From contig NZ_JADBEK010000001.1 of the NCBI RefSeq assembly GCF_014873145.1, positions 9,114,001-9,178,000 on the forward strand: a stretch of 64,000 bases of DNA, in the 5' to 3' direction. Numbering within the stretch: the first letter of the stretch is position 1; the number at the start of each line of letters is the position of its first letter. The notes beneath the pieces were generated by a model. That model saw only the letters and a program-made list of their open reading frames with translations. It searched no databases and was not told the origin of the DNA. A program made the translations under genes and the position numbers. Shown here one piece after another: positions 1 through 64,000 of the stretch. The DNA is from Nonomuraea angiospora (GTDB taxonomy: Bacteria > Actinomycetota > Actinomycetes > Streptosporangiales > Streptosporangiaceae).

Positions 1-1024
1 TGGCCAGGCGGAGCATGTCGTCGCGGGAGGCCCCGGACAGCGCCTCCAGCTCCTCCCACGACTGCCCCGCGAGCTCCCGGCGCAGCTCCTCGAAGCCCGT
101 GGTCCGCCGGTCGACGAACTCCTTGTCCACCCAGTCGTTCTCGATCAGGTGCTTGAGCACGCCGTTGAGGAAGCCGATGTCGCCGCCCACGTTCACGCCG
201 AAGAACTCGTCGGTGATCTTCGTGCCGAACACGGCGGACTCGGCGTTGGACGGCACCCAGTACTTGTCCATGCCGGGCTCGCGATAGGCGTTGACCATCG
301 CGATCCGGGTGCCGGCCTTCTTGGCGTGGTAGAGGTACTTCATCGCGACCGGCTGGTTGTTCGACGGGTTGGAGCCGATGAAGACGATCAGGTCGGAGCC
401 GATCCAGTCGGTGTAGGAGCAGGTCGTGGCCGCCGCGCCGATGGTCTGCTTGAGCGCGACCGTGGAGGGCGAGTGGCAGATCCTGGCGGCGTTGTCGACG
501 CTGTTGGTGCCGAGCGCGCGCACGGCCTTCTGGGCCGCGTAGTAGTTCTCGTTCGGCACGCCGCGGCTGGTCAGGTAGGCGCCGAAGCGCGCGTCCCGCA
601 GGCCCTCCGCGGCCACGCGCAGCGCCTCGTCCCAGGAGATCCGGGTGAAGCCCGGCTCGCCCGCGCGGCGCAGCATGGGGTACGGCAGCCGCCCCAGCTC
701 GCGGAGCTCGGCGCTCTTCTTGCCGACGAGTCCAGAAATATCCCGCAAAAGTGTGGTGTCCAGGGCGGGCATGGTGTTCAGCGGCAGCAGCCGCAGCCTG
801 ATGTTGCACAGATGGATCTCGTCCATCGTCCAGTCACGCATGCCATGGGTGCCCAGCGCGCACCCGTCGCAGGTGCCCTGGTTGAGTATCCGCCACGCGT
901 AGCCCCGGTTGCCCTTGACCGACCTGAACGCCTTCCACAGCTCCAGGTAGTTGTTCGGCTTGCGCAGCCCGATGCCGAACGGTCGCCAAGAGGCCCAGTT
1001 ACGCGGATCCAGGAGCTTGCTCAT
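1..1024 (-). CDS. FdhF/YdeP-family molybdopterin oxidoreductase, N-terminal part (truncated by window edge)
   Basis: The first 341 codons of a protein starting MSKLLDPRNWASW run off the left edge with no stop. The reading (QGTCDGCALGTHGMRDW near the N-terminus, then NAARICHSPSTVALKQTIG and IGSDLIVFIGSNPSNNQP) is that of the FdhF/YdeP group of formate-dehydrogenase-alpha-like enzymes, which bind bis-MGD molybdenum; in E. coli YdeP is linked to acid resistance, and the substrate is not known. The family is usually about 750 residues, so a little under half is present. The start at 1024 has an AGGAGG about 11 bases upstream. It is divergent from birA with only 35 bp between the two start codons, so their promoters must overlap. 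The family call is from memory of conserved motifs; the substrate is unknown. Confidence 0.85.
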   Translation of the reverse strand, partial: MSKLLDPRNWASWRPFGIGLRKPNNYLELWKAFRSVKGNRGYAWRILNQGTCDGCALGTHGMRDWTMDEIHLCNIRLRLLPLNTMPALDTTLLRDISGLVGKKSAELRELGRLPYPMLRRAGEPGFTRISWDEALRVAAEGLRDARFGAYLTSRGVPNENYYAAQKAVRALGTNSVDNAARICHSPSTVALKQTIGAAATTCSYTDWIGSDLIVFIGSNPSNNQPVAMKYLYHAKKAGTRIAMVNAYREPGMDKYWVPSNAESAVFGTKITDEFFGVNVGGDIGFLNGVLKHLIENDWVDKEFVDRRTTGFEELRRELAGQSWEELEALSGASRDDMLRLA

Positions 1025-1059
1025 CTCTCCATCTTCCTCCTGGCTGCAAAGATAGAGGG

Positions 1060-1881
1060 GTGCCCGACTCGCGTTACTCCGACCTCGACCGGCCGCCGCT
1101 CTCCGAGGCGGCGCTCAACCGCGCGCTGGTCCGCCCCGGCTCCCTGTGGACCGGCATCACCGTCGTGGAGAGCACCGGCTCCACCAACGCCGACCTGGCC
1201 GAGGCCGCCCACGCCGGAGCCCCGGAGGGGACGGTGCTGGTGGCGGAGGCGCAGCTGGCCGGCCGCGGCCGGCTGGGCCGCACCTGGACGGCGCCGCCGC
1301 GCTCGGGCCTGACGTTCTCGATCCTCCTCAAACCGGATGTGCCGGCCACCGCGCAGGGCTGGCTGACGCTCCTGTACGGCGTCGCCGCCGCCTCCGCCCT
1401 GCGCCGCCTGGCCGAGGCGGACGTACACGTCAAATGGCCCAACGACCTGCTGATCGGCGAGCGCAAGCTGGCCGGGATCCTGGCCGAGCGGGTGGAGAGC
1501 GGCGTCGTCATCGGCATGGGCCTGAACGTGTCGCTCAGGCAGGAGGAGCTGCCCGTCGAGACGGCCACGTCGCTGGCCATCGAGGAGGCGGCCTGCCTCG
1601 ACCGCGACCCGCTGCTCAGGGCGGTGCTCAGGGAGGTCGAGAGCCACTACAGGGAGTGGACCGACGCGAAGGGCGACGCGGAGGCGTGCGGGCTGCGGGC
1701 GGCGTACCTGGCGGCCAGCGCCACGGTCGGGCGGCGGGTCAGGGTGGAGCTGCCGGGGCAGCAGGCGGTCACCGGGACGGCCACGGGCGTCGATCAGTTC
1801 GGACACCTGCAGGTGGAGTCGGCGGGGGAGCGCTACACGCTGAGCGCGGGCGACGTGGTGCACGTCCGCCCGGCGGACTGA
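1060..1881 (+). CDS. birA: biotin--[acetyl-CoA-carboxylase] ligase
   Basis: Cytosolic enzyme that makes biotinyl-AMP and attaches biotin to the carrier lysine of acyl-CoA carboxylases. The 273-residue protein has the biotin/ATP loop GRGRLGRTW (about residues 70-78), followed by KWPNDLL (about 127-133), and a C-terminal BPL_C-like SH3 segment. It lacks the N-terminal winged-helix found in the bifunctional E. coli BirA repressor, so it should be a pure ligase (group I). The GTG start at 1060 has GAGGGG directly against it, too close for a normal ribosome site, so initiation may be on a short or leaderless transcript. It is transcribed away from the molybdopterin oxidoreductase and is followed by the PH-domain gene after 53 bp. 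Confidence 0.93.
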   Translation: MPDSRYSDLDRPPLSEAALNRALVRPGSLWTGITVVESTGSTNADLAEAAHAGAPEGTVLVAEAQLAGRGRLGRTWTAPPRSGLTFSILLKPDVPATAQGWLTLLYGVAAASALRRLAEADVHVKWPNDLLIGERKLAGILAERVESGVVIGMGLNVSLRQEELPVETATSLAIEEAACLDRDPLLRAVLREVESHYREWTDAKGDAEACGLRAAYLAASATVGRRVRVELPGQQAVTGTATGVDQFGHLQVESAGERYTLSAGDVVHVRPAD

Positions 1882-1934
1882 CCTGATCCGCCGGGAGCGT
1901 AGCCGCCACGCGGCGATGGTGGGACGATTTTGCC

Positions 1935-2447
1935 ATGACCCTTCCCGACCATCATCTGACGCAGGGTGAGCGGCGCATCCGGTCCTTCCATCCCCATTGG
2001 AAGCGGCTCGTGCTCCCCTTCCTCGCGCTGGTTCTCGTCGTCGTGGCCGCGGGCGCGGCGATGTTCTTCATCCCCGGCGGCTGGGAATACGCGTTCTACG
2101 CCAGGATCGCCGTCGTCGTCATCGGCCTCATCCTGCTGACGATCTGGTCGCTCGTCCCCTACCTGCGGTGGGTCAACACCGGCTACGTGCTCACCACCCA
2201 CCGCTTCACGATCAGCACCGGCGTGCTCAACAAGTCGACCGACGAGATCCCGATCACCAAGGTCAACACGGTCAGCTCCGACCAGACGTTCGCCGAGCGC
2301 CTGCTCGGCTGCGGCACGCTGACCGTCGAGTCCGCGGGCGACCGGGGCGAGATCGTGCTGCGTGACATCCCCAAGATCCAGGACGTCCGCACCGACCTGT
2401 TCAGGCTCGTCGAGGACGCCTCCGACGGCGAGCTCGACGGCCGCTGA
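1935..2447 (+). CDS. PH domain-containing membrane protein (bPH2/YdbS-like)
   Basis: 170-residue membrane protein. A short N-terminal segment (LTQGERRIRSFHPHWKR) is followed by two close transmembrane helices (about residues 28-50 and 55-78) and a C-terminal bacterial PH-like domain containing TGYVLTTHRFTISTGVLNKSTDEIP. That domain is typical of the bPH2 family (YdbS/YdbT), whose job is poorly known; B. subtilis YdbST protects against some antimicrobial agents. The gene sits 3 bp upstream of an adenylate cyclase and is probably co-transcribed with it. In actinobacteria such a gene next to birA is a frequent arrangement, as far as I remember. No enzymatic residues are visible; function not assigned. 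Confidence 0.85.
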   Translation: MTLPDHHLTQGERRIRSFHPHWKRLVLPFLALVLVVVAAGAAMFFIPGGWEYAFYARIAVVVIGLILLTIWSLVPYLRWVNTGYVLTTHRFTISTGVLNKSTDEIPITKVNTVSSDQTFAERLLGCGTLTVESAGDRGEIVLRDIPKIQDVRTDLFRLVEDASDGELDGR

Positions 2448-2450
2448 CGC

Positions 2451-3416
2451 GTGAGCCGCCCGCCCGCCCGGCCGAGCGCCGAAGAGATCGAACGCCTGCT
2501 CGTCGGCTCGCCGGCCCGATTCACGAAAGAGCAGGTCACGGCCAAGGCCGGGGTGTCGCAGGAGCTGGCCGAGCGCATCTGGCGGGCGCTCGGGTTCGCG
2601 CAGCGGGCCGACGGCGCCGTGGCGTTCACCGACGCCGACGTGGCGGCGCTGCGCCGGGTGCGCCGGATGCTCGACGGCGGCCTGCTCGACGAGCAGACCG
2701 TCATCCGCATGGCCCGCGCGCTCGGCCAGACCACGGCCCGGCTGGCGCAGTGGCAGGCCGAGATCATGATCGGCGCGATGCTGCCGACGGAGCCCTCCCA
2801 GGACGACCTGGCCAAGGTGCTCGGGGCGGCGCAGGAGCTGATGCCCGACTTCGAGCAGGTGCTGGTGCACGTCTGGCGGGCCCAGCTCGCCGCCGCCGGC
2901 ACCCGGCTGCTGGCCATCGCCGACGGCAACGACGAGCTGGTGCCGACCCGGGTGACGATGGCGGTGGGGTTCGCGGACCTGGTCTCGTTCACCAGGCGCA
3001 GCCGCGAGCTCGACGAGAGGGAGCTGGCCGAGCTGGTCGAGGGGTTCGAGGCGCGGGCCTCCGACGTGGTGGCCTCCCACGGCGCTCGGCTGGTCAAGAC
3101 GCTGGGCGACGAGGTGCTGTTCACCGCCCCGAGCCCGGCCCAGGCCGCGGGGATCGCGCTCGACCTGGTCGAGTCGGGCGTCGAGCTGCGCGTCGGCCTG
3201 GCGTACGGGCCGGTCCTGCCCACCATGGGCGACGTCTTCGGCACCACCGTCAACCTGGCCGCCCGGCTCACCGCCATCGCCCGGCCGGGCACGATCCTGG
3301 TCGATTCCGCGCTGGCCGAAGGGCTGGAAGGGTTCGATCTGCACAAGATCAGGCGCCGGCCCGCGAGAGGGCTCGGCGTGGTCCAGCCCTATCTCTTGCG
3401 GAGATCATCCTCCTGA
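2451..3416 (+). CDS. class III adenylate cyclase with N-terminal regulatory domain
   Basis: 321-residue soluble protein predicted to make cAMP from ATP. Residues 1-165 are alpha-helical and resemble the Ad_Cy_reg domain, which in M. tuberculosis Rv1264 autoinhibits the catalytic domain in response to pH. The catalytic domain (about 168-318) keeps every residue needed: metal-binding D176 (FADLVSFT) and D220 (LGDEVLF), adenine-specifying K216 and D261 (GDVFG), and transition-state N268 and R272 (VNLAARL). It should therefore be an active homodimeric adenylate rather than guanylate cyclase. No membrane segment. GTG start, 3 bp after the PH-domain gene; mscR starts 6 bp after its stop, so an operon of up to four genes is likely. 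pH sensing here is inferred from the family. Confidence 0.9.
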   Translation: MSRPPARPSAEEIERLLVGSPARFTKEQVTAKAGVSQELAERIWRALGFAQRADGAVAFTDADVAALRRVRRMLDGGLLDEQTVIRMARALGQTTARLAQWQAEIMIGAMLPTEPSQDDLAKVLGAAQELMPDFEQVLVHVWRAQLAAAGTRLLAIADGNDELVPTRVTMAVGFADLVSFTRRSRELDERELAELVEGFEARASDVVASHGARLVKTLGDEVLFTAPSPAQAAGIALDLVESGVELRVGLAYGPVLPTMGDVFGTTVNLAARLTAIARPGTILVDSALAEGLEGFDLHKIRRRPARGLGVVQPYLLRRSSS

Positions 3417-3422
3417 CACAAG

Positions 3423-4517
3423 ATGGCTGGCATGCCGTACGAAGTGCAGGGCGTCGTCGCCCGGGCCAAGGGCCAGGAAGTTTCGCTCGAGACGGTCGTG
3501 GTGCCGGACCCAGGTCCCGGCGAGGCGGTCGTCAACGTCCAGGCCTGCGGGGTCTGCCACACCGACCTGCACTATCGCGAGGGCGGGATCAACGACGACT
3601 TCCCGTTCCTGCTCGGCCACGAGGCCGCGGGCGTCGTCGAGGCGGTGGGTCCGGGCGTCACCGAGGTCCAGCCCGGCGACTTCGTGATCCTCAACTGGCG
3701 CGCGGTGTGCGGCCAGTGCCGCGCGTGCCTGCGCGGCCGCCCGTGGTACTGCTTCGCCACCCACAACGCCACGCAGAAGATGACGCTCAAGGACGGCACG
3801 GTGCTCTCGCCCGCGCTGGGCATCGGCGCGTTCCTGGAGAAGACGCTGGTCGCCGCGGGCCAGTGCACCAAGGTCTCCGCCGAGGCGCCCGCGCAGGTCG
3901 CGGGCCTGCTGGGCTGCGGCGTCATGGCGGGCATCGGCGCCGCGATCAACACGGGCGGCGTGACGCGCGGCGACTCGGTCGCCGTCATCGGCTGCGGCGG
4001 CGTCGGCGACGCCGCGATCCTGGGCGCCTCGCTGGCCGGGGCCTCGAAGATCATCGCCGTCGACGTGGACGACCGCAAGCTGGGCTGGGCGCGCGACTTC
4101 GGCGCCACCCACACCGTCAACTCCCGCGAGAGCGACCCGGTCGAGGCGATCCGCGACCTGACCGGCGGCTTCGGCGCCGACGTGGTCATCGAGGCGGTGG
4201 GCCGCCCCGAGACGTACAAGCAGGCCTTCTTCGCCCGCGACCTGGCCGGCACGGTCGTGCTGGTCGGCGTGCCCACGCCTGACATGACGCTGGAGCTGCC
4301 GTTCATCGAGGTCTTCGGGCGCGGTGGCGCGCTGAAGTCCTCCTGGTACGGCGACTGCCTGCCCTCGCGCGACTTCCCGATGCTCATCGACCTGTTCCTG
4401 CAGAACCGGCTGCCGCTCGACAAGTTCGTCTCGGAGACGATCGGGATCGGGCAGGTCGAGGAGGCGTTCGCGAAGATGCACCGCGGCGAGGTGCTGCGTT
4501 CGGTGGTGACGTTCTAG
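3423..4517 (+). CDS. mscR: S-(hydroxymethyl)mycothiol dehydrogenase
   Basis: Zinc-dependent NAD+ alcohol dehydrogenase (MDR family, 364 residues) that oxidises the formaldehyde-mycothiol adduct to S-formylmycothiol; family members also act as S-nitrosomycothiol reductase. Catalytic zinc ligands are visible as C45 (GVCHTD) and H66-E67 (LLGHEAAG); the structural zinc loop is C96, C99, C102 and C110. The Rossmann glycine motif GCGGVGDAA lies at about residue 195, with acidic residues after it (AVDVDD) for NAD. The sequence through the zinc loops is close to the mycobacterial Rv2259 type. The next gene is a metallo-hydrolase that starts at the base after the stop codon, the same pairing as Rv2259-Rv2260, which supports a joint role in formaldehyde removal. 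ATG at 3432 is an alternative start. Confidence 0.92.
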
Positions 4518-5138
4518 ATGATCGACAGGGTCATCACCTCGGGCACGTTCTCGCTGGACGGCGGCACCTGGGACGTCGACAACAACGTCTGGCTGGTCGG
4601 CGACGCCCGCGAGGTCGTCGTCATCGACGCCGCCCACGACGCCGCGCCGATCGCCGAGCGGATCGGCGGGCGCACGGTCAAGGCCATCGTCTGCACGCAC
4701 GCGCACAACGACCACATCAACGCCGCCAAGCCCCTCGCCGACCGCACCGGGGCGCCCATCCGGCTGCACCCCGCCGACCAGGTGCTGTGGGAGCAGCAGT
4801 ACGGGGCCGCGGTGCCGTACGAGCCGCTGGCCGACGGCGAGAAGATCGAGGTCGGCGGCATCGCGCTGGAGGTCGTCCACACCCCCGGCCACGCGCCCGG
4901 CGCGGTCTGCCTGTACGCCCCCGACCTGGGCGCCCTGTTCAGCGGCGACACGCTCTTCAAGGGCGGCCCCGGGGCGACCGGCCGGTCCTACAGCTCGTTC
5001 GACACGATCATCGACTCGATCAGGGGGCGGCTGCTGACCCTGCCGCCGGAGACCGTCGTGCACACGGGGCACGGCGACTCGACCACGATCGGCGCCGAGG
5101 CGCCGCACCTGGAGGAGTGGATCACCCGAGGTGGATAG
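4518..5138 (+). CDS. MBL-fold metallohydrolase, probable S-formylmycothiol hydrolase partner of MscR
   Basis: 206-residue metallo-beta-lactamase-fold hydrolase of the glyoxalase II-like type. The di-metal site is complete: H61-x-H63-x-D65-H66 (THAHNDH), H125 (HTPGHAPG), D144 (FSGDTLF) and H185 (HTGHGD). The ATG start directly follows the mscR stop, so the two are almost certainly translated from one mRNA. In mycobacteria the homologue beside mscR has been proposed to hydrolyse S-formylmycothiol to formate and mycothiol; that substrate is an inference from context. The downstream region carries the iron boxes of bfd and no strong terminator. Confidence 0.85.
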   Translation: MIDRVITSGTFSLDGGTWDVDNNVWLVGDAREVVVIDAAHDAAPIAERIGGRTVKAIVCTHAHNDHINAAKPLADRTGAPIRLHPADQVLWEQQYGAAVPYEPLADGEKIEVGGIALEVVHTPGHAPGAVCLYAPDLGALFSGDTLFKGGPGATGRSYSSFDTIIDSIRGRLLTLPPETVVHTGHGDSTTIGAEAPHLEEWITRGG

Positions 5139-5158
5139 CCTGATGTGGCCGACCTAAC

Positions 5159-5177
5159 ATAGGCAAGCCTTACCGAA
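5159..5177 (+). promoter_or_regulatory. distal iron box (DtxR/IdeR site), imperfect
   Basis: The 19 bases ATAGGCAAGCCTTACCGAA match the DtxR/IdeR consensus TTAGGTTAGSCTAACCTAA at about 14 of 19 positions. It is offset by 29 bp from the better box at 5188, upstream of bfd. Two tandem boxes recall the mycobacterial bfrA promoter, where iron-loaded IdeR activates ferritin transcription. Activation rather than repression here is inferred. Confidence 0.55.
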
Positions 5178-5187
5178 GTGGGGTAGC

Positions 5188-5206
5188 TTAGGTGTGCCTA
5201 ACCTAA
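5188..5206 (+). promoter_or_regulatory. proximal iron box (DtxR/IdeR/DmdR site)
   Basis: The 19-mer TTAGGTGTGCCTAACCTAA matches the DtxR/IdeR consensus at 17 of 19 positions and is nearly palindromic. It ends 38 bp before the bfd start codon. Iron control of the bfd-bfr pair fits their function in iron storage and release. Confidence 0.85.
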
Positions 5207-5244
5207 AGGCGCCCCCACTTCGCTTGCGAGAGGCCTGTCCTGGA

Positions 5245-5421
5245 ATGTACGTGTGCATTTGTCGTGCTGTGACCGAGAACGAGGTGCACGACTGCATCGC
5301 CTCCGGGGCCAAGAGCGCCAAGCAGATCCGCGACACCACTGGTGCCGGTGGTGACTGTGCCCGATGTGTACGGAAGATCTGTGCAATCCTGAAACGGTCT
5401 GAAGAACTGACGACCGCATAG
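5245..5421 (+). CDS. bfd: bacterioferritin-associated ferredoxin
   Basis: Small 58-residue [2Fe-2S] protein that passes electrons to bacterioferritin so that stored Fe(III) can leave as Fe(II). It begins MYVCICRAVTENEV and holds the Bfd cysteine pattern C4-x-C6 and C38-x2-C41; C17 and C46 are extra. A longer reading from 5194 is open, but its first 17 residues overlap the iron box and are unlike the family, so the ATG at 5245 is preferred. bfr follows after 15 bp, forming an iron-controlled pair. Confidence 0.93.
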   Translation: MYVCICRAVTENEVHDCIASGAKSAKQIRDTTGAGGDCARCVRKICAILKRSEELTTA

Positions 5422-5436
5422 CGAGGGTCCCGTTTC

Positions 5437-5922
5437 ATGCAGGGCGACAAGCAGATCATCGAGTTGCTCAACGAGCAGCTGACCGCCGAGCTCACCGCCA
5501 TCAACCAGTACTTCCTGCACGCCAAGATGCAGGAGAACTGGGGCTACACGAAACTCGCCGAGCACACCCGCGCGGAGTCGATCGACGAGATGCGCCACGC
5601 GGAGCGTCTGACCGATCGCATCCTCTTCCTGGAGGGCCTGCCCAACTACCAGCGCCTGGGCACTCTGCACATCGGCCAGACCGTGGAGGAGCAGCTCAGG
5701 GCGGACCTCGAGGTCGAGCTCTCAGTCGTGCAGCGCCTGCGCCCGGCCATCGCGCTCATGCGCGAGAAGGGCGACATCACCTCGGCCCGGATCTTCGAGG
5801 AGATCCTGGAGGACGAGGAGGAGCACATCGACTATCTGGAGACGGAGCTCAGCCTCATCCGCAGCCTGGGCGAGCAGCTCTACCTGGCCCGCTACGCCGA
5901 GCCGCCCTCGTCCGACGACTGA
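5437..5922 (+). CDS. bfr: bacterioferritin
   Basis: 161-residue haem-containing 24-mer ferritin subunit that oxidises and stores iron. The ferroxidase ligands are all present at their classical positions: E18, E51, H54, E94, E127 and H130. The haem ligand M52 is present in DEMRHAE. The length is normal for the family. It lies 15 bp behind bfd, so both storage and release functions share the double iron-box promoter. A strong bidirectional hairpin follows at 5942. Confidence 0.96.
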   Translation: MQGDKQIIELLNEQLTAELTAINQYFLHAKMQENWGYTKLAEHTRAESIDEMRHAERLTDRILFLEGLPNYQRLGTLHIGQTVEEQLRADLEVELSVVQRLRPAIALMREKGDITSARIFEEILEDEEEHIDYLETELSLIRSLGEQLYLARYAEPPSSDD

Positions 5923-5941
5923 GCGGCCCTGTGGCAGCGCG

Positions 5942-5967
5942 GGCGCCCCGTCCCCGGACGGGGCGCC
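5942..5967. terminator. bidirectional hairpin terminator between bfr and the ricin-lectin gene
   Basis: A perfect inverted repeat GGCGCCCCGTCC / GGACGGGGCGCC with a 2-base loop lies between the convergent ends of bfr (5922) and the minus-strand lectin gene (5974). Only a weak T-run (CTTT) follows on the plus strand, as is usual in high-GC actinobacteria. Confidence 0.75.
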
Positions 5968-5973
5968 TGCCTT

Positions 5974-6450
5974 TCACCGCCAGAGCCACGCCTGCTCTCC
6001 CGTGTCCCTGCACGTCCACTGGATGATCCACTTACCCTTCTTGCGCTCGCCCTTGCCGACCGCCAGGCACAGGCCGGTGGCCCGGTTGCGCAGGCGCTGC
6101 AGGTCGTCGTAGATCCACTCCTGCTCGATCCCGCCGTCGGTGCACGGCCACTGGATCGCGTACTTGCCCTTGACCATGGAGCCGCGCGCGATCGCCAGGC
6201 ACATGCCGGTCTTGGCGTTGACGAGCTTGCGCCCCTTGTAGATCCACTGCTGGTCCTTGTTGTCGGAGCAGGTCCACTGGATGACCTTCTTGCCGGCCTT
6301 GACCTCGCTCTTGCCCACGGCCAGGCAGAGGTCGGTGGCGCCGTTCATCAGCCGTCCGCTGGCGCCCGCCGAGGCGGGGACGGCGGTCAGGGACAGCGCG
6401 AGGGCGGCGGTGGCGGCGACGGCGAACATTCTGGTGGGGGTGGCGACCAC
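5974..6450 (-). CDS. secreted ricin B-type lectin domain protein
   Basis: About 158 residues: a signal peptide (MFAVAATAALALSLTAVPASA region) and a single ricin-type beta-trefoil built of three repeats. Each repeat carries CLAVGK or CLAIAR and ends in a Q-x-W-like motif (QQW, EQEW, EQAW). Such domains bind galactose or other polysaccharides; no catalytic domain is attached. The GTG at 6450 is chosen because a GGAAAGG lies 9 bases upstream; the in-frame ATG at 6429 would shorten the signal peptide by seven residues. The same frame stays open far upstream but turns into pseudogene and antisense sequence, so the longer reading is not a gene. Confidence 0.85.
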   Translation of the reverse strand: MVATPTRMFAVAATAALALSLTAVPASAGASGRLMNGATDLCLAVGKSEVKAGKKVIQWTCSDNKDQQWIYKGRKLVNAKTGMCLAIARGSMVKGKYAIQWPCTDGGIEQEWIYDDLQRLRNRATGLCLAVGKGERKKGKWIIQWTCRDTGEQAWLWR

Positions 6451-6518
6451 GTCAGTGACCCTTTCCGTTGAGGTATTGATCACTGAGACGCGTGCGATTC
6501 CCGTTTTGTTGTGAACTT

Positions 6519-6920
6519 TCAGCTTTGGGGCGAGCAGTCGGCGACGGTGCTGTCGGAGATGATGTCCTCGTACACGCCGACCTTGTAGGTGATGAGGTCC
6601 AGGCAGCGGTTGAGATCGCTCATCTGGCGCAGCACGCGCTCCCGGTGCTCCAGCATGATGGTGAGGCGCTCGGCCTCGTTCCCGGTCCCGCTCCTGACGA
6701 GGTCGGTGTACTCCCGGATCGCGGGCAGCGGCATCCCCGAGGCGCGCAGGATGATGCAGGTGGTCAGCCAGTGCGCGTCCGCCTCGCTGTAGATCCGGCG
6801 GCCGCCCGGCCCGCGGCGCACGGGATTGAGCAGGAGGCCCTCCCGCTCGTAGAAGCGCAGCGTGTGCACGCTCAGCCCGGTGAGTTCGGCGAGCCGGCCG
6901 ATGCTGATCTCCGATGGCAT
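6519..6920 (-). CDS. MerR-family transcriptional regulator
   Basis: 133-residue regulator. The N-terminal winged helix (ISIGRLAELTGLSVHTLRFYEREGLLLNPVRRGPGGRRIYSEAD, residues about 5-48, quoted here only as the region) fits MerR proteins that bind a spacer-overstretched promoter. The middle is a dimerisation helix (about 80-110). The C-terminus has one cysteine (C129) but no CxxC metal loop, so a small organic effector is more likely than a metal. The nearest possible target is the decayed GH95 gene just upstream on the same strand (25 bp away), which suggests it may have lost its partner; the real target is unknown. Confidence 0.85.
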   Translation of the reverse strand: MPSEISIGRLAELTGLSVHTLRFYEREGLLLNPVRRGPGGRRIYSEADAHWLTTCIILRASGMPLPAIREYTDLVRSGTGNEAERLTIMLEHRERVLRQMSDLNRCLDLITYKVGVYEDIISDSTVADCSPQS

Positions 6921-6944
6921 GCCGCCCAGGATACGATTCGGGCC

Positions 6945-7772
6945 TTATCCGCCGAGAATGGTGTACGTCGTCCCGGCCTCGGCGTCCCAGCTCAGCGTGT
7001 CCCCGGAGCGCCGCGGGCGCGCGTCGCCGGACACCCGGCAGCGTCCGGCGAGGTCCGTCCGCACCGTGATCGGCCCTGAGCGCCCCGCGTGCAGCGTGAT
7101 CCGCTCGGCGGCGCCGTCCCGCCAGGAGACGTCCACCGTCACGTCGCCCCGGGCGCGCAGCCCGCGCACGGACCCCGTGGGCCAGGCGGAGGGCAGGGCG
7201 GGCAGGACGTGGATCGGCGACCTGCCGCCCGGGATGCAGGCCGAACAGGTGGGACACGTGCCGATGCGTGTTCTCCGGGTCGTCACGGTCGGCCTTCCAC
7301 TCCTGGAGCTGCCCCCAGGACCCGATCCGCAGCCCCGGGTTCAGCTCGGCCAGCGCGTCGCGTACCCGCCCGCCGAACTCGGCGTCCCCCAGGACGTCCG
7401 CGGCCTCCGCCACGTTCGTGAACAGGTCCCGGACGATCTGCTGGGACATCGACGCCCCGGCCGAGGCTGCCCCAGCGCGGCCGCCACCTCCTCCGGCGTC
7501 ATCCGCCCGTCGCGATCCAGCCTCTCCTGGACCCCGGCCAGCGCGTCCGGCCGGGGAGCGGTCCAGTCGCCGAAGTCGTAGCCCTCCCGCGATCCCGGGC
7601 CGCCCGTCCACAGGCTCTTCTCGTTGAACTGGAGCCGCTCGGTGCCCGTCCCGCCGAACACCATCGCCCCGAGCGCGCCGTTCCCGAGGGGTAACGCCTG
7701 CGTCTCCCAGTCGGTGGCCGGCCGGTCGTACCAGAGGGTCAGATCAGTCACGGGGGACAACGTTAACAACAT
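6945..7772 (-). pseudogene. decayed GH95-type glycoside hydrolase (alpha-L-fucosidase family), two internal deletions and frame changes
   Basis: Reading the minus strand, three separate pieces of a GH95 enzyme (normally 750-800 residues) follow each other in different frames. The first, from ATG at 7772, has LTLWYDRPATDWETQALPLG and GALGAMVFGG, the family N-terminus. At about 7465 the frame shifts and the text jumps to the catalytic-domain end (QQIVRDLFTNV, GSWGQLQEW, THRHVSHLFGLHPG). At about 7225 a second shift leads to the C-terminal beta-domain (HVLPALPSAWPTGSVRGLRARG) ending at 6945. Roughly 400 and 150 codons are missing at the two joints. No intact product can be made. The family assignment rests on these motifs. 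Confidence 0.8.
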
Positions 7773-7927
7773 TATTTTTCGCGTCTGGCGGGGGGCCGGG
7801 GGGGCGCCATTGCTTTTGTTTCCCGGTAATCGCGGTAATTTAATCCCGACTAACCGATATTTAGCTGCGTTTGCCCAGGTCAATGGATAGGTCAACTGCG
7901 AGTCAAACCGCGCGCTGTGCCCGGGAA

Positions 7928-7955
7928 ACGATCGCTTAAGGTCCTACGATCGCTT
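7928..7955 (+). promoter_or_regulatory. direct repeats and -10 element of a probably leaderless response-regulator promoter
   Basis: ACGATCGCTT occurs twice, at 7928-7937 and 7946-7955, 18 bp apart start to start. A -10-like TACGAT sits at 7945-7950, seven bases before the ATG of the response regulator, so transcription probably begins at the start codon. The repeats overlap the -10 and could bind the regulator itself (OmpR-family proteins favour direct repeats); that is inference. Confidence 0.45.
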
Positions 7956-7956
7956 C

Positions 7957-8625
7957 ATGACCTGCGTACTTCTCGCCGAGGATGACACCTCGATCTCAGA
8001 GCCGCTCGCGCGTGCATTGCGCCGTGAGGGCTATCAGGTCGAGGTGAGCCCCGACGGCCCGCAAGCCCTGGAAAGGGCGCTGTCGGGCGGCATCGATCTC
8101 ATCGTTCTTGACCTTGGACTGCCCGAAATGGACGGTTTGGAGGTGGCTCGTCGCATCCGGGCCGAGGGCCACGGCACTCCGGTCCTGATTCTCACCGCTC
8201 GCGTCGACGAGGTGGACACCGTCGTCGGCCTCGACGCCGGGGCGGACGACTACGTGACGAAGCCGTTCAGGCTGGCCGAGCTGCTCGCCCGGGTACGGGC
8301 GCTGCTGCGGCGCGGCACCTCCGAGACTCCGGTCGTCCAGGGCGTGCGTATAGACGCCGACTCCCGCCGCGCGTGGATGGGGGAAAAGGAGCTGCATCTG
8401 ACGACGAAGGAATTCGACCTGCTGCGTGTGCTCGTGCGCGACGCCGGAAAGGTGGTCACGAGGGAGCAGATCATGCGTGAGGTCTGGGACACGAACTGGT
8501 GGGGTTCGACCAAGACCCTCGACATGCACATCTCCTGGCTACGCCGCAAACTCGGCGACGACGCCGCGAAGCCGCGTTACATCACCACCGTCCGGGGAGT
8601 CGGCTTCCGGTTCGAACGCGAGTAG
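7957..8625 (+). CDS. OmpR-family two-component response regulator
   Basis: 222 residues. Receiver domain 1-115 with the acidic pocket E8-D9-D10, phospho-acceptor D52 (IVLDLGLPEMDG), T80 and K102 (YVTKPF). The C-terminal winged-helix DNA-binding domain (about 125-220) includes LTTKEFDLLRVLVRDAG and ends in RGVGFRFE. The partner kinase starts 4 bp downstream. The gene has no Shine-Dalgarno sequence; it appears to be leaderless. The pair sits beside a GtrA gene and purK-purE, an order I recall from Streptomyces, but the signal and regulon are not known. Confidence 0.93.
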   Translation: MTCVLLAEDDTSISEPLARALRREGYQVEVSPDGPQALERALSGGIDLIVLDLGLPEMDGLEVARRIRAEGHGTPVLILTARVDEVDTVVGLDAGADDYVTKPFRLAELLARVRALLRRGTSETPVVQGVRIDADSRRAWMGEKELHLTTKEFDLLRVLVRDAGKVVTREQIMREVWDTNWWGSTKTLDMHISWLRRKLGDDAAKPRYITTVRGVGFRFERE

Positions 8626-8628
8626 GAG

Positions 8629-9909
8629 ATGCGCCGCCGACTGCTCTCCTCAACCCTGGTCGTCGCGGTCATCGCGGTCCTGCTGCTGGGGGTCCCCCTG
8701 GGTGTCGTCGTCAGCCGGCTGATCGTCGACGAGGCGGCTCAGGAGCTCGGGGCGGAGGCCAAGCGCCTCGTGGGAGAGGTCGAGTACGCCCGCGTTCAGG
8801 AGACGCCGCTCGACCCCCAGCAACTGGAGCAGAAGTATCCCGGCAGGTACATCCAGATCTGGGAACGCGGAACCCCCCTGCGGGTGACCGTGGTCGGCAC
8901 CGCTCCGCCGTCCGGTCACCTGATGACCGAGGACGCCCAGACCAACACTGGCGTCTATGTCCGCATAAGTCGTGATCGCGACCAGGTCGAACAGGACGTA
9001 CGGGCCCGGCTTCTGCTCATCGTGGCCCTGGCCGTCGCCGCCCTGGCGGTGGCCGTGAGCCTGGCCGTCGTACAGTCCCGGCGGCTGACGCTGCCGCTGC
9101 AGGACCTGGCGAAGATCGCCGAGCGGCTGGGCTCCGGAGACGCCCGGCCGAGCAAACACCGCTACGGCATCCCCGAGCTCGACCGGGTGGCCCAAGTGCT
9201 CGACCGCAGCGCGACCCGCATCTCCGACCTGCTCACCCGCGAGCGCGAGTTCGCCACCGACGCCTCCCACCAGCTCCGCACCCCCTTGACCGGTCTCACC
9301 ATGCGCCTGGAGGAGATCGTGTCCGCGGCGGACGAGCCGGAGGTCGTACGGGAGGAGGGCGAGGCGGCGATCGTGCAGGCGGAGCGGCTCACCGCCGTGA
9401 TCGACGAGCTGCTGGCGGCGGCCCGGCGCCAGCGCCACGCCCAGGCCGAGCCGGTCGCCATCGACGACGTGATCATCCAGCAGATCAGGGAGTGGGAGCC
9501 GGTCTTCCGGGAGGCGGGGCGTACCCTGCGGCTCGAAGGCGCCCGCGGCCTGAAGGCGATGGCCACCACCGGCGGCTTCGGCCAGGTGATCGCGTCGCTG
9601 CTGGAGAACTCCCTGCGACACGGCGGCGGCGACGTCACCGTCACCTCGACCAGCGGCGACAACTACGTGGTGATCGAGGTCGCGGACGAGGGGCCGGGCA
9701 TCGCCGACGAGATCGCCCCGAAGATCTTCGAGCGGAACGTGAGCGGCGGCGGAGGCACCGGCCTCGGGCTGACGCTCGCCCGCGCGCTGGCCGCGGCCGA
9801 CGGCGGCAGGCTGGAGCTGGTACGGCGCCGCCCGGCGACGTTCGCCATCTTCCTGCGCCCGGCCGAGGACGACGGGGCCAGGACGCGGGTGGTCAGCGGT
9901 CCTGCTTGA
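8629..9909 (+). CDS. sensor histidine kinase
   Basis: 426-residue membrane kinase. Transmembrane helix 1 (about residues 5-27), an extracytoplasmic sensor of about 95 residues with no recognised fold, transmembrane helix 2 (about 125-147), a HAMP linker, then HisKA with phospho-acceptor H214 (DASHQLRTPLTGL). The HATPase domain has the N box (ENSLRHGG), the G1 box (DEGPGI) and GTGLGLTLARAL. It starts 4 bp after the response regulator stop and forms one operon with it. Its 3' end overlaps the convergent GtrA gene by 17 bp. The stimulus is unknown. Confidence 0.93.
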   Translation: MRRRLLSSTLVVAVIAVLLLGVPLGVVVSRLIVDEAAQELGAEAKRLVGEVEYARVQETPLDPQQLEQKYPGRYIQIWERGTPLRVTVVGTAPPSGHLMTEDAQTNTGVYVRISRDRDQVEQDVRARLLLIVALAVAALAVAVSLAVVQSRRLTLPLQDLAKIAERLGSGDARPSKHRYGIPELDRVAQVLDRSATRISDLLTREREFATDASHQLRTPLTGLTMRLEEIVSAADEPEVVREEGEAAIVQAERLTAVIDELLAAARRQRHAQAEPVAIDDVIIQQIREWEPVFREAGRTLRLEGARGLKAMATTGGFGQVIASLLENSLRHGGGDVTVTSTSGDNYVVIEVADEGPGIADEIAPKIFERNVSGGGGTGLGLTLARALAAADGGRLELVRRRPATFAIFLRPAEDDGARTRVVSGPA

Positions 9910-10414
9910 TCCCGGCCTCGGGCAGCTCCATCGGGATGGGCTCGGTGGCCTCCAGGAACACCCACTTCTTGTAAGACCAGTAGCGGAACAGCGTGCCGAG
10001 CCCGACACCCACGATGTTGGCGATGTTGATGCTGAGCGCGTCGTGCCGGTCGAGCGTGTACGTGGTGAAGCCGATCGTCAGCATGCCGAACAGCAGCGCG
10101 ATGCCGTTGAGCAGGAAGAACAGGAAGTATTCGCGTCCCAGGCCGCTCTGATCGCGGTGCCGGAACGTCCAGAAGCGGTTGCCGATGTAGGCGAAGGTCG
10201 TGGAGATCGTCGTCGCCACGACCTTGGATGTCAGCGGCCCCAGCCCCAGCACCACATTGCAGAGGTTGAGGAGGCCGAAGTCGATCAGGAAGGCGACGGC
10301 CCCGATGCTGCCGAACTTGGCCAGTTCGTGTGCAAGGGAGGAGAACCGCTCGTAGAGGCGTCTGGCGAAGTCCACGTCTCTGCTCGGTCCCTTCCTTCGA
10401 CGAGCCTGACTCAA
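9893..10414 (-). CDS. GtrA/DPMS-like four-helix membrane protein
   Basis: 173 residues with four predicted transmembrane helices (about 32-52, 60-80, 95-118, 125-145) and the GtrA motifs FGSIGAVAFLIDFGLLNL and YIGNRFWTFRHR. GtrA proteins help move or position polyprenyl-linked sugars at the membrane, as in O-antigen glucosylation and arabinogalactan synthesis. A basic N-terminus (SQARRRKGPSRD) is cytoplasmic. The gene converges on the histidine kinase gene (17 bp overlap) and is divergent from purK. The sugar lipid involved cannot be told from the sequence. Confidence 0.88.
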   Translation of the reverse strand: MSQARRRKGPSRDVDFARRLYERFSSLAHELAKFGSIGAVAFLIDFGLLNLCNVVLGLGPLTSKVVATTISTTFAYIGNRFWTFRHRDQSGLGREYFLFFLLNGIALLFGMLTIGFTTYTLDRHDALSINIANIVGVGLGTLFRYWSYKKWVFLEATEPIPMELPEAGIKQDR

Positions 10415-10530
10415 CTCAGCGTACCGGCCGCCCTGTAGGGGCGAGGTCAGGCTGGTGAACTTACCACTTAGAAATATCGCCCTATGACCGGCATTTGCGA
10501 CAGTTGGGCATTACGCTGCGTTGCACCTCG

Positions 10531-10575
10531 CCCGTAACTGGGCCCGTAACTGGGCCCGCAAGTGGGCCCGTAACC
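10531..10575 (+). repeat. 12-bp tandem repeat upstream of purK
   Basis: Nearly four copies of the 12-mer GGGCCCGTAACT stand head to tail (10531-10539 partial, 10540-10551, 10552-10563 and 10564-10575, the last two with one or two changes). They lie in the 275-bp divergent space between the GtrA gene and purK. Each unit contains the palindrome GGGCCC. No known operator matches; replication slippage is the simplest source. Confidence 0.7.
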
Positions 10576-10689
10576 GGCAAAGCGGGCGGAGCGGAGCGCT
10601 GGGCGGTCGTGCCTGCGAAGGCAACCCGGAACGGCCGCCCAGCCCGGGGCGTCCGGGAAAGTCGTTCCGTCCCGGTAAGCTCACCTGGC

Positions 10690-11838
10690 GTGAGTTCCTA
10701 CAGCCCCATCGGGCCGGTCGTCGGCATCGTCGGCGCAGGCCAGCTGGCCAGGATGTCGCAGCCGCCGGCCATCGCGCTCGGCGTCGAGCTGCGGGTGCTG
10801 GCCAACACGCCGGAGGAGAGCGCCGCCCGCGTGATCGTCGACACGCGCGTCGGAGACTACCGTGATCTGGACGATCTGCGCGAGTTCGCCAAGGGCTGCG
10901 ACGCGATCACGTTCGACCACGAACACGTGCCCACCGAGCACATCCGGGCCCTGACCGAGGCCGGGCACTCCGTGCACCCCGGGGCCGATGCCCTCGTGCA
11001 CGCCCAGGACAAGGCCGTCATGCGCGAGCGGCTGACCGCGATCGGCGTGCCGTGCCCGGCGTGGGCGCGCGTGTCGTCGCCCGAGGAGGCCACGCGCTTC
11101 GCCGAGCGGCACGGCTGGCCGATGGTGCTGAAGTCGGTGCGCGGCGGCTACGACGGCCGCGGCGTGTGGGTGTGCCGGTCGGCCGAGGAGGTCGCGGAGG
11201 CGTTCGCGACCGGGGTCGAGCTGCTCGCCGAGGCGTTCGTGCCGTTCGAGCGGGAGCTGGCGGTGCTGGTCGCCCGCTCGCCGCACGGGCAGGGCGTCAG
11301 CTACCCGGTCGTGGAGACCGTCCAGCAGGACGGCATCTGCGTGGAGGTCATCGCGCCCGCTCCCGGGCTGGACCCCGAATACTCCGCGCAGGCGCAGCGC
11401 ATCGGCCTGAAGATCGCCCACGAGCTCGGCGTGACCGGGCTGCTCGCGGTCGAGCTCTTCGACACGCCGAACGGGCTCGTGGTCAACGAGCTGGCCATGC
11501 GCCCGCACAACAGCGGCCACTGGACCATCGAGGGCTCGACGACGTCGCAGTTCGAGCAGCATCTGAGGGCGGTGCTGGACCTGCCGCTCGGCTCGCCCAA
11601 GATGACCGCCCAGGTCGTCGTCATGGCCAACCTGCTCGGTGGCGAAGAGCCCGACCTGTTCAAGCGCTACGAGCACGTGCTGGCCCACGATCCGGGCATC
11701 AAGCTGCACTTCTACGGCAAAGAGGTGCGCCCCGGCCGCAAGATCGGCCACGTGACGGCCCTCGGCTCCAACCTCGACGAGGTGCGCGCCCGCGCCCGCC
11801 ACGCCGCCGTCTACCTCACCACCGGGGAGTACACGTGA
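10690..11838 (+). CDS. purK: 5-(carboxyamino)imidazole ribonucleotide synthase
   Basis: ATP-grasp enzyme (382 residues) that turns AIR, bicarbonate and ATP into N5-CAIR in purine synthesis. Visible motifs are the N-terminal [11 protein letters not shown] (biotin-carboxylase-like nucleotide fold), [11 protein letters not shown], the ATP-grasp loop [15 protein letters not shown], and [14 protein letters not shown] near the active site. The GTG at 10690 is chosen because the family starts a few residues before GIVGAGQL; the frame is open back to 10495, but that stretch is the repeat region. TAAGCT at 10676 is a possible -10 eight bases upstream, giving little or no leader. purE follows after a structured 70-bp gap. 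Confidence 0.95.
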
Positions 11839-11858
11839 GAGAGCGAAGCGAACGAACA

Positions 11859-11912
11859 ATGAGACACAGCAGCATCCCGATGCTCACGATGCCGACGAAG
11901 GCGGCGTCGTGA
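11859..11912 (+). CDS. 17-codon leader frame overlapping the purE start
   Basis: ATG at 11859 opens a short frame, [17 protein letters not shown], whose TGA overlaps the purE GTG in the form GTGA. It begins after GAGAGAGCGAAG and runs straight through the large hairpin at 11874-11922. Ribosomes translating it would melt the hairpin and re-initiate at purE. Nothing is conserved that I can check here, so it is a candidate leader peptide only. Confidence 0.4.
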
Positions 11913-11922
11913 GCATCGGGAT
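11874..11922 (+). promoter_or_regulatory. 21-bp hairpin that buries the purE start codon
   Basis: Bases 11874-11894 pair with 11902-11922 along 21 positions with a single U-G wobble; the loop is seven bases (ACGAAGG) and contains the only Shine-Dalgarno-like GAAGG. The GTG of purE (11909-11911) lies inside the right arm. Such a stem would block initiation at purE unless opened, for example by translation of the 17-codon leader frame. It could also act as a partial terminator, though it has no T-run. Confidence 0.7.
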
Positions 11923-12409
11923 CGTGATGGGGAGCGACTCCGACTGGCCGGTCATGAAGGCCGCCGCGGAGGCGGTCGCCGAATTCGGCGTGCCCTTCGA
12001 GGCGGACGTGGTCTCGGCGCACCGCATGCCGACCGAGATGATCGACTACGGCCGCCAGGCCGCCTCCCGGGGCCTGCAGGTGATCATCGCCGGGGCCGGG
12101 GGAGCCGCGCACCTGCCCGGCATGCTGGCCTCCGTCACGCCGCTGCCGGTGATCGGGGTGCCGGTGCCGCTGAAGTACCTCGACGGGATGGACTCGCTGC
12201 TGTCGATCGTCCAGATGCCCGCCGGAGTGCCGGTGGCGACGGTGGCGGTCGGCGGGGCCCGCAACGCGGGGCTGCTGGCCGTACGCATCCTCGCCGCGTC
12301 CGACCCCGGGTTGCGGGAGCGGATGGAGGAGTTCCAGGCGCGGCTGAAGGAGCAGGCGTACGCCAAGGGCGAGAAGCTGCGCGCGGAGGCCGCGAACCTG
12401 GGGTCGTGA
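11909..12409 (+). CDS. purE: N5-carboxyaminoimidazole ribonucleotide mutase
   Basis: 166-residue class I PurE, which moves the carboxyl group of N5-CAIR to give CAIR, the step after PurK. It contains the family signatures [23 protein letters not shown] (with the catalytic His) and [13 protein letters not shown]. The GTG start is fixed by the family N-terminus and leaves no room for a later start. That start lies within a very stable hairpin, and a short upstream frame overlaps it, so translation is likely coupled or controlled. A stem without T-run follows at 12418, then the convergent ugd gene. Confidence 0.95.
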
Positions 12410-12417
12410 TGGGGGTG

Positions 12418-12448
12418 CGCCTACGGCGGCCGGCGGCTGTCGTAGGCG
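12418..12448. terminator. possible terminator hairpin between purE and ugd
   Basis: CGCCTACG at 12418-12425 pairs with CGTAGGCG at 12441-12448 around a 15-base GC-rich loop. It sits just after the purE stop and 77 bp from the convergent ugd stop. There is no T-run, so efficiency is uncertain. The rest of the gap contains three copies of GTCAGGGG. Confidence 0.4.
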
Positions 12449-12524
12449 GGGGATCGATCCGTCAGGGGCGGGCATCAGGGCCAGTGCCAGAAGCCGCGTC
12501 AGGGGGCATGTGCCAGGGGTGGCG

Positions 12525-13838
12525 TCAGGGGCGGCCGAGGGCGCGGTAGTGCCATCCGGCGGACCGCCACGTCTCGGCATTGAGGGCGTTTCGCCCGTCC
12601 ACGATGCGCCGGGTCGCCACCACGGCCCCCAGCTCCTCGGGATCGAGCTCCACGAACTCCTGCCACTCGGTGAGCAGCAGCACCACGTGCGCTCCGCGTA
12701 CCGCGTCCAGGGCTGATTCGCCGTAGTTCAGCTCGGGGTGAGCCTCACGGGCGTTGCCGAGCGCGATCGGGTCGTACACCGTGACCTGTCCGCCCTGGTG
12801 GCCGATGGTCACGGCGACGTCCAGCGCGGGGGAGTCGCGGATGTCGTCCGAGTTCGGCTTGAACGCGGCGCCCAGCACGCCCACGGTGCACCCGTGGAAC
12901 GAGCCCCCGGCCAGCTCCCTGGCCAGATCGACCATGCGGGCGCGCCGCCGCAGGTTGATGGCGTCGACCTCGCGCAGGAACGTCAGGGCCTGGTCCGCTC
13001 CCAGCTCCCCGGCCCTGGCCATGAAGGCCCTGATGTCCTTGGGCAGGCAGCCGCCGCCGAACCCGAGTCCCGCGTTCAGGTAACGTCCGCCGATCCGGTT
13101 GTCGTACGACAGCGCCTCGGACAACTGCTTGACGTCGGCGTGCGCGGCCTCGCAGACCTCGGCCATCGCGTTGATGAACGAGATCTTGGTGGCCAGGAAC
13201 GCGTTCGCGGCCGTCTTGACCAGCTCGGACGTGGCGAAATCGGTCACCACGAACGGAACCTCGCCCAGCGGCTCGTACACCTCGCGCAGCACCTTCTCCG
13301 CCCGCTCGGTGCGAACGCCGACCACGATGCGGTCGGGGTGCAGGGTGTCCTGAACCGCGAACCCCTCCCGCAGGAACTCGGGGTTCCAGGCCAGCTCGGC
13401 CTGCCCACCGGCGGGCGCGAGGCGGGTGAGCTTGTCCGCGAGCCGCTCGGCGGTGCCGACGGGCACGGTGGACTTGCCCACGACCAGGCACTGGCGGTCG
13501 AGGAAGGGGGCGAGGGACTCGATCGCGTTGTCGATGTACGTGACGTCCGCGGCATATTCGCCGCGTTTCTGGGGAGTGCCCACGCAGACGAAGTGCACGT
13601 CTCCGAAGGCGGCGGCCTCCTCGTAGGAGGTGGTGAAGCGAAGGCGGCCGGATTCGAGCCCACGGCGGAGCACGGGCTCGAGCCCGGGCTCGTGGATCGG
13701 GAGCTCCCCTTGGTTGAGGCTGCGGATCTTGTCGGCGTCGATATCAAGGCCCAGGACGTCGAATCCGAGGTCAGCCATGCACGCCGCATGGGTGATGCCC
13801 AGGTATCCGGTCCCGATCACCGTGAGGCGATATGGCAC
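12525..13838 (-). CDS. UDP-glucose/GDP-mannose dehydrogenase family protein (probable UDP-glucose 6-dehydrogenase)
   Basis: 437 residues. The N-terminal NAD domain has VIGTGYLGITHAACMA, followed by FVCVGTPQ and KSTVPVGT. The catalytic cysteine C264 is in GFGGGCLPKDI, and the C-terminal sugar-binding domain has GAAFKPNSDDIRDSPAL. Such enzymes oxidise C6 of UDP-glucose to UDP-glucuronate, or GDP-mannose to GDP-mannuronate; UDP-glucose is the more common substrate in actinobacteria. The product could feed the envelope polysaccharide genes further right. It is convergent with purE. The next 395 bp upstream hold no gene. Confidence 0.92.
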   Translation of the reverse strand: MPYRLTVIGTGYLGITHAACMADLGFDVLGLDIDADKIRSLNQGELPIHEPGLEPVLRRGLESGRLRFTTSYEEAAAFGDVHFVCVGTPQKRGEYAADVTYIDNAIESLAPFLDRQCLVVGKSTVPVGTAERLADKLTRLAPAGGQAELAWNPEFLREGFAVQDTLHPDRIVVGVRTERAEKVLREVYEPLGEVPFVVTDFATSELVKTAANAFLATKISFINAMAEVCEAAHADVKQLSEALSYDNRIGGRYLNAGLGFGGGCLPKDIRAFMARAGELGADQALTFLREVDAINLRRRARMVDLARELAGGSFHGCTVGVLGAAFKPNSDDIRDSPALDVAVTIGHQGGQVTVYDPIALGNAREAHPELNYGESALDAVRGAHVVLLLTEWQEFVELDPEELGAVVATRRIVDGRNALNAETWRSAGWHYRALGRP

Positions 13839-14233
13839 GAGTGAGCTCCTTTCGATCGCGCAGGCATGCTACCGGCCCTAGCTACCACGTACGTGCCACC
13901 TGCATCTCTCCGCAAACCGTACCGAGTAGTAACAAGAAGGTCGGACCTCCCCCCACTCCAAACGGCACGGTCCTCACCGCGGGGGCGCTTCGCACCGGGG
14001 GCTCGGGCTGTGGCATTGGATGGCGCGGCCCCCCAAACCCCCAGCTAAACCCGCTTCGCCGATTACCCGAGGGACTTCGGCAAGGCCGGACATGCGGACG
14101 AATTTCTGCCCCGTATCCAGCCAGGGTCTGCCGGGGCGGAAACGACAGCCGTCGGCGGAGGTGGGCGGCATGGGGCCTGCGGGCCGTAGGTGGCCACGGA
14201 GTGTGAGCTCGGGAAGACGGGACCGGTCCGAGC
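13839..14233. other. 395-bp intergenic region, no gene seen
   Basis: The stretch between the ugd start and the YceI stop contains open frames on both strands, but their translations are arginine- and proline-rich without family motifs. It should hold the ugd promoter on the minus strand near 13840-13930; I see no convincing -35/-10 pair, terminator or repeat. Confidence 0.5.
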
Positions 14234-14788
14234 TCAGTCCTTCGCCACGAGGGCGACGTCGAACCGCACCTCGACCTCATCGCTCAGCTTGAGCGCGCCG
14301 AGCAACGCCGAATACGGTCGAATCCCCCACCGGGACTGCACGATGGCCGCCGAGCCCTGTACGCGCTCATCGGCGAACAGGCCCTGGACCGTCACCAGCC
14401 GGGGCTCCCCGACGATGGTGAGGTCGCCCTCGATGTGGAACGACTCGGCGGTCCCGTCGACCCGTGTCGACCGGAAGGTGATCGCCGGATGTCGGTCGGT
14501 CTGAAGGATCTTCTCCCGGATGATTCGCTCGATGTCCGCGCGGTCGGAGTCCGTGAGCGGCTTGACGCCGCCTGTCCCCGTCCGGACCGCGAGCGAACCC
14601 GCGTCGACCTCGACGGTCAGCGAGGAGTTGGCCGGGGCGGCGGTGTCGATGGTGGCCTCGCCGCTCCAGCGGGTGACCTCGATGGTGAGGTCGTGGCCGG
14701 CTTTGGCGCCCAGCCCGGTGCGGGTCGTCTGGATGAGGAGCCGGCCGGAATCGGGTCCGAACGTGTAGCTACCAGCGGTAATGCTCAC
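14234..14788 (-). CDS. YceI family protein
   Basis: 184-residue lipocalin-like beta-barrel of the YceI family, which binds polyisoprenoid or other hydrophobic ligands. Visible features are the N-terminal GSYTFGPDSGRLLIQTTRTG, then KAGHDLTIEV, the central HPAITFRSTRV and a typical C-terminal RWGIRPYSALLGALKLSDEVEVRFDV region. There is no signal peptide, so unlike E. coli YceI it should be cytosolic, as is common in actinobacteria. Ligand and role are unknown. It stands alone, with the LTD gene on the same strand upstream. Confidence 0.9.
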   Translation of the reverse strand: MSITAGSYTFGPDSGRLLIQTTRTGLGAKAGHDLTIEVTRWSGEATIDTAAPANSSLTVEVDAGSLAVRTGTGGVKPLTDSDRADIERIIREKILQTDRHPAITFRSTRVDGTAESFHIEGDLTIVGEPRLVTVQGLFADERVQGSAAIVQSRWGIRPYSALLGALKLSDEVEVRFDVALVAKD

Positions 14789-14857
14789 CTTGTCAGGCTA
14801 ACTCGCACCACGCGCCTGCCTTGTGGCCGAGGGGTGTGTCCGCCGCCGTGGTGAAAG

Positions 14858-15319
14858 CTACTGGCAGGTGGTGGAGATGCCGCCGCGTCCCCAGGTGCAG
14901 CCGTCGATCTTCTTGAGGTCGCTGCCCCGGTAGAGGCCGGCCGTGTCGCCGTCGTTGTTCCAGACGTACCACTTGCGACCCCAGTACAGGGTGGTCGAGG
15001 TGTTGCTCCCCTGGCCCGAGCGTACGGTCACTGATTTGCCGGGCTTGAGGGTGAAGCTGGGGAATCGGTATTTGTAGCCGGTCTCGTCCCGCAGGATCCA
15101 GTTCTGGAGCTGGATGCTCTGCCTGCTCATGTTGCGCAGCACCGCGTATTCGCCGTTGAGCGAGACGTTGCCGCCCCGGTCGGACCCGGGCGAGTCGTAA
15201 TAGACCTTGACGATCTGAACGACCGGCGTAGCGGCCTGGGCGGGGGTGCCGGCCGACGGCAGGACCACGGCCGCGAAGCCGATCGCCGCGAGGAGACGCT
15301 TGAGCACTGAGGGCTCCAT
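14858..15319 (-). CDS. secreted lamin-tail domain (LTD) protein
   Basis: 153 residues: a signal peptide (MEPSVLKRLLAAIGFAAVVLPSAGTPAQA) is followed by a single LTD immunoglobulin-like domain with VQIVKVYYDSPGSDRGGN, GEYAVLRNMSRQSIQLQNW and a C-terminal WYVWNNDGDTAGLYR. LTD domains are non-catalytic and in secreted bacterial proteins often accompany nucleases; here the domain is alone. Two cysteines near the C-terminus (in GCTWGRGGISTTCQ) probably form a disulphide. The ATG at 15319 is chosen because it opens the signal peptide; the frame is open upstream to 15451. Role unknown. Confidence 0.82.
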   Translation of the reverse strand: MEPSVLKRLLAAIGFAAVVLPSAGTPAQAATPVVQIVKVYYDSPGSDRGGNVSLNGEYAVLRNMSRQSIQLQNWILRDETGYKYRFPSFTLKPGKSVTVRSGQGSNTSTTLYWGRKWYVWNNDGDTAGLYRGSDLKKIDGCTWGRGGISTTCQ

Positions 15320-15513
15320 ATGACTAGGGATGGAACGTGACATCAGTGGGACGGCTGCCGCGACCGCGAAGTTGGCGATCATAGGCGTCCGCATCCGGCC
15401 ATCTCGCGGAGGCCCATCTGTCCCTATGTCACCATGAGCCACTATTTGCACACTCTTGGCAGATCAACTACGGTCCCTGACTACTGTCAACCGTGCCTGT
15501 GTGGAGTGATCAA

Positions 15514-16206
15514 GTGAAGAACCGTAGAACGGGGACCGGCGTCGCCCTCACCGCAGCCGTGACCGTGGGCGTCCTGAGCTTCACCGCCGCGTCGCCGGCC
15601 TACGCGTCTCCCGGCACCCCGACTCCCACTCCTTCCCCTTCGCCCTCGTCCTCCGTCACCGCAACGCCCAAGGGGCTCTTCACGCCCTTGAAGTACCAGC
15701 TCAACCTCAAGGGCCAGCGCCAGGAGACCAACTACTTCTGCGTCCCCGCCTCGTCGTCGATGAGCCTGTCGACCTTCGGCGTCAACGTCAGCCAGTCGAC
15801 CCTCGCCAAGCAGATGAAGACCACGGCCTCCGCCGGCACGAAGGGCAGGGACGCGATTCCGGTGGTCAACGCCTACCTCAAGTCGCGCGGCTACAAGGTC
15901 ACGAGCCCCACCGACGCGGACGGCAACGCGGTCGTGCTCATGAACCGGGTCTCGGGCAACATCGGTGACCTGCGCCGGGCGCCGGTGCTCGCGGTGTGGA
16001 TGGAGCAGCTGCCCTGGAACAAGGGCAAGATCAAGGGCACCAGGGTGGGCCACGCCATCATCGCCTACGGTTACGACAAGACGGCGGGCACCGTCACCGT
16101 GTACGACCCGTGGAAGCCGACCGGCGGCACCCACACCATCAAGGCCGCCGTCCTGGCCGGCATCCTCCAGCCGGGCGGCAACATGTACTACATCTCCAAG
16201 CTCTGA
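15514..16206 (+). CDS. secreted C39-like (papain-fold) cysteine peptidase
   Basis: 230 residues: a signal peptide ending near AYAS, a Pro/Thr/Ser linker (TPTPTPSPSPSS), then a peptidase C39-like domain. The catalytic residues are visible: Gln and Cys in QRQETNYFCVPASS, His in RVGHAIIAYGYD and Asp in TVYDPW. The fold is found in bacteriocin-processing peptidases and in lone secreted enzymes; the substrate here is unknown. GTG at 15514 has GGAG seven bases upstream, which decides the start; the open frame extends only seven codons further. It is divergent from the LTD gene, sharing a 194-bp upstream region. Confidence 0.87.
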   Translation: MKNRRTGTGVALTAAVTVGVLSFTAASPAYASPGTPTPTPSPSPSSSVTATPKGLFTPLKYQLNLKGQRQETNYFCVPASSSMSLSTFGVNVSQSTLAKQMKTTASAGTKGRDAIPVVNAYLKSRGYKVTSPTDADGNAVVLMNRVSGNIGDLRRAPVLAVWMEQLPWNKGKIKGTRVGHAIIAYGYDKTAGTVTVYDPWKPTGGTHTIKAAVLAGILQPGGNMYYISKL

Positions 16207-16261
16207 GGCGACGCGGGCGGGCCGCGCGCCCAGGGCCGGGAGCGGAAGAGGTGCGTACGGA

Positions 16262-16681
16262 ATGAGAGGGAAACCCGCGACCGGGATGCTGCATCACGTC
16301 GAGATCTGGGTGCCCGACCTGCCGCGAGCTGTCGCGAGCTGGCAGTGGCTGCTGGAGGCGCTCGGCTACACGCTCTACCAGGACTGGGAGCACGGCCGTA
16401 GCTGGCGGTTGGGAGCCACGTACCTGGTGCTGGAGCAGTCGCCCGCCCTCAGCGGCGACCGGCACGACCGTTGCCGCCCCGGGCTGAACCATCTGGCCTT
16501 CCATGTGGCCAGCCGCGCCGAGATGGAGGCGCTGGCCGAGCGGGCGTCCGCGAACGGCTGGACGTTGATGTTCCCCGATCGCCACCCGTACGCGGGCGGG
16601 GAGCATCACTACGCCGCATACCTGGAGGACGGGGACGGCTTCGAGATCGAGCTGGTCGCGCAGGAGCCCGTAGAGCCGTAA
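16262..16681 (+). CDS. VOC (glyoxalase/dioxygenase) superfamily protein
   Basis: 139 residues with paired beta-alpha-beta-beta-beta modules. MLHHVEIWVPDLPRAVASWQWLLEALGY opens the first and LNHLAFHVASRAEMEALAER the second, and DGDGFEIELV carries the C-terminal acidic ligand. Metal ligands are plausibly the His of LHHVEIW, the His of LNHLAF and the Glu of FEIELV. Members cover glyoxalase I, dioxygenases and resistance proteins; the substrate cannot be predicted. GGAAGAGG stands about ten bases before the ATG at 16262; ATG at 16286 is possible. It follows the C39 gene by 55 bp on the same strand. Confidence 0.85.
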   Translation: MRGKPATGMLHHVEIWVPDLPRAVASWQWLLEALGYTLYQDWEHGRSWRLGATYLVLEQSPALSGDRHDRCRPGLNHLAFHVASRAEMEALAERASANGWTLMFPDRHPYAGGEHHYAAYLEDGDGFEIELVAQEPVEP

Positions 16682-16795
16682 TAGGGCAGTTTGGGGTGAC
16701 TTCACCGCCAGTTCATGCATATGTCAGACAACGACATTCGGTCGGTATACCGTCAGGTTTCGGTCTGATCCCTAACCGAAGACGGGTACGCAAAC

Positions 16796-17929
16796 ATGCG
16801 CAAAGTCCTGACGCTCGCCGTGGCCGCCACCGCATCGCTCGGCCTGCTCGCCGCCCCCGCCACCGCCGACGACCGCCCCCGGGAGTTGCCGGCCGAGATC
16901 TACGGCGGCGCCTGGACCGAGGGGCACGTCCAGGGGATCGCCATAGACGAGCGCAAGGGGTACATGTACTTCTCCTTCACCAATGTCCTCGTCAAGACCG
17001 ACCTCAAGGGCAACCCCGTGGGCTCGGTGAAGGGCTTCACCGGGCACCTCGGCGATCTGGACTTCAACGCCAAGGACGGCCGGGTGTACGGCTCCCTCGA
17101 GTACAAGGAGCAGGAGTCGTTCTACATCGCGATCTTCGATGTCGACCGCATCACCAGCATGGGCATGGACGCCCAGACCAGTGACGTCGTCAAGACCGTC
17201 TACCTCAAGGAGGTCGTCGCCGACTACGCCGCCGACATGAACGGCGACGGCAAGTTCGACGGCAACGTGGGCAACACCCCGGACCACCGGTACGGGTGCA
17301 GCGGCATCGACGGCGTGTCCTTCGGCCCCGAGTTCGGGAAGAAGCACGGCAAGCAGCTGCTGACCGTGGCGTACGGGATCTACTCCAACACCACCCGGGC
17401 CGACAACGACTACCAGGTCCTCCTCCAGTACGACATCGAGCGGTGGAAGAAGTACGAGAAGCCGCTCACCGAGAGCGACCCGCACAAGAGCGGCCCCGAG
17501 CAGGTCGCCGGCAAGTACTTCGCCTACACCGGCAACACCACCTACGGCGTGCAGAACCTCGAGTACGACGACTACACGGGCAACTGGATGATGGCCGTCT
17601 ACAAGGGCAAGAAGCCGCAGTTCCCCAACTACTCCTTCTTCATGGTGGACGGCCGCGAGCGGCCCAAGGAGGGCGACATCGTCGGGCAGCCGCAGCCCGA
17701 GCGGGGCCGGCTGCTCACGCTGGCGCCGGGCGGGCTCCAGCACGAGGCCACCGGGGTCAGGGGCTGGGAGTTCGGCGGCGAGTACGGCCTGATCTCGCTC
17801 GGCGGGGGGCGCTACTACGTGTCCAAGTCCGGGACCATCACGGACGGCGGAGTCAGCAAGTACACCGGCCACGCCCAGCTCTTCCGCTGGACAGGCCAGA
17901 CGCCGACCCCGTTCGAGAAGGTCGGCTGA
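16796..17929 (+). CDS. secreted protein of unknown function, beta-propeller-like
   Basis: 377 residues with a signal peptide (MRKVLTLAVAATASLGLLAAPATA). The mature part repeats short segments such as VQGIAIDERKGYMYFSFTN, LVKTDLKGN and GDLDFNAKDGRVYGSLEY, the pattern of a beta-propeller, and contains DMNGDGKFDGNVG, which resembles an EF-hand-like calcium loop. I do not recognise the family and see no catalytic signature. No strong ribosome site is present before the ATG. Upstream, GGTATACC near 16746 is a small palindrome. The gene belongs to a run of exported proteins on this strand. Confidence 0.8.
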   Translation: MRKVLTLAVAATASLGLLAAPATADDRPRELPAEIYGGAWTEGHVQGIAIDERKGYMYFSFTNVLVKTDLKGNPVGSVKGFTGHLGDLDFNAKDGRVYGSLEYKEQESFYIAIFDVDRITSMGMDAQTSDVVKTVYLKEVVADYAADMNGDGKFDGNVGNTPDHRYGCSGIDGVSFGPEFGKKHGKQLLTVAYGIYSNTTRADNDYQVLLQYDIERWKKYEKPLTESDPHKSGPEQVAGKYFAYTGNTTYGVQNLEYDDYTGNWMMAVYKGKKPQFPNYSFFMVDGRERPKEGDIVGQPQPERGRLLTLAPGGLQHEATGVRGWEFGGEYGLISLGGGRYYVSKSGTITDGGVSKYTGHAQLFRWTGQTPTPFEKVG

Positions 17930-18018
17930 CCGCAAAGCTGCCAGCGGGTGGTCAGTAAAGGCTGTTATGGTCGGTCCGCATCTCCACGAACTCGCAAAGA
18001 ATCCTGCATGGGAGGGTC

Positions 18019-18834
18019 ATGCGGACCACAAGCAAGATCGCGGCCTTGCTGATCGGAATGACGGTCCCGGTGGCCGTGGTGGCGCCCGCGGCCGGCGCGC
18101 AGGCGCGTCCGGCCTGGGTGGCCTACCACGGCCTCACCGCCGAGCAGAGCGTGGCGCGGGTCAAGCAGCTCAGGGACCAGGGCTTCCGGCCGATCACGGT
18201 GAACGTCTCCGACGGGGAGCGGTACGCGGCCCTGTGGGTCAAGGGCGGCTCCCCGGCCAACTGGGGCATCTGGCAGGGCATGTCGGCCGAGGAGTACCAG
18301 CAGCGGTTCGACCAGGGGCTGAAGGAGGGGGCGCAGCCGGTCTCCGTCTCCGCCACCGGGCCGAGGGACGCGCCGGTGTTCACGGCCGTCTTCGAGAAGC
18401 GGCGCGGGAAGTTCTTCGCCCGGTCGAACCTCACCCCCGCCCAGTTCGCCGCCGCCAACAAGCGGGCCACCGCCCAGGGGCTCGCGCTGACCTCGGTCGA
18501 CGTGTACGGCACCCCGGACGACCCGCGGTACGTGGGCGTGTGGACGGTCAACCCGGGCGGGGCCTGGTACTACACGTACGGGAAGTCCAGGCAGCAGCAC
18601 GAGGCCGCGTTCTACGCCAAGAAGAAGCAGGGGTTCCGGCCGGTCAGGGTGGCCGTGGGGCCCGACGGGACGTACACGGCGGTGTGGCGCAAGGACGGCG
18701 TCAAGTCCTGGGCCCACTACGTCGACATGACCTCCTCCGGCTACCAGAAGCGGTTCGACGACCTCAGGGCCAAGGGGCTGTCCCCGGTCCAGGTGAACGC
18801 CGAGAACGGGCTGTACGCCGCCATCTGGCAGTGA
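18019..18834 (+). CDS. secreted protein made of bacterial tandem repeat domains (BTRD1-like)
   Basis: 271 residues: a signal peptide (cleavage near GAQA) followed by about five repeats of roughly 48 residues. Each repeat has an aromatic start, an LTAEQS/MSAEEYQQRF helix, then GFRPITVNV or QPVSVSA and a YAALW/YVGVW/YTAVW strand end. This is the Bacterial tandem repeat domain 1 pattern known from fungal polyglycine hydrolases and secreted actinobacterial proteins; its function as a stand-alone protein is not known. GGGAGGG lies just before the ATG. It ends only seven bases from the convergent lipoprotein gene with no clear terminator. Confidence 0.8.
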   Translation: MRTTSKIAALLIGMTVPVAVVAPAAGAQARPAWVAYHGLTAEQSVARVKQLRDQGFRPITVNVSDGERYAALWVKGGSPANWGIWQGMSAEEYQQRFDQGLKEGAQPVSVSATGPRDAPVFTAVFEKRRGKFFARSNLTPAQFAAANKRATAQGLALTSVDVYGTPDDPRYVGVWTVNPGGAWYYTYGKSRQQHEAAFYAKKKQGFRPVRVAVGPDGTYTAVWRKDGVKSWAHYVDMTSSGYQKRFDDLRAKGLSPVQVNAENGLYAAIWQ

Positions 18835-18841
18835 ACGGACG

Positions 18842-19585
18842 TCACGGGGCCTGGAGGATGCGGACGTCGCCGGAGCCGCTCACGGCCCTGATGGTGTTGG
18901 GGCTCTTGGCGTCGTTCCTGAGCTCCGAGTGCTCCGTGCCGTCCGCGCTGCGGGCCGTGATCGCGTAGGCCGCCCTGGGCACGGTCGCGGTCACCCGGCC
19001 GTCGCCGGAGCGCAGGTCGAGGGCGGTGGGCGGGCTGGCGAACGCCACGTCGATCGCCCCGTCCGACGTCCGGCACCGGACGCTCGGCGACTTCAGCCCC
19101 TCGCCCGTGATCGGTCCCTCGCTGCGCAGCCGCAGTCTTCCCGCGGTGCCCGACACCTGGATGCGGTCCCGGCTGACCGCGTCGACGTCCTGGGCGAGGC
19201 CGTTCAGGATGACGCCGTCGTCGGCCTCGACCGACAGCGGCACGCCGGGCGGGACCTTGACGTGGTAGCGGGCGCCGCAGTCGCCGAAGACCATGTTGCA
19301 GCTCGCGCTCAGGCGAAGGGTGCCGTCTCGCAGGGACCAGGTGGCGTTGCCGTCGTCGGCGGCCTTGCCGCGTACCCACCGCTCCACCTCGACGCGGCCC
19401 CCGGTGCCCTGCAGGACGCGCACGCCGCCCAGGGAGGAGCTGATCTTCAGCGCGGTGCCCGTGAACGGGAACGACTGCGCGGTGTGGACCTCCTCGGCGT
19501 CCAGGTCCACCTTGCACCCGGTCAACGCCAGCGCCGCCGCCAACGTCACCCCTGTCGCCACGACTCGCCTCATGGAGATGCTCAT
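18842..19585 (-). CDS. DUF4097-like lipoprotein
   Basis: 247 residues. The N-terminus is a lipoprotein signal with lipobox LALTGC (MRRVVATGVTLAAALALTGC), so the protein should be membrane-anchored outside the cell. The rest is a right-handed beta-stack of the DUF4097/putative-adhesin type (LKISSSLGGVRVLQG, LRLRSEGPITGEGL, DLRSGDGRVTATVP). A pair of cysteines (CNMVFGDC) lies in the middle. Role unknown. ATG at 19585 (MSISMRRVV) and ATG at 19573 (MRRVVATG) are both possible; neither has a strong ribosome site. The open frame continues upstream to 19702 but without signal-like sequence. Confidence 0.8.
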   Translation of the reverse strand: MSISMRRVVATGVTLAAALALTGCKVDLDAEEVHTAQSFPFTGTALKISSSLGGVRVLQGTGGRVEVERWVRGKAADDGNATWSLRDGTLRLSASCNMVFGDCGARYHVKVPPGVPLSVEADDGVILNGLAQDVDAVSRDRIQVSGTAGRLRLRSEGPITGEGLKSPSVRCRTSDGAIDVAFASPPTALDLRSGDGRVTATVPRAAYAITARSADGTEHSELRNDAKSPNTIRAVSGSGDVRILQAP

Positions 19586-19729
19586 GACGACGATCGTGGC
19601 CGAGCGCCGCCCGCCCGCCATCGACCGTCCGGCCGAACACGGGCGGGCCGCCATCGGCCTTTCGGCCAGAGAACGCGCGCTCAGGCCAGAGAAGAACGAC
19701 AATCAGCGCGTCAGGCCGGAGAGCGGGCG

Positions 19730-20569
19730 TCAGAGGGCCGACAGCAGGGCCGTGACGTGCCGCAGCGGGTCCGGGCCCAGCGGCCGCACCGCCACCGTGG
19801 CGGCCCCGGCCGCCCACAGCTCCTTGACGTGCTCGGCCGCGGCCTCAGGGGACCCCGACGCCATCGCCACCTCCCCGGGCGCGACCCCGAGGAACCCGGC
19901 CTGCCCCGCCACCAGGTCACGGGCGCTCTCCGGGACCTCGGCCCCGGTGTTGAGGAAGGAGAAGACCACGAGCTCGTGATCCGCGGAGCCCCCGATCCGC
20001 TCCAGGATCCCGGGCAGCTGCTCGGGTCCGACGCCCTCGGGGATGATCGTCCCCTGGGCGACCCGGCCCGACAGCGCGAGCGAGCGCGGCCCCTTCACCC
20101 CGGCCAGCACGGGCGGGGGCGCGGCGGGCGGGTGCACCAGGGAGACCCCGTCCAGGTGGACGGACCTGCCGTGCAGGGTCACCGTCTCACCGCGCAGCAG
20201 CGCGCGTACGGACGTGATGGTCTCCTCCAGGAGCGCCAGCGGCGACGCCGGGGCGGCGCCCACCTGGCGCATCCAGTCGCCCACGCCGTGCCCGATCCCG
20301 GCGGCCAGCCGCCCGGGATGCACCCTGGCCAGGTTGGCCAGCTCCATCGCCAGGAGCATCGGGTTGCGCAGGGGAGCGGGGGTGATGCCGATGCCGACCC
20401 GCAGCCGGGACGTGACGGCGAGCGCGGTGGCGGCCGACGAGACGCCCCCGGTCCAGCCCAGGTCCTCCACCACCCAGAGGTCGTCCACGGCCGTCGCGTC
20501 GAGCGCCTTGGCGAACGGGATCAACTGCTCGGGAGGAAGCTCCCGGTCGAACATGACTCCGAGTCTCAC
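19730..20569 (-). CDS. LLM-class F420-dependent oxidoreductase
   Basis: 279-residue TIM-barrel flavin/F420 enzyme of the luciferase-like monooxygenase superfamily. Characteristic segments are the N-terminal RLGVMFDRELPPEQLIPFAKALD, then VEDLGWTGG, RLRVGIGITPAPLRNPMLLAMELANLARVHPGRLAAGIGHG (region 56-96) and VLAGVKGPRSLALSGRVAQGTII. The last two resemble F420-dependent reductases such as Mer and Fgd relatives more than FMN monooxygenases. F420 is made by fbiC, fbiA and fbiB in the same window, so the cofactor is available. Substrate unknown. ATG start; 124 bp separate it from the upstream STAS gene, with no gene between. Confidence 0.88.
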   Translation of the reverse strand: MRLGVMFDRELPPEQLIPFAKALDATAVDDLWVVEDLGWTGGVSSAATALAVTSRLRVGIGITPAPLRNPMLLAMELANLARVHPGRLAAGIGHGVGDWMRQVGAAPASPLALLEETITSVRALLRGETVTLHGRSVHLDGVSLVHPPAAPPPVLAGVKGPRSLALSGRVAQGTIIPEGVGPEQLPGILERIGGSADHELVVFSFLNTGAEVPESARDLVAGQAGFLGVAPGEVAMASGSPEAAAEHVKELWAAGAATVAVRPLGPDPLRHVTALLSAL

Positions 20570-20693
20570 GATGTCCTCCAGTAATAGCGGAACAACCGGC
20601 CGACCTCCGAGTATTCAGCACGCGGGAAGGCGTCGGCAGCCGGGACGTTCGCCACGTCCGTGACGGCGACGATGCGGCGCGCGGGGCGGTACG

Positions 20694-21041
20694 TCAGGCG
20701 GCGCTGCCGAAGGCCGAGCGCGCCTCGCCGAGGGACTCGCGCGTCTCGAAGTGCCGGTCGAGGTTGGTGATCGCCAGCAGGTGGCGGATCATGCCGGGGG
20801 CGAGCACCAGGATCAGGCGGCCCTTCACGCGCCGGACGTGGTTGAGCGTGGCCACCAGCACCCCGAGGCCCACCGAGTCGCAGAACGGCACCTCGGTCAG
20901 GTCGACGACGAGGTTGAGCGGGTCGGCGGCGGCGATGGCCTGTTCGAGCTCGTCCCGCAGCCGGGGAGCGCCCGCCACGTCGAGGTCGCCCACGACGTGC
21001 AGCACCGTACAGGGGTCCTCGCGCCACGACCTGACCACCAT
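20694..21041 (-). CDS. STAS-domain anti-sigma factor antagonist
   Basis: 115-residue single STAS domain. The phosphorylatable serine is S56 in PFCDSVGLGVL, preceded by D55, as in SpoIIAA/RsbV proteins that release a sigma factor by binding its anti-sigma kinase. The N-terminal VLHVVGDLDVAGAPRLRDEL is the typical first strand-helix. No anti-sigma kinase or sigma factor lies nearby, so its partner is elsewhere. It lies between the LLM oxidoreductase and the first LCP gene, on the same strand as both. Confidence 0.9.
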   Translation of the reverse strand: MVVRSWREDPCTVLHVVGDLDVAGAPRLRDELEQAIAAADPLNLVVDLTEVPFCDSVGLGVLVATLNHVRRVKGRLILVLAPGMIRHLLAITNLDRHFETRESLGEARSAFGSAA

Positions 21042-21073
21042 GAGGCCTTCACCTGCCGAACCGCCGACTGTTA

Positions 21074-22516
21074 TTACTGTTTCTTACATATGTTCTGCAT
21101 TGCCGTTTTGGTGGTCGGAGTAACACCCGGTTTCGCGGACGGCATGGAAGTCGACTTGGATTTCGCGATCTTCGGCTGGTCGCTGCCGACGATCACCTCG
21201 ATGCCCTTGACGTCGGCCTTGTCGAGCTCGGCGCCCGGGATGGCGGCGGCCACGACCTTCGCCTCGTCCTCCTGCCCCGCGCCGTAATGGATGACCGTCT
21301 TCTTGTAGTCCTTCTTGGTCGTGTTGCCGGGCTCGCCGGGGACCTTGAAGCCGTAGGCGACCAGCCCGTCCTTGGTGCGGGCGCCGAGACCCGTGATGAG
21401 CGTGCCGTTCTTGACCTTGACCGTGATGCTGCCGGGCGGGATGGCCGACGGCTTGACCGAAGGAGTGGGCGAGGGGGAGACGGCGGGCTTGCTCAGGTCC
21501 TGGTCCGCGTTGATCCTCGCGAACATGTCGCGGGCGGCCGGCTTGTCCCACAGGACCGCGGACTCGCCCGTGGGCGCCTTGAAGTCGACGTTGGACAGCG
21601 GCACCTCGGCGAAGCGCACGTCGTCGAGCGAGACGTCGCGCATCTGGGTGGCCAGGCCGAGCAGCCCGTCGTCGGGGTCGACCTTGACCGTGCTCAGCGT
21701 GGAGTTGACGAACGAGGCCAGCTTGGCCGGGTTGGCCAGGGTGTCGGCGCTGAGCGCCCGGTTGAGCAGGGCCGAGATGACCTGCTGCTGCCGGTCGATG
21801 CGGTCGAGGTCGGAGCGCGCGGTGGCGCGGGTGCGGGCGTAGCCGAGCGCCTGCACGCCCTGGAGCTGGTGGGTGCCGGCGGGCAGGTTGAGCCCGGTCT
21901 TGGGGTCGTTGATCGGCGCGGGCGTGCAGACGGTGACGCCGCCGAGGGAGTCGACGACGTCGATGAAGCCGAGGATGTTGACCTCGATGTAGCGGTTGAT
22001 CTGCAGCCCGGTGGTGGCCTCGACGGCCTCCTTGGTGAGCTTGGGCCCGCCGAACTGGTACGCCGAATTGATCTTGTGTTCGCCCTTGCCCGGGATCGTC
22101 GTCCAGGTATCGCGCGGCAGGCTCACCACGGTGACCCGCTTGTGGTCCTCCGACAGGTGGATGACCATCATGGTGTCGGTGCGCTGGCCGGCCTCGCGGC
22201 CCAGCTTGAGCCGGTTCTGCTGCTGGCGGGTGAGGTCGTCGCGCTTGTCGACGCCGACCAGCAGGATGTTCTCGGCGCCGCGGGCCGCGGGCACGGTCAC
22301 CCCGGCGTCGACGGTGCCGATCTGGCGCGGGGTCGCCCACACCACGCCGGTGGCGACCAGGACCCCGGTGGACAGGAACCCGGCGACGAGCACGTTGCGA
22401 CGGCGCGCCTTGGCGCTCCTGACCGGCCTGCGGGGACGCGTGGGCGCGAGCTTGACGCCGCCGTAGGCGTCGCCGCCCACGAGCACACCGCCGTCCTCCT
22501 CGCCCGGGTCGCGCAT
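21074..22516 (-). CDS. LCP (LytR-CpsA-Psr) family cell-wall glycopolymer ligase, first copy
   Basis: 480 residues. A basic cytoplasmic N-terminus is followed by one transmembrane helix (about 43-62). The LCP catalytic domain (about 80-240) has ENILLVGVDKRDD, RTDTMMVIHLSEDHKRVTVVSLPRDTW and QALGYARTRATARSDLDRIDRQQQ; the Asp/Arg residues bind Mg and the pyrophosphate of a lipid-linked polymer. The C-terminal LytR_C domain (about 355-450) starts SITVKVKNGT. LCP proteins transfer teichoic acid or other glycopolymers from the lipid carrier to peptidoglycan. The gene is divergent from a GT2 gene at the left border of the polysaccharide region. A second LCP gene lies at 35.4 kb. Confidence 0.93.
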   Translation of the reverse strand: MRDPGEEDGGVLVGGDAYGGVKLAPTRPRRPVRSAKARRRNVLVAGFLSTGVLVATGVVWATPRQIGTVDAGVTVPAARGAENILLVGVDKRDDLTRQQQNRLKLGREAGQRTDTMMVIHLSEDHKRVTVVSLPRDTWTTIPGKGEHKINSAYQFGGPKLTKEAVEATTGLQINRYIEVNILGFIDVVDSLGGVTVCTPAPINDPKTGLNLPAGTHQLQGVQALGYARTRATARSDLDRIDRQQQVISALLNRALSADTLANPAKLASFVNSTLSTVKVDPDDGLLGLATQMRDVSLDDVRFAEVPLSNVDFKAPTGESAVLWDKPAARDMFARINADQDLSKPAVSPSPTPSVKPSAIPPGSITVKVKNGTLITGLGARTKDGLVAYGFKVPGEPGNTTKKDYKKTVIHYGAGQEDEAKVVAAAIPGAELDKADVKGIEVIVGSDQPKIAKSKSTSMPSAKPGVTPTTKTAMQNICKKQ

Positions 22517-22596
22517 CCCGTCCCCCTCTTGTCACCCGGAGGATCGGGCTTTCGATTGCCCGACTCCCCTGGTCGTACAGTAGCGTGAGCCCCGCC

Positions 22597-23616
22597 ATGA
22601 AGCAGTTCCCCGACTCGCCGCAGGCCCCCGCGGAGACGCGTGCCTGGCCCCCTATCTCCGTCGTCATGCCGGTCCTCAACGAGGAGCGGCACCTTCGCGA
22701 GGCCGTCGACCAGGTCCTCGCCCAGAGCTACCCAGGTGAGATCGAAGTCGTGCTCGCCGTGGGTCCGTCCCAGGACCGCACCCAGGAGGTCGCCGACGCC
22801 ATAGCGGCGGCCGACCCGCGGGTGACGGTCGTGCCCAATCCGACGGGCCGCACCCCCAACGCGCTCAACGCCGCCATCGCCGCCTCGCGCAACGGCATCA
22901 TCGCCCGGGTCGACGGGCACGCCATGCTGCCCCCCGACTACCTGCGCGTCGCCGTCGAGACGCTGGCCGAGACCGGCGCCGACAACGTGGGCGGCGTCAT
23001 GGCGGCCGAGGGCATCACGCCGTTCGAGCAGGCCGTCGCCTGCGCCATGACGTCCAAGATCGGCGTGGGCGCCGCCGCCTTCCACGTGGGTGGCACCGCG
23101 GGCCCCGCCGACACCGTCTACCTGGGCGTCTTCCGCCGCTCGGCGCTCGACCGGGTGGGCGGCTACGACGAGCACTTCCAGCGGGCGCAGGACTGGGAGA
23201 TGAACCACCGCATCCGCCAGAGCGGCGGGCTGGTCTGGTTCCAGCCGCGCATGCGGGTCTCCTACCGCCCCCGCCCCAACGTCAAGGCCCTGGCCAAGCA
23301 GTACTTCCACTACGGCAGGTGGCGGCGCGTGGTCGCGCGCACCCACGAGGGCACGATCAACCTGCGCTATCTGGCGCCGCCCGCCGCGGTGCTGGCCATG
23401 CTGCTCGGGCTGGTCGTCTCGCCGTTCTTCCCCTGGGCGCTCATCGTCCCCGGCGGCTACGCCGTCGCCATCGTGGCGGGCTCGGCGGTGACGGGCAGCG
23501 GGCTGCCCCCTGGGGCGCGGCTGCGGCTGCCGATCGTGTACGCCGCCATGCACTGCTCCTGGGGCTGGGGCTTCCTCACCAGCCCGAAGAAGCTGGCCAG
23601 GCCGCCCGGGTCATGA
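22597..23616 (+). CDS. membrane-associated GT2 glycosyltransferase (ExoA-like)
   Basis: 339 residues. GT-A domain (about 15-250) with PPISVVMPVLNEERHLREAV, the metal-binding-type motif ARVDGHAMLP and the acceptor-site QDWEMNHRIRQSGG. The C-terminal part has two or three hydrophobic helices (about 270-320). The pattern resembles succinoglycan ExoA, which adds a sugar to a polyprenyl-linked chain. GTG at 22585 is an alternative start; a -10-like TACAGT is at 22576. Its stop overlaps the convergent TagF-like gene by 6 bp. The nucleotide sugar is unknown. Confidence 0.87.
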   Translation: MKQFPDSPQAPAETRAWPPISVVMPVLNEERHLREAVDQVLAQSYPGEIEVVLAVGPSQDRTQEVADAIAAADPRVTVVPNPTGRTPNALNAAIAASRNGIIARVDGHAMLPPDYLRVAVETLAETGADNVGGVMAAEGITPFEQAVACAMTSKIGVGAAAFHVGGTAGPADTVYLGVFRRSALDRVGGYDEHFQRAQDWEMNHRIRQSGGLVWFQPRMRVSYRPRPNVKALAKQYFHYGRWRRVVARTHEGTINLRYLAPPAAVLAMLLGLVVSPFFPWALIVPGGYAVAIVAGSAVTGSGLPPGARLRLPIVYAAMHCSWGWGFLTSPKKLARPPGS

Positions 23617-25347
23617 CCCGGCGAAGACCCGCTCGACGGCGGCGTCGAAGCGGGTCAGCGCGTCCGGATATTCCGCCCCGAACAGGTGGCTCCTGAGCTT
23701 GATCCTGGCCCGGGCCAGCGTGTCCTCCCCGTCGAGGAACTCCGCGAGCCCGGCCAGGTCCTCCCCGATCAGCACGCCCGCCTCGGTGCTGGGGTAGCGC
23801 TCGTGGAAGGCGCGCTCGTCCAGGCCGGCGACGTTCGTCACCGCGTACGGCTTCTCGCTGGCCAGGAAGTCGGCCACGACGCTGGAGATGTCGCTGATCA
23901 GCAGGTCGCACTGGTTGAAGCAGTCGTACAGGTGCGGCTCGGGGCCGGTGACGATCAGGTGCTCGATCCGCGGCGTCTCCCCGGTCGCCCGCGACGGGTG
24001 CCTGGCCTTCGACTTGGCCAGCTCGGCCGCCTCGATCATGGTCACGATCTTCCGGTGCGCGCGGGTGGCGCTGCGGTCGCGGTGACCGGTCAGCGGGTGC
24101 GGCTTGTAGATCACGCGTACCCGCGGCCGGTGGTCCAGCAGCGCCCGCACGATGCGCGGGCCCATGGTGATCAGCGAGGTGTGGAACAGGTCGTCGTTCC
24201 AGCCCTCCCAGGTGGGGGCGTACAGGACGGTGCGGTACGGCAGCCGCGGCCCCTCCGTCGAGATGCCTTCGAGCTGCGGCCGGCCGACCTCGTGGATGCT
24301 CTCGTCCCTGACGCCCACCCTGGCCCGGCGGTAGCGGTCGCGGCCCGCGGGACCGGCCACCCACACCTCGTCGTAGACCCGGGAGAACGGGTTGAACGAC
24401 GCCTCCTTGTCGCTGTCGCCGTGGTTGAGGAACGCGCTGCGCAGGGTCGGGATGCGCAGCATGTGGACGTTGCGGCCGACGTTGGAGACGTACAGGCAGA
24501 GCTTGGCGCTGGACAGGGCGCGGAAGCTCATCAGGTCGGCCGCGGACGGGATGCACAGCATCGGCAGCGTGGTCGCGTCGAGGTGGTTGGCCATGCCGCG
24601 CTCGCGCAGCACGACGATGGCGCGCCGGCCGATGCGCTCCAGCGTGGGCAGCCACATCCTGGCCTGGTAGGCGGCCGCGGTGGCGCCGGAGAAGTAGAGG
24701 ATGACCTCGGGCCGGTACTTCTCGACCTGCTCGCCCACGACCGCCAGCACCCTGGCCTTGTCGGTGAGCGGCGTGGCGCGGCGCACGTACGGGATGAGCG
24801 CGAGAGCCCCCGCGGTGCCCAGCAGGACCGCCAGACCGGCGCCGATCGCGGCGGGCACGGCGCCGACGGCCGCGCCGAGCACCGGCAGCGCGTCAAGGTA
24901 GAGGAAGCGCACGCTGCGGCTGTCGCGCAGGAACGGCGGCGGCATCTTCGGGATGCGCAGCGCCGAGACGTCGAGGTTGCGGGTGGTCACCGGCATCCGG
25001 CTGAGCGTCCCCTTGAGCCGCAGCGCCAGCGCCGTGTGCCCGGCCCGCACCACGTGGATCGCGAAGATGCCCGACGCCAGCGCCACGAACCACGGCGAGT
25101 CGACCCCCGCCATCCGCGCCACCAGCAGCAGCGCCATGGTCTCCCTGGCGGCGAAGCGCAGCGTGACCCCGAGGTGCACCCTGCCGAGCAGCTCGGGCAG
25201 CGGTCTGGCGGCGCGCGAGGCCGCGTACTCCACCGCGTAGGAGAGCGCGGCGACCGCCCCGAACACCACCGGAGCGGGCCAGAGGGCCGACCACAACAGC
25301 GTGGGGTAGCAGCCGAGCAGGGCCGCGATCACGATGAGTCTCCTCAT
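23611..25347 (-). CDS. CDP-glycerol/CDP-ribitol glycerophosphotransferase family protein (TagF/TagB-like teichoic acid polymerase)
   Basis: 578 residues. An N-terminal third with four or five hydrophobic helices is followed by a soluble Glyphos_transf domain (about 215-570) typical of TagB/TagF/TarL. Visible motifs are ILYFSGATAAAYQAR, VLYAPTWEGWNDD, VRVIYKPHPLTGHRD (catalytic-region histidine) and CDLLISDISSVVADFLASEKPY. Such enzymes add or polymerise glycerol- or ribitol-phosphate from CDP-alcohols onto a lipid-linked acceptor. The gene directly upstream is a TarI/IspD-like cytidylyltransferase, 41 bp away, which would make the CDP-alcohol. ATG at 25347 is preferred; TACTGT eight bases before it fits a leaderless start. 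A TTG at 25365 is possible. Confidence 0.88.
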   Translation of the reverse strand: MRRLIVIAALLGCYPTLLWSALWPAPVVFGAVAALSYAVEYAASRAARPLPELLGRVHLGVTLRFAARETMALLLVARMAGVDSPWFVALASGIFAIHVVRAGHTALALRLKGTLSRMPVTTRNLDVSALRIPKMPPPFLRDSRSVRFLYLDALPVLGAAVGAVPAAIGAGLAVLLGTAGALALIPYVRRATPLTDKARVLAVVGEQVEKYRPEVILYFSGATAAAYQARMWLPTLERIGRRAIVVLRERGMANHLDATTLPMLCIPSAADLMSFRALSSAKLCLYVSNVGRNVHMLRIPTLRSAFLNHGDSDKEASFNPFSRVYDEVWVAGPAGRDRYRRARVGVRDESIHEVGRPQLEGISTEGPRLPYRTVLYAPTWEGWNDDLFHTSLITMGPRIVRALLDHRPRVRVIYKPHPLTGHRDRSATRAHRKIVTMIEAAELAKSKARHPSRATGETPRIEHLIVTGPEPHLYDCFNQCDLLISDISSVVADFLASEKPYAVTNVAGLDERAFHERYPSTEAGVLIGEDLAGLAEFLDGEDTLARARIKLRSHLFGAEYPDALTRFDAAVERVFAGS

Positions 25348-25388
25348 GTGATCGCACAGTAACAACTCTCAGGTCAAACGTCTGTGAC

Positions 25389-26141
25389 CTATCTGGGCAA
25401 GTCGGAGATCGGCGGGGTTGCGGCGAGCTGGAGGAGCAGCTCGGCGATCCTCAGGTCGAGGGGGTGGGTGACCTTGATGTTGTGCTCGCTGCCCGGCACG
25501 AGGTGGATCGGCACGTCGGGCAGGTAGCGCAGCACCACGCCGCAGTCGTCGGTGGCCGGGCGGCCGGCGAACCCGGGGTCGGCCAGCGCCCGCTCGTACG
25601 CCTCGCGGATCACCGAGAGCCGGAAGCACTGCGGCGTCTGGCTGCGCCGCAGCACCGACCTGTCCAGCACGTCGCCGATCACCTCGCCGCCGGGGCCCGG
25701 CGCGGCCACGAGGACCGTGTCGGAGCTCGGGATCGCCACGTTGACGGCCGAACGGGTCTCCAGCGCCTTGACGCACTCGGTGATGATCCGGGGCTCCAGG
25801 AGCGGGCGTACGGCGTCGTGCAGCAGCACGTTGCACTCCTCGGCGCCCAGCGCCCCCAGGGCCAGCCACGTGCTCTCGGTGCGGCTCGCGCCCCCCTCCA
25901 CGACCTTGCTCACCTTGTCGTAGCCGCCCTTGTCCACGATCTCGCGGACCCGGTCGGTGTAGCCGGGCGTCATCAGCACCACGATCTCGTCGATCTCCGG
26001 CGCGTTCTGGAACACCGCCAGCGAGTGCTCGATGATCGGCTTTCCGGCGACCTCGATGAGCTGTTTGGGGGTGTCCATCCCGATCCGTTGCCCCACGCCG
26101 CCCGCGAGAAGCACCCCGACCGACCGCAACCGTGAATCCAT
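25389..26141 (-). CDS. TarI/IspD-family cytidylyltransferase, probably for a teichoic-acid alcohol phosphate
   Basis: 250 residues with the IspD/TarI fold. The CTP loop is VGVLLAGGVGQRIGMDTPKQLIEVAGKPI (region 7-35), followed by LLHDAVRPLL, the signature RRSQTPQCFR and ATDDCGVVL. IspD makes CDP-methylerythritol; TarI makes CDP-ribitol. No ispF or other MEP gene is close, whereas a TagF-like polymerase follows 41 bp downstream in the same operon, so a CDP-ribitol-type product is favoured. The ATG at 26141 (MDSRLRSVG) begins the conserved domain; the frame is open to 26213 without family sequence. Biochemical proof of the substrate is not possible from sequence. Confidence 0.85.
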   Translation of the reverse strand: MDSRLRSVGVLLAGGVGQRIGMDTPKQLIEVAGKPIIEHSLAVFQNAPEIDEIVVLMTPGYTDRVREIVDKGGYDKVSKVVEGGASRTESTWLALGALGAEECNVLLHDAVRPLLEPRIITECVKALETRSAVNVAIPSSDTVLVAAPGPGGEVIGDVLDRSVLRRSQTPQCFRLSVIREAYERALADPGFAGRPATDDCGVVLRYLPDVPIHLVPGSEHNIKVTHPLDLRIAELLLQLAATPPISDLPR

Positions 26142-26252
26142 ATCGGCAGCGTAACGGTCCTGTTCCGTGATTCCGCCTTGACCTGTCGCTACGCTGTGCC
26201 TACGCACCCCCAAGCCACGCGGCTCCCGCGCGACCGGGAGGAGACCTGCGCT

Positions 26253-27668
26253 TTGCCCGACTCATTGACCCGCGAGACCACGGCCACCTCGGTCGTCGTG
26301 CTCGCCACGACCCCGGCATGCAAGCTCTCCAGCTCCGACGGCACCTTGCTCGACCGCGTCACCGACCAGCTCGCCACGCTGCCCGTGCGCGAGATCCAGG
26401 TGGTGACGCCGGGTGGCGGCCTCGGAGCCGACCTCAGAGGCGTCGCCCGGATCGCCAGGATCTCCACGGGCGCGGTGGCCGTGCTCCCCGCGGACCTGGT
26501 GGCCCACACCGAGGCGCTGGCGCTGCTGCTCGACCATCCCGCGCGCGGCAGCGGGGCCCTGGTCTCCTACGAGGCCGCCGCGACGCCCATGCGACCGCCC
26601 GTCCGCGTCGAAGGCGGCAAGATCGTCGCCGCGGGCAGCTCGTTCCACGTGGTCCCCGAGGCCAACGCCACGTTCAGGGGCGTGCTGAAGGCGGGCGAGG
26701 CCGACCTGGGCGCGCTGGCGGACATCGCCGAAGAGCTGGCCGAGCTGGCCGACACCGGCAAGCTGGGCCCGGTCACCCCCGTGGAGGCCGTCGACCTGCT
26801 GCTGGTCGGGCTGGTCAGATCGGGCGTGCCGGTGCGGGCGGCCGGGATCGGGCCGCTGCACGCCGACCGGGTGACCGGCCAGATCGCCGCCGACACCGCC
26901 GTCGCCCGGCTGGCCGAGGTCGACGAGGCCAAGGTCAGGCTCGACCTGTCCATCAAGGCGGACGACGGCTTCTTCGCCACCTTCTTCGTCTCCACCTGGA
27001 CGCGCCACCTGCTCAAGCCGGCGGTCCGGCTCAAGCTGGCCCCCAACACCGTCACCGGCGCCTCGATCGGGCTGGCCGCGCTGGCGGCCCTCTGGTTCTC
27101 GGAGGGCAGCCAGGGCGGGCGGCTGGCGGGGGCGCTGCTGTTCTACCTGTCGTTCGTGCTCGACTGCCTCGACGGGCAGCTGGCCCGCTACACGCGCACG
27201 TTCTCGCCGCTGGGGGCGTGGGCCGACGGCATGGCCGACCGGCTGAAGGAGTACGCCGTCTACGTCGGCCTGGCCCTGGGCTTCGCCGGCGCAGGCATCT
27301 GGCAGCTCGCCGTGGCCGCCATGATCCTCCAGGTCGTACGGCACGCCATCGACCAGAGCTACGCCGGGGCCCGCACCGACGCCGCCCGCGTCGGCGCGCA
27401 GTGGGGGCGTCCCGCGCGCTCCCTCCTGGAGTCGGCCGACGGCAGCCGGACCCGTGGCGTGCTCGGGCTCGCCCAGCGCCTGGAGGGCGACGCGATCGCC
27501 CGCTGGATCAAGAAGAGCGTCGTGCTGCCCATCGGCGAGCGCACCGCGCTGATCGCCGTCACCGCCGCGGTCTGGAACGCCAGGGTGACGTTCCTGTCCC
27601 TGCTCTGCTGGGGCGGCGTGGCGGCCCTCTATCAGCTCGCCGGACGGATCGCGAGGTCGGCACGGTGA
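26253..27668 (+). CDS. two-domain CDP-alcohol phosphotransferase with degenerate nucleotidyltransferase-like N-terminus
   Basis: 471 residues. The N-terminal 210 residues look like a worn NTP-transferase (TSVVVLATTPACK, AVLPADLVAHTEALALLLDHP) lacking the GxGxRLRP loop. The C-terminal half is a membrane CDP-alcohol phosphotransferase with the full motif LDCLDGQLARYTRTFSPLGAWADGMADR, that is D-x2-D-G-x2-A-R-x8-G-x3-D-x3-D. The layout recalls archaeal/thermophile inositol-phosphate cytidylyltransferase/DIPP synthase fusions. Start: TTG at 26253, because GGGAGGAG ends nine bases upstream; no ATG or GTG fits. It opens a tight five-gene run to 30914 and overlaps the next gene as GTGA. Substrates unknown. 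Confidence 0.85.
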   Translation: MPDSLTRETTATSVVVLATTPACKLSSSDGTLLDRVTDQLATLPVREIQVVTPGGGLGADLRGVARIARISTGAVAVLPADLVAHTEALALLLDHPARGSGALVSYEAAATPMRPPVRVEGGKIVAAGSSFHVVPEANATFRGVLKAGEADLGALADIAEELAELADTGKLGPVTPVEAVDLLLVGLVRSGVPVRAAGIGPLHADRVTGQIAADTAVARLAEVDEAKVRLDLSIKADDGFFATFFVSTWTRHLLKPAVRLKLAPNTVTGASIGLAALAALWFSEGSQGGRLAGALLFYLSFVLDCLDGQLARYTRTFSPLGAWADGMADRLKEYAVYVGLALGFAGAGIWQLAVAAMILQVVRHAIDQSYAGARTDAARVGAQWGRPARSLLESADGSRTRGVLGLAQRLEGDAIARWIKKSVVLPIGERTALIAVTAAVWNARVTFLSLLCWGGVAALYQLAGRIARSAR

Positions 27669-28288
27669 TTTCGGTCCACATGACTCCCGTCCCCAGCAGC
27701 ACGGTCGTGGCCTACCGCGACGACGGCCCGCTCTCGCGCGCCATGGGCATGCTCGTGGCCGGGCAGCTCCCGCCCCTGCCGCCGGTGATCGCGGGCACGT
27801 TCGTCACGGGCGTGCTGCTGCTGCTCGGCGTGGCGGGCACGGACGGGCTCGCGATCTTCGCGCCCGCCGTGACGCTGCTGCTGGCCGGGCCGGGCAGCAC
27901 GCACGCGCACGACGGCAGGTTCGACTGGCTCGTCCCGCCGATCCTGCGGCTCATCGAGTACACCTTCGTCGCGGCGTGCGGGTTCGCCCACGAGGTCCAC
28001 CCCGTGGTGATCTTCCTGCTGCTCGGCGCGCTGGCGTTCCACCACTATGATCTTGTTTACCGGCTGCGGCAGCGCGTGTACGCGCCGGCGTGGCTGTCCA
28101 CGGCCGGCCTCGGCTGGGACGGCCGGATGATGGTGGTCTCCCTGGTCGCCCTCACGGGCTGGCTGACCGGCGGTTATCTGCTGCTCGCGCTCTACCTGTG
28201 GGCGTTCTTCGGCTGGGAGAGCCTCACGTGCTGGCTCGCCGCGCCCCGCTCCGGGGTGGAAGCACCCGATATGGGAACGCAAGACTAA
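27665..28288 (+). CDS. DUF5941-type membrane protein
   Basis: 207 residues, GTG start overlapping the previous stop (GTGA). About five hydrophobic segments (near 35-55, 62-78, 95-120, 150-170, 172-190) contain HAHDGRFDWLVPPILRLIEYTFVAACG and FHHYDLVYRLRQRV. I recall this sequence as the DUF5941 domain, often fused to the C-terminus of CDP-alcohol phosphotransferases in Streptomyces; here it is separate. Conserved His/Asp/Arg residues near the membrane (HAHDGRFDW, HHYDLVYR) could bind a phosphorylated lipid. Function unknown, probably an accessory to the enzyme before it. Confidence 0.75.
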   Translation: MISVHMTPVPSSTVVAYRDDGPLSRAMGMLVAGQLPPLPPVIAGTFVTGVLLLLGVAGTDGLAIFAPAVTLLLAGPGSTHAHDGRFDWLVPPILRLIEYTFVAACGFAHEVHPVVIFLLLGALAFHHYDLVYRLRQRVYAPAWLSTAGLGWDGRMMVVSLVALTGWLTGGYLLLALYLWAFFGWESLTCWLAAPRSGVEAPDMGTQD

Positions 28289-28365
28289 CGCCGGATTACC
28301 CGCTCAGGGCCCAAAGACGAATACTCTTTGGGCTCACGAAGACATGCTCGACTGAGGAGTGCACG

Positions 28366-29100
28366 TTGCTGGGAATGGTTCTGGCCGCTGGAGCCGGACG
28401 ACGTCTGCGGCCGTACACCGACACGTTGCCGAAGGCGCTCGTGCCGGTCGACGGCGAAACCACGATCATGGACATCTCCCTGCGCAACCTCGCCGAGGTG
28501 GACCTGCGGGAGGTCGTGGTCGTCGTCGGTTACGCGGCGCAGGCCGTCCACGACCGCAAGGAGGCCCTGGAGCAGCGGCACGGCGTCAAGCTGACCCTGG
28601 TCCACAACGACAAGGCCGAGGAGTGGAACAACGCCTACTCCCTGTGGTGCGCCCGCGACTACTTCTCCCAGGGCGTGCTGCTGGTCAACGGCGACACCGT
28701 GCACCCGGTATCGGTCGAGAAGACGCTGCTGTCCGCTCCCGAGACGAGCGACATCCTGCTGGCCGTCGACGACGTCAAGAAGCTCGCCGACGAGGAGATG
28801 AAGGTCACGCTCTCGCCGGAGGGCTCGCTGCGGCGCATCACCAAGCTGATGGACCCGGCCGAGGCGTACGGCGAGTACATCGGCGCCACCCTCATCCGGC
28901 CCGGCGCGGCCGACCGGCTGGCCGACGCGCTCAAGACGACCTTCGAGCGTGACCCCCAGCTCTACTACGAGGACGGTTACCAGGAGATGGTCGAGCGCGG
29001 CGAGGCCATCCACGCCGCGCCCATCGGCGAGGTCGACTGGGTCGAGGTGGACAACCACGACGACCTGGCGAAGGCTCGCACCATAGCCGTCCGCTACTGA
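28366..29100 (+). CDS. sugar/alcohol-phosphate nucleotidylyltransferase
   Basis: 244-residue NTP-transferase. The activating loop GMVLAAGAGRRLRPYTDTLPKALVPVDG is intact, unlike the degenerate copy in the first gene of the cluster. Other features are HNDKAEEWNNAYSLWCARDYF and VNGDTVHPVS (metal Asp), and the C-terminal GEVDWVEVDNHDDLAKA. The WNNAYSLW segment is typical of the LicC/IPCT-like group that makes CDP-choline or CDP-inositol, so a CDP-alcohol product is plausible. TTG at 28366 has GAGGAG six bases upstream and keeps the conserved LLGMVLAAG; ATG at 28375 is possible. It lies 77 bp after the DUF5941 gene and 10 bp before the dehydrogenase. Confidence 0.85.
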   Translation: MLGMVLAAGAGRRLRPYTDTLPKALVPVDGETTIMDISLRNLAEVDLREVVVVVGYAAQAVHDRKEALEQRHGVKLTLVHNDKAEEWNNAYSLWCARDYFSQGVLLVNGDTVHPVSVEKTLLSAPETSDILLAVDDVKKLADEEMKVTLSPEGSLRRITKLMDPAEAYGEYIGATLIRPGAADRLADALKTTFERDPQLYYEDGYQEMVERGEAIHAAPIGEVDWVEVDNHDDLAKARTIAVRY

Positions 29101-29110
29101 GGGGGCGCGC

Positions 29111-30169
29111 ATGCCGCTTCTAGCGAGGATGCTCCCGGCGCCGCTGACCATGCAGGTGAGGCGGGGCGCGGTGGCCGAGCTCGGCGCCCTGCTGGCCGAC
29201 AGCCGGGTGGCCACCTCCGGCAGGGTCGCGGTGGCCGTCGGCCGCGGGCAGGGTGACCACATCGAGAGCTTGATCACACCTCAGCTCGACGAGGCCGAGG
29301 TGTTCAGGGTGGCCGACGGCTCGGTCGACGCGGCCGTCTCGCTCGGCGCCGACCTGCGCAAAGGCGCGTACGAGGTGGTGGTGGGCGTCGGCGGCGGCAA
29401 GACCATCGACGCCACCAAGTACGCCGCCTCGCTCGCCGGCATCCCGATGGTGGCGGTGGCCACCAACCTGTCCCACGACGGCATCTGCTCGCCCACGGCC
29501 TCCCTGGTCTACGAGGGCGGCAAGGGCACGTTCGGGGTGCCGATGCCGCTGGCCATCCTGGTCGACCTCGACTTCGTGCACAACGCGCCCGAGTCGCTGG
29601 TCAGGGCGGGCGTGGGCGACGTGGTGAGCAACCTGTCGGCCATCGAGGACTGGCAGCTCGGCAACGTCGAGCGCGGCGAGCCCATCGACGGGCTGGCCTG
29701 CTCGATGGCCCGCACGGCCGCCGAGGCGCTCATCGGCCGCGGCGACTCCGTCGAGTCCGACGCGTTCCTGACCGTGCTGGCCGAGTCCCTCATCCTGTCC
29801 GGCATGTCCATGGTGATCGCGGGGTCGTCCCGGCCCGCGAGCGGTGGAGATCATGAGATCCTTCATGCCGTGGATCAGCTCTTCCCCGGCACCTCCAACC
29901 ACGGCGAGCTCGCCGGGATCGGTGCCGCCTTCTGCTTCTTCCTGAGGGAGGACGAGGCCCGGGTCACGCAGGTGGTCGACTGCCTGCGCCGGCACAAGCT
30001 GCCCGTCGTGCCCGCCGACATCGGGCTGACCGGCCAGCAGTTCGCCGAGGCCGTCGCGCTGGCGCCGGCCACCCGCCCCGGCCGCTACACGATCCTGGAG
30101 CACCTGCGCATGCAGGACTCCGAGATCCACGATCGGGTGGGGGACTATGTCCGGGCCTTCGGTAGCTGA
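29111..30169 (+). CDS. sn-glycerol-1-phosphate dehydrogenase family protein (EgsA/AraM-like)
   Basis: 352 residues of the iron/zinc alcohol dehydrogenase superfamily. The NAD loop is VVGVGGGKTIDATKY, with NLSHDGICSPTAS next, and the metal ligands of the glycerol-1-phosphate dehydrogenases are visible as D170 (AGVGDVVSNLSA), H248 (SGGDHEILH) and H264 (SNHGELAG). These enzymes reduce dihydroxyacetone phosphate to sn-glycerol 1-phosphate, the archaeal lipid stereoisomer; B. subtilis AraM makes it for heptaprenylglycerol. Here the product could be activated by the neighbouring cytidylyltransferase and used by a CDP-alcohol phosphotransferase. The next gene overlaps it by 23 bp. Another polyol phosphate could be the true substrate. 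Confidence 0.88.
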   Translation: MPLLARMLPAPLTMQVRRGAVAELGALLADSRVATSGRVAVAVGRGQGDHIESLITPQLDEAEVFRVADGSVDAAVSLGADLRKGAYEVVVGVGGGKTIDATKYAASLAGIPMVAVATNLSHDGICSPTASLVYEGGKGTFGVPMPLAILVDLDFVHNAPESLVRAGVGDVVSNLSAIEDWQLGNVERGEPIDGLACSMARTAAEALIGRGDSVESDAFLTVLAESLILSGMSMVIAGSSRPASGGDHEILHAVDQLFPGTSNHGELAGIGAAFCFFLREDEARVTQVVDCLRRHKLPVVPADIGLTGQQFAEAVALAPATRPGRYTILEHLRMQDSEIHDRVGDYVRAFGS

Positions 30170-30914
30170 GATCCGGCGGGTCGCCCAGCCCGCCGGCCAC
30201 CTCGAGCGCAGAAACGGCGAGCACTGGGCCGGCGTGCTCTACATGCGCCGGCTGTCCATCTACGTCACCTGGATGTTCACCAAGACGTCCGTCACGCCCA
30301 ACCAGCTCACCTGGGTGATGACGGTGGCCGGGGTGCTGGCCGGGGTCGTGCTCGCCCTGCCGGGCCTGCTGGCCGCCGTGGCCGCGGCCCTGCTGGTGCA
30401 GGTCTACCTGCTGCTCGACTGCTCCGACGGCGAGCTGGCCCGCTGGACGGGGAAGACCTCGCCGGTCGGGGTCTACCTCGACCGGGTCGGGGCCTACTTC
30501 TGCGAGGCCGCGGTGCTGGCCGGGCTGGGCTGGCGCGCGTCGGCCGTCCTGCCCGACTGGTACACCGTGCTGGGCTTCGCCGCCGCGCTCGGCGCGATCC
30601 TCATCAAGGCCGAGACGGACCTCGTGGAGGTGGCGCGGGCCAAGGGCGGCCTGGCGGCCGCCACGGAGGCGGCCGCCGTGCAGTTCCGCTCCGGGCTCCT
30701 GGGCCTGGGCCGTCGGGTGCTGTCGGCGACGAAGTTCCACCGGATCGTCCAGCCGATCGAGCTGTCGTTGCTGGCGCTTGCGGCCGCCGTCGTCGACGTG
30801 ATCCTCGGTGACCTCACGGCCTCGCGGGTCCTGATCGTGGCCTGCTTCGTAGCGGCATGCCTACAGGTTGTCCTGCATTTGGTAAGCATCATCGCCTCGA
30901 AGCGACTGGCGTGA
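30147..30914 (+). CDS. CDP-alcohol phosphotransferase family protein lacking the fourth motif Asp
   Basis: 255-residue membrane protein with about six hydrophobic segments. The CDP-alcohol motif is D91-x2-D94-G95-x2-A98-R99-x8-G108-x3-D112, but the fourth acidic residue expected at 116 is Ala (YLDRVGAYF). The fourth Asp acts as the catalytic base in characterised enzymes, so this protein may use another residue or have a different role. It overlaps the dehydrogenase gene by 23 bp, so the two are translationally coupled. With the enzyme at 26253, the cluster has two such phosphotransferases. The 155-bp gap after it is rich in inverted repeats. Confidence 0.86.
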   Translation: MSGPSVAEIRRVAQPAGHLERRNGEHWAGVLYMRRLSIYVTWMFTKTSVTPNQLTWVMTVAGVLAGVVLALPGLLAAVAAALLVQVYLLLDCSDGELARWTGKTSPVGVYLDRVGAYFCEAAVLAGLGWRASAVLPDWYTVLGFAAALGAILIKAETDLVEVARAKGGLAAATEAAAVQFRSGLLGLGRRVLSATKFHRIVQPIELSLLALAAAVVDVILGDLTASRVLIVACFVAACLQVVLHLVSIIASKRLA

Positions 30915-30921
30915 TCTGATG

Positions 30922-30998
30922 TCGGAACCGGAGGAGCTCCCCGTCCGTCGTATAGATCGGACGTCCGCCGTTCGGTGGGGGTTCATCCTCGGTTCCGA
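30922..30998 (+). promoter_or_regulatory. nested inverted repeats between the CDP-alcohol cluster and a GT2 gene
   Basis: TCGGAACCGGAGGA (30922-30935) pairs with TCCTCGGTTCCGA (30986-30998) apart from one unpaired G. Inside it CGTCCG (30942-30947) pairs with CGGACG (30958-30963). It could be a terminator for the cluster or a control element for the GT2 gene 71 bp downstream. No T-run follows. Confidence 0.45.
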
Positions 30999-31069
30999 TA
31001 CGCTTAGCCCCAGCCTTTCCAAAACATGCAGACCAGCAGACTCGGTGATCATGAAAGAATGCTCCGCCC

Positions 31070-31984
31070 GTGTTCTCAACGCGTCAGGACAGTGATTCGT
31101 TGAAGATCTCGTGCGTCATCCTCACCATGGGTAACCGGGTCGCGGAGCTGAATCGGGCGGTCGAGTCCGCGCTCAACCAGGTCGACGGCGACGTCGAGGT
31201 GGTGATCGTCGGCAACGGCGCAGATGTGCCCGAATTGTCGGCGACGCCACCCGAAGGGTCGTCCGCGGTCGTGAAAGCGATCCGGCTCGACCAGAACACG
31301 GGCATCCCCGCAGGCCGTAACCGCGGCGTGGAGGAGTGCTCGGGAGACGTCGTGCTGTTCCTCGACGACGACGGCTGGTATGCCAACCAGAAGGTCGTCG
31401 CGCACGTACGCGACCGCTTCGCCACCGAGCCGGACCTCGCGGTGATCTCCTTCCGCGTGATGGACCCCGACGGCGGCATCGGCCAGCGGCGCCACGTGCC
31501 CCGGCTGCGCGCCGGCGACCCGCAGCGCTCCTCGCCCGTCACGACGTTCCTCGGCGGCGCCTCGGCCATCAGGCGCTCGGCCTTCCTCCAGGTGGGCGGG
31601 CTGCCCGAGCGGTTCTTCTACGCCCACGAGGAGACCGACCTGGCCTGGCGGCTCCTGGGCGAGGGCTACCGGATCGAGTACGACGCCGAGACGGTGATGT
31701 ACCACCCGCAGGTCCCGCCGACCCGGCACGTCGAGTTCTACCGGCTCAACGCGCGCAACCGGGTCTGGCTGGCGCGGCGCAACCTGCCGTGGCCGCTGGC
31801 GTTCCTCTACCTCACCAACTGGGTCGTGCTCACCCTCGTGCGCGAGCGCGGGGCCGGGCCGGCGCTCAAGGCGTGGTTCCGCGGGTTCTTCGAGGGCCTG
31901 CGCACCCCGGCGGGCGAGCGGCGGCCCATGGCGTGGCGTACGGCGTGGCGCATGGTCAAGCTGGGCCGGCCGCCGATCGTCTGA
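31070..31984 (+). CDS. GT2 family glycosyltransferase (rhamnosyltransferase-like)
   Basis: 304 residues. GT-A fold with ISCVILTMGNRVAELNRAVESAL, NTGIPAGRNRGVEECSGDVVLFLDDDGWY (the DDD metal motif), FLGGASAIRRSAFLQVGGL and HEETDLAWRLLGEGYRI. It resembles WbbL-type and other single-sugar transferases acting on polyprenyl-linked acceptors. A hydrophobic segment near 240-258 may hold it to the membrane. The GTG at 31070 has no good ribosome site; TTG at 31100 (LKISCVIL) is an alternative close to the domain start. Donor sugar unknown. Confidence 0.87.
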   Translation: MFSTRQDSDSLKISCVILTMGNRVAELNRAVESALNQVDGDVEVVIVGNGADVPELSATPPEGSSAVVKAIRLDQNTGIPAGRNRGVEECSGDVVLFLDDDGWYANQKVVAHVRDRFATEPDLAVISFRVMDPDGGIGQRRHVPRLRAGDPQRSSPVTTFLGGASAIRRSAFLQVGGLPERFFYAHEETDLAWRLLGEGYRIEYDAETVMYHPQVPPTRHVEFYRLNARNRVWLARRNLPWPLAFLYLTNWVVLTLVRERGAGPALKAWFRGFFEGLRTPAGERRPMAWRTAWRMVKLGRPPIV

Positions 31985-32005
31985 GCGCGGTGGGCCGCCG
32001 GGGCG

Positions 32006-32719
32006 TCAGACCTCGACGGCCTCGCCGAAGGACATCGCGGCCCGCGAGATCGTGCTGGTGAACATCGCCCGCCTGGGCAGCCCCAGCTCGCTCAGCTCCT
32101 TGGCGATGGGATGGTTGCCCAGGCGGATCAGCGCCCCGCCGGCGCGGATCCGCGCGCCGCGGGCACGGACGGACCAGGGCACGCGCCGCGTGATCCCGTC
32201 CCGGTGCGTGTACGCGTCGAGCGGCGCCATCACCGTCGCGCCCGGCGCGGGCACGCCCGGCTTGATCAGGAGGTCCAGCACGAGCCGGCCGTCCCTGCGC
32301 AGGACACACCGTTTGTACGGCGTGCCGAGCCGCAGCTCGATGTCCGCCAGCTCCTTCGGGAACCCCCACAGCGTGCGCCCGGCCTCCAGCGTGAACGGCT
32401 GGTCCACGGGCAGCCAGTGGACGAACACCCCGGCCCGGCGCAGGTCCCACAGCCCGCCGGCCCCGGACACGCCCGGGGGACGCACCAGGAACGCCATGCC
32501 GAACTCGTGGTACGGGTCCAGATCGCCGTCGCGGTAGTCCACGAACAGCAGCACGCAGACGGCCTTGCCGGGCAGGATCTCGGCCACGTCGAGTCCGGAG
32601 TACGCGATCACCGCCCTGGCGGCGTCGGCGCGCACCGCGTAGAAGGCGCTGCACACCTCCGCGTCCCGCACCCGCACCGGCATGGCCACCGTCCGGCCCT
32701 GGATCAGATGCGTTGCCAT
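32006..32719 (-). CDS. acetoacetate decarboxylase (ADC) superfamily protein
   Basis: 237-residue ADC-like beta-fold. The Schiff-base lysine region is RTLWGFPKELADIELRLG, with K in WGFPKEL at the place of the catalytic lysine. PYHEFGMAFLVRPPG and VDYRDGDLDPYHE are also family-like. Characterised members decarboxylate acetoacetate or act as aldolase-dehydratases; the lysine is there, but the acidic neighbours cannot be judged by eye, so substrate is open. It stands between the GT2 and GT4 genes on the minus strand and does not look like part of glycan synthesis. ATG at 32719. Confidence 0.8.
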   Translation of the reverse strand: MATHLIQGRTVAMPVRVRDAEVCSAFYAVRADAARAVIAYSGLDVAEILPGKAVCVLLFVDYRDGDLDPYHEFGMAFLVRPPGVSGAGGLWDLRRAGVFVHWLPVDQPFTLEAGRTLWGFPKELADIELRLGTPYKRCVLRRDGRLVLDLLIKPGVPAPGATVMAPLDAYTHRDGITRRVPWSVRARGARIRAGGALIRLGNHPIAKELSELGLPRRAMFTSTISRAAMSFGEAVEV

Positions 32720-32840
32720 GCTCCCAGTACATCAACCCCTTGGCCGCCTCGCCATTCCCACCCCGGATGTCCTTCCGCGGTGGCCCCACCCGCCGCCTCC
32801 CCCCGGCGTGTCGCCGCCCGAGCTCCCGGAGGGGCGGGGG

Positions 32841-33803
32841 TCAGACGGCCAGGGCGTGGGCGGGCAGGCCGGCCCAGGACTCGGCGCGGTTGACGAAGGC
32901 CGCCGCGTGGTCCGGCCAGTGGTGCTGCAGCCGCGCCTCCGCGTGCCCCAGGGCGCCCAGCCGGGCCCGCCGTACCGGGTCCTCCTTCAGGTCCAGTACG
33001 GCGTTCAGCACGGCGTCCACGTCCAGCGGCACCACGAGCCCGCACCCGGTCCGCTCGACCAGCGCCGAGCCCTGGGGGGTCGTGATGACGGGCAGCCCGC
33101 GCCCCATGTAGTCCATGATCTTCGTCGGGGCCGTCCGCACCGTGTCGTCCGCCAGCGAAAGACCGGCCAGCGCGCCCTCGGCCATGCGCAGCGCGTGCCG
33201 GTTGGGCACGTACCCGAACCAGTCGAGCAGCCCGACCCGCTGCGCGTCGCGCAGCAGCGGGCGGACGTCCCGGGCCGCCGCGCCGATGAGGTCGAGCCTG
33301 ACGCCGTACGGGACCAGCCGTTCGGCCAGCCCGATCAGCTCCGACACGCCGCGCTCGGCCGACAGGCGGCCGATGTGCACGACCCTGGTGTCGCCGGGAG
33401 GAGGCGGGCTGGGCGACACCAGGGTCGCCTCGGGGACCACCGCGGGCGTGATCAGGCGGTGGCGCCTCTCCGCGCGGGCCAGCCGCCTGGGGGAGACTTC
33501 TTCGCGTATGTCCCAGACGACCGGAGGACGCCTGTAGGGCAGCGCGTTCAGCAGCCGGTGCTCGTGCACGATCAACAGGTCCGCGCCCTTCACGCCCCGT
33601 CTCAGCGCCGCGCGCGCCCTGCCGTACGAGGCGTGCCGCGCCACGTCGATCGCGGTGAGCCCCATGGCGGGGGTCACGTTGAAGTACGTGAACGGTGCGA
33701 CGTAGGTGACCTCGTGGCCCGCGTCGAGCAGCGCCCTGATCTGCCGGTGCATGATCCGGGCGTCCTCGGGATGATGGACGGTCGTGGCGACACATGCGCG
33801 CAT
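32841..33803 (-). CDS. GT4-like glycosyltransferase
   Basis: 320 residues, GT-B fold. The N-terminal half has CVATTVHHPEDARIMHRQIRALLDAGHEVTYVAP and LLIVHEHRLLNALPYRR. The C-terminal half has VVHIGRLSAERGVSELIGLAERL, FGYVPNRHALRMAEGALAGLSL and APTKIMDYMGRGLPVITTPQGSALVERTGCGLVVP, where the donor-binding Glu/Lys of GT4 enzymes lies. The ATG at 33803 opens the conserved domain and falls inside a perfect 22-bp palindrome. The same frame continues to 34106, but only antisense to the acyltransferase. Donor and acceptor unknown. Confidence 0.85.
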   Translation of the reverse strand: MRACVATTVHHPEDARIMHRQIRALLDAGHEVTYVAPFTYFNVTPAMGLTAIDVARHASYGRARAALRRGVKGADLLIVHEHRLLNALPYRRPPVVWDIREEVSPRRLARAERRHRLITPAVVPEATLVSPSPPPPGDTRVVHIGRLSAERGVSELIGLAERLVPYGVRLDLIGAAARDVRPLLRDAQRVGLLDWFGYVPNRHALRMAEGALAGLSLADDTVRTAPTKIMDYMGRGLPVITTPQGSALVERTGCGLVVPLDVDAVLNAVLDLKEDPVRRARLGALGHAEARLQHHWPDHAAAFVNRAESWAGLPAHALAV

Positions 33804-33809
33804 GTGTCG
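33788..33809. promoter_or_regulatory. perfect 22-bp palindrome over a GT4 start codon
   Basis: The core GACACATGCGCGCATGTGTC is self-complementary over 20 bases and one further pair extends it to 22. It covers the ATG (33803-33801) and the first codons of the minus-strand glycosyltransferase. It could be an operator or, as RNA, a stem that hides the start. The codons it encodes (MRACVATT) are plausible on their own, so chance is not excluded. Confidence 0.5.
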
Positions 33810-33859
33810 ATGCTCCGCGCTTACCAGGTCAAAGGCGTAAATGTGGGTAGAACTGTCGC

Positions 33860-35245
33860 TTAACTTCGTGCGGGGCGGCGATAGAGCCAGGTCAGGCGGG
33901 GTTCGAGCACCCACTTGAAGACCGTGCGGGTCTCCGGCAGGCACAGGACGATCGCCAGCGCGAAGGCGCTGGAGGCGATCGCGAGCACGCCGAGCGGCCC
34001 GAACAGCCACGGGAACTCCAGCCAGCCCATCTCCTTGGCGACCAGCACGGGGATGCCGTGCAGCAGGTAGCAGTAGAGCGTGCGGGTGCCGAGGTCGGAG
34101 TACCACGTCTCACCCCGGGGCACCAGCGCCAGGACGGCGAAGCACATGGCCAGCGCGCACACCAGCAGCCCGGCCCGCAGGCCGAGGCCCATGTACCACG
34201 ACAGGTGGAGGTCCTGGAAGCTGGCCTTGAAGTAGAACGGGGAGAGCTTCGCCCGCGGCGCGAGGAGGATCGCCACCCCCGCCGCACCGAGGATCGTGAG
34301 GACCCCCAGGATCTTGATCCACCGCCGGTTGAGCATCTCGAAGTGCTCCGGCTGCATCACGAGGCCGATCACGAAGAACGGCATGAGACCGAAGAAGCGG
34401 TCCATGCTGAAGTCGCCCTCGATCTGCGAGAACCCGGAGAGCAGGTAGACGACGATCGCCACCGGCACCGGATATTTCATCCGCTTCCACACCGGCGTGG
34501 ACAGCCGCCAGAACAGCAGCGCCAGCAGGTACCAGTTGAGCCACGCCGGGTCGATGATCGTCAGGCTCCACTTCTGGCCCACCGAGACGCGGAGCAGGGC
34601 GTAGCCGACCTCGACGATCACGTACGGGACCAGGAACGTGTCGACCAGTTTGTTGGTCTTGGCGTTCGAGTTCCAGAAATTTCTGGACAAATAGCCACTG
34701 ATCAGCACGAACAGCGGCATGTGGAACGTGTAGATGAAGATGTACAGGGCCCTGGAGGAGTCGGCCGACAGCGTCGGCACCAGCGAGTGGCCTACGACCA
34801 CGAGCGCGATCAGCACGAACTTGACGTTGTCGAGGTACGGGTCGCGCTTGCGCCTGGCCGGCTGGGCCTCCTGCTTCGGCTCCGGCTGCGGCTGGGCCGT
34901 GTCGTCCGCCACGGCTTTCGGCCGCTGCCGGGGACGCCGCTCCTGCGCCGCCTGCGAAGGCTCCTTCGCCGCGGCCTGCCCCTTCGCCGGCTTCTTGGCC
35001 GGAGCCTTCGCCGGTTCGCCCTTGGCCGGGGCCTTCGCGGGCGTCTTCGCCGGGGGCTCGTCGTCCTTGATGGCGGGCTGCGGCTCGGTCAGCTCTCCCG
35101 GCGCCATCCAGTGCGGATCGGCCTCCTCGCTCCAGAACGCCTCCTCCGGCAGCGGCCAGCGGGCTCCCGTCTGGGCGGGGCCGCCGGTCTCCTCCTCGGG
35201 GCTCCGCGGAGTCGTGACCGGTAGGGAGAATCTGGTGTCAGACAC
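33860..35245 (-). CDS. membrane acyltransferase 3 family protein with Ala/Lys/Pro-rich N-terminus
   Basis: 461 residues. About 135 N-terminal residues are disordered and contain PAKTPAKAPAKGEPAKAPAK-type repeats and PQPEPKQEAQ. The rest is a ten-helix acyltransferase-3 domain starting RDPYLDNVKFVLIALVVVGHSLVP (catalytic His in VVGHS) and containing TFHMPLFVLISGYLSRNFW. Such proteins O-acetylate or O-succinylate surface sugars, using acyl groups from the cytoplasm. A basic low-complexity tail on the cytoplasmic side is unusual in length. GTG start at 35245. It lies between a GT4 gene and the second LCP gene on the same strand. Confidence 0.88.
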   Translation of the reverse strand: MSDTRFSLPVTTPRSPEEETGGPAQTGARWPLPEEAFWSEEADPHWMAPGELTEPQPAIKDDEPPAKTPAKAPAKGEPAKAPAKKPAKGQAAAKEPSQAAQERRPRQRPKAVADDTAQPQPEPKQEAQPARRKRDPYLDNVKFVLIALVVVGHSLVPTLSADSSRALYIFIYTFHMPLFVLISGYLSRNFWNSNAKTNKLVDTFLVPYVIVEVGYALLRVSVGQKWSLTIIDPAWLNWYLLALLFWRLSTPVWKRMKYPVPVAIVVYLLSGFSQIEGDFSMDRFFGLMPFFVIGLVMQPEHFEMLNRRWIKILGVLTILGAAGVAILLAPRAKLSPFYFKASFQDLHLSWYMGLGLRAGLLVCALAMCFAVLALVPRGETWYSDLGTRTLYCYLLHGIPVLVAKEMGWLEFPWLFGPLGVLAIASSAFALAIVLCLPETRTVFKWVLEPRLTWLYRRPARS

Positions 35246-35424
35246 AGGGGAGTCGCTCAGCTTCGCTCGGGGCCGGGGAACACGACGGCAGCACGACCAA
35301 CGGATGGCCTCTCGGCCCCGGGTCGCGCTGCGTCGCCGACCCGCAACAGACTATCCCGCCCACGCGCCTCCTGTCCCTCGCGCGAGGCGAGAACGCCCGA
35401 TTCCACAGGGAACTTGGAGGCTCG

Positions 35425-37083
35425 TCAGGTGCAGACGCTCTTCTGCTCGGAGGCGGTGATCGTGCTGTTGTTGACGCTGTCGGGCAGCTTGGTCACCTTC
35501 ACCGAGTCGAAGTCCTCGCCCACCACCAGCTGGATCACCGGAGTGCCCTTCGGCGGGGTGCTCGCCGGGGGCGTCGCCGGCGTGTACGGCTGCGGGTTGG
35601 TGGCCGCGACCTTGCCCGACACCGGGGCGGGCTTGGGCACGACGGCCCCGGCCAGCGTGCCGGCGTGGTCGGGTGCCGACTCGATGGCCTTGGCGTAGTG
35701 GACCTCGGTCTTCGGCAGGCTCTTGCCGTCGGCGGCCTCGAAGTTGCCGACGCCGACGACGTTGAAGCCCTCCTTGGCGAGCTGGTCGGCGACCTCGCGG
35801 GCCTTGCCGAAGGTCTTGGTGCCGTTGAGCACCTGGACCTTCACCTGCTCGGGCTTGAGCGTGACCTTGGGCTTGGCGCCGGTGGCGGTGCCGGTGCCGG
35901 CGCTCGCGGACGGGGCCGGCGTGGCGGGCTCGGTGTCGGTCTTGATCGAGGTGAACAGCTCGTTGGCGTCGGGCTGCTTCCAGACCACGCGGTTCTTGTC
36001 CTCGGGGTCGGGGAGCCACGGGATCGTCGTCAGCTTGACGCCGCCGGCCGTCAGCTGTTTGGCGCTCATCGCGATGTCGATGAGCTGCTCGGTGTCGTTG
36101 GCCAGTTCAGGGTCCATGGTGACCGACCCGGCCGCGGCCGCGATGAAGTCCCTGAGCTTGCCGACGTCGGTGAGCAGCTCGCTGCTGGTGGCCTTGGCGA
36201 TGACCTTGCTCAGGAAGATCTGCTGCCGCTTGATGCGCCCGATGTCGCTGCCGTCGCCGTAGTGGCGCAGGCGTACGTAGCCCAGGGCCTTCTCGCCGTT
36301 GAGCAGGCTCTTACCCGGTGGCAGGACCAGTTTGGAGCTCTTGTCGTTGACGCCGGACTTCAGGCAGATCTCGATGCCGCCGAGCGCGTCCACGATGTTC
36401 TTGAAGCCGCTGAAGTCGACCTCGGCGAAGTGGTTGACGCGGATGCCGGTGAGGGTCTCGATCGTGGAGATCGTGCAGGCGATGCCGCCGGAGCTGTACG
36501 CCGAGTTGATCATGCCTCGGTACGAGGGCATCTCCTGCTTGGTGGTCTCGTTCTTGCACTTGGGGATCTGGACCATCGAGTCACGCGGGAAACTGATCAG
36601 CCGCGCTTTGTCCCGGTTGGGCGAGATGTGCATGAGGATGATCGTGTCGGTGCGCTTGCCGCCCGCGTCGGCCGTCCTGGCGAGCTTCTGGCCGTACTGC
36701 GCGTTGCCCTTGCCCGCGCGGGTGTCGGAGCCGACGAGCAGGACGTTGAGGGCGCCGGTGTCCACGGGGCGGGGGTTGATGATGTCGCCGTTGACGCTCT
36801 TCTTCTTGATGTTGCTGAAGGCGTCGCGGTAGACCGTGTAGCCCGTCAGCGCGCCGGCCACCATGAGCGAGGTGACACCGATGCTGACCCAGGCCAGGAT
36901 GCGCATCTTGTTCTGGCCGCCGCCGCTGCCGCCGCGGTGGCCGCGCGGCGGCCGGTCGTCGGGCGGGGGCGGCGGGGGAGCCGCGGCCGCCGCTCTGCGC
37001 GCCATCCTGCTGCCCGGCTGCGTGGGGGCAGCCCGGTAGTCCTGCCCGGAGGTGACTACGGGCACGCTCCTGTAGTCAGTCAT
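35425..37083 (-). CDS. LCP (LytR-CpsA-Psr) family cell-wall glycopolymer ligase, second copy
   Basis: 552 residues. A long Pro/Arg-rich cytoplasmic part (AAAAAPPPPPPDDRPPRGHRGG) is followed by one transmembrane helix (about 62-82). The LCP domain (about 110-270) has NVLLVGSDTRAGKG, RTDTIILMHISPNRDKARLISFPRDSMVQIP and YVRLRHYGDGSDIGRIKRQQ. A LytR_C domain (about 400-490) begins KVQVLNGTKTFGKA. The role is attachment of a lipid-linked glycopolymer to peptidoglycan. It is about 14 kb from the first LCP gene, suggesting two polymers or redundancy. ATG at 37083 is preferred because of AGGGGA just upstream; a GTG at 37140 would add 19 residues. Confidence 0.92.
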   Translation of the reverse strand: MTDYRSVPVVTSGQDYRAAPTQPGSRMARRAAAAAPPPPPPDDRPPRGHRGGSGGGQNKMRILAWVSIGVTSLMVAGALTGYTVYRDAFSNIKKKSVNGDIINPRPVDTGALNVLLVGSDTRAGKGNAQYGQKLARTADAGGKRTDTIILMHISPNRDKARLISFPRDSMVQIPKCKNETTKQEMPSYRGMINSAYSSGGIACTISTIETLTGIRVNHFAEVDFSGFKNIVDALGGIEICLKSGVNDKSSKLVLPPGKSLLNGEKALGYVRLRHYGDGSDIGRIKRQQIFLSKVIAKATSSELLTDVGKLRDFIAAAAGSVTMDPELANDTEQLIDIAMSAKQLTAGGVKLTTIPWLPDPEDKNRVVWKQPDANELFTSIKTDTEPATPAPSASAGTGTATGAKPKVTLKPEQVKVQVLNGTKTFGKAREVADQLAKEGFNVVGVGNFEAADGKSLPKTEVHYAKAIESAPDHAGTLAGAVVPKPAPVSGKVAATNPQPYTPATPPASTPPKGTPVIQLVVGEDFDSVKVTKLPDSVNNSTITASEQKSVCT

Positions 37084-37227
37084 ACGTCCCCTAGCCTCAC
37101 TTCTCGCGCCTGACGCGCTGGCTTCGTCGCCTCGCGCCACGAGACGAGGTCACGTACGGCGTGCCAGGTGCCATGACCGCGGGGAACGACCGTGACCCGG
37201 GCGTGATGTTTCCGCGGCAAAGCATAC

Positions 37228-38694
37228 TCAGAGCTGGACATTACGTGGAATATCATCGCCAAACTCTTTCTTGCTTTCGCACTGTCTTCGCACGTCAGGC
37301 CTGATGCTCAGGGCCGCCGCCAAACAGGCCAGGGGCACGGCCGGCAACACGTATCGGTAGTCGAACTCCGCCGCCGCGGCCGGCGTGACCAGCAGCACCA
37401 CGGCCGCCGACCAGGGCACCAGCCAGGGCGCGGGGCGCCCGCGCCCGCTCCGGCGGATGACGGCCGCCACCGGGGGCACCAGCAGCACCCCCAGGAGCAC
37501 CGGGCCGGGCAGTCGCACCAGGCTCTGGTAGGTCCTCAGCCAGCCGGCGTAGGGCTCGACGATCTCCGTGCCGATCGCGCCCCGCTCGTAGAGCTTGGCA
37601 TAGTCGGCGCCGACCTGCGCGGGATAGCGGCCAGGTGGCCCCGGCTCCGTCACCGGGAACTGGTAGTAGCCGTAGATCTCCGGATCGGGGTAGACCGGGC
37701 GGCCCCACGTGAACGTGCGGCCCAGCTCGGTCAGCACCGAGGCGGCGTAGTCGAGCGGCTGACTGGTGATCGCCAGCCTCGCGAACCGGCCCGCCAGGTC
37801 GTCGGTCTCCTTCGTGAACGTGATCCCGGGCAGCAGCACGAGCGGGGAGTCCTTCGCCCAGATGTACTCCTGCGACGGCGGCCGCCGCTCCGGGGGGCGC
37901 GGGTCGCACAGGACCCGCAGGTCCGGTGGCGGGTCCATCCTGGCGCAGTCGGCGAACGACATCGTGCGGGCGTACAGGAAGACGCCGTTCGCGCCCACGA
38001 GCCCGACCCGCTGGTAGGTGGCGTAGAACCAGGCGCCGTACGCGAGGACCGGCACGAGGGCGGTGGCCAGCAGCAGCCCGGCCGGGCGCAGGCGCCCGCG
38101 CAGCACGTACCAGGCGGCCAGCAGCACGATGAGGGGCTGGCCGACGGTCCTGGTGAGGGTGGCGGCGGCCAGCAGCAGGCCGATGGCGACGACCCTGCCC
38201 GCCGCCGGGCCCCGCCGCTCCGACGCGCACAGCGCCACCGCCGCCACGACCAGGAACATGAAGAGCGTGTCCGAGACGAGCAGGTGCTCCAGCTCGATCT
38301 GGTACGCGTCGAGCAGCACCGGCACCGTGGCCAGCGTCGCCACCCACCTCGGCGCCCTCCGCGCGACCCGGTAGATCAGCACGCCGGTGGCCAGGCCGAG
38401 CAGGTGCTGCGCGGCCGTGACCATCCCGAAGGCGTGGAACGGCTCCAGCAGCTTCAGGAACATCGAGTAGCCCGCCGGGCGGACCAGGTCGGGGCGGGGC
38501 CTGAAGACGGTGACGACGTAGGTGTAGGAGTCGGGGAACCACAGGGCCGGCCGGTAGCCCAGCATCGCCAGGGCGCGCAGGGCCGTACCGAGGGCGAGGA
38601 CCGCCAGGAACCACCCGTGCCGCCTCCACCGAGACGGATCCCCGACCCGCGCCAGGCTGCGGCGAGCGGGCCGGTCGGCGCGAGTCTCCGCCAT
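37228..38694 (-). CDS. GT-C fold membrane glycosyltransferase (GT39/ArnT-like)
   Basis: 488 residues with ten or more predicted helices. The first large extracytoplasmic loop has LGYRPALWFPDSYTYVVTVFRPRPDLVRPAGYSMFLKLL, with the acidic residue (PDSYTY) typical of GT-C enzymes that take sugars from polyprenyl phosphate. A second outer segment (about 255-390) is large and soluble-looking. These proteins glycosylate proteins, lipids or polysaccharides outside the membrane. The ATG at 38694 follows a GGGAGGG; ATG at 38727 is also possible. It is divergent from a second GT-C protein, with 191 bp between. Confidence 0.82.
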   Translation of the reverse strand: MAETRADRPARRSLARVGDPSRWRRHGWFLAVLALGTALRALAMLGYRPALWFPDSYTYVVTVFRPRPDLVRPAGYSMFLKLLEPFHAFGMVTAAQHLLGLATGVLIYRVARRAPRWVATLATVPVLLDAYQIELEHLLVSDTLFMFLVVAAVALCASERRGPAAGRVVAIGLLLAAATLTRTVGQPLIVLLAAWYVLRGRLRPAGLLLATALVPVLAYGAWFYATYQRVGLVGANGVFLYARTMSFADCARMDPPPDLRVLCDPRPPERRPPSQEYIWAKDSPLVLLPGITFTKETDDLAGRFARLAITSQPLDYAASVLTELGRTFTWGRPVYPDPEIYGYYQFPVTEPGPPGRYPAQVGADYAKLYERGAIGTEIVEPYAGWLRTYQSLVRLPGPVLLGVLLVPPVAAVIRRSGRGRPAPWLVPWSAAVVLLVTPAAAAEFDYRYVLPAVPLACLAAALSIRPDVRRQCESKKEFGDDIPRNVQL

Positions 38695-38885
38695 CACCCG
38701 CACGCCCTCCCGCTGTCTTTCCGGCATGTCCCGTAGTGCCCACGTACGCTACCCGCCATTCAGCGAACCCCGTGCCAACCGGCCGATAAGGGGTACGCAC
38801 GCCGGGTCTCCCCGGTTGAGATGAAGATCGCCCGCCGTGTGGCGGAACCCACCGGGACCTCCAGGTTGGATACGCTCGCTCACCG

Positions 38886-40916
38886 ATGGGACTCGACCGA
38901 TCCGGGCGGATGCTCGCCGTGCTCTCGGTGGCGCCCGCGCTCGCCGTGGCGGGCTGGCTGGTGGCGGGGCTGCCGCTGCTGCTGCTCGGCCACTACGCGC
39001 CGCTGCCGGCGGCGCTGGCAGGGCTGCCCGCCGCCGCCCTCTTCTGCTGGGCCGGCACCCGCCGGCTGGGCAAGGTGGTCGAGGCCACGTCCCGGCAGGT
39101 CATCGGCGTCGTGGCGGTGGCCGTGGCGTCCGGCGTGTTCAACACGCTCATGCACACCGAGCAGATCGTCGTCAGGCGCGACCCGGCCACGTACGCGCAG
39201 TACGCGGCCTGGATCGCGGGCCACGGCTCGCTGCCCGTCCCCACGCAGGCCTGGGCGTTCGGCGGCCCGGACGCGTCGCTGATCTTCAAGAGCGTCGGGT
39301 TCTACGCGTTCGACGGGGCGGTGGTGCCGCAGTTCATGCCGGGGCCGCCGATCCTGTTCGCGGTCGGTGACTGGCTGGGGATCCCCTTCGCGATCCCGGC
39401 GGTGCTGGGCGGGCTGGCCGTGCTCACGGTGGCCGGGGTGGTGGCGCGGCTGGCGGGGGCGCGGTGGGCGGTGCTGGGCGCGGCGGTGTTCGCGGTGAGC
39501 CTGCCGATCCTCTACACCTCGCGCAGCACGTTCAGCGAGATCCCGTCGCTGATCCTGCTGTTCGGCGGGTTGGCGCTGGCGCACGACGCGCTCGCCCGGC
39601 CGGGCCGGGCCCGCGGGCTGCTGGCCGGGCTGGCGTTCGGGCTGGCCGTGCTGGTCCGGGTCGACGGGCTGCGCGACGTGCTGCCGGTGCTGGCGTTCGC
39701 GGGGCTGCTGATCGCGATGCGCCGCTTCACCAGGCCGCAGGGGGCGCTGGGCGTGCCGCTGCTGGCCGGGCTGGTGGCGGGCGCCGGGGCCGGGATGCTC
39801 GCGGCGTACCTGCTCTCCCGGCCCTACCTGGATTATCTGTCGGGTTCGGTCAAGCCGCTGCTGGCCATCTGCGCCGGCGTCCTCGTGCTCACCGCGGTGG
39901 GCACGGCCGCCGCCCCGCTGCTGGCCAGGATCCGGCCGCCGGCGTGGGTCCCCGCGGCCGGGGCCGGGCTGGTCGTGCTGGTCATGGCCGGCCTGTACGC
40001 GCGCCCGTGGTTCCAGACCGTGACCCGCGAGCCCGTGACGGAGGAGGACCGGCGCACGGCCCTGATGATCGCCCAGACCCAGCAGGCCAACGGCCTGCCC
40101 GTGGACGGCACCCGCCTCTACTTCGAGAACTCCCTGCACTGGGTGACCTGGTACGTCGGCATCCCCGTGGTGGTGCTGGCCACGGTCGCGGCGGCGGTGC
40201 TGGTGCGCCGGCTGCTGCGGGACGGCGGGCCGTTCGAGTGGCTGCTGCCGCTGGCGGTGATCGGCTGGACCACCGTCACCACGCTCCTGCGCCCTGAGAT
40301 CACCCCCGACCACCCTTGGGCCGCCCGCCGCCTGGTCCCCATCGTGATCCCGGGCCTGATCCTGCTCGCCACGTACGGCCTGGCATGGCTGCGCGACCTG
40401 CTGCGGGCGCACCCGCCGTCCTGGCCGCGCGGGCCCCGGGCGGGGCGCTGGGGGATGGCGCTCGCCGTCCTGCTTGTCCTCGCGCCGCCGGCCGTCACCT
40501 CCATCGGGACGGCGTTCACGCCGGTCGAGCGGGGCGAGGCGGCGGCGGTGGCGGCGATGTGCGCGAAGTTCCCGCCCAACTCGTCGGTGCTGATCGTGGA
40601 GCGGGTGACCGGCGATCGGTTCACCCAGCTCGTACGCGGCATGTGCGACCGCCCGGCGGCGATCGTGGCCCGCGTGGGCACGTCGGACACCGCTCCCGAG
40701 GCGCAGGTGCGCCGGCTGATCGAGCGGGTGCGCGCCGCGGGCCGCGTCCCCGTCGTGCTGGCCGCCGACAGCGTCCAGGTGGCACCGTACGGACTTCCGG
40801 TTCAGGTCATGGCGCTGGTCTCCCGCCAGGACGAACGCTCTCTCGTCGACGCCCCGAACGGCACTTGGGGCCTGCAGATTCCCGCCTGGATGGCCCTTCC
40901 AGAAGCGAACGGGTGA
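38886..40916 (+). CDS. large GT-C-like polytopic membrane glycosyltransferase
   Basis: 676 residues, about 12 transmembrane helices through residue 540 and a soluble C-terminal tail of about 130 residues (ERGEAAAVAAMCAKFPPNSSVLIVERV onwards). The first outer loop contains VVRRDPATYAQYAAWIAGHGSLPVP; the DPATY acidic motif is in the place of the GT-C catalytic Asp. ILYTSRSTFSEIPSLILLFGGLAL is also family-like. The donor is probably a polyprenyl-phosphate sugar. The downstream GT2 gene is DPM-synthase-like and could supply it; they are 72 bp apart. Substrate unknown. Confidence 0.82.
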   Translation: MGLDRSGRMLAVLSVAPALAVAGWLVAGLPLLLLGHYAPLPAALAGLPAAALFCWAGTRRLGKVVEATSRQVIGVVAVAVASGVFNTLMHTEQIVVRRDPATYAQYAAWIAGHGSLPVPTQAWAFGGPDASLIFKSVGFYAFDGAVVPQFMPGPPILFAVGDWLGIPFAIPAVLGGLAVLTVAGVVARLAGARWAVLGAAVFAVSLPILYTSRSTFSEIPSLILLFGGLALAHDALARPGRARGLLAGLAFGLAVLVRVDGLRDVLPVLAFAGLLIAMRRFTRPQGALGVPLLAGLVAGAGAGMLAAYLLSRPYLDYLSGSVKPLLAICAGVLVLTAVGTAAAPLLARIRPPAWVPAAGAGLVVLVMAGLYARPWFQTVTREPVTEEDRRTALMIAQTQQANGLPVDGTRLYFENSLHWVTWYVGIPVVVLATVAAAVLVRRLLRDGGPFEWLLPLAVIGWTTVTTLLRPEITPDHPWAARRLVPIVIPGLILLATYGLAWLRDLLRAHPPSWPRGPRAGRWGMALAVLLVLAPPAVTSIGTAFTPVERGEAAAVAAMCAKFPPNSSVLIVERVTGDRFTQLVRGMCDRPAAIVARVGTSDTAPEAQVRRLIERVRAAGRVPVVLAADSVQVAPYGLPVQVMALVSRQDERSLVDAPNGTWGLQIPAWMALPEANG

Positions 40917-40988
40917 TCTTGGAAGTGGGAGCTCCCGGTGGGCGCGCGTGGACTCGGCTTTGAGTTGGGCAGAGTACCCTCAAGGCCC

Positions 40989-41918
40989 GTGAGCACGCTA
41001 GAGACCCCGAAGAGTGGACCTGCCGTGGAAGAAGCGCCGTACGTCACCATCGTTCTTCCCTGCTACAACGAGCAGGATCACGTCATCGATGAAGTCGAGC
41101 GCATCACGAGGGCCATGGACTCGAGCGGCTACACCTACGAGCTCGTGGCCGTGGACGACTGCTCGACCGACGAGACGCTGGCCAGGCTGAAGCAGGCCGC
41201 CCCCGACTACCCCCACCTGCGCATCCGCGCCTTCCACCGCAACGGCGGCGCGGGCACGGTGCGGCGCATCGGCACGCAGGAGGCCAGGGGCGAGATCGTC
41301 GTCTGGACCGACGCCGACATGACCTACCCCAACGAGCGCATCCCCGAGCTGGTGCAGGTCCTGGAGAAGGATCCGATGATCGACCAGGTGGTCGGCGCGC
41401 GCACCAGCGAGGAGGGCTCCCACAAGCTGCTGCGGGTCCCCGCCAAGTGGGTGATCCGCAAGGTGGCGGAGAAGCTGGCCGGGCAGAAGATCCCCGACCT
41501 CAACTCGGGCCTGCGGGCCTTCCGCAGGACGGTGGCAAAGCCCTACCTGCGGCTGCTCCCGCCCGGGTTCTCGTGTGTGACGACGATCACGCTGTCGTTC
41601 CTGTCCAACCAGCACGACATCTACTACCTGCCGATCGACTACGCCAAGCGGGCCGGGAAGTCGAAGTTCAGCTTCGTGTCCGACGCCTACCGCTACATCC
41701 TGCAGGTGCTGCGGATGATCATGTACTTCAACCCCCTCAAGGTGCTCATGCCGCCCGCGTTGTGGCTGGTGGGCATCGGGTTCGTGAAGGGCGTGTGGGA
41801 CATGATCCTGCACCCGTTCTACTTCCCGGCCAACACCGTGATGATCTTCCTGTCCGGGCTGCTGATCGGGTCCGTGGCGCTGCTCGCCGACCTGATCGTG
41901 CGCTCGCGGGGGGAGTAG
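40989..41918 (+). CDS. GT2 polyprenyl-phosphate glycosyltransferase (DPM synthase-like)
   Basis: 309 residues. GT-A catalytic part with TIVLPCYNEQDHVIDEV, VDDCSTDETL and the metal motif WTDADMTYP, then LNSGLRAFRR and DYAKRAGKSKFSF, characteristic of enzymes that load a sugar onto polyprenyl phosphate. Two C-terminal helices (about 245-265 and 280-300) anchor it. It could feed the GT-C enzyme before it. GTG at 40989 is preferred: TACCCT lies about ten bases upstream and the frame further back (to 40938) is not conserved-looking. The next gene starts 4 bp after the stop. Confidence 0.88.
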   Translation: MSTLETPKSGPAVEEAPYVTIVLPCYNEQDHVIDEVERITRAMDSSGYTYELVAVDDCSTDETLARLKQAAPDYPHLRIRAFHRNGGAGTVRRIGTQEARGEIVVWTDADMTYPNERIPELVQVLEKDPMIDQVVGARTSEEGSHKLLRVPAKWVIRKVAEKLAGQKIPDLNSGLRAFRRTVAKPYLRLLPPGFSCVTTITLSFLSNQHDIYYLPIDYAKRAGKSKFSFVSDAYRYILQVLRMIMYFNPLKVLMPPALWLVGIGFVKGVWDMILHPFYFPANTVMIFLSGLLIGSVALLADLIVRSRGE

Positions 41919-41921
41919 CGC

Positions 41922-42983
41922 GTGCGGATCGCGATCGTCGGCCCCACCTATCCGTACAAGGGGGGCGGGGCCCAGCACACCACCGAGCTGGCGCACCGCC
42001 TCGCGGCCCAGGGTCACGACGTGGTGATCGAGTCGTGGCGGGCGCAGTATCCGTCGTTCCTCTACCCGGGGCAGCAGACGATCTCCGCGCCGGAGGGCAC
42101 GCCTTTCCCGAAGACCCTGCGCGAGCTCGACTGGCGGCGTCCCGACGGGTGGGTGGCCGCCGGGAGGCGGCTGAGGTCGGCGGACCTGGTGGTGCTGGCC
42201 GTGCTGAGTCCGGTGCAGGTCCCCGCCTATTTGGGGATTTTGTACGGGATAAGGCGAAAAGTCAGGACTATTGCCCTCTGCCACAACGTGCTGCCCCACG
42301 AGCGCAAGCCGTACGACGAGCCGCTCATGAAGGCGCTGCTCAAGCGGGTCGACGGGGTGCTGACTCACTCCGAGCAGCAGGCCGGGCTGGCCAGGGGCCT
42401 GACGGGCAGTCCGGTCAGCGTGGCGGCGCTGCCGCCGCACCTGCCCTCCACCAACGCCGAGAAATCCACCCAGGTCCATCGCCGGCTGCTGTTCTTCGGC
42501 ATCGTGCGGCCGTACAAGGGGCTGGATCTGCTGCTCAGGGCGCTGCCCGACGGGATCTCGCTGACGGTCGCGGGGGAGTTCTGGGGCGGGCTGGAGGAGA
42601 CGCGGGCGCTGGTCGCCGAGCTGGGCCTCGGTGACCGGGTCGAGCTGCGGCCCGGCTACGTGGCCGCCGAGGACGTGCCGGGGCTGTTCGCCCGGGCGGA
42701 CGCGCTCGTGCTCCCCTACCGGAACGCGACCGCCAGCCAGAACGTCTGGCTCGGCCACGAGCACGGCGTGCCGGTGATCGCCACCCGCGTCGGCGCGCTC
42801 GCCGACCACGTCACCGACGGCGTGGACGGGCTGCTGGTCGAGCCGGGCGACGCCGGGGCGCTGCGCGCGGCGATCGAGCGCTTCTACGCCTCGGGCGAGC
42901 CCGAGAGGTTGCGGTCGGGCGTCAAGGCCGTCGACCCCGAGCCGTTCTGGTCGGCGTACGCGGGGGCGCTGCTGGCCGCCTGA
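41922..42983 (+). CDS. GT4 family glycosyltransferase
   Basis: 353 residues, GT-B fold. The N-terminus MRIAIVGPTYPYKGGGAQHTTELAHRLAAQGHDVV has the acceptor-side glycine loop. The C-terminal domain has LLFFGIVRPYKGLDLLLRALPDG, then DRVELRPGYVAAEDVPGLFARADALVLPY and the donor-binding segment ASQNVWLGHEHGVPVIATRVGALADHV. GTG start, 4 bp after the GT2 gene, so they are co-transcribed. The last 100 bp overlap the 3' end of the convergent UPF0104 membrane gene, an unusually long antisense overlap. Donor sugar unknown. Confidence 0.88.
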   Translation: MRIAIVGPTYPYKGGGAQHTTELAHRLAAQGHDVVIESWRAQYPSFLYPGQQTISAPEGTPFPKTLRELDWRRPDGWVAAGRRLRSADLVVLAVLSPVQVPAYLGILYGIRRKVRTIALCHNVLPHERKPYDEPLMKALLKRVDGVLTHSEQQAGLARGLTGSPVSVAALPPHLPSTNAEKSTQVHRRLLFFGIVRPYKGLDLLLRALPDGISLTVAGEFWGGLEETRALVAELGLGDRVELRPGYVAAEDVPGLFARADALVLPYRNATASQNVWLGHEHGVPVIATRVGALADHVTDGVDGLLVEPGDAGALRAAIERFYASGEPERLRSGVKAVDPEPFWSAYAGALLAA

Positions 42984-43843
42984 CGGCCGAGCACGAACGA
43001 GATGCCCGCGGCCGCCGCGTCCGCCAGCGTGAACGCCACCCGCGACACGATCGCCACCGCGAGCGCCGCCGGGGTGCCGATGAGCGGCGCGAGCACCAGC
43101 ACCAGCGCGCCCTCCCTGACCCCGACCCCCGCGGGCACGACGATGGTGAGGATCCCGGTGGCCCACGCGAACGCGTATGCCCCGGTCGCGACGAGGTAGA
43201 GGTCGGAGCGGCCGGAGAGCAGCCAGATGTGCAGGCCGTACACGAACCAGCCGAGCGCGGTCCACGCCACCGCGACGACCACGGTACGGCCGGGCAGCAC
43301 GCTCTCCAGCGGCTCCTTGCGCGCGACCCGCAGCGCCAGGTTGAGACCCCAGGTGAGCACCTTGGGATGCAGGCACACGATGATCACCGGCACGAGCAGC
43401 ACGAGGTACCAGGCCTTGCGCACCGCCTCCAGCGAGCCCAGCGTCGCGGCGGCGATCGAGACGGCGACGCCGAGGTTGATCACCAGGCTCAGCGAGATCG
43501 TCGCGAACGTGCGCCGCGGCGGGCTGCCGTGGTCGCGCCCGAGGTCCATCATCGCCGCGTACGCCCACACGGCGCCCGGGATGTACTTGCCCAGCTGGCC
43601 CACGAACATGATCCGCCCCGCGATCCGCAGCGGCACCCGCGTGCCGAGCCCCGCCAGGATCTCCCGCCAGGCCACCAGGACGCAGAACTGGCCGAGCAGC
43701 ACCGCCGCGAACGCCCCGAGCACCGCCCACGGCGACATCGCGGCCACGGCCCCGGTGGTCTCGTCCCAGTTCGTGGCCAGTCCGTAGCCCAGGAAGGCGA
43801 GGGCGATCAGAGCGAGTACGACGCGCAGCAGGCGACGGAGCAT
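42884..43843 (-). CDS. UPF0104/LPG_synthase_TM membrane protein, copy 1
   Basis: 319 residues with about eight helices. The family signature is RIMFVGQLGKYIPGAVWAYAAMMDLGRDHG, and near the C-terminus ILTIVVPAGVGVREGALVLVLAPLIG. The domain is the flippase-like membrane part of MprF without the synthase half; relatives (AglD-type) act in glycolipid transport or transfer. The last 33 codons overlap the GT4 gene on the other strand and read as a polar, unconserved tail. A clear relative with the same signature lies on the opposite strand at 44769, with a methyltransferase gene between. Confidence 0.86.
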   Translation of the reverse strand: MLRRLLRVVLALIALAFLGYGLATNWDETTGAVAAMSPWAVLGAFAAVLLGQFCVLVAWREILAGLGTRVPLRIAGRIMFVGQLGKYIPGAVWAYAAMMDLGRDHGSPPRRTFATISLSLVINLGVAVSIAAATLGSLEAVRKAWYLVLLVPVIIVCLHPKVLTWGLNLALRVARKEPLESVLPGRTVVVAVAWTALGWFVYGLHIWLLSGRSDLYLVATGAYAFAWATGILTIVVPAGVGVREGALVLVLAPLIGTPAALAVAIVSRVAFTLADAAAAGISFVLGRQAASSAPAYADQNGSGSTALTPDRNLSGSPEA

Positions 43844-43944
43844 TCGCTCAGGCTACGCGTGCTCCGCCGGGCAGGCCAGACGGCGGCGCGAGCGCGAGCC
43901 GCACCGGCTTCGTACCCATGCCCATTTGGGTACTGTGGGTCCTC

Positions 43945-44772
43945 GTGGGTAAGCAACGGGTCGCGCAGCTCGAATACTCGGAGTTCCAGTCCGCCATGCT
44001 CGACGAGGGCAAACGGCGGCGGAAGGCTGCGAAGATCATCGCGGTGCTCGAGCACTTCCGCGGGCCGCTGGGCGGGCTGACGGTGGGCGACGTGGGCTGC
44101 TCCGCGGGGTTCATCGCCGACGAGCTCGCGCTGGCCGGGGCGAAGCACACGCTGGGCATCGACATCGACGTGCCGGGGCTGCGCAAGGCGGCCGACCGGT
44201 TCGGCGAGCGGGTGGCGTTCGTGTGCGGTGACGGCACCGCGCTGCCGTTCCCCGACGGGTCGATCGACGTGCTGGTCTTCAACCACATCTACGAGCACGT
44301 GGTCGACCCCGACGCCGTGGTGGCCGAGATGCACCGGGTGCTGTCCGACGACGGCGTCCTCTACCTGGGGCTGGGCAACCGGCTCGGCGTCATGGAGCCC
44401 CACTACAAGCTGCCGTTCCTGTCCTACCTGCCGCCGGCGCTGGCCGATCGCTACGTGCGGGCGTTCGGGCGGGCCGACCACTACTACGAGCGGTTCAGGA
44501 CGCGGCGCGGGCTGCGCAGGATGCTGCGGGCCTTCCACGTGTGGGACTACACCTTCCCCGTGCTGGCCACGCCGGGCCGGTTCGCGGGGGGCGAGCTGTT
44601 CCCGGGCGCGCTGGGGCGGATCGCGCAGACCGTGCTGGCCCGCATGCCCCGTGAGCTGCTCAGGCTGCTGCTGCCCCTGGTCCCCACCTACCTGTGGGTG
44701 GCCACCAAGACGCCGCGGCGGCCCGCGGGCGCGGCGCTGCCGCAGCCGCCCGAGCGGGTCCGCCCGCTGTGA
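43945..44772 (+). CDS. class I SAM-dependent methyltransferase
   Basis: 275 residues. The SAM-binding loop is VGDVGCSAGFIADELALAGA (about 49-68), followed by GIDIDVPGLRKAADRFG, CGDGTALPFPDGSIDVLVFNHIYEHVVDP and EMHRVLSDDGVLYLGLGNRLG, a methyltransf_11-type set. The long C-terminal part (HYKLPFLSYLPPALADRYVRAFG) is membrane-associating. Methyl-capping or sugar O-methylation would fit the location between glycosyltransferases. GTG at 43945 is preferred because TACTGT lies at 43931-43936, eight bases before it, as for a leaderless start; the frame is open to 43918. The next gene overlaps as GTGA. Confidence 0.87.
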   Translation: MGKQRVAQLEYSEFQSAMLDEGKRRRKAAKIIAVLEHFRGPLGGLTVGDVGCSAGFIADELALAGAKHTLGIDIDVPGLRKAADRFGERVAFVCGDGTALPFPDGSIDVLVFNHIYEHVVDPDAVVAEMHRVLSDDGVLYLGLGNRLGVMEPHYKLPFLSYLPPALADRYVRAFGRADHYYERFRTRRGLRRMLRAFHVWDYTFPVLATPGRFAGGELFPGALGRIAQTVLARMPRELLRLLLPLVPTYLWVATKTPRRPAGAALPQPPERVRPL

Positions 44773-45689
44773 GCCGGGGCACCGCCGTGGAGCAGCCTGA
44801 GAGCGCGGAGGCCGCCCCGCGGCGCTCGCCGGTCCGCAGGCTCGTCCGGTACGGCTTCCTGGCCGTCGCGCTCGGCTTCGGCGCCTACGCCGTGGCCAAG
44901 CAGTGGGACGCCGTGGTGGCCGGGTTCGCCCGGCTGTCGTGGGCGGCGCTGGCCGGGTCGCTGGTCGCCGTGGTCGCCGCGCTGCTCGGCGCCATGCTCA
45001 CCTGGCGCACCCTCCTGGCCGACCTCGGCTCCCCGCTGCCGCTGAGGCCCGCCGCCAGGGTCTTCTTCGTGGGCCAGCTCGGCAAATACATCCCCGGCGC
45101 CGTCTGGCCGGTGATCGCCCAGATGGAGATGGGCCGCGACCTCGGCGTGCCGCGCTCGCGCAGCGCGGCGGCGTTCTTTCTGATGATGCCCATCCAGCTG
45201 GCCACGGGCCTGCTCGTCACGCTGGTCACGCTCGGCTGGGACCGCTACGGCTGGCTGCTGCTGTTCATCCCGCTGCTGCTGGTCCTGCTGGAGCCCAAGG
45301 TCATCAACGCCGTGATCGGCTACGCCCTGCGCAAGATGAAGCGGGAGCCGCTCGAACGCCCGCTCACCCGGCGCGGCATGCTCACCGCCCTCGGCTGGGC
45401 GCTGGCCGGCTGGCTCTGCTACGGCGCGCACCTCTACTTCATCGCCCCCCAGGGCGGCGTGCTCTTCGCCGTCGGGGCCTTCGCGGTGTCGTGGTGCCTG
45501 GGCATCCTGACCTTCGTGGTCCCGGCGGGCGCGGGCGTGCGGGAGGTCGCGATGGTCGCGGTGCTGGCGCCTCACGTGGACGGCGGCGCGGCGATCGCGG
45601 TGGCGCTTTCGTCCCGCATTGTCATCATTCTTGGGGACCTGATCTGCGCCGGTATGGCCGGAATCGCAGCGCGTCGCAACTCCGTGTGA
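44769..45689 (+). CDS. UPF0104/LPG_synthase_TM membrane protein, copy 2
   Basis: 306 residues, about eight helices, with RVFFVGQLGKYIPGAVWPVIAQMEMGRDLGVPRSR and ILTFVVPAGAGVREVAMVAVLAPHV, both nearly the same as in the minus-strand copy at 42884. GTG start overlapping the methyltransferase stop (GTGA), so the two are translationally coupled. Likely role is transport or transfer of a polyprenyl- or lipid-linked sugar intermediate, inferred from the family. No soluble aminoacyl-transfer domain is present, so it is not a lysyl-phosphatidylglycerol synthase. Confidence 0.87.
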   Translation: MSRGTAVEQPESAEAAPRRSPVRRLVRYGFLAVALGFGAYAVAKQWDAVVAGFARLSWAALAGSLVAVVAALLGAMLTWRTLLADLGSPLPLRPAARVFFVGQLGKYIPGAVWPVIAQMEMGRDLGVPRSRSAAAFFLMMPIQLATGLLVTLVTLGWDRYGWLLLFIPLLLVLLEPKVINAVIGYALRKMKREPLERPLTRRGMLTALGWALAGWLCYGAHLYFIAPQGGVLFAVGAFAVSWCLGILTFVVPAGAGVREVAMVAVLAPHVDGGAAIAVALSSRIVIILGDLICAGMAGIAARRNSV

Positions 45690-45782
45690 TTTGACCGGCG
45701 ATTTAGGGGAGGCTGGTCATAAGCTGAACTTCAGAGGGGGACGTCCGTCCCACGTTGGTCTTGAGGGGAGAAGATCTACGTA

Positions 45783-46898
45783 ATGCCTCGAGTGCTCGTC
45801 GACGCGGCGGCGGTCCCCGCGGACCGTGGCGCGTTGATCAGATATGTGGACGGGCTCGTGGCCGCGCTCGACCGGGCCGGCGCGGACCTCGCCGTGGTCT
45901 GCCAGCGATCGGAGGCCGAGCGCTACCGGAGCCTCGCGCCCTCGGCCCTGGTCCTGCCGGGGCCCGTGGCGATCTCCAACCGGGCCGCCCGGCTCGCCTG
46001 GGAACAGTCCGGCCTGCCGCTGCTCGCCCGCCAGGCGGGGGCGGACGTGATCCACGCCCCCTACTACTCCATCCCGCTCGGCTCGGGCCTGCCGACCGTG
46101 GTGACGATCCACGACGCCACCTGGTTCACCGAGCCCGACCAGCACGGTCCGCGGGCGTCGTTCTTCCGCTCCGCCACCCGCACGGCCGTGCGCCACGCCC
46201 GGCGGGTGATCGTGCCCTCCAAGGCGACCAGGGACGAGCTCGTCCGCGTGCTCGCCGCCGACCCCACCCGCATCGACGTCGCCTACCACGGGGTGGACCT
46301 GGGGCAGTTCCACCCGCCGAGCGAGGACGAGATCCGCCGGGTCGCGCTGCGGTGCGGGCTGCACGGCCAGCCCTACGTGGCGTTCCTGGGCGCGCTCGAC
46401 CCCCGTAAGAACGTTCCCAACCTCATCCGCGGCTTCGCCGCCGCCGCGAAGCGCCTGGACACGCCGCCCGCGCTGGTGATCGGCGGAGGGGTCCACGAGG
46501 ACGACGTCGACGCCGCCTGCCGGGAGGTGGAGGCCACGGTCAGGGTGATCCGGCCCGGCTACCTGCGCGCGCCCGACCTGCCCGGGTTCCTGGGCGGGGC
46601 GCTCGTGGTGGCCTTCCCCTCGCGCGGCGAGGGGTTCGGGCTGCCGGTGCTGGAGGCCATGGCCTGCGGGGCGCCGGTCCTGACGACGGATCGCACGTCG
46701 CTGCCGGAGGTCGGCGGCGACGCCGTGGCCTACACCGAGCCGGACGCCGACAGCATCGCCGCGGCGCTCGGACACCTGCTGGGCTCCTCCGCCCGCAGGG
46801 AGCAACTGCGGGAGGCGGGGCTGGCGAGAGCACGCGAGTTCACCTGGGACGCCTCGGCCGAGGCGCATCTCAGCTCTTATCAACGCGCGATCGAATAG
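45783..46898 (+). CDS. GT4 family glycosyltransferase (mannosyltransferase-like)
   Basis: 371 residues, GT-B fold. The N-terminal domain has GADVIHAPYYSIPLGSGLPTVVTIHDATWFTEP and ARRVIVPSKATRDEL. The C-terminal donor domain has YVAFLGALDPRKNVPNLIRGFA, RVIRPGYLRAPDLPGFLGGALVVAFPSRGEGFGLPVLEAMACGAPVLTTDRTSLPEV; the E-G-F-G-L-P-x-L-E segment carries the two catalytic-site glutamates of retaining GT4 enzymes. GDP-mannose is a likely donor because the next gene, 20 bp downstream, is a ManB-type pyrophosphorylase. GGGGAGAAG precedes the ATG. Confidence 0.88.
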   Translation: MPRVLVDAAAVPADRGALIRYVDGLVAALDRAGADLAVVCQRSEAERYRSLAPSALVLPGPVAISNRAARLAWEQSGLPLLARQAGADVIHAPYYSIPLGSGLPTVVTIHDATWFTEPDQHGPRASFFRSATRTAVRHARRVIVPSKATRDELVRVLAADPTRIDVAYHGVDLGQFHPPSEDEIRRVALRCGLHGQPYVAFLGALDPRKNVPNLIRGFAAAAKRLDTPPALVIGGGVHEDDVDAACREVEATVRVIRPGYLRAPDLPGFLGGALVVAFPSRGEGFGLPVLEAMACGAPVLTTDRTSLPEVGGDAVAYTEPDADSIAAALGHLLGSSARREQLREAGLARAREFTWDASAEAHLSSYQRAIE

Positions 46899-46918
46899 TT
46901 CGGTAACCTCACGGAGTG

Positions 46919-48010
46919 ATGGAGAGCTCTTTGCCAGACCTCGAGGCGATCCTCCTGGTCGGGGGGCAGGGCACGCGCCTGCGTCCGCTGACACTGGGCA
47001 CGCCGAAACCGCTGCTGCCGACCGCCGGAGTGCCGTTCCTGGCTCACCAACTCGCCCGGGCGCGATCTTTCGGCGTCCGCCGGATCGTGTTCGCGACCTC
47101 CTACAAGGCCTCGATGTTCGAGCCCGCCTTCGGCGACGGGTCGGCGTTCGGGCTCTCCCTCGAATACATCACCGAGGAGACGCCGCTGGGCACCGGCGGC
47201 GCGATCCGCAACGCCGCCGAAGCCCTCACGGCGGGGCCGTCCGACCCGGTGCTCATCCTCAACGGGGACATCCTCTCCGGCCACGACATCGGCGATCAGG
47301 TGCGCACCCACCTCGCACGACATGCCGCTGTAACGCTCCATTTGACAGAAGTCGACGATCCCTCCCGGTTCGGATGCGTCCCGACCGATGAGACCGGGCG
47401 GGTGACGGCCTTCCTGGAGAAGACCCCCAACCCGGTCACCAACCGGATCAACGCCGGCTGCTACGTCTTCACCCGGTCGGTGATCGACTCGATCCCCCGC
47501 GACGAGATCGTGTCCGTGGAGCGGGAGACGTTCCCCGGGCTGATCGAGGCGGGCGAGCTGGTGCTGGGCTACGCCGACCGCACCTACTGGCTCGACGTCG
47601 GCACGCCGGCGGCCTTCGTGCGGGGCTCGCGCGACCTGGTGCTGGGCCGGGTCGCCTCGCCCGCGCTGCCCGGGCCGACCGGGGAGTTCCTCGCGCTGGA
47701 AGGGGCTCAGGTCTCGCCGGAGGCCAAGGTGCAGGGCGGCACGGCGGTCGGCGCGCGGGTCGTGGTCGAGGCCGGGGCGACCGTGGTGGGCTCGGTGCTG
47801 AGCGACGACTGCGTCATCGAGGCGGGCGCCTCCGTGACGGACTCCGTGGTGGGCCGGGGCGCGCGGGTCTGCGCGGGCACGGTGGTGTGCGACGCGGTGA
47901 TCGGCGACGGCGCCATCGTGGGGCCGGGCAACGAGCTGCAGAACGGCGTGCGCATCTGGCCGGGTGTGGAGCTGCCCGAGCGCGCGCTGCGCTATTCGAG
48001 CGACGTCTGA
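46919..48010 (+). CDS. ManB/ManC-like nucleotidylyltransferase (probable mannose-1-phosphate guanylyltransferase)
   Basis: 363 residues. NTP-transferase domain with LLVGGQGTRLRPLTLGTPKPLLPTAGVPF, ETPLGTGGAIRNAAE, LNGDIL and a Lys-containing EKTPNPVTNRINAGCYVF. A C-terminal left-handed beta-helix (about 245-350) has hexapeptide repeats such as VSPEAKVQGGTAVGARVVVEAG. It is close to M. tuberculosis Rv3264c, which makes GDP-mannose. That gene lies near whiB2-fbiA-fbiB in mycobacteria; here fbiA is 7.6 kb to the right. Starts at 46916 (GTG) and 46931 (TTG, with GGAGAG five bases before) are also possible. Confidence 0.88.
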   Translation: MESSLPDLEAILLVGGQGTRLRPLTLGTPKPLLPTAGVPFLAHQLARARSFGVRRIVFATSYKASMFEPAFGDGSAFGLSLEYITEETPLGTGGAIRNAAEALTAGPSDPVLILNGDILSGHDIGDQVRTHLARHAAVTLHLTEVDDPSRFGCVPTDETGRVTAFLEKTPNPVTNRINAGCYVFTRSVIDSIPRDEIVSVERETFPGLIEAGELVLGYADRTYWLDVGTPAAFVRGSRDLVLGRVASPALPGPTGEFLALEGAQVSPEAKVQGGTAVGARVVVEAGATVVGSVLSDDCVIEAGASVTDSVVGRGARVCAGTVVCDAVIGDGAIVGPGNELQNGVRIWPGVELPERALRYSSDV

Positions 48011-48062
48011 GCCCCCCTCCTCGCTCCCGCGGCCCGGTCACGGGCAGCGGGGAGGTGGGGGC
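48011..48062 (+). terminator. nested GC-rich hairpin after the nucleotidylyltransferase gene
   Basis: GCCCCC at 48011-48016 pairs with GGGGGC at 48057-48062, and CCTC with GAGG inside it; an inner hairpin GCCCG/CGGGC is at 48032-48045. It begins at the base after the stop codon. No T-run, so it is a probable but weak terminator. Confidence 0.4.
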
Positions 48063-48073
48063 AGACTGGACGG

Positions 48074-48970
48074 GTGAGGGAGCGCAGGTGGGTGCCCGAC
48101 GGGCCGCTGGACGTGGGGCTGGCGTTGCAGCCGCACAAGCGCGGCGGCGGGGATCCCACCTGGCGGCAGGGCGCTGACGGGTCCGTGTGGCGCACGTCCA
48201 GGACGCCCGCCGGGCCGTGCACGCTGCGGGTGAGCGTCACGGCCGGGTGCGTGCACGGGCAGGCGTGGGGGCCGGGGGCGGACTGGGCGCTGGAGACGCT
48301 GCCCGCGCTGTTGGGGGCATTTGATGATGCTTCCGGTTTTGTCGCCAAACATGAGGTTTTGGCAGAGGTTGTCAGGAAAAATCCGGGTTTGCGGATCGGG
48401 CGGACCGGGCGGGTCATGGAGGCCCTCGTACCGGCCGTGCTCGAACAGAAGGTGGTCGGGCAGGAGGCGTGGCGGGCCTGGCGGTGGCTGCTCGGCCGCT
48501 ACGGCGAGCCCGCGCCCGGACCCGCGCCCGAGGGGATGCGGGTCGTGCCCGAGCCCGTGGTGTGGCGGCAGATCCCCAGCTGGCACTGGCACCGCGCGGG
48601 AGCGGAGGCCGTGCGTGCCAGGACGATCGCGAACGCCGCCTGGCACGCCGACAAGCTGGAGGCCGCCGCGAGCACCGAGGAACTCGACCGGCTGCTGCGG
48701 GCGCTGCCCGGGATCGGGGTGTGGACCTCGGCCGAGGTGCGCCAGCGGGCGATGGGCGACCCGGACGCGGTGAGCGTCGGCGACTTCCATCTGGCCAAGC
48801 TCGTCGGTTACGCGCTGGCCGGGGAGAAGACCGACGACCCCGGGATGTTGCGGCTGCTGGAGCCGTACGAGGGGCATCGGCACCGCGCCGCGCTGCTGGT
48901 CTGGCTCACCGGTCTGCGCCCGCCCGCGCGCGGGCCCCGGATGGCCGCGCGCGACTACCGGTCCTTCTGA
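48074..48970 (+). CDS. DNA-3-methyladenine glycosylase 2 (AlkA/HhH-GPD) family protein
   Basis: 298 residues. Base-excision repair glycosylase that removes alkylated purines. The helix-hairpin-helix is LPGIGVWTSAEVRQ (211-224), followed by the catalytic aspartate D237 in AVSVGDFH. The preceding VMEALVPAVLEQKVVGQEAWRAW is the family's conserved helix. The N-terminal 110 residues form an AlkA_N-like beta-domain. No iron-sulphur cluster cysteines are visible, which fits AlkA rather than MutY/Nth. GTG start at 48074 has no clear ribosome site. It stands alone before fbiC. Confidence 0.9.
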   Translation: MRERRWVPDGPLDVGLALQPHKRGGGDPTWRQGADGSVWRTSRTPAGPCTLRVSVTAGCVHGQAWGPGADWALETLPALLGAFDDASGFVAKHEVLAEVVRKNPGLRIGRTGRVMEALVPAVLEQKVVGQEAWRAWRWLLGRYGEPAPGPAPEGMRVVPEPVVWRQIPSWHWHRAGAEAVRARTIANAAWHADKLEAAASTEELDRLLRALPGIGVWTSAEVRQRAMGDPDAVSVGDFHLAKLVGYALAGEKTDDPGMLRLLEPYEGHRHRAALLVWLTGLRPPARGPRMAARDYRSF

Positions 48971-49024
48971 CCCGCCGGGCCCCTGGGTGCGGGCGGCGAA
49001 CTCAGCCGTCGGTACTGTGCCCGT

Positions 49025-51688
49025 ATGAGTCTCGTCAGTGATTCCGCGCTCCGCCGGGCCCTCGCGCGTGCCCGCGACGGCAAGGCCCTCGACGTCACGG
49101 AGGTGACCGTCCTCCTGCACGCCCGGGGCGAACACCTCGACGCCCTGCTCGAACATGCCTCCCGCGTACGTGACGCCGGGCTGCGGGCGGTCGGCCGCGA
49201 AGGGATCATCACGTATAGCAGGAAAGTGTTCATCCCGTTGACCCGGCTCTGCCGGGACCGTTGTGGCTACTGCACCTTCGCGACCGCGCCGCACAAGCTG
49301 CCCGCCCCGTTCCTGAGCCCTGACGAGGTGCTGGAGATCGCCCGGCAGGGGGCGGCCATGGGGTGCAAGGAGGCGCTGTTCACGCTGGGGGACCGGCCTG
49401 AGGACCGCTGGCACCAGGCGCGCTCGTGGCTCGACGCGCACGGCTATGACGACACCCTTTCCTACGTGCGGGCCATGGCGATCAGGGTGCTGGAGGAGAC
49501 CGGGCTGCTGCCGCACCTCAACCCGGGGGTGCTGACCTGGCGTGACCTGCAGCGGCTCAAGCCCGTCGCGCCGTCCATGGGGATGATGCTGGAGACGACG
49601 TCGCGGCGGCTGTTCGAGGAGAAGGGGGAGGCCCACTACGGGTCGCCGGACAAGGACCCGGCCGTCCGCCTGCGCGTCCTGGAGGACGCCGGACGGACGA
49701 ACGTGCCCTTCACCACCGGGATCCTGATCGGCATCGGCGAGACCGTCGAGGACCGGGCCGAGTCGATCTTCGCGATCCGGCGGGTGGCGCGCGAGTACGG
49801 CGGGATCCAGGAGGTCATCGTCCAGAACTTCCGCGCCAAGCCCGACACGGCGATGCGGGGGCTGCCGGACGCGTCCCTGGAGGAGCTGGCGGCCACGATC
49901 GCGGTCGCGCGGCTCGTGCTCGGGCCCCGGGTCCGCATCCAGGCCCCGCCCAACCTGGTGGACTCCGAGTACGCGCTGATGATCCGGGCGGGGATCGACG
50001 ACTGGGGCGGGGTGTCGCCGCTCACGCCCGACCACGTGAACCCCGAACGGCCCTGGCCGCAGATCTCCCTCCTGGAGGACCGGACCGCCGAGTCCGGGTT
50101 CCAGCTCCGGGAGCGGCTGACGATCTATCCCGAGTACGTGCTGGCCGGGGAGCCGTGGCTCGACCCCCGGCTCTTCGCCCACGTGGCCGCCCTGGCGGAT
50201 CCCGTCACGGGGCTCGCCCGGCCTGACGCCGAGCTGCGGGGGTTGCCGTGGCAGGAGCCGGACGGCGGGTTCGCGTCGGCGGGGCGGGTCGATCTGCACG
50301 TGGAGGTTGACACGTCGGGGCGCACGCACGATCGGCGGGACGACTTCGACCACGTCTACGGCGACTGGACCGCCCTCCGCGACCGCCTCACCCCACCCTC
50401 CTCCACCCCCGCGCCGTCGCCCACCGCGTCGTCGGAGGGCGAGGCGGCGGGCGGCGTGGCGGCGGGCGGCGCTTCGGACGGCGCCTCGCTCACCGGCGCC
50501 GGTGCGGTGGGTGGTGGGACGCCCGGGGAGGTACGGCGGGCGTTGCGGAGGGCGGCGGCCGATCCGGGTGGGTTGAGTGACGCCGAGGCCGTCGCGTTGC
50601 TGGCCGCCGAAGGCGAGGCGCTGGACGAGCTGGCCGCCATCGCCGACGACCTCCGCCGGCAGGCCGTGGGCGACGAGGTCACCTACGTCGTCAACAGGAA
50701 CATCAACTTCACCAACGTGTGCTACACCGGCTGCCGCTTCTGCGCCTTCGCCCAGCGCAGGACGGACGCCGACGCGTACACCCTGAGCCTGGACCAGGTG
50801 GCGGACCGGGCGCAGGAGGGGTGGGACGCGGGCGCGACCGAGGTGTGCATGCAGGGCGGCATCCACCCCGACCTCCCCGGCACCGCGTACTTCGACCTGG
50901 CCAAGGCGGTCAAGGAGCGGACGCCCGGGATGCACGTGCACGCGTTCTCCCCGATGGAGGTCATCAACGGGGCCAGCCGCACCGACATGTCCATCCAGGC
51001 GTGGCTGGAGGCGGCCAAGGAGGCCGGGGTCGACTCGCTGCCCGGGACGGCGGCCGAGATCCTGGACGACGACGTCAGATGGGTGCTGACCAAGGGGAAG
51101 CTGCCCGCGAAGGAGTGGGTGGAGGTCATCACGACGGCCCACAAGGTGGGCATCCCGACCACGTCCACCATGATGTACGGGCACGTCGACAACCACTTGC
51201 ACTGGGTCAGGCACATCAAGCTGATCCGCAGCCTCCAGGAGCGGACCGGCGGGTTCTCCGAGTTCGTGCTGCTGCCGTTCGTGCACACCAGCGCCCCCAT
51301 CTACCTGGCCGGCGTCGCCCGCCCGGGCCCCACGGCGCAGGAGAACCGGGCCGTGCACGCGCTCGCCAGGATCCTCCTGCACGGCGCGATCAAGAACATC
51401 CAGTGCTCCTGGGTGAAGCTCCGTGACGACCTGTGCCGCCAGGTGCTCCAGGGCGGCGTGAACGACCTCGGCGGCACCCTCATGGAGGAGACCATCAGCC
51501 GCATGGCCGGCTCGGAGAACGGCTCGTACAAGACGATCAGCGAGCTGCGCGAGATGGTCGAGGTCACCGGCAGGCCGGTCAGGCAGCGCACCACCGAGTA
51601 CGGCGTCCCTACGGACGAACGGCTCGCGGCGTCCGAGGCCAGCGACGGCGTGTGCAAGAGCGTCAGGAGGGTCCTGCCGATGGCGTAG
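49025..51688 (+). CDS. fbiC: bifunctional FO synthase (CofG/CofH fusion)
   Basis: 887 residues. Two radical-SAM domains make FO (7,8-didemethyl-8-hydroxy-5-deazariboflavin) from tyrosine and the flavin precursor 5-amino-6-ribitylaminouracil, the chromophore of F420. The CofG half has its cluster cysteines C76, C80 and C83 (LCRDRCGYC); the CofH half has C566, C570 and C573 (VCYTGCRFC). A Gly/Ala/Ser linker of about 50 residues (centred on 475) joins them and is longer than expected. The fused form is the actinobacterial type. The start ATG at 49025 follows the glycosylase by 54 bp. It is separated from fbiA-fbiB by the VWA and LPMO genes. Confidence 0.96.
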
Positions 51689-51769
51689 TTGTAACATGTT
51701 CTAACAAGGCTTGCGCGCGCCATGGGAGGCGCTGGAAGAATCATCACTCCCCTGGGAGAGAGGTTCACC

Positions 51770-53518
51770 GTGCGGTTAGGTCGGCACCGCGCTCCGCTGC
51801 CCGCTGAGCAGCGCCGTAGGAAGGCTTTGCGGCGCGGCACGCTGGCGGGCCTGACCGCCGTGGCCATCGTGGCCGCCGGCCTCGTCGTGGTGTTCGGCGG
51901 GGGCGGGCTGCTGTGCAGCACACGAGAGCCTGTTCTGGTCAGCGTCGCGGCGGCCGTCGATGTGGCCCCGGCGGCCATGGAGGCCGCCGAGCGGTTCAAC
52001 GAGACGAAGACGTCCGTGGGCGGCCGGTGCGTGCTGGTCCAGGTGACCGAGCAGTCGCCGGCCACCGTCCTGCGCACGCTGATCGGCGACCGCGCGGGCG
52101 TCCTGCGCGAGCGGCCCGACGGCTGGATCGCGGACTCGTCGGCCTGGATCAGGCTGGCCCGCCAGCAGGGCGCGAGCGCGCTGCCGGCCGGTGAGAGCGT
52201 GGTGGCGACCTCGCCGCTGGTGTTCGCCACCCGCTCGTCGCTGGCCCAGCGCTTCTCCGTGGGCAGGACCGAGATGAACTGGCGGATGGTCTTCCCCGCG
52301 ACCGTGCGCGGGCGGCTGACGCCGAACTCGGACGAGCCGGACATCGTACGCGTGCCAGACCCGTCGCTGGCCGGGGCGGGCATCGCGACCGTGGCCGCCG
52401 CCAGGGACGTCGTCGGCACGGGGCCGGAGGCGGACAAGGCGCTGACCGCGTTCGTACGGTGGGCGCAGGCCGGCTCCGCCCCCGACTACCGCAGCATGCT
52501 GGCGGCGGTCGACGACCACACGTTCTGGCAGCGTCCGGTCGTCATCGTCCCCGAGCAGTCGGTCTGGAACCACAACCTGCGACCCTCCGCCGACCCGGTC
52601 GTGGCGCTGCACCCGCGCGAGGGCACGATCAACCTCGACTACCCGTACGTCGTCACCGCGACCGACCCCACGGTGGCCGAGGCGTCCACGGTCTTCGCCG
52701 ACTGGCTGAAGGGCCCGCAGGCGCAGGAGATCGTCCGGCGGGCCGGGTTCAGGTCGGGCGACGGCATCCTGGGCCCGATCTCGCCGGGGCCGCAGATCCC
52801 CTCGGAGACCCCGAAGACCAGGTCGTCGGTGTCGTCGCAGGACATCGACGAGGCGCTGCGGGCCTGGAGCCGGCTGGCCCCGCCGACGAACATCCTCGTC
52901 CTGGCCGACACCTCCAAGCACATGGCCGAGTCGCTGAACGGCACCACCAGGATCAGCATCGCGCTGGACGCGGCCAAGATCGGGCTGCAGCTCTTCCCGG
53001 ACTCGACGCACATGGGCCTGTGGGAGTTCGCCGAGGGGCTGGGCGGCCTCAAGCCCTACCGGGAGCGGGTCGGGCTCGGCCCCATCAACGAGCCCCAGTC
53101 CGGCCAGGTGGTACGCAAGAGCCGCCTCGCCGAGCTGACCGGCACGATCGCCGCCCATCCCACCCTGGACAGCTCGCTCTACGACGCGATACTCGGCGGC
53201 TTCCGCAAGATGACCAGCGAGTACCGCGAGGAGATGAACAACGCGCTCCTGGTGATCACGGCCGGCCAGGACGACGGCAAGGGCACGAAGCTGCCGGAGC
53301 TCCTCGACAAGCTGCGGCACGAGTGGAACCCCGACAAGCCCATACAGATCATCATCATCGCCTTCGGCAAGGGCGTCGATCACGACAGCCTGTCGCGGAT
53401 CACGGCCGCCACGAACGGCTCGCTGCACGAGGCGCAGGAGCCGGGGGAGATCATCGACGTCTTCCTCGCCGCCCTGGCCCGCCGGCTCTGCCACCCCACC
53501 TGCAAGCCGGCCCCATGA
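51770..53518 (+). CDS. membrane-anchored protein with solute-binding and C-terminal VWA domains
   Basis: 582 residues. A basic cytoplasmic start and one transmembrane helix (about 24-45) are followed by an extracytoplasmic type-2 substrate-binding-like domain (about 50-350; VAPAAMEAAERFNETK, VVATSPLVFATRSSLAQRF). Next comes a von Willebrand A domain (about 370-575) starting PPTNILVLADTSKHMAE. The MIDAS motif is altered: D-T-S-K-H instead of D-x-S-x-S. Similar fusions are common in actinobacteria; their role is unknown, perhaps sensing or adhesion. GTG at 51770 follows GAGAGAGG; ATG at 51722 is also open. The short gap after fbiC holds AACATGTT at 51693. Confidence 0.8.
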   Translation: MRLGRHRAPLPAEQRRRKALRRGTLAGLTAVAIVAAGLVVVFGGGGLLCSTREPVLVSVAAAVDVAPAAMEAAERFNETKTSVGGRCVLVQVTEQSPATVLRTLIGDRAGVLRERPDGWIADSSAWIRLARQQGASALPAGESVVATSPLVFATRSSLAQRFSVGRTEMNWRMVFPATVRGRLTPNSDEPDIVRVPDPSLAGAGIATVAAARDVVGTGPEADKALTAFVRWAQAGSAPDYRSMLAAVDDHTFWQRPVVIVPEQSVWNHNLRPSADPVVALHPREGTINLDYPYVVTATDPTVAEASTVFADWLKGPQAQEIVRRAGFRSGDGILGPISPGPQIPSETPKTRSSVSSQDIDEALRAWSRLAPPTNILVLADTSKHMAESLNGTTRISIALDAAKIGLQLFPDSTHMGLWEFAEGLGGLKPYRERVGLGPINEPQSGQVVRKSRLAELTGTIAAHPTLDSSLYDAILGGFRKMTSEYREEMNNALLVITAGQDDGKGTKLPELLDKLRHEWNPDKPIQIIIIAFGKGVDHDSLSRITAATNGSLHEAQEPGEIIDVFLAALARRLCHPTCKPAP

Positions 53519-53521
53519 GAA

Positions 53522-53549
53522 AGGGGGCGCTCCTGGCGGAACGCCCCCT
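53522..53549. terminator. hairpin terminator between the VWA and LPMO genes
   Basis: AGGGGGCG (53522-53529) pairs with CGCCCCCT (53542-53549) around a 12-base loop, between two convergent genes. On the minus strand a short T-run (CCCCCTTTCTC) follows the stem, so it should end the LPMO transcript best. Confidence 0.65.
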
Positions 53550-53558
53550 CCTGACGGG

Positions 53559-54293
53559 TCAGACGCGCTGCCAGAGCGCCGGTACGTTGGGCGGCTCCCA
53601 GCCGGCCAGCGCGGTGTGGGCCTGGATGCAGCGGTACGTGACGCCGTTGTAGGTGACGGTGTTGCCGACCGCGTACGCGGTGCCGGCCTTCCACGTGCCC
53701 GACGGCGTCGTGGGAGTGGGCGTGGGCGTCGGGTTGGGGGTCGGCGTGACGGTCGGGGTGGGCGTGGGGTTCGGGTTGCCACCGCCGCCGATCTGCAGGT
53801 CGATGCACGAATAGAAGGCGTTGGCGGTGTCGGAGATGTTCCAGATCGCCAGGACCTTCTGCCGGCCCGAGTAGCCGGACAGGTTGACCGTGTGCGCGAC
53901 CGTCGCGGGAGGCTGCTGACCGTTGCCGTTGAAGACGGCGACCCGCGTGTTGCCGATGTAGTACTCGTAGTTGAGCGTGGCGTGCCTGGCGGTGAACGTC
54001 CAGTTGAAGGTCACCGTGGTGCCCACCTGGGCGGCCGGCCACGGCTTGCTCTCGTCGCTGAGCTGCGCGAACTGCGACAGGTTGGCGTGGCAGTTGCGCA
54101 GCCCCTTCGGGCCCTCCACGCTCTGCGGCTCGTAGATGATGTTGCCGCAGTTGGGGACCTTGCCCTGGGCGCAGTTGGCCTGCCGGCTGGGCGGGGAGTT
54201 GACGTAGCCGTGCGCGAACGCCGGCGTCGTGTTGAACAGCGTGGTGGCGACGGCGATCACCACCACGGCGACCAACGTGAGCGTCCTTCTCAT
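53559..54293 (-). CDS. AA10 lytic polysaccharide monooxygenase with C-terminal CBM5/12
   Basis: 244 residues, secreted. The 27-residue signal peptide ends so that H28 becomes the N-terminal copper ligand (AHGYVNSPPSR). The second histidine of the copper brace is H104 (TFTARHATLNYEY). The C-terminus after a Thr/Pro linker (NPTPTPTVTPTPNPTPTP) is a chitin-binding CBM5/12 module with WKAGTAYAVGNTVTYNGVTYRC and an aromatic AGWEPPNVPALW. Together these indicate oxidative cleavage of chitin. The gene is minus strand, convergent with the VWA gene and preceded by a palindromic operator candidate at 54333. GAAGGAG lies just before the ATG. Confidence 0.93.
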   Translation of the reverse strand: MRRTLTLVAVVVIAVATTLFNTTPAFAHGYVNSPPSRQANCAQGKVPNCGNIIYEPQSVEGPKGLRNCHANLSQFAQLSDESKPWPAAQVGTTVTFNWTFTARHATLNYEYYIGNTRVAVFNGNGQQPPATVAHTVNLSGYSGRQKVLAIWNISDTANAFYSCIDLQIGGGGNPNPTPTPTVTPTPNPTPTPTPTTPSGTWKAGTAYAVGNTVTYNGVTYRCIQAHTALAGWEPPNVPALWQRV

Positions 54294-54332
54294 GAAGTTG
54301 CTCCTTCACATGGGGGGATGCCCCAAATGTAA

Positions 54333-54345
54333 AGGAAACTTTCCT
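54333..54345 (-). promoter_or_regulatory. palindromic operator candidate upstream of the LPMO gene
   Basis: AGGAAACTTTCCT is a perfect inverted repeat about a central C, 40 bp upstream of the LPMO start. In minus-strand orientation the surroundings read GTTAGGAAAGTTTCCTTTAC. I recall similar TTAGGAAAnTTTCCTAA boxes before secreted glycan-degrading genes in streptosporangia and streptomycetes, perhaps bound by a ROK or LacI-type regulator; that link is not proven here. Confidence 0.55.
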
Positions 54346-54384
54346 AACGGTAAATGCCCGCCTGACCGGCCTTTTCGGGCTGCG

Positions 54385-55662
54385 TCAGCGCGTGAGGATG
54401 AAGTCGTCCGGGTCGCGGGGCGCGCGGTCGCGCGGCGGGGCGGCAGCGTGGCCGACGGCCACGCAGCCCATCGGGTCCCAGGAGCCGGGCAGGTCGAGCA
54501 CCTCGCGGACGACCGGGCGGCAGAACATCGTGGACGACACCCACGCCGAGCCCAGCCCCTCGACGGCGAGCTGGATGAGGAGGTTCTCCACCCCGGCGCC
54601 GGCTGCCGCGACGAACATCTCCCGCTCCGCCGCGTTGCGCCGATCGTCGCGGTAGGTGTGGGAGCCCTCCGTCACCAAGCACGGCACGATCAGGCAGGGC
54701 GCCTCGCGCAGCACGTCGCCCCGCCTGATCCGCTCGGCGATCGACTGCTCGGTGAACCCGTCGCCGCGCAGGTCCTCGATCCACGCCTCGCGCATGGCGT
54801 CGAGCAGCTTGGCGCGCGTCTCCGGCGACTCGACCAGCACGAACCGCCAGGGGGTCGTGTGGTGCGGCGCGGGCGCGGCGATGCCCGCCGCGACCGCCCT
54901 GCGGACCTTCTCCGGATCGACCGGCCGGTCCGAGAACTCCCTGACGGTACGGCGCGCGAACACGACATCCCGCGACCCGTAGCGGAACAGGTCGTCGTCG
55001 GCCCGCCGCACCAGCGGCCTGACCCCGGGCCCGTCGTCGTCGATGACCAGGTGGGACAGCCCGCGCACGATCGCCACCGGGACGCCGCCGAGCTTGCCCT
55101 TGACCAGCTCGGCCGCGCCCGCGATCTCGTCGGCCAGCGCGGTGACGGTGGCGCTGAGCGCGTTGCCGTAGCCGTCGGAGGTGCCACGGAAGTCGTCGAG
55201 CGGGCTCATGCCCGCCACTCCGATGGCCACGTCGGTGAGCCCCTCGCGCCACGGGCGGCCGAACGTGTCGGAGACGATCACGCCCGCCCGCACGGCCAGG
55301 CCCTTCCTGATGCGCCTGGCCGAGGCGTCGGGGTCTTCGGGCAGCAGGAGCACGGTGCCCGGCTCGGTGTTGGAGGCGTCGACCCCGGCGGCGGCCATGA
55401 CGAAGCCGTGGCGGGTCTGGGAGATCACGGTCTCGCCCCGCCTGGCGACCACGCGCTCGGTCTCGTCCTCGATGGCCTTGGTGCGGTCGGGGGCCCGGCG
55501 GACGCGGCCCTCGGCCTTGCTGACGATCTTGGACGTGACCACCACGATGTCGCCGTCCCGCAGGCCGGCGTCCTTGAGCAGCGCCGCGACGTCGTCGCCG
55601 GGGCGCACCTCGCCGATGCCCTCGACGGCGATCACCTCGAAGCGCCGGGGGGCTGCGGTCAT
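54385..55662 (-). CDS. fbiB: coenzyme F420-0:L-glutamate ligase / dehydro-F420-0 reductase
   Basis: 425 residues. The N-terminal domain (about 1-245) is the CofE-type F420:gamma-glutamyl ligase ([60 protein letters not shown]). The C-terminal domain (about 250-425) is a nitroreductase-like FMN fold ([49 protein letters not shown]) that reduces dehydro-F420-0 in mycobacteria. The gene follows fbiA with an ATGA overlap. The full two-domain length matches the actinobacterial type. The product is F420 with a poly-glutamate tail. Confidence 0.96.
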
Positions 55663-56597
55663 CGGGCGAGCTCCTGGGCCAGGTCGAGCGCGGTGCGGGC
55701 GATGTCGGCGGCGGCGTCGGCGTCGTGCATGAGGATCGGCCGGGCGATCACCCGTACGCCGTCGAGCGCGACCCCTTCGTCCTCCTCCGCCACCAGCCAC
55801 CCGTCGATCAGCTCCGAGCCGTAGAGGTCGAGCACGGCCTGCGCGGTCGTCTCCACCCCGATGGCGGTCAGGCACGCGTCGGCCATGCCCCTGACCGGAG
55901 CGCCGCCGATGATGGGCGAGACCCCGACCACGGTCTTGGGCAGCAGGGCGTCGCGGATGCCCGGGACCTGGAGGATCGTGCCGATGCTCACGACCGGGTT
56001 GGACGGCGGCAGGATCACCACGTCGGCCTGCTCGATCGCGTCGAGCACGCCCGGCGCGGGCCTGGCCGTGTCGGCCCCCACCAGCGCGAACGACTGCGCC
56101 GGGACCGAGGCGCGCAGGCGCACCCACCACTCCTGGAAGTGGATGGCGCGCTTGCCGTTCTCGTCCTCGATCACCACGTGGGTCTCGCAGCGGTCGTCGG
56201 ACATCGGCAGCAGCCGCACGCCGGGCTGCCAGCGCGCACACAACGCCTGCGTGATCTGGGACAGCGGGTAGCCGGCCTCCAGCATCTGCGAGCGCACGAT
56301 GTGGGTGGCGAAGTCGCGGTCGCCGAGCCCGAACCACTGCGGCTCCACGCCGTACGCGGCCAGCTCCTCCTTGACGACGTGGGACTCCTTGGCACGCCCC
56401 CAGCCCTGCTCCTCGTCGATGCCGCCGCCCAGGGTGTACATCACGGTGTCGAGGTCGGGGCAGACCCGCAGGCCGAACAGGGTGATGTCGTCACCCGTGT
56501 TGCCGATGACGGTGATGGTGGCATCCGGCGCGGTCGCGCGCAGTCCGCGCAGGAAACGGGCGCCGCCGATGCCGCCCGCGAGTGACACGATGTGCAT
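55659..56597 (-). CDS. fbiA: 2-phospho-L-lactate / phosphoenolpyruvate transferase (CofD)
   Basis: 312 residues, transfers the (enol)lactyl-phosphate group to FO to give (dehydro-)F420-0. The N-terminus is [15 protein letters not shown], a nucleotide-binding loop, followed by [29 protein letters not shown] and, further on, [16 protein letters not shown] and [16 protein letters not shown]. It overlaps fbiB by 4 bp and is transcribed first. The guanylyltransferase fbiD (cofC) that prepares its donor substrate is not in this window. ATG start with 168 bp to the divergent membrane-protein gene. Confidence 0.96.
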
Positions 56598-56765
56598 GCC
56601 GCCAGTCTTCCATCGGCCCCTGACAACCCCGCCTCGGGTGTGGTTTTACCCCACTTGTTATGAGAGAAGTGCCAGGTGTAGGCCGAATTGGGATGCAGGA
56701 GGTTCCTGGGACTCCCGCCGCCCAAGTCAGTCATGTGGCAAACTCCCTTCGGGCTAAAGGGTCCA

Positions 56766-59018
56766 ATGGGGGTACATGTGAGCAAATTTGACGTCGCCCG
56801 GCTGAAGGAGCCGGGCGCATGGATCATGCTCGTCCTCGGCTTGCTGACCGTGCTGCTGACGGTCGGCGACGTCCTGGTCGGCTCGTCGTTGTCCCTGACC
56901 AGGCGGGCGGCGGCGAACGTCCTGGACCTCACGAACCCCGTCGTGCCCGCGCTGCTGCTCGGAGCCGTCCTGCTGGTCACCAGGGTCGGCGAACCGTCGC
57001 CCAAGGCCAAGCCGATCATGTACGGGTCGGCGGTCGGGCTGGTGCTTGCGACGGTGTTCGGCATGCTGTCGCTGATCCTCGGCCTGTTCTCCGGGATCGG
57101 GGCCTGGCCGACGATGCAGCTGGTGCTCCTCGGCGTGCCGTCCCTCGCGCTGACCGCCGTCGCGCTGGTGTACCTGCTGCCGCAGATCCTGCCGGAGCGG
57201 CCCGTCGCGCAGGTCTACCACCACCCGAACCTCGGCCAGCAGGCGCCCTGGCAGCAGCCCCAGCAGTTCGGCCAGCCCGACCAGGCCCCCGGCTTCGGGC
57301 AGCCCGAGCAGCCGCACCAAGGCCCCGGTTTCGGGCAGCCCGAGCAGCCGCACCAAGGCCCCGGCTTCGGGCAGCCCGAGCAGGCTCCCGGCTTCGGCCA
57401 GGCCCCTTACGGCCAGCAGCCGCCCTCGGGCGCGTACGGCCCGCAGCCCGGCACGCAGCCGGGCTTCGCCCAGCAGCCGCCGTCCGGCCAGCAGCCCGGC
57501 TACGGGCAGCAGCCCCCTTCCGGCCAGTACGGCCAGCAACCTCCGTCGGGCCAGTACGGCCAGCAGCCGCCGAGCTTCGGCGGCCAGCCCGAGCCCCAGG
57601 CCGCACAGCCGGAGCCCCAGGCCGCCGCCATGCAGCAGCCCCAGCCGCACGTGATCAGAGGCGCCCTGCCCGCCGCCCCCTCGGACCAGAGCCAGCCCGA
57701 GCAGCCCTACTCCGCGCCCGGCTTCGGCCCCTCGGAGCAGAGCCAGCCCGACCAGTCCTTCACCCCGCAGGGCTTCGGTCAGCCGGAGCAGGGCCAGCCC
57801 GAGCAGCCCTTCGCTGCCCAGGGCTTCGGACCGGGCCAGCCTGACCAGCCCTACTCCTCGCCGAGCTTCGGCCAGCCAGACCAGGGCCAGCCCGAGCAGC
57901 CCTTCGCCCCGCAGAGCTTCGGGTCAGGCCAGCCTGATCAGTCCTTCGCCCCGCAGGGTTTCGGTTCGTCGGAGCAGAGTCAGCCCGAGCAGCCCTTCGC
58001 CCCGCAGAGCTTCAGGTCAGGCGAGCCCTATTCCCCGCCGAGCTTCGGCCAGCCGGAGCAGGGCCAGCCGGACCAGCCCTACGCCCCGCAGAGCTTCGCC
58101 CCGTCGGCCTACGCCCCCGCCGACACGGCCCCCTCAGGCCAGGAGTACTCCACCCCGCCGGCCGTCGAGTACCAGCCCGCCCCGTACGTCCCGGCCGACA
58201 GCCAGCCGAGCGCCTACGGCCAGCCCAGCCCCAACCCGTACGCGCCCCCCGGGACCGACCAGCCCAACCAGTACGCCCCGCCTGGGACCGACCAACCCAA
58301 CCCGTACGCCCCGCCCGCGGACCAGCAGCCCAATCCCTACGCTCCGCCCGCGGACCGCCCGAACCCGTACGCGCCCCCGGAGGCCGCGCCCAACGCGTTC
58401 GCCGACCAGGCCTTCCCGACACCGGCCGGCGACACCGCGCCGAGCGTCCCCTATCCGCCGGCCGCCGAACAGCAGCAGCAGCCGTACTTCGGCCAGAGCG
58501 CCTTCGACCAGCAGGGCGGCCAGCCGTTCACCGGCTACTCGGGCCGCGAGTACGCCACCCCGCCCGCGTACCAGGAGCCCGACCCGCCCGTGGACCCGCG
58601 GTCCCAGCAGCTCATGGACGCCTACCAGCAGGCGGAGACGTACCAGCACTCCACCGGCCAGCACTCCACGGCCCAGCACGCCCCAGGCCAGCACTCGACG
58701 GGCCAGCACTCCACCGCGGGCACCCAGCCGGAGCTGCGCGTGCCCGACTACTCCAGCCAGGCGCCCAGGCCGTACGACGACCCGTTCGGCCACCCCCAGC
58801 ACCTCCAGCAGGGTGGCTACGAGCCCCAGCAGGGCCAGTACCAGCCCACCCACCAGGCGCCCCAGCAGCAGCAGCCCTGGCCCCACCAGGCGGAGCCCGT
58901 CGGCGACGCGACCATGCGGCTCGACTCCACCCCCTTCGGCGGCGGCTACGGCGCCCGCCCGGGAGACGACCCCATCGACCCGACGGCCATATACACCCCG
59001 AACGAGCCCCGCAGGTAA
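56766..59018 (+). CDS. membrane protein with very long Pro/Gln-rich repeat tail
   Basis: 750 residues. Three or four transmembrane helices at the N-terminus (about 15-40, 50-72, 80-105, 110-135) are followed by about 590 residues of low-complexity sequence. It contains GFGQPEQPHQGP repeats, then QQPPSGQYG, QPEQPFAPQSFG, NPYAPPGTDQPN and STGQHSTAQH runs, and few charges. The tail has no enzymatic motif and would be disordered. It carries exact DNA repeats near 57287. AAGGG four bases before the ATG supports the start at 56766; a GTG at 56778 is possible. Function unknown; possibly a scaffold at the membrane. It lies between fbiA and whiB. Confidence 0.82.
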   Translation: MGVHVSKFDVARLKEPGAWIMLVLGLLTVLLTVGDVLVGSSLSLTRRAAANVLDLTNPVVPALLLGAVLLVTRVGEPSPKAKPIMYGSAVGLVLATVFGMLSLILGLFSGIGAWPTMQLVLLGVPSLALTAVALVYLLPQILPERPVAQVYHHPNLGQQAPWQQPQQFGQPDQAPGFGQPEQPHQGPGFGQPEQPHQGPGFGQPEQAPGFGQAPYGQQPPSGAYGPQPGTQPGFAQQPPSGQQPGYGQQPPSGQYGQQPPSGQYGQQPPSFGGQPEPQAAQPEPQAAAMQQPQPHVIRGALPAAPSDQSQPEQPYSAPGFGPSEQSQPDQSFTPQGFGQPEQGQPEQPFAAQGFGPGQPDQPYSSPSFGQPDQGQPEQPFAPQSFGSGQPDQSFAPQGFGSSEQSQPEQPFAPQSFRSGEPYSPPSFGQPEQGQPDQPYAPQSFAPSAYAPADTAPSGQEYSTPPAVEYQPAPYVPADSQPSAYGQPSPNPYAPPGTDQPNQYAPPGTDQPNPYAPPADQQPNPYAPPADRPNPYAPPEAAPNAFADQAFPTPAGDTAPSVPYPPAAEQQQQPYFGQSAFDQQGGQPFTGYSGREYATPPAYQEPDPPVDPRSQQLMDAYQQAETYQHSTGQHSTAQHAPGQHSTGQHSTAGTQPELRVPDYSSQAPRPYDDPFGHPQHLQQGGYEPQQGQYQPTHQAPQQQQPWPHQAEPVGDATMRLDSTPFGGGYGARPGDDPIDPTAIYTPNEPRR
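57287..57383 (+). repeat. 36-bp tandem repeat inside the Pro/Gln-rich gene
   Basis: A 36-base unit encoding GFGQPEQPHQGP occurs at 57287-57322 and 57323-57358 with a single base change, and again in part at 57359-57383. Such near-identical copies suggest recent slippage expansion. Less exact repeats (about 27, 36 and 60 bases) continue to about 58400. Confidence 0.85.
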
Positions 59019-59213
59019 CGGACCGGTAATGAACGACTAGAGAGAAGGTGGGCCCTGGGCGGGTGTCTATCCCGCCCTGGTACGGTTCGGACCGCTGACA
59101 GGTTGAACGAGCCTTACGACGCCGCGCGCAAAAGGGTGTCGGCCGGGCGTGAACATCACATGCCAAGCACACCGGGGCGAGCTCTGGTCTTTCCCCGGAT
59201 AGCTGCATGCCGC

Positions 59214-59243
59214 TTGACGTCAGCTACAGCACACGCGTGTAAT
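59214..59243 (+). promoter_or_regulatory. probable housekeeping promoter of whiB
   Basis: TTGACG at 59214 and TGTAAT at 59238 are 18 bp apart and match the HrdB/sigma-70 consensus in 5 of 6 bases each. Transcription would start near 59250, about 86 bp before the GTG. Just downstream, ACAACCATGTTGT (59246-59258) is a 13-bp inverted repeat overlapping the likely start and could bind a regulator. The rest of the 317-bp gap upstream (59019-59213) shows nothing clear. Confidence 0.65.
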
Positions 59244-59335
59244 TACAACCATGTTGTTACGCCTTCCGATGGGTGGGTAATAAGGAAGGCGTCCATGGGG
59301 GGCTCCATTGCGGGCGGGCGGCAGGGAGGTGTGCA

Positions 59336-59596
59336 GTGACCGATCCGGTCATCGCACAGGATCAGCTTGACGCTGAAGAACTCGGCTGGCAGGAGCGCGC
59401 GTTGTGCGCGCAGACGGATCCGGAGGCGTTCTTCCCGGAGAAGGGCGGCTCCACCAGAGAGGCCAAGAAGGTCTGCCGATCGTGCGAGGTCCGTGCAGAG
59501 TGTCTTGAATACGCACTCGAGCACGATGAGCGGTTCGGCATCTGGGGTGGGCTGTCGGAGCGGGAGCGCAGACGGATCAAGCGCCAGGCCGTTTAG
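59336..59596 (+). CDS. whiB: WhiB-family transcriptional regulator (WhiB/WhiB2 orthologue)
   Basis: 86-residue [4Fe-4S] protein. Cluster cysteines are C24, C47, C50 and C56; the turn GIWGGLSERERRRIKRQ follows and holds the WhiB signature G(I/V)WGG and basic tail. The text from EELGWQERALCAQTDPEAFF onward is the one I associate with WhiB/WhmD, which with WhiA controls septation in sporulating aerial hyphae. The GTG at 59336 is set by GGGAGG six bases upstream; the frame open to 59273 is not conserved-like. The neighbourhood (fbiA, fbiB, manB, DUF3499) agrees with that orthology. Confidence 0.93.
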   Translation: MTDPVIAQDQLDAEELGWQERALCAQTDPEAFFPEKGGSTREAKKVCRSCEVRAECLEYALEHDERFGIWGGLSERERRRIKRQAV

Positions 59597-59608
59597 GTAT
59601 ATGGGCGG

Positions 59609-59640
59609 AAGGGTCACGCGGTCGAACGCGTGACCCTTTT
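59609..59640 (+). terminator. strong intrinsic terminator after whiB
   Basis: AAGGGTCACGCG and CGCGTGACCCTT form a perfect 12-bp stem with the loop GTCGAA, followed by T residues up to 59640. It starts 13 bp after the whiB stop codon. Confidence 0.9.
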
Positions 59641-59712
59641 CGCATCCGCTGTCCCGGCTGTCACAGGTATGTGGTGGGCGCGCCTGCTCTACCCCCTCAG
59701 GAGCATCTGCCC

Positions 59713-59766
59713 ATGTCACGTCCCTATGTGACCGCGATCGTCGTCGTTCACGACGGCGCGCGCCGG
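59713..59766 (+). pseudogene. N-terminal remnant of a GT2 glycosyltransferase
   Basis: ATG at 59713 begins MSRPYVTAIVVVHDGAR, which is the start of a GT2 glycosyltransferase of the kind I recall next to whiB in other actinomycetes. After about 17 codons the family text stops and is replaced by Arg/Gly/Pro-rich sequence with REP-like repeats, with no continuation to 60102. This looks like the stub of a deleted gene. The frame remains open to 60063, so a short peptide could still be made. Confidence 0.5.
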
Positions 59767-59802
59767 CCGGGGGAGACGAGCGCAGGGACCTCCGCAGTGC
59801 GA

Positions 59803-59854
59803 GGCGCTTCGCGCGGATCGGCTCCGGGCAGCGCCTCCCAAGGGGGCCCGCCCC
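59803..59854 (+). repeat. REP-like repeat, copy 1
   Basis: GGCGCTTCGCGCGGATCG followed later by CCTCCCAAGGGGGC. Copy 3 (61761-61806) has the same two blocks in reverse orientation with 12-13 fewer bases between. The two copies in the intergenic stretch 59767-60102 account for a third of it; the rest, including 59943-60088, holds no recognisable gene. Confidence 0.6.
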
Positions 59855-59888
59855 TTTTCGATCCCGCAACGGCGAGGTCCTCGCACGT

Positions 59889-59942
59889 GGGGCGTGCTTC
59901 GCGCGATGGAGCGCTCGGGCAGCGCCCTGCGGGGGCAAGCCC
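59889..59942 (+). repeat. REP-like repeat, copy 2
   Basis: GTGCTTCGCGCGATGGAGCG, then CGGGCAGCGCC and GGGGGCAAGCCC. Similar to copy 1 in the order of blocks, with changes in the centre. Direct orientation relative to copy 1, 86 bp apart start to start. Confidence 0.5.
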
Positions 59943-60102
59943 TCACACCCCCGGTGAGGAGGACTCCCGGCCCCGTTCCACCGTGGAAGGTCTTTGGCAC
60001 TTCGGCCGGCGCGGAGCAGGACACGGACTACTGGATGATCGGGCCCAAGGCCAGGAGAAATGAGTCGCCAGAGCGTGGACGAGGACCGTACCGTCATGCT
60101 CT

Positions 60103-60750
60103 ATGAGGCTCCTCTCCGTCAATGTCGGCAGGCCCCGCCCCAACCCGTGGAAGGGCCTGAGCGCGACGGGCATCGACAAGCGGCCCGTTCCCGGCCCGGT
60201 CGCCGTGAGCGCCCCCGGCCCGAAGGGCACCGGTGAGGTCGGTCTCGCCGGCGACCGGGTGTACGACGTGCAGCACCATGGCGGGGTCCACCAGGCTGTC
60301 TACGCCTACGCCCGCGAGGACCTCGACACCTGGCAGGCTGAGCTGGACAGGCCGCTCTCCAACGGTGTCTTCGGGGAGAACCTCACGACCCTCGGTCTGG
60401 ACGTCAACGGTGCCCTGATAGGGGAGCGTTGGCGGATCGGGCCGGAGGTTGTGCTGGAGGTGGCGTGCGCGCGGATCCCATGCGGGACCTTCCAGGGCTG
60501 GCTGGAGCGTGACGGCTGGATCAAGCGTTTCACCCAGGCCGCACGGCCCGGCGCATATCTGCGCGTGATCGAGCCCGGCGACATCAGCGCCGGCGACCCG
60601 GTCGAGATCGTGCACCGGCCCGATCATGATGTGACCGTCGCGCTCGTCTTCCGTGCGATGACCCTGGAGCCGGAGCTACTGCCACGGCTGCTGGTCGCCG
60701 AGGCACTGCCTCCGGAGGAGAAGGAAGCGGCCCGCAGGCGCTCCGCGTAG
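60103..60750 (+). CDS. MOSC domain-containing protein
   Basis: 215 residues. MOSC domain with SVNVGRPRPNPWKGLSATGIDKRP, the region GEVGLAGDRVYDVQHHGGVHQAVYAYAREDLDTW and the conserved cysteine in VACARIPCGTFQGW, which in this superfamily holds a sulphur or molybdenum-cofactor ligand. Proteins of the YiiM type detoxify N-hydroxylated bases with a Mo-cofactor. No partner reductase is adjacent. TACCGT at 60089 stands eight bases before the ATG and no ribosome site is present, so the mRNA may be leaderless. Confidence 0.88.
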   Translation: MRLLSVNVGRPRPNPWKGLSATGIDKRPVPGPVAVSAPGPKGTGEVGLAGDRVYDVQHHGGVHQAVYAYAREDLDTWQAELDRPLSNGVFGENLTTLGLDVNGALIGERWRIGPEVVLEVACARIPCGTFQGWLERDGWIKRFTQAARPGAYLRVIEPGDISAGDPVEIVHRPDHDVTVALVFRAMTLEPELLPRLLVAEALPPEEKEAARRRSA

Positions 60751-60911
60751 ACACCGCCCGTCCGCGTTCCGACGTGATCGCTCCCCAGCGCCACGAGCGC
60801 GGCCAGTCGCCGCCCTGCGGACCGCGCGGACTCCGGCAGCGGCGGTTGGAAGCGGGCATCAGGCAAACCGGTACAGCGGAACCGAAGGAGGTGACAGACA
60901 CTCACACCCCC

Positions 60912-61217
60912 TTACCTGATCCGTTCGAGCAGGTGAATGGTCACGCTGTCCCCAGGCCCCTTCCCGATCAGCTCCCGGACGTCGTTCTTCACCGGCAGCT
61001 TGTGCGTGCCGTCCCCCAGAGCCATGAACGAGCTCCGGAACGGGTGACCGTCGATGGTCCCCCGGATCTTCACCAGTCCGCGAGTGCCGAAGAACTCGGC
61101 GGACCCGGGCATCACGACGTACGTCCACCCACCCTTGTTCGGGCTCTTCACCAGGGTCGCGGTGAACTCCTTGTCGAGCTCCTGGACCACGTCATCCGCT
61201 CGCGTGACACCACTCAT
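60912..61217 (-). CDS. DUF1905 domain protein
   Basis: 101 residues, one compact beta-domain: [80 protein letters not shown] spans nearly all of it (residues 18-97 described as the region). The GWTYV, RGxVKVxGTIDG-like and KxxRxxIGK-like strands are those of DUF1905, sometimes fused to a YdeI (BofB) domain. No catalytic residues known. The upstream neighbour is a VOC gene on the same strand, 18 bp apart, so they form a small operon. GGAGAGGGG precedes the ATG. Confidence 0.85.
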
Positions 61218-61235
61218 CTCCGGTTCCCCTCTCCG

Positions 61236-61619
61236 CTATTGGACGATCTCGAGGCCGTTGCCGTCCGGGTCCCGAAGGGCGAACATCGGCGGGACGCCCT
61301 CCCATTGCAGCAGTTCGTCCACGTCGGCCCCGCGAGCCACCAGCTCCTTGTGCAGGGACACCGCGTCCGCCGTGCTGAGCCGGATGCCCGTCTCGACTCC
61401 GGCCGCCGTCCCAGGAGCCGCCAGGATCAGCGCGATCGTGGTGGTCGCTCCCGGCGGCGCCACCTCGATCCATCGCCCGCCGAGCTGTTCGACGGGCGCG
61501 TCCAGCCGCTTGTCCAGTCCCAGTGTGCCCACGTAGAACTCGACGGCCCGGTCCTGGTCGGTGACGGGGACTCCTACGGTCCTGACGCCGGTGACCCCGT
61601 TACTCACTTGCTCGCCCAC
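61236..61619 (-). CDS. VOC superfamily protein
   Basis: 127 residues in one VOC unit pair: VRTVGVPVTDQDRAVEFYVGTLGLDKRLD, then GIRLSTADAVSLHKELVARGADVDEL and FALRDPDGNGLEIVQ. It belongs to the glyoxalase/bleomycin-resistance/dioxygenase superfamily; the first His ligand is replaced by Val, so metal binding is doubtful. The GTG at 61619 is favoured by AGGAGG six bases upstream; GTG at 61607 is another candidate. It is transcribed ahead of the DUF1905 gene. The 226 bp upstream to 61845 contain REP-like copy 3. Confidence 0.85.
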   Translation of the reverse strand: MGEQVSNGVTGVRTVGVPVTDQDRAVEFYVGTLGLDKRLDAPVEQLGGRWIEVAPPGATTTIALILAAPGTAAGVETGIRLSTADAVSLHKELVARGADVDELLQWEGVPPMFALRDPDGNGLEIVQ

Positions 61620-61760
61620 TTCGGGCCTCCTGTCGTTCGGTTCACTTGGTTGGACTCGTGAACCGCACAAGACTCATCGCCCGGCCGAGATGCCGTCTCT
61701 TCAGCTGTGGTGACCTGTAGCGTGCGAGCGGCCTGACAGCCGACCCCGCCTGGGGGTGTG

Positions 61761-61806
61761 GCACTTGCCCCCTTGGGAGGCGATCCGCGCGAAGCGCCCC
61801 GCTTGG
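61761..61806 (-). repeat. REP-like repeat, copy 3 (inverted)
   Basis: On the minus strand it reads GGCGCTTCGCGCGGATCGCC then TCCCAAGGGGGCAAGTGC, matching copies 1 and 2 at 59.8-59.9 kb. It lies just after the metallopeptidase-like gene, upstream of the VOC gene. The arms GGGGCGCTTCG and CGAAGCGCCCC make it partly self-complementary across copies. Confidence 0.6.
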
Positions 61807-61845
61807 CGGAGGCCCGTGCTCTTCCCCAGGAGGTCCGTACGGGGG

Positions 61846-62286
61846 TCAGCGGCGGTCGTCGTAGCCGGGGTCGACGGTTTCGGGGGAGAGGCCCAGGAGG
61901 GTGGCCACCTGTTCCACGACCGTGTCGTGGACCATGGCGCCCAGGGTGTCCCGGTCTCTGGCGCGGGCTTCGAGCGGGCGGCGGTAGACCACGATCGACG
62001 CCGGGTTCTGGCCGGTCGCGGCGTCGGCGCGGCCGAAGGGGATCGGGTCGGTGCCCAGGCTGGGGCCGTCGCCGAGCTCGCTCAGCGGAGGGACCTCCTC
62101 CACCGCGAACTCCACCGCCGACAGCTGGCGCTCCCAGCGGGGGCGGAGGCGGTCGACCGCGTCCAGCACGAGGTCGTCGAAGCGCTCGCTCCGGGACTTG
62201 GCCATGGGCACGTGGGAGGGGGCGAGCGGGCCGCGGAGGCCACGACCGTGGCGATCGCGCCGTCTGGGACCGCGCTTCTGTGTCAC
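61846..62286 (-). CDS. zincin-like metallopeptidase family protein with degenerate active site (Rv3259-like)
   Basis: 146 residues. The family (Zincin_1, COG3824) normally has HExxHxxG near the C-terminus; here that place reads MVHDTVVEQVATLLGLSPETVDPGY, which keeps the first His but not the Glu or second His. The protein is therefore unlikely to be a protease. DLVLDAVDRLRPRWERQLSAVEFAVEEVPP is also family-like. The basic N-terminus may be an artefact if ATG at 62205 (MAKSRSERFD) is the real start. The GTG at 62286 has TACACT seven bases upstream, fitting a leaderless transcript. Its neighbours DUF3499 and phosphomannomutase match the mycobacterial order. Confidence 0.82.
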   Translation of the reverse strand: MTQKRGPRRRDRHGRGLRGPLAPSHVPMAKSRSERFDDLVLDAVDRLRPRWERQLSAVEFAVEEVPPLSELGDGPSLGTDPIPFGRADAATGQNPASIVVYRRPLEARARDRDTLGAMVHDTVVEQVATLLGLSPETVDPGYDDRR

Positions 62287-62654
62287 GCAAGCAAGTGTAC
62301 GGGGATGGCCTGTCGATTCTGGGGAACGGTGTCACCTCTTCGCGCCTCTGGGTGATGTTCCGAGGTTCTGGGTGGTTGCCGGCACCGTGAGCGGTCCGGC
62401 GTTCGGGTGGGGTGGCGGGGGATCTCCCCCGGGTCTGGTGCGGCGTTGCCACTCCCCACCGCGCGTCGATCCCCTTAGGCTCTGATCAAGCGTCACCGCT
62501 CACCACCTCTGCGTGATCCCCCAAGGTCCGGAGGGCCGGTGTCTTCGGGGCATGTGGGTGGAAAGGCTGCGACAGGTGTCCGAATTGTGGCGACACGCTC
62601 GTTAAGAGCGCTCAGATAGTGGCGCCTCGCACACTTACCAGATACGGTCCCTCC
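62287..62654. other. 368-bp divergent intergenic region with a structured element
   Basis: No gene is seen. It must hold the promoters of the metallopeptidase-like gene (minus) and the DUF3499 gene (plus). At 62406-62460, GGTGGGG pairs with CCCCACC and TGGC with GCCA in an outer stem, while GGGGG-ATCT-CCCCC (62417-62430) forms an inner hairpin. Its purpose is unknown. A -10-like TACGGT at 62643 lies six bases before the DUF3499 start. Confidence 0.45.
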
Positions 62655-63023
62655 GTGAGCCCCGTCCGCCGCTGTTCCCGCACCGCCTGCAGTCAGCCTG
62701 CCGTCTTCACGCTCACGTACGTATACGCCGACTCGACCGCTGTTCTCGGCCCCCTGGCGACGTACGCGGAGCCACACTGTTACGACCTGTGCGCCGAACA
62801 TGCCGAGCGGCTGACCGCTCCCCGAGGCTGGGAGGTGGTACGGCTGCCGACGGACGGCGCCTCCCCGAGCTCCGACGACCTCGAGGCGCTGGCCAACGCG
62901 GTCAGGGAGGCCGCGCGGCCCACTCCGCCCGGCGGCGGTGAGCCGGTCGGTCAGGGCGTGGAGGTCGGTCGCAGGGGGCACCTGCGCGTTCTGAGGTCGG
63001 CTCAGCAGCACCGCGACCGGTAG
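62655..63023 (+). CDS. DUF3499 zinc-ribbon protein (Rv3258c-like)
   Basis: 122 residues. Two cysteine pairs, C7/C12 (VRRCSRTACSQPAVFTL) and C42/C46 (HCYDLCAEHAERL), form a zinc ribbon; the TYVYADSTAVLGPLATYAEPHCYDLCAEH segment is the heart of DUF3499. The C-terminal 50 residues are polar and variable. Function unknown, but it is one of the most constant neighbours of phosphomannomutase in actinobacteria as I recall. The GTG at 62655 begins the conserved part (SPVRRCSR); TACGGT at 62643 suggests a leaderless mRNA. An open frame back to 62619 has no family support. Confidence 0.88.
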   Translation: MSPVRRCSRTACSQPAVFTLTYVYADSTAVLGPLATYAEPHCYDLCAEHAERLTAPRGWEVVRLPTDGASPSSDDLEALANAVREAARPTPPGGGEPVGQGVEVGRRGHLRVLRSAQQHRDR

Positions 63024-63066
63024 GCTCGATTACGCCGGAGAATCGACCCAAGGGCGGAGCTGGAGA

Positions 63067-64000
63067 GTGGGCGACCTCGCCAAGATCTTCAAAGCGTACG
63101 ACGTTCGTGGAGTGGTGCCCGACGAGCTCGACGAGCCGACCGCCGAGGCCGTGGGGGCCGCCTTCGTCGAAGTGACCGGGGCCGAGTCGATCGTCGTCGC
63201 GCACGACATGCGCGAGTCCTCGGTTCCGCTGGCAGACGCGTTCGTCAGGGGCGCCCGTTCGCGTGGCGCCGACGTGGTGCACGCCGGGCTGGGCTCCACC
63301 GACCTGCTCTACTACGCGAGCGGCAGCCTGGGGCTGCCCGGGGTGATGTTCACCGCCAGCCACAACCCCGCCCGCTACAACGGCATGAAGATGTGCCGGG
63401 CCGGCGCGGTGCCGATCGGCGTCGACACGGGGCTCGTCGACATCCGTGACCGGGCCGCCGAGCTGGTGGGCGCCACGGCCCCGGCCGGCGGGTCGGTGAT
63501 CGAGAAGGACCTGCTGCAGGGCTACGCCGACCACCTGCGCACGCTCGTCGACCTGTCGCGCATCAGGCCGCTCAACGTGGTCGTCGACGCGGGCAACGGC
63601 ATGGGCGGGCACACCGTCCCGGCCGTGTTCGAGGGGCTGCCGATCGAGCTGACGCCGCTCTACTTCGAGCTGGACGGCAACTTCCCCAACCACGAGGCCA
63701 ACCCGATCGAGCCGCAGAACCTCGTCGACCTCCAGCGGGCCGTGGTCGAGGGCGGGGCGGATCTCGGGCTGGCGTTCGACGGTGACGCCGACCGGTGCTG
63801 GGTGATCGACGAGCAGGGGCGGTCGGTCTCGCCGTCGGCCGTCACGGCGCTGGTCGCGACGCGGGAGCTGGCCAAGCATCCCGGCTCGACGATCATCCAC
63901 AACCTGATCACGTCCCTGGCCGTCCCCGAGATCGTGCGCGAGCAGGGCGGGGTGCCCGTGCGCACGCGCGTCGGGCACTCGTTCATCAAGGCCGAGATGG
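63067..64000 (+). CDS. phosphomannomutase/phosphoglucomutase, N-terminal part (truncated by window edge)
   Basis: The first 311 codons of an alpha-D-phosphohexomutase, cut by the right edge (family length about 450-460). Substrate-binding and catalytic parts seen: KAYDVRGVVPDEL, phosphoserine loop FTASHNPARYNGMK with S98, and metal loop FDGDADRCW with D238, D240 and D242. It interconverts mannose-6-phosphate and mannose-1-phosphate, the substrate of the ManB-type pyrophosphorylase at 46.9 kb. GTG at 63067 has GGAG eight bases upstream. The synteny with DUF3499 and whiB indicates the PmmA/ManB (Rv3257c) orthologue. Confidence 0.93.
   Translation, partial: MGDLAKIFKAYDVRGVVPDELDEPTAEAVGAAFVEVTGAESIVVAHDMRESSVPLADAFVRGARSRGADVVHAGLGSTDLLYYASGSLGLPGVMFTASHNPARYNGMKMCRAGAVPIGVDTGLVDIRDRAAELVGATAPAGGSVIEKDLLQGYADHLRTLVDLSRIRPLNVVVDAGNGMGGHTVPAVFEGLPIELTPLYFELDGNFPNHEANPIEPQNLVDLQRAVVEGGADLGLAFDGDADRCWVIDEQGRSVSPSAVTALVATRELAKHPGSTIIHNLITSLAVPEIVREQGGVPVRTRVGHSFIKAEM

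Follow-up and report, generated by a model that had tools for sequence, protein, structure and literature searches.

A 64,000-nucleotide stretch of the genome of the soil actinomycete Nonomuraea angiospora (hereafter the window) contains an operon that we read, with a probability slightly above one half, as the donor-supply and phosphotransfer part of an actinobacterial teichoic-acid-type glycopolymer locus, in which dihydroxyacetone phosphate (DHAP) would be converted to sn-glycerol-1-phosphate, then to CDP-1-glycerol, and finally used to build a wall polymer. At the center of this proposal are two adjacent genes, encoding a dehydrogenase of the EgsA/AraM type (G1PDH) and a nucleotidyltransferase (NT), which occur together in Actinomycetes genomes.

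The six genes named in the original prediction were all found as open frames in the window. An IspD-family cytidylyltransferase is encoded on the minus strand (25389..26141; PF01128, 164.5 bits), and divergent from it, after a gap of 54 bp, begins CDP1 (26196..27668, plus strand; PF01066, 49.2 bits), the product of which combines a worn nucleotidyltransferase domain with a CDP-alcohol phosphotransferase carrying a complete motif. The same strand then encodes a DUF5941 protein (27665..28288; PF19365, 82.9 bits), NT, a LicC/IPCT/PntC-like nucleotidyltransferase (about 28366..29100, start codon uncertain), G1PDH (29111 or 29129..30169; NF002022, 229 bits), and CDP2, a CDP-alcohol phosphotransferase with its D4 residue (the catalytic-base position) replaced (30147..30914; PF01066, 36.3 bits). 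The spacings from CDP1 through to CDP2 are -4, 56, 10 and -23 bp when NT is counted from 28345. To these genes we add GT2b, a family-2 glycosyltransferase (31070..31984, plus strand, start codon uncertain; PF00535, 64.6 bits), which is a conserved sixth gene of the set. Adjoining the set is a TagF-like (Glyphos_transf) protein gene (23611..25347, minus strand; PF04464, a weak 32.9 bits), and the same locus includes a second family-2 glycosyltransferase, GT2a (22597..23616, plus strand; PF00535, 83.5 bits), and an LCP-family glycopolymer-to-peptidoglycan transferase, whose gene also lies in the window (21074..22516, minus strand; PF03816, 165.3 bits).

The arrangement was found again in many genera. 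NT and G1PDH are one unit: among 197 Actinomycetes genomes, strong matches to G1PDH were detected in 47 and matches to NT in 47, with both present in 46, and in the two genomes with only one of them the match sits at the end of a contig. A G1PDH match follows on the same strand within 40 bp for 46 of the 48 NT matches. CDP1, DUF5941, CDP2 and GT2b are found also in places without this pair; the module is absent from 20 of the 62 genomes with a CDP2 match, and a CDP2 match is missing from 6 of the 48 module genomes. Additional copies of G1PDH without NT occur at three loci (L072, L078 and L079), and at another (L219) NT adjoins a TagF-like gene, with no G1PDH within the fetched stretch. In 80 named loci picked by their likeness to G1PDH, GT2b was present in all 80, GT2a in 71, an LCP gene in 69, and a TagF-like protein in 31.

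From its family and active-site motifs, we propose that G1PDH reduces DHAP to sn-glycerol-1-phosphate. Its best NCBIfam match, at the top of the eight families listed, is NF002022 (G1PDH), whose score of 229 bits stays below the curated cut-off (413 bits), and the glycerol dehydrogenase family scores 63.8 bits. The top PDB sequence match is 3ce9, labelled as a glycerol dehydrogenase (146.8 bits), and 4rgq gives 139.8 bits. The metal ligands named in the original prediction (D170, H248 and H264 in the 352-aa numbering; D164, H242 and H258 when the 346-aa form is counted) are present, both histidines being invariant among 14 aligned sequences and the aspartate being found in 13, with glutamate in the remaining one. 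The protein also keeps the metal-site residues common to G1PDH structures (HDG..SP, DW, RP.SG..HE and HGE). Because the family score falls below the curated cut-off and the top PDB match is labelled as a glycerol dehydrogenase, the substrate could differ from that proposed. In the literature, bacterial AraM is placed notably in Bacillus, with Streptomyces unmentioned in the passages concerned (PMC13400652).

The strict pairing with G1PDH, together with the CTP-using solved relatives of NT, led us to propose NT as a CTP:sn-glycerol-1-phosphate cytidylyltransferase, which would produce CDP-1-glycerol from sn-glycerol-1-phosphate and CTP. Its three best solved relatives, 1jyk (51.0 bits), 4jd0 (43.6 bits) and 6pd1 (37.7 bits), are CTP-dependent by name or record title, with guanylyltransferases lower down among the ten PDB matches, and its motif residues are more than 97% conserved in 111 sequences. 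The NCBIfam matches of NT (AglF, 70.5 bits; archaeal GlmU, 64.8; RmlA, 54.8; inositol-phosphate cytidylyltransferase, 48.7) are all far under their cut-offs, the best of them being UTP or dTTP enzymes; given these matches, and the guanylyltransferases among the PDB matches, the nucleotide may be other than CTP. NT resembles the class of the COG1213 cytidylyltransferases CpgD of Caulobacter and LicC of Streptococcus pneumoniae, which use CTP and small phosphorylated substrates; unlike these, NT is paired with a dehydrogenase, and its use of CTP is putative. In the same wall-polymer locus, the dehydrogenase could instead act on another ketose phosphate and NT activate the polyol phosphate formed from it, such as a pentitol phosphate, or NT could use another nucleotide, yielding a different building block. 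This would agree with the G1PDH score below its cut-off, with the UTP and dTTP enzymes heading the NT matches, with the variety of phosphates used by NT relatives such as CpgD (PMC12275187), and with the existence of parallel ribitol-type clusters, which contain IspD-SDR fusions and employ the same CDP2/GT2b/TagGH core. The preserved metal site of G1PDH and the far lower scores of other Fe-ADH families argue against such a substitution, which we regard as unlikely, though worth serious consideration.

Regarding the phosphotransferases, the worn N-terminal domain attributed to CDP1 proved to be real, as the AlphaFold model (490 aa, mean pLDDT 84.3) finds its best matches in the bifunctional IPCT-DIPPS structure 4mnd and in Af2299, and inspection of the sequence found this domain to be without the G-x-G-x-R...P-K motif. 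Of the signature D1xxD2GxxAR...GxxxD3xxxD4, CDP1 keeps D1, D2, G, A, R and D4 in 67 of 67 sequences, and the later G and D3 in 66 of 67. For CDP2, the D4 position is occupied by H in 92, A in 31 and D in 3 of 126 sequences, the catalytic-base aspartate being missing from 123 of them, whereas the other seven signature positions are kept in all 126. Af2299 is the best solved sequence match of both CDP1 and CDP2 (E 3.9e-11 for the latter).

The DUF5941 protein is predicted to adopt the fold of CDP-alcohol phosphotransferases without their catalytic aspartates, from a structure comparison in which only the 335 chains ranked by Foldseek could appear; we dropped the idea of an unrelated membrane protein in favor of this fold match. 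No CDP-alcohol phosphotransferase aspartate motif was seen in its conserved columns, and its comparison with the CDP2 profile by hhalign was not significant (prob 0.3, E 0.19). A significant match to the CDP1 profile was discarded as a sign of relation because only the fused DUF5941 part of the alignment matched; DUF5941 and CDP1 are fused in a single frame at loci of several families. The term DUF5941 was found in no paper among the openly licensed PMC papers, and this predicted fold, the missing D4 of CDP2 and the reading of the IspD-like gene given below are new here.

Af2299 of Archaeoglobus fulgidus and IPCT-DIPPS resemble CDP1 in the fusion of a cytidylyltransferase-like domain to a CDP-alcohol phosphotransferase. 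CDP-glycerol is described as the donor of Af2299 (PMC4634129), and another paper describes the enzyme as probably involved in phosphatidylinositol-phosphate synthesis (PMC8633023). The shared domain order, the binding of CDP-glycerol by Af2299 and the preference of an Archaeoglobus activity for sn-glycerol-1-phosphate (cited in PMC8262930) would suit a gene set making, in place of a wall polymer, a soluble glycerophosphodiester (an osmolyte like the glycerophosphoinositol of archaea) or else a small head group for a phospholipid. We consider this improbable, since an exporter, glycosyltransferases and LCP ligases are frequent neighbors and would be needless for a soluble product. The set also differs from the archaeal enzymes in the worn domain of CDP1, the wall-polymer locus, the DUF5941 partner and the lack of D4 in CDP2.

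The gene neighborhood is best read as that of a cell-envelope glycopolymer locus of the teichoic-acid type. In relatives, the NT-G1PDH pair stands among genes for CDP-alcohol phosphotransferases and glycosyltransferases, for exporters of the TagG/TagH type and for LCP ligases; in many loci the module is surrounded by genes for a TagG/TagH-type ABC transporter and by glycosyltransferase, LCP and TagF-like genes. TagG-like families were found in 44 and TagH-like families in 42 of 84 fetched loci, some of which are without the module (one family of each was checked against Pfam); neither was seen in the mapped Nonomuraea loci. PF04464 TagF-like proteins occur in 46 of the 48 genomes with NT and/or G1PDH, compared to 44 of the 149 genomes without them, counts that are not corrected for phylogeny.

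In Firmicutes, the loci for wall teichoic acid comprise TagD, TagB/TagF, TagGH and LCP. The present locus is like these in its proposed CDP-alditol donor, its TagF-like proteins, its LCP ligases and, in relatives, its TagG/TagH-type export. In contrast to them, the module genomes are without a strong TagD match, the donor would come from G1PDH and a LicC-like NT, CDP-alcohol phosphotransferases are present, and the glycerol phosphate is predicted to be sn-1 and not sn-3. TagD exceeded its family cut-off in none of the 197 genomes; when a strong match was defined by an E value below 1e-30 (all 13 such matches being under the cut-off), the module was present in 0 of the 13 genomes concerned, a threshold-based count that is not phylogeny-corrected. 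Weak TagD matches of 59-66 bits were seen in five module genomes. If CDP-1-glycerol is made by G1PDH and NT, the pair would replace TagD.

Two further roles for G1PDH were weighed against the genomic context. Its resemblance to the G1PDH family would also fit the supply of glycerol-1-phosphate for an archaeal-type ether lipid, as performed in Bacillus subtilis by AraM, likewise a bacterial G1PDH of the EgsA family, together with PcrB. None of the 197 genomes has a PcrB (GGGP synthase) match over the cut-off, module genomes gave no match even when E values of up to 0.001 were allowed, and NT would be left without a role, for which reasons the PcrB route was rejected and this explanation is very improbable; the product proposed here, unlike that of the AraM-PcrB route, would be activated by CTP. 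A glycerophosphodiester phosphodiesterase gene near the cluster in 28 of the 80 named loci (PF03009 in the one checked) could indicate that G1PDH works in reverse, oxidizing sn-glycerol-1-phosphate released by polyglycerolphosphate turnover, with NT as a salvage enzyme. The strict coupling of NT to G1PDH beside exporter and ligase genes appears to suit synthesis better, and we give the reverse reaction little credence.

The IspD-like gene calls for a different interpretation. It matches TIGR00453 with 173.9 bits, the next best match in the genome reaching 41.4 bits, and in this genome ispF adjoins a gene that, from the start of its sequence, we take to be CarD-like, with no ispD in between. 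Because it is the sole strong IspD match and ispF stands without ispD beside the CarD-like gene, it may simply be the housekeeping isoprenoid enzyme. In the three relatives checked, its orthologues are fused to a short-chain dehydrogenase (SDR), which points to a ribitol-type role there; with the IspD portion of longer, fused relatives the gene shares 57-68% identity. Thus the TarI/IspD-type gene is present and divergent from the operon as predicted, but its assigned place in the CDP-polyol route, here a glycerol-phosphate route, is unsupported.

Downstream of CDP-1-glycerol, CDP1 (partnered by an inactive DUF5941), CDP2 and/or the TagF-like polymerases would move glycerol-1-phosphate onto a lipid-linked glycan, presumably begun by the glycosyltransferases; judging from gene neighbors in relatives, TagG/TagH would then export the polymer, and LCP ligases would attach it to peptidoglycan. 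The predicted transfer of a CDP-activated polyol to a glycan or lipid acceptor thus fits our findings, sharpened to a wall-glycopolymer locus and without the IspD/TarI-like gene as an established member. The accompanying claim that no characterised pathway was known holds for function, as no functional study of this operon was found among openly licensed PMC papers, but the synteny is already in print: a 2026 survey mentions teichoic acid biosynthesis and describes one Streptomyces region with araM, tagG, tagH, crtB, a CDP-alcohol phosphotransferase, a glycosyltransferase and a nucleotidyltransferase (PMC13118837). The same gene families are together in that region, where the account given is one of synteny, with neither a mechanism nor a DUF5941 assignment.

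In Streptomyces hygroscopicus, the lipoteichoic acid is a polyglycerolphosphate that closely resembles the wall teichoic acid of the species, and the route to actinobacterial lipoteichoic acid has been called open because clear LtaS orthologues were missing from the actinobacterial genomes known in 2011 (PMC3196553). In Bacillus subtilis, wall teichoic acid (sn-3) and lipoteichoic acid (sn-1) are enantiomers of each other (PMC7086022). We tentatively advance, as a possibility short of an even chance, a dedicated actinobacterial CDP-sn-1-glycerol pathway in which G1PDH and NT feed an sn-1 wall or lipoteichoic polymer through a phosphotransferase hetero-assembly, with DUF5941 catalytically dead and CDP2 without the usual base. 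If true, it would account for polyglycerolphosphate in actinomycetes without LtaS and TagD, and NT would supply a gene for a dedicated sn-glycerol-1-phosphate cytidylyltransferase. The analysis also gives DUF5941 a predicted fold. Should the NT-G1PDH pair make CDP-1-glycerol, actinomycete teichoic acids could have sn-1 stereochemistry via a CDP route, and the question of polyglycerolphosphate synthesis without LtaS could be tested with two soluble enzymes. Archaeal-type (mirror-image) glycerol phosphate would then be built into a wall polymer by a supply route thought missing from bacteria, as appears to be the case here.

The gene set predicted originally for positions 25389-30914 of the window was borne out: a divergent IspD-family gene is followed by genes for CDP1 (a worn nucleotidyltransferase joined to a CDP-alcohol phosphotransferase), DUF5941 (with a predicted CDP-alcohol phosphotransferase fold), NT (a LicC/IPCT/PntC-like nucleotidyltransferase), G1PDH (an EgsA/AraM-like dehydrogenase), and CDP2 (a second CDP-alcohol phosphotransferase), these five in that order and with short gaps or overlaps. 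A family-2 glycosyltransferase, GT2b (31070-31984), starts 155 bp after CDP2. Flanking genes encode an LCP-family ligase, a second glycosyltransferase and a TagF-like protein with a weak score; more distant neighbors code for an acyltransferase, one more LCP protein, a UDP-sugar dehydrogenase and a member of the CofD family. The 13.1 Mb genome, a single contig with Nonomuraea species as its closest named kin, holds another CDP1-DUF5941 pair (G000:C1:10406274-10407571, L111), where the fetched stretch is devoid of NT-G1PDH.

NT and G1PDH were searched separately against a common sample of 197 Actinomycetes genomes, excluding weaker G1PDH matches in 28 further genomes, which were taken as other dehydrogenases. 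Strong G1PDH matches (E < 1e-80) numbered 49 and NT matches (E <= 1e-20) 48, each in 47 genomes, 46 of which had both; in the exceptions, G112 and G125, the match lies at a contig end. G1PDH was located at most 40 bp downstream of NT on the same strand for 46 of the 48 NT matches, with a 10 bp overlap in 38 of these pairs (match ends compared, stop codons excluded); the NT matches of G125 and G107 had no close G1PDH, the distance in G107 being 10 kb. NT and G1PDH thus form a single unit, hereafter the module. In a phylum-wide sample, NT was matched (E <= 1e-15) in 28 of 198 genomes, 20 of them outside the class Actinomycetes, with identities mostly of about 30-38%. Three of five loci fetched from these 20 contained the pair; in L219 NT adjoins a TagF-like gene and the fetched stretch has no G1PDH, and L221 has a distant NT alone. 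Extra G1PDH-like copies without NT occur in other surroundings (L072, L078, L079).

For gene neighborhoods, 84 fetched loci, some without the module and a few overlapping, were grouped by single-linkage clustering. Of these loci, 44 had a TagG-like permease family and 42 had a TagH-like ATPase family; Pfam assigned one member of each to ABC2_membrane and ABC_tran, respectively. In genome family f20 the typical order is fused CDP1-DUF5941, NT, G1PDH, CDP2, GT2b, TagG, TagH, with squalene/phytoene synthase-like, amine-oxidase-like and polyprenyl synthetase genes nearby. Because of these neighbors, and because PMC13118837 reports crtB, tagG, tagH and araM together in Streptomyces, f20 is probably Streptomyces. 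The genes of Nocardiopsis potens (L200) run LCP, GT2a (a family-2 glycosyltransferase), GDPD (glycerophosphodiester phosphodiesterase), IspD, TagG, TagH, CDP1, DUF5941, NT, G1PDH, CDP2, GT2b. Among 80 named loci, a biased set comprising the best 80 of 588 confirmed loci when ranked on similarity to G1PDH, some cut by contig ends, NT, CDP2 and GT2b were each present in 80, DUF5941 in 75, GT2a and IspD each in 71, LCP in 69, CDP1 in 60, TagF-like in 31, GDPD in 28, TagH in 17 and TagG in 14. An acetoacetate-decarboxylase-family gene (PF06314), adjoining the window's cluster at 32006-32719, was found in 46 of these best 80 of 588.

TagF-like proteins (PF04464) occurred in 90 of the 197 Actinomycetes genomes: 46 of the 48 with NT and/or G1PDH versus 44 of the 149 others. 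No genome of the 197 had TagD (TIGR01518) or PcrB over cut-off; TagD matches with E < 1e-30 occurred in 13, none with the module. Fisher p-values for association with the module (TagF, 2.8e-17; TagD, 0.04) are only descriptive, since the genomes are related. Weak TagD-family matches (59-66 bits) in five module genomes, all f20 (G067, G085, G117, G170, G180), are read as other, putative cytidylyltransferases. The locus is very probably a wall-polymer one of teichoic-acid type with an unusual donor-supply cassette. As the best single reading, NT-G1PDH would make CDP-1-glycerol, with a probability of about 0.53, set slightly lower because the best NCBIfam matches of NT are not CTP enzymes. Streptomyces synteny of these genes is already published (PMC13118837); neither the mechanism nor the module statistics, the DUF5941 fold or the D4 change in CDP2 turned up in the openly licensed PMC literature searched.

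The window's IspD-like gene (25389-26141) is the sole strong IspD match of its genome, as is its counterpart in G099 (Nocardiopsis). In G160 ispD adjoins ispF; in the window's genome the neighbor of ispF is a CarD-like gene, with no ispD at that site. The window's IspD-like gene is nearer to the IspD portion of longer relatives (57-68% identity), three of which proved fused to a short-chain dehydrogenase, than to the G160 enzyme (33%). It could thus serve as the housekeeping enzyme, in a ribitol-type role, or in both. For 25389-26141, L223 and L226, the isoprenoid step is possibly taken over by, or shared with, a ribitol-type cytidylyltransferase.

CDP2 (30147-30914) and its relatives have His or Ala at the catalytic-base position D4 in 123 of 126 cases, the motif being otherwise complete. 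CDP2 matches were found in 62 of the 197 genomes; the module was present in 42 of these and absent from the other 20. Six module genomes (G096, G123, G126, G136, G187, G223) had no CDP2 match at E <= 1e-15; loci of four such genomes have another CDP-alcohol-phosphotransferase-like protein nearby, assigned by Pfam for L059 and L060 and by clustering only for L057 and L061, and none was seen in the fetched stretches of G096 (L051) and G136 (L049). Another, divergent nucleotidyltransferase lies near the TagGH/CDP2 core in L096, L100, L103, L107, L108 and L110, which have no G1PDH.

In several fetched loci lacking the module, the CDP2-TagGH core is mostly accompanied by GT2b. The core adjoins a long IspD protein and a TagF-like gene in L097, L104 and L122, where both long IspD proteins checked are fusions to a short-chain dehydrogenase, and these loci look like the ribitol type; in L096, L103 and L110 it stands beside another NT, 28-29% identical. 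Because the core is also found beside a long IspD or another NT, it seems to be common to different alditol routes, with NT-G1PDH apparently one interchangeable cassette for supply.
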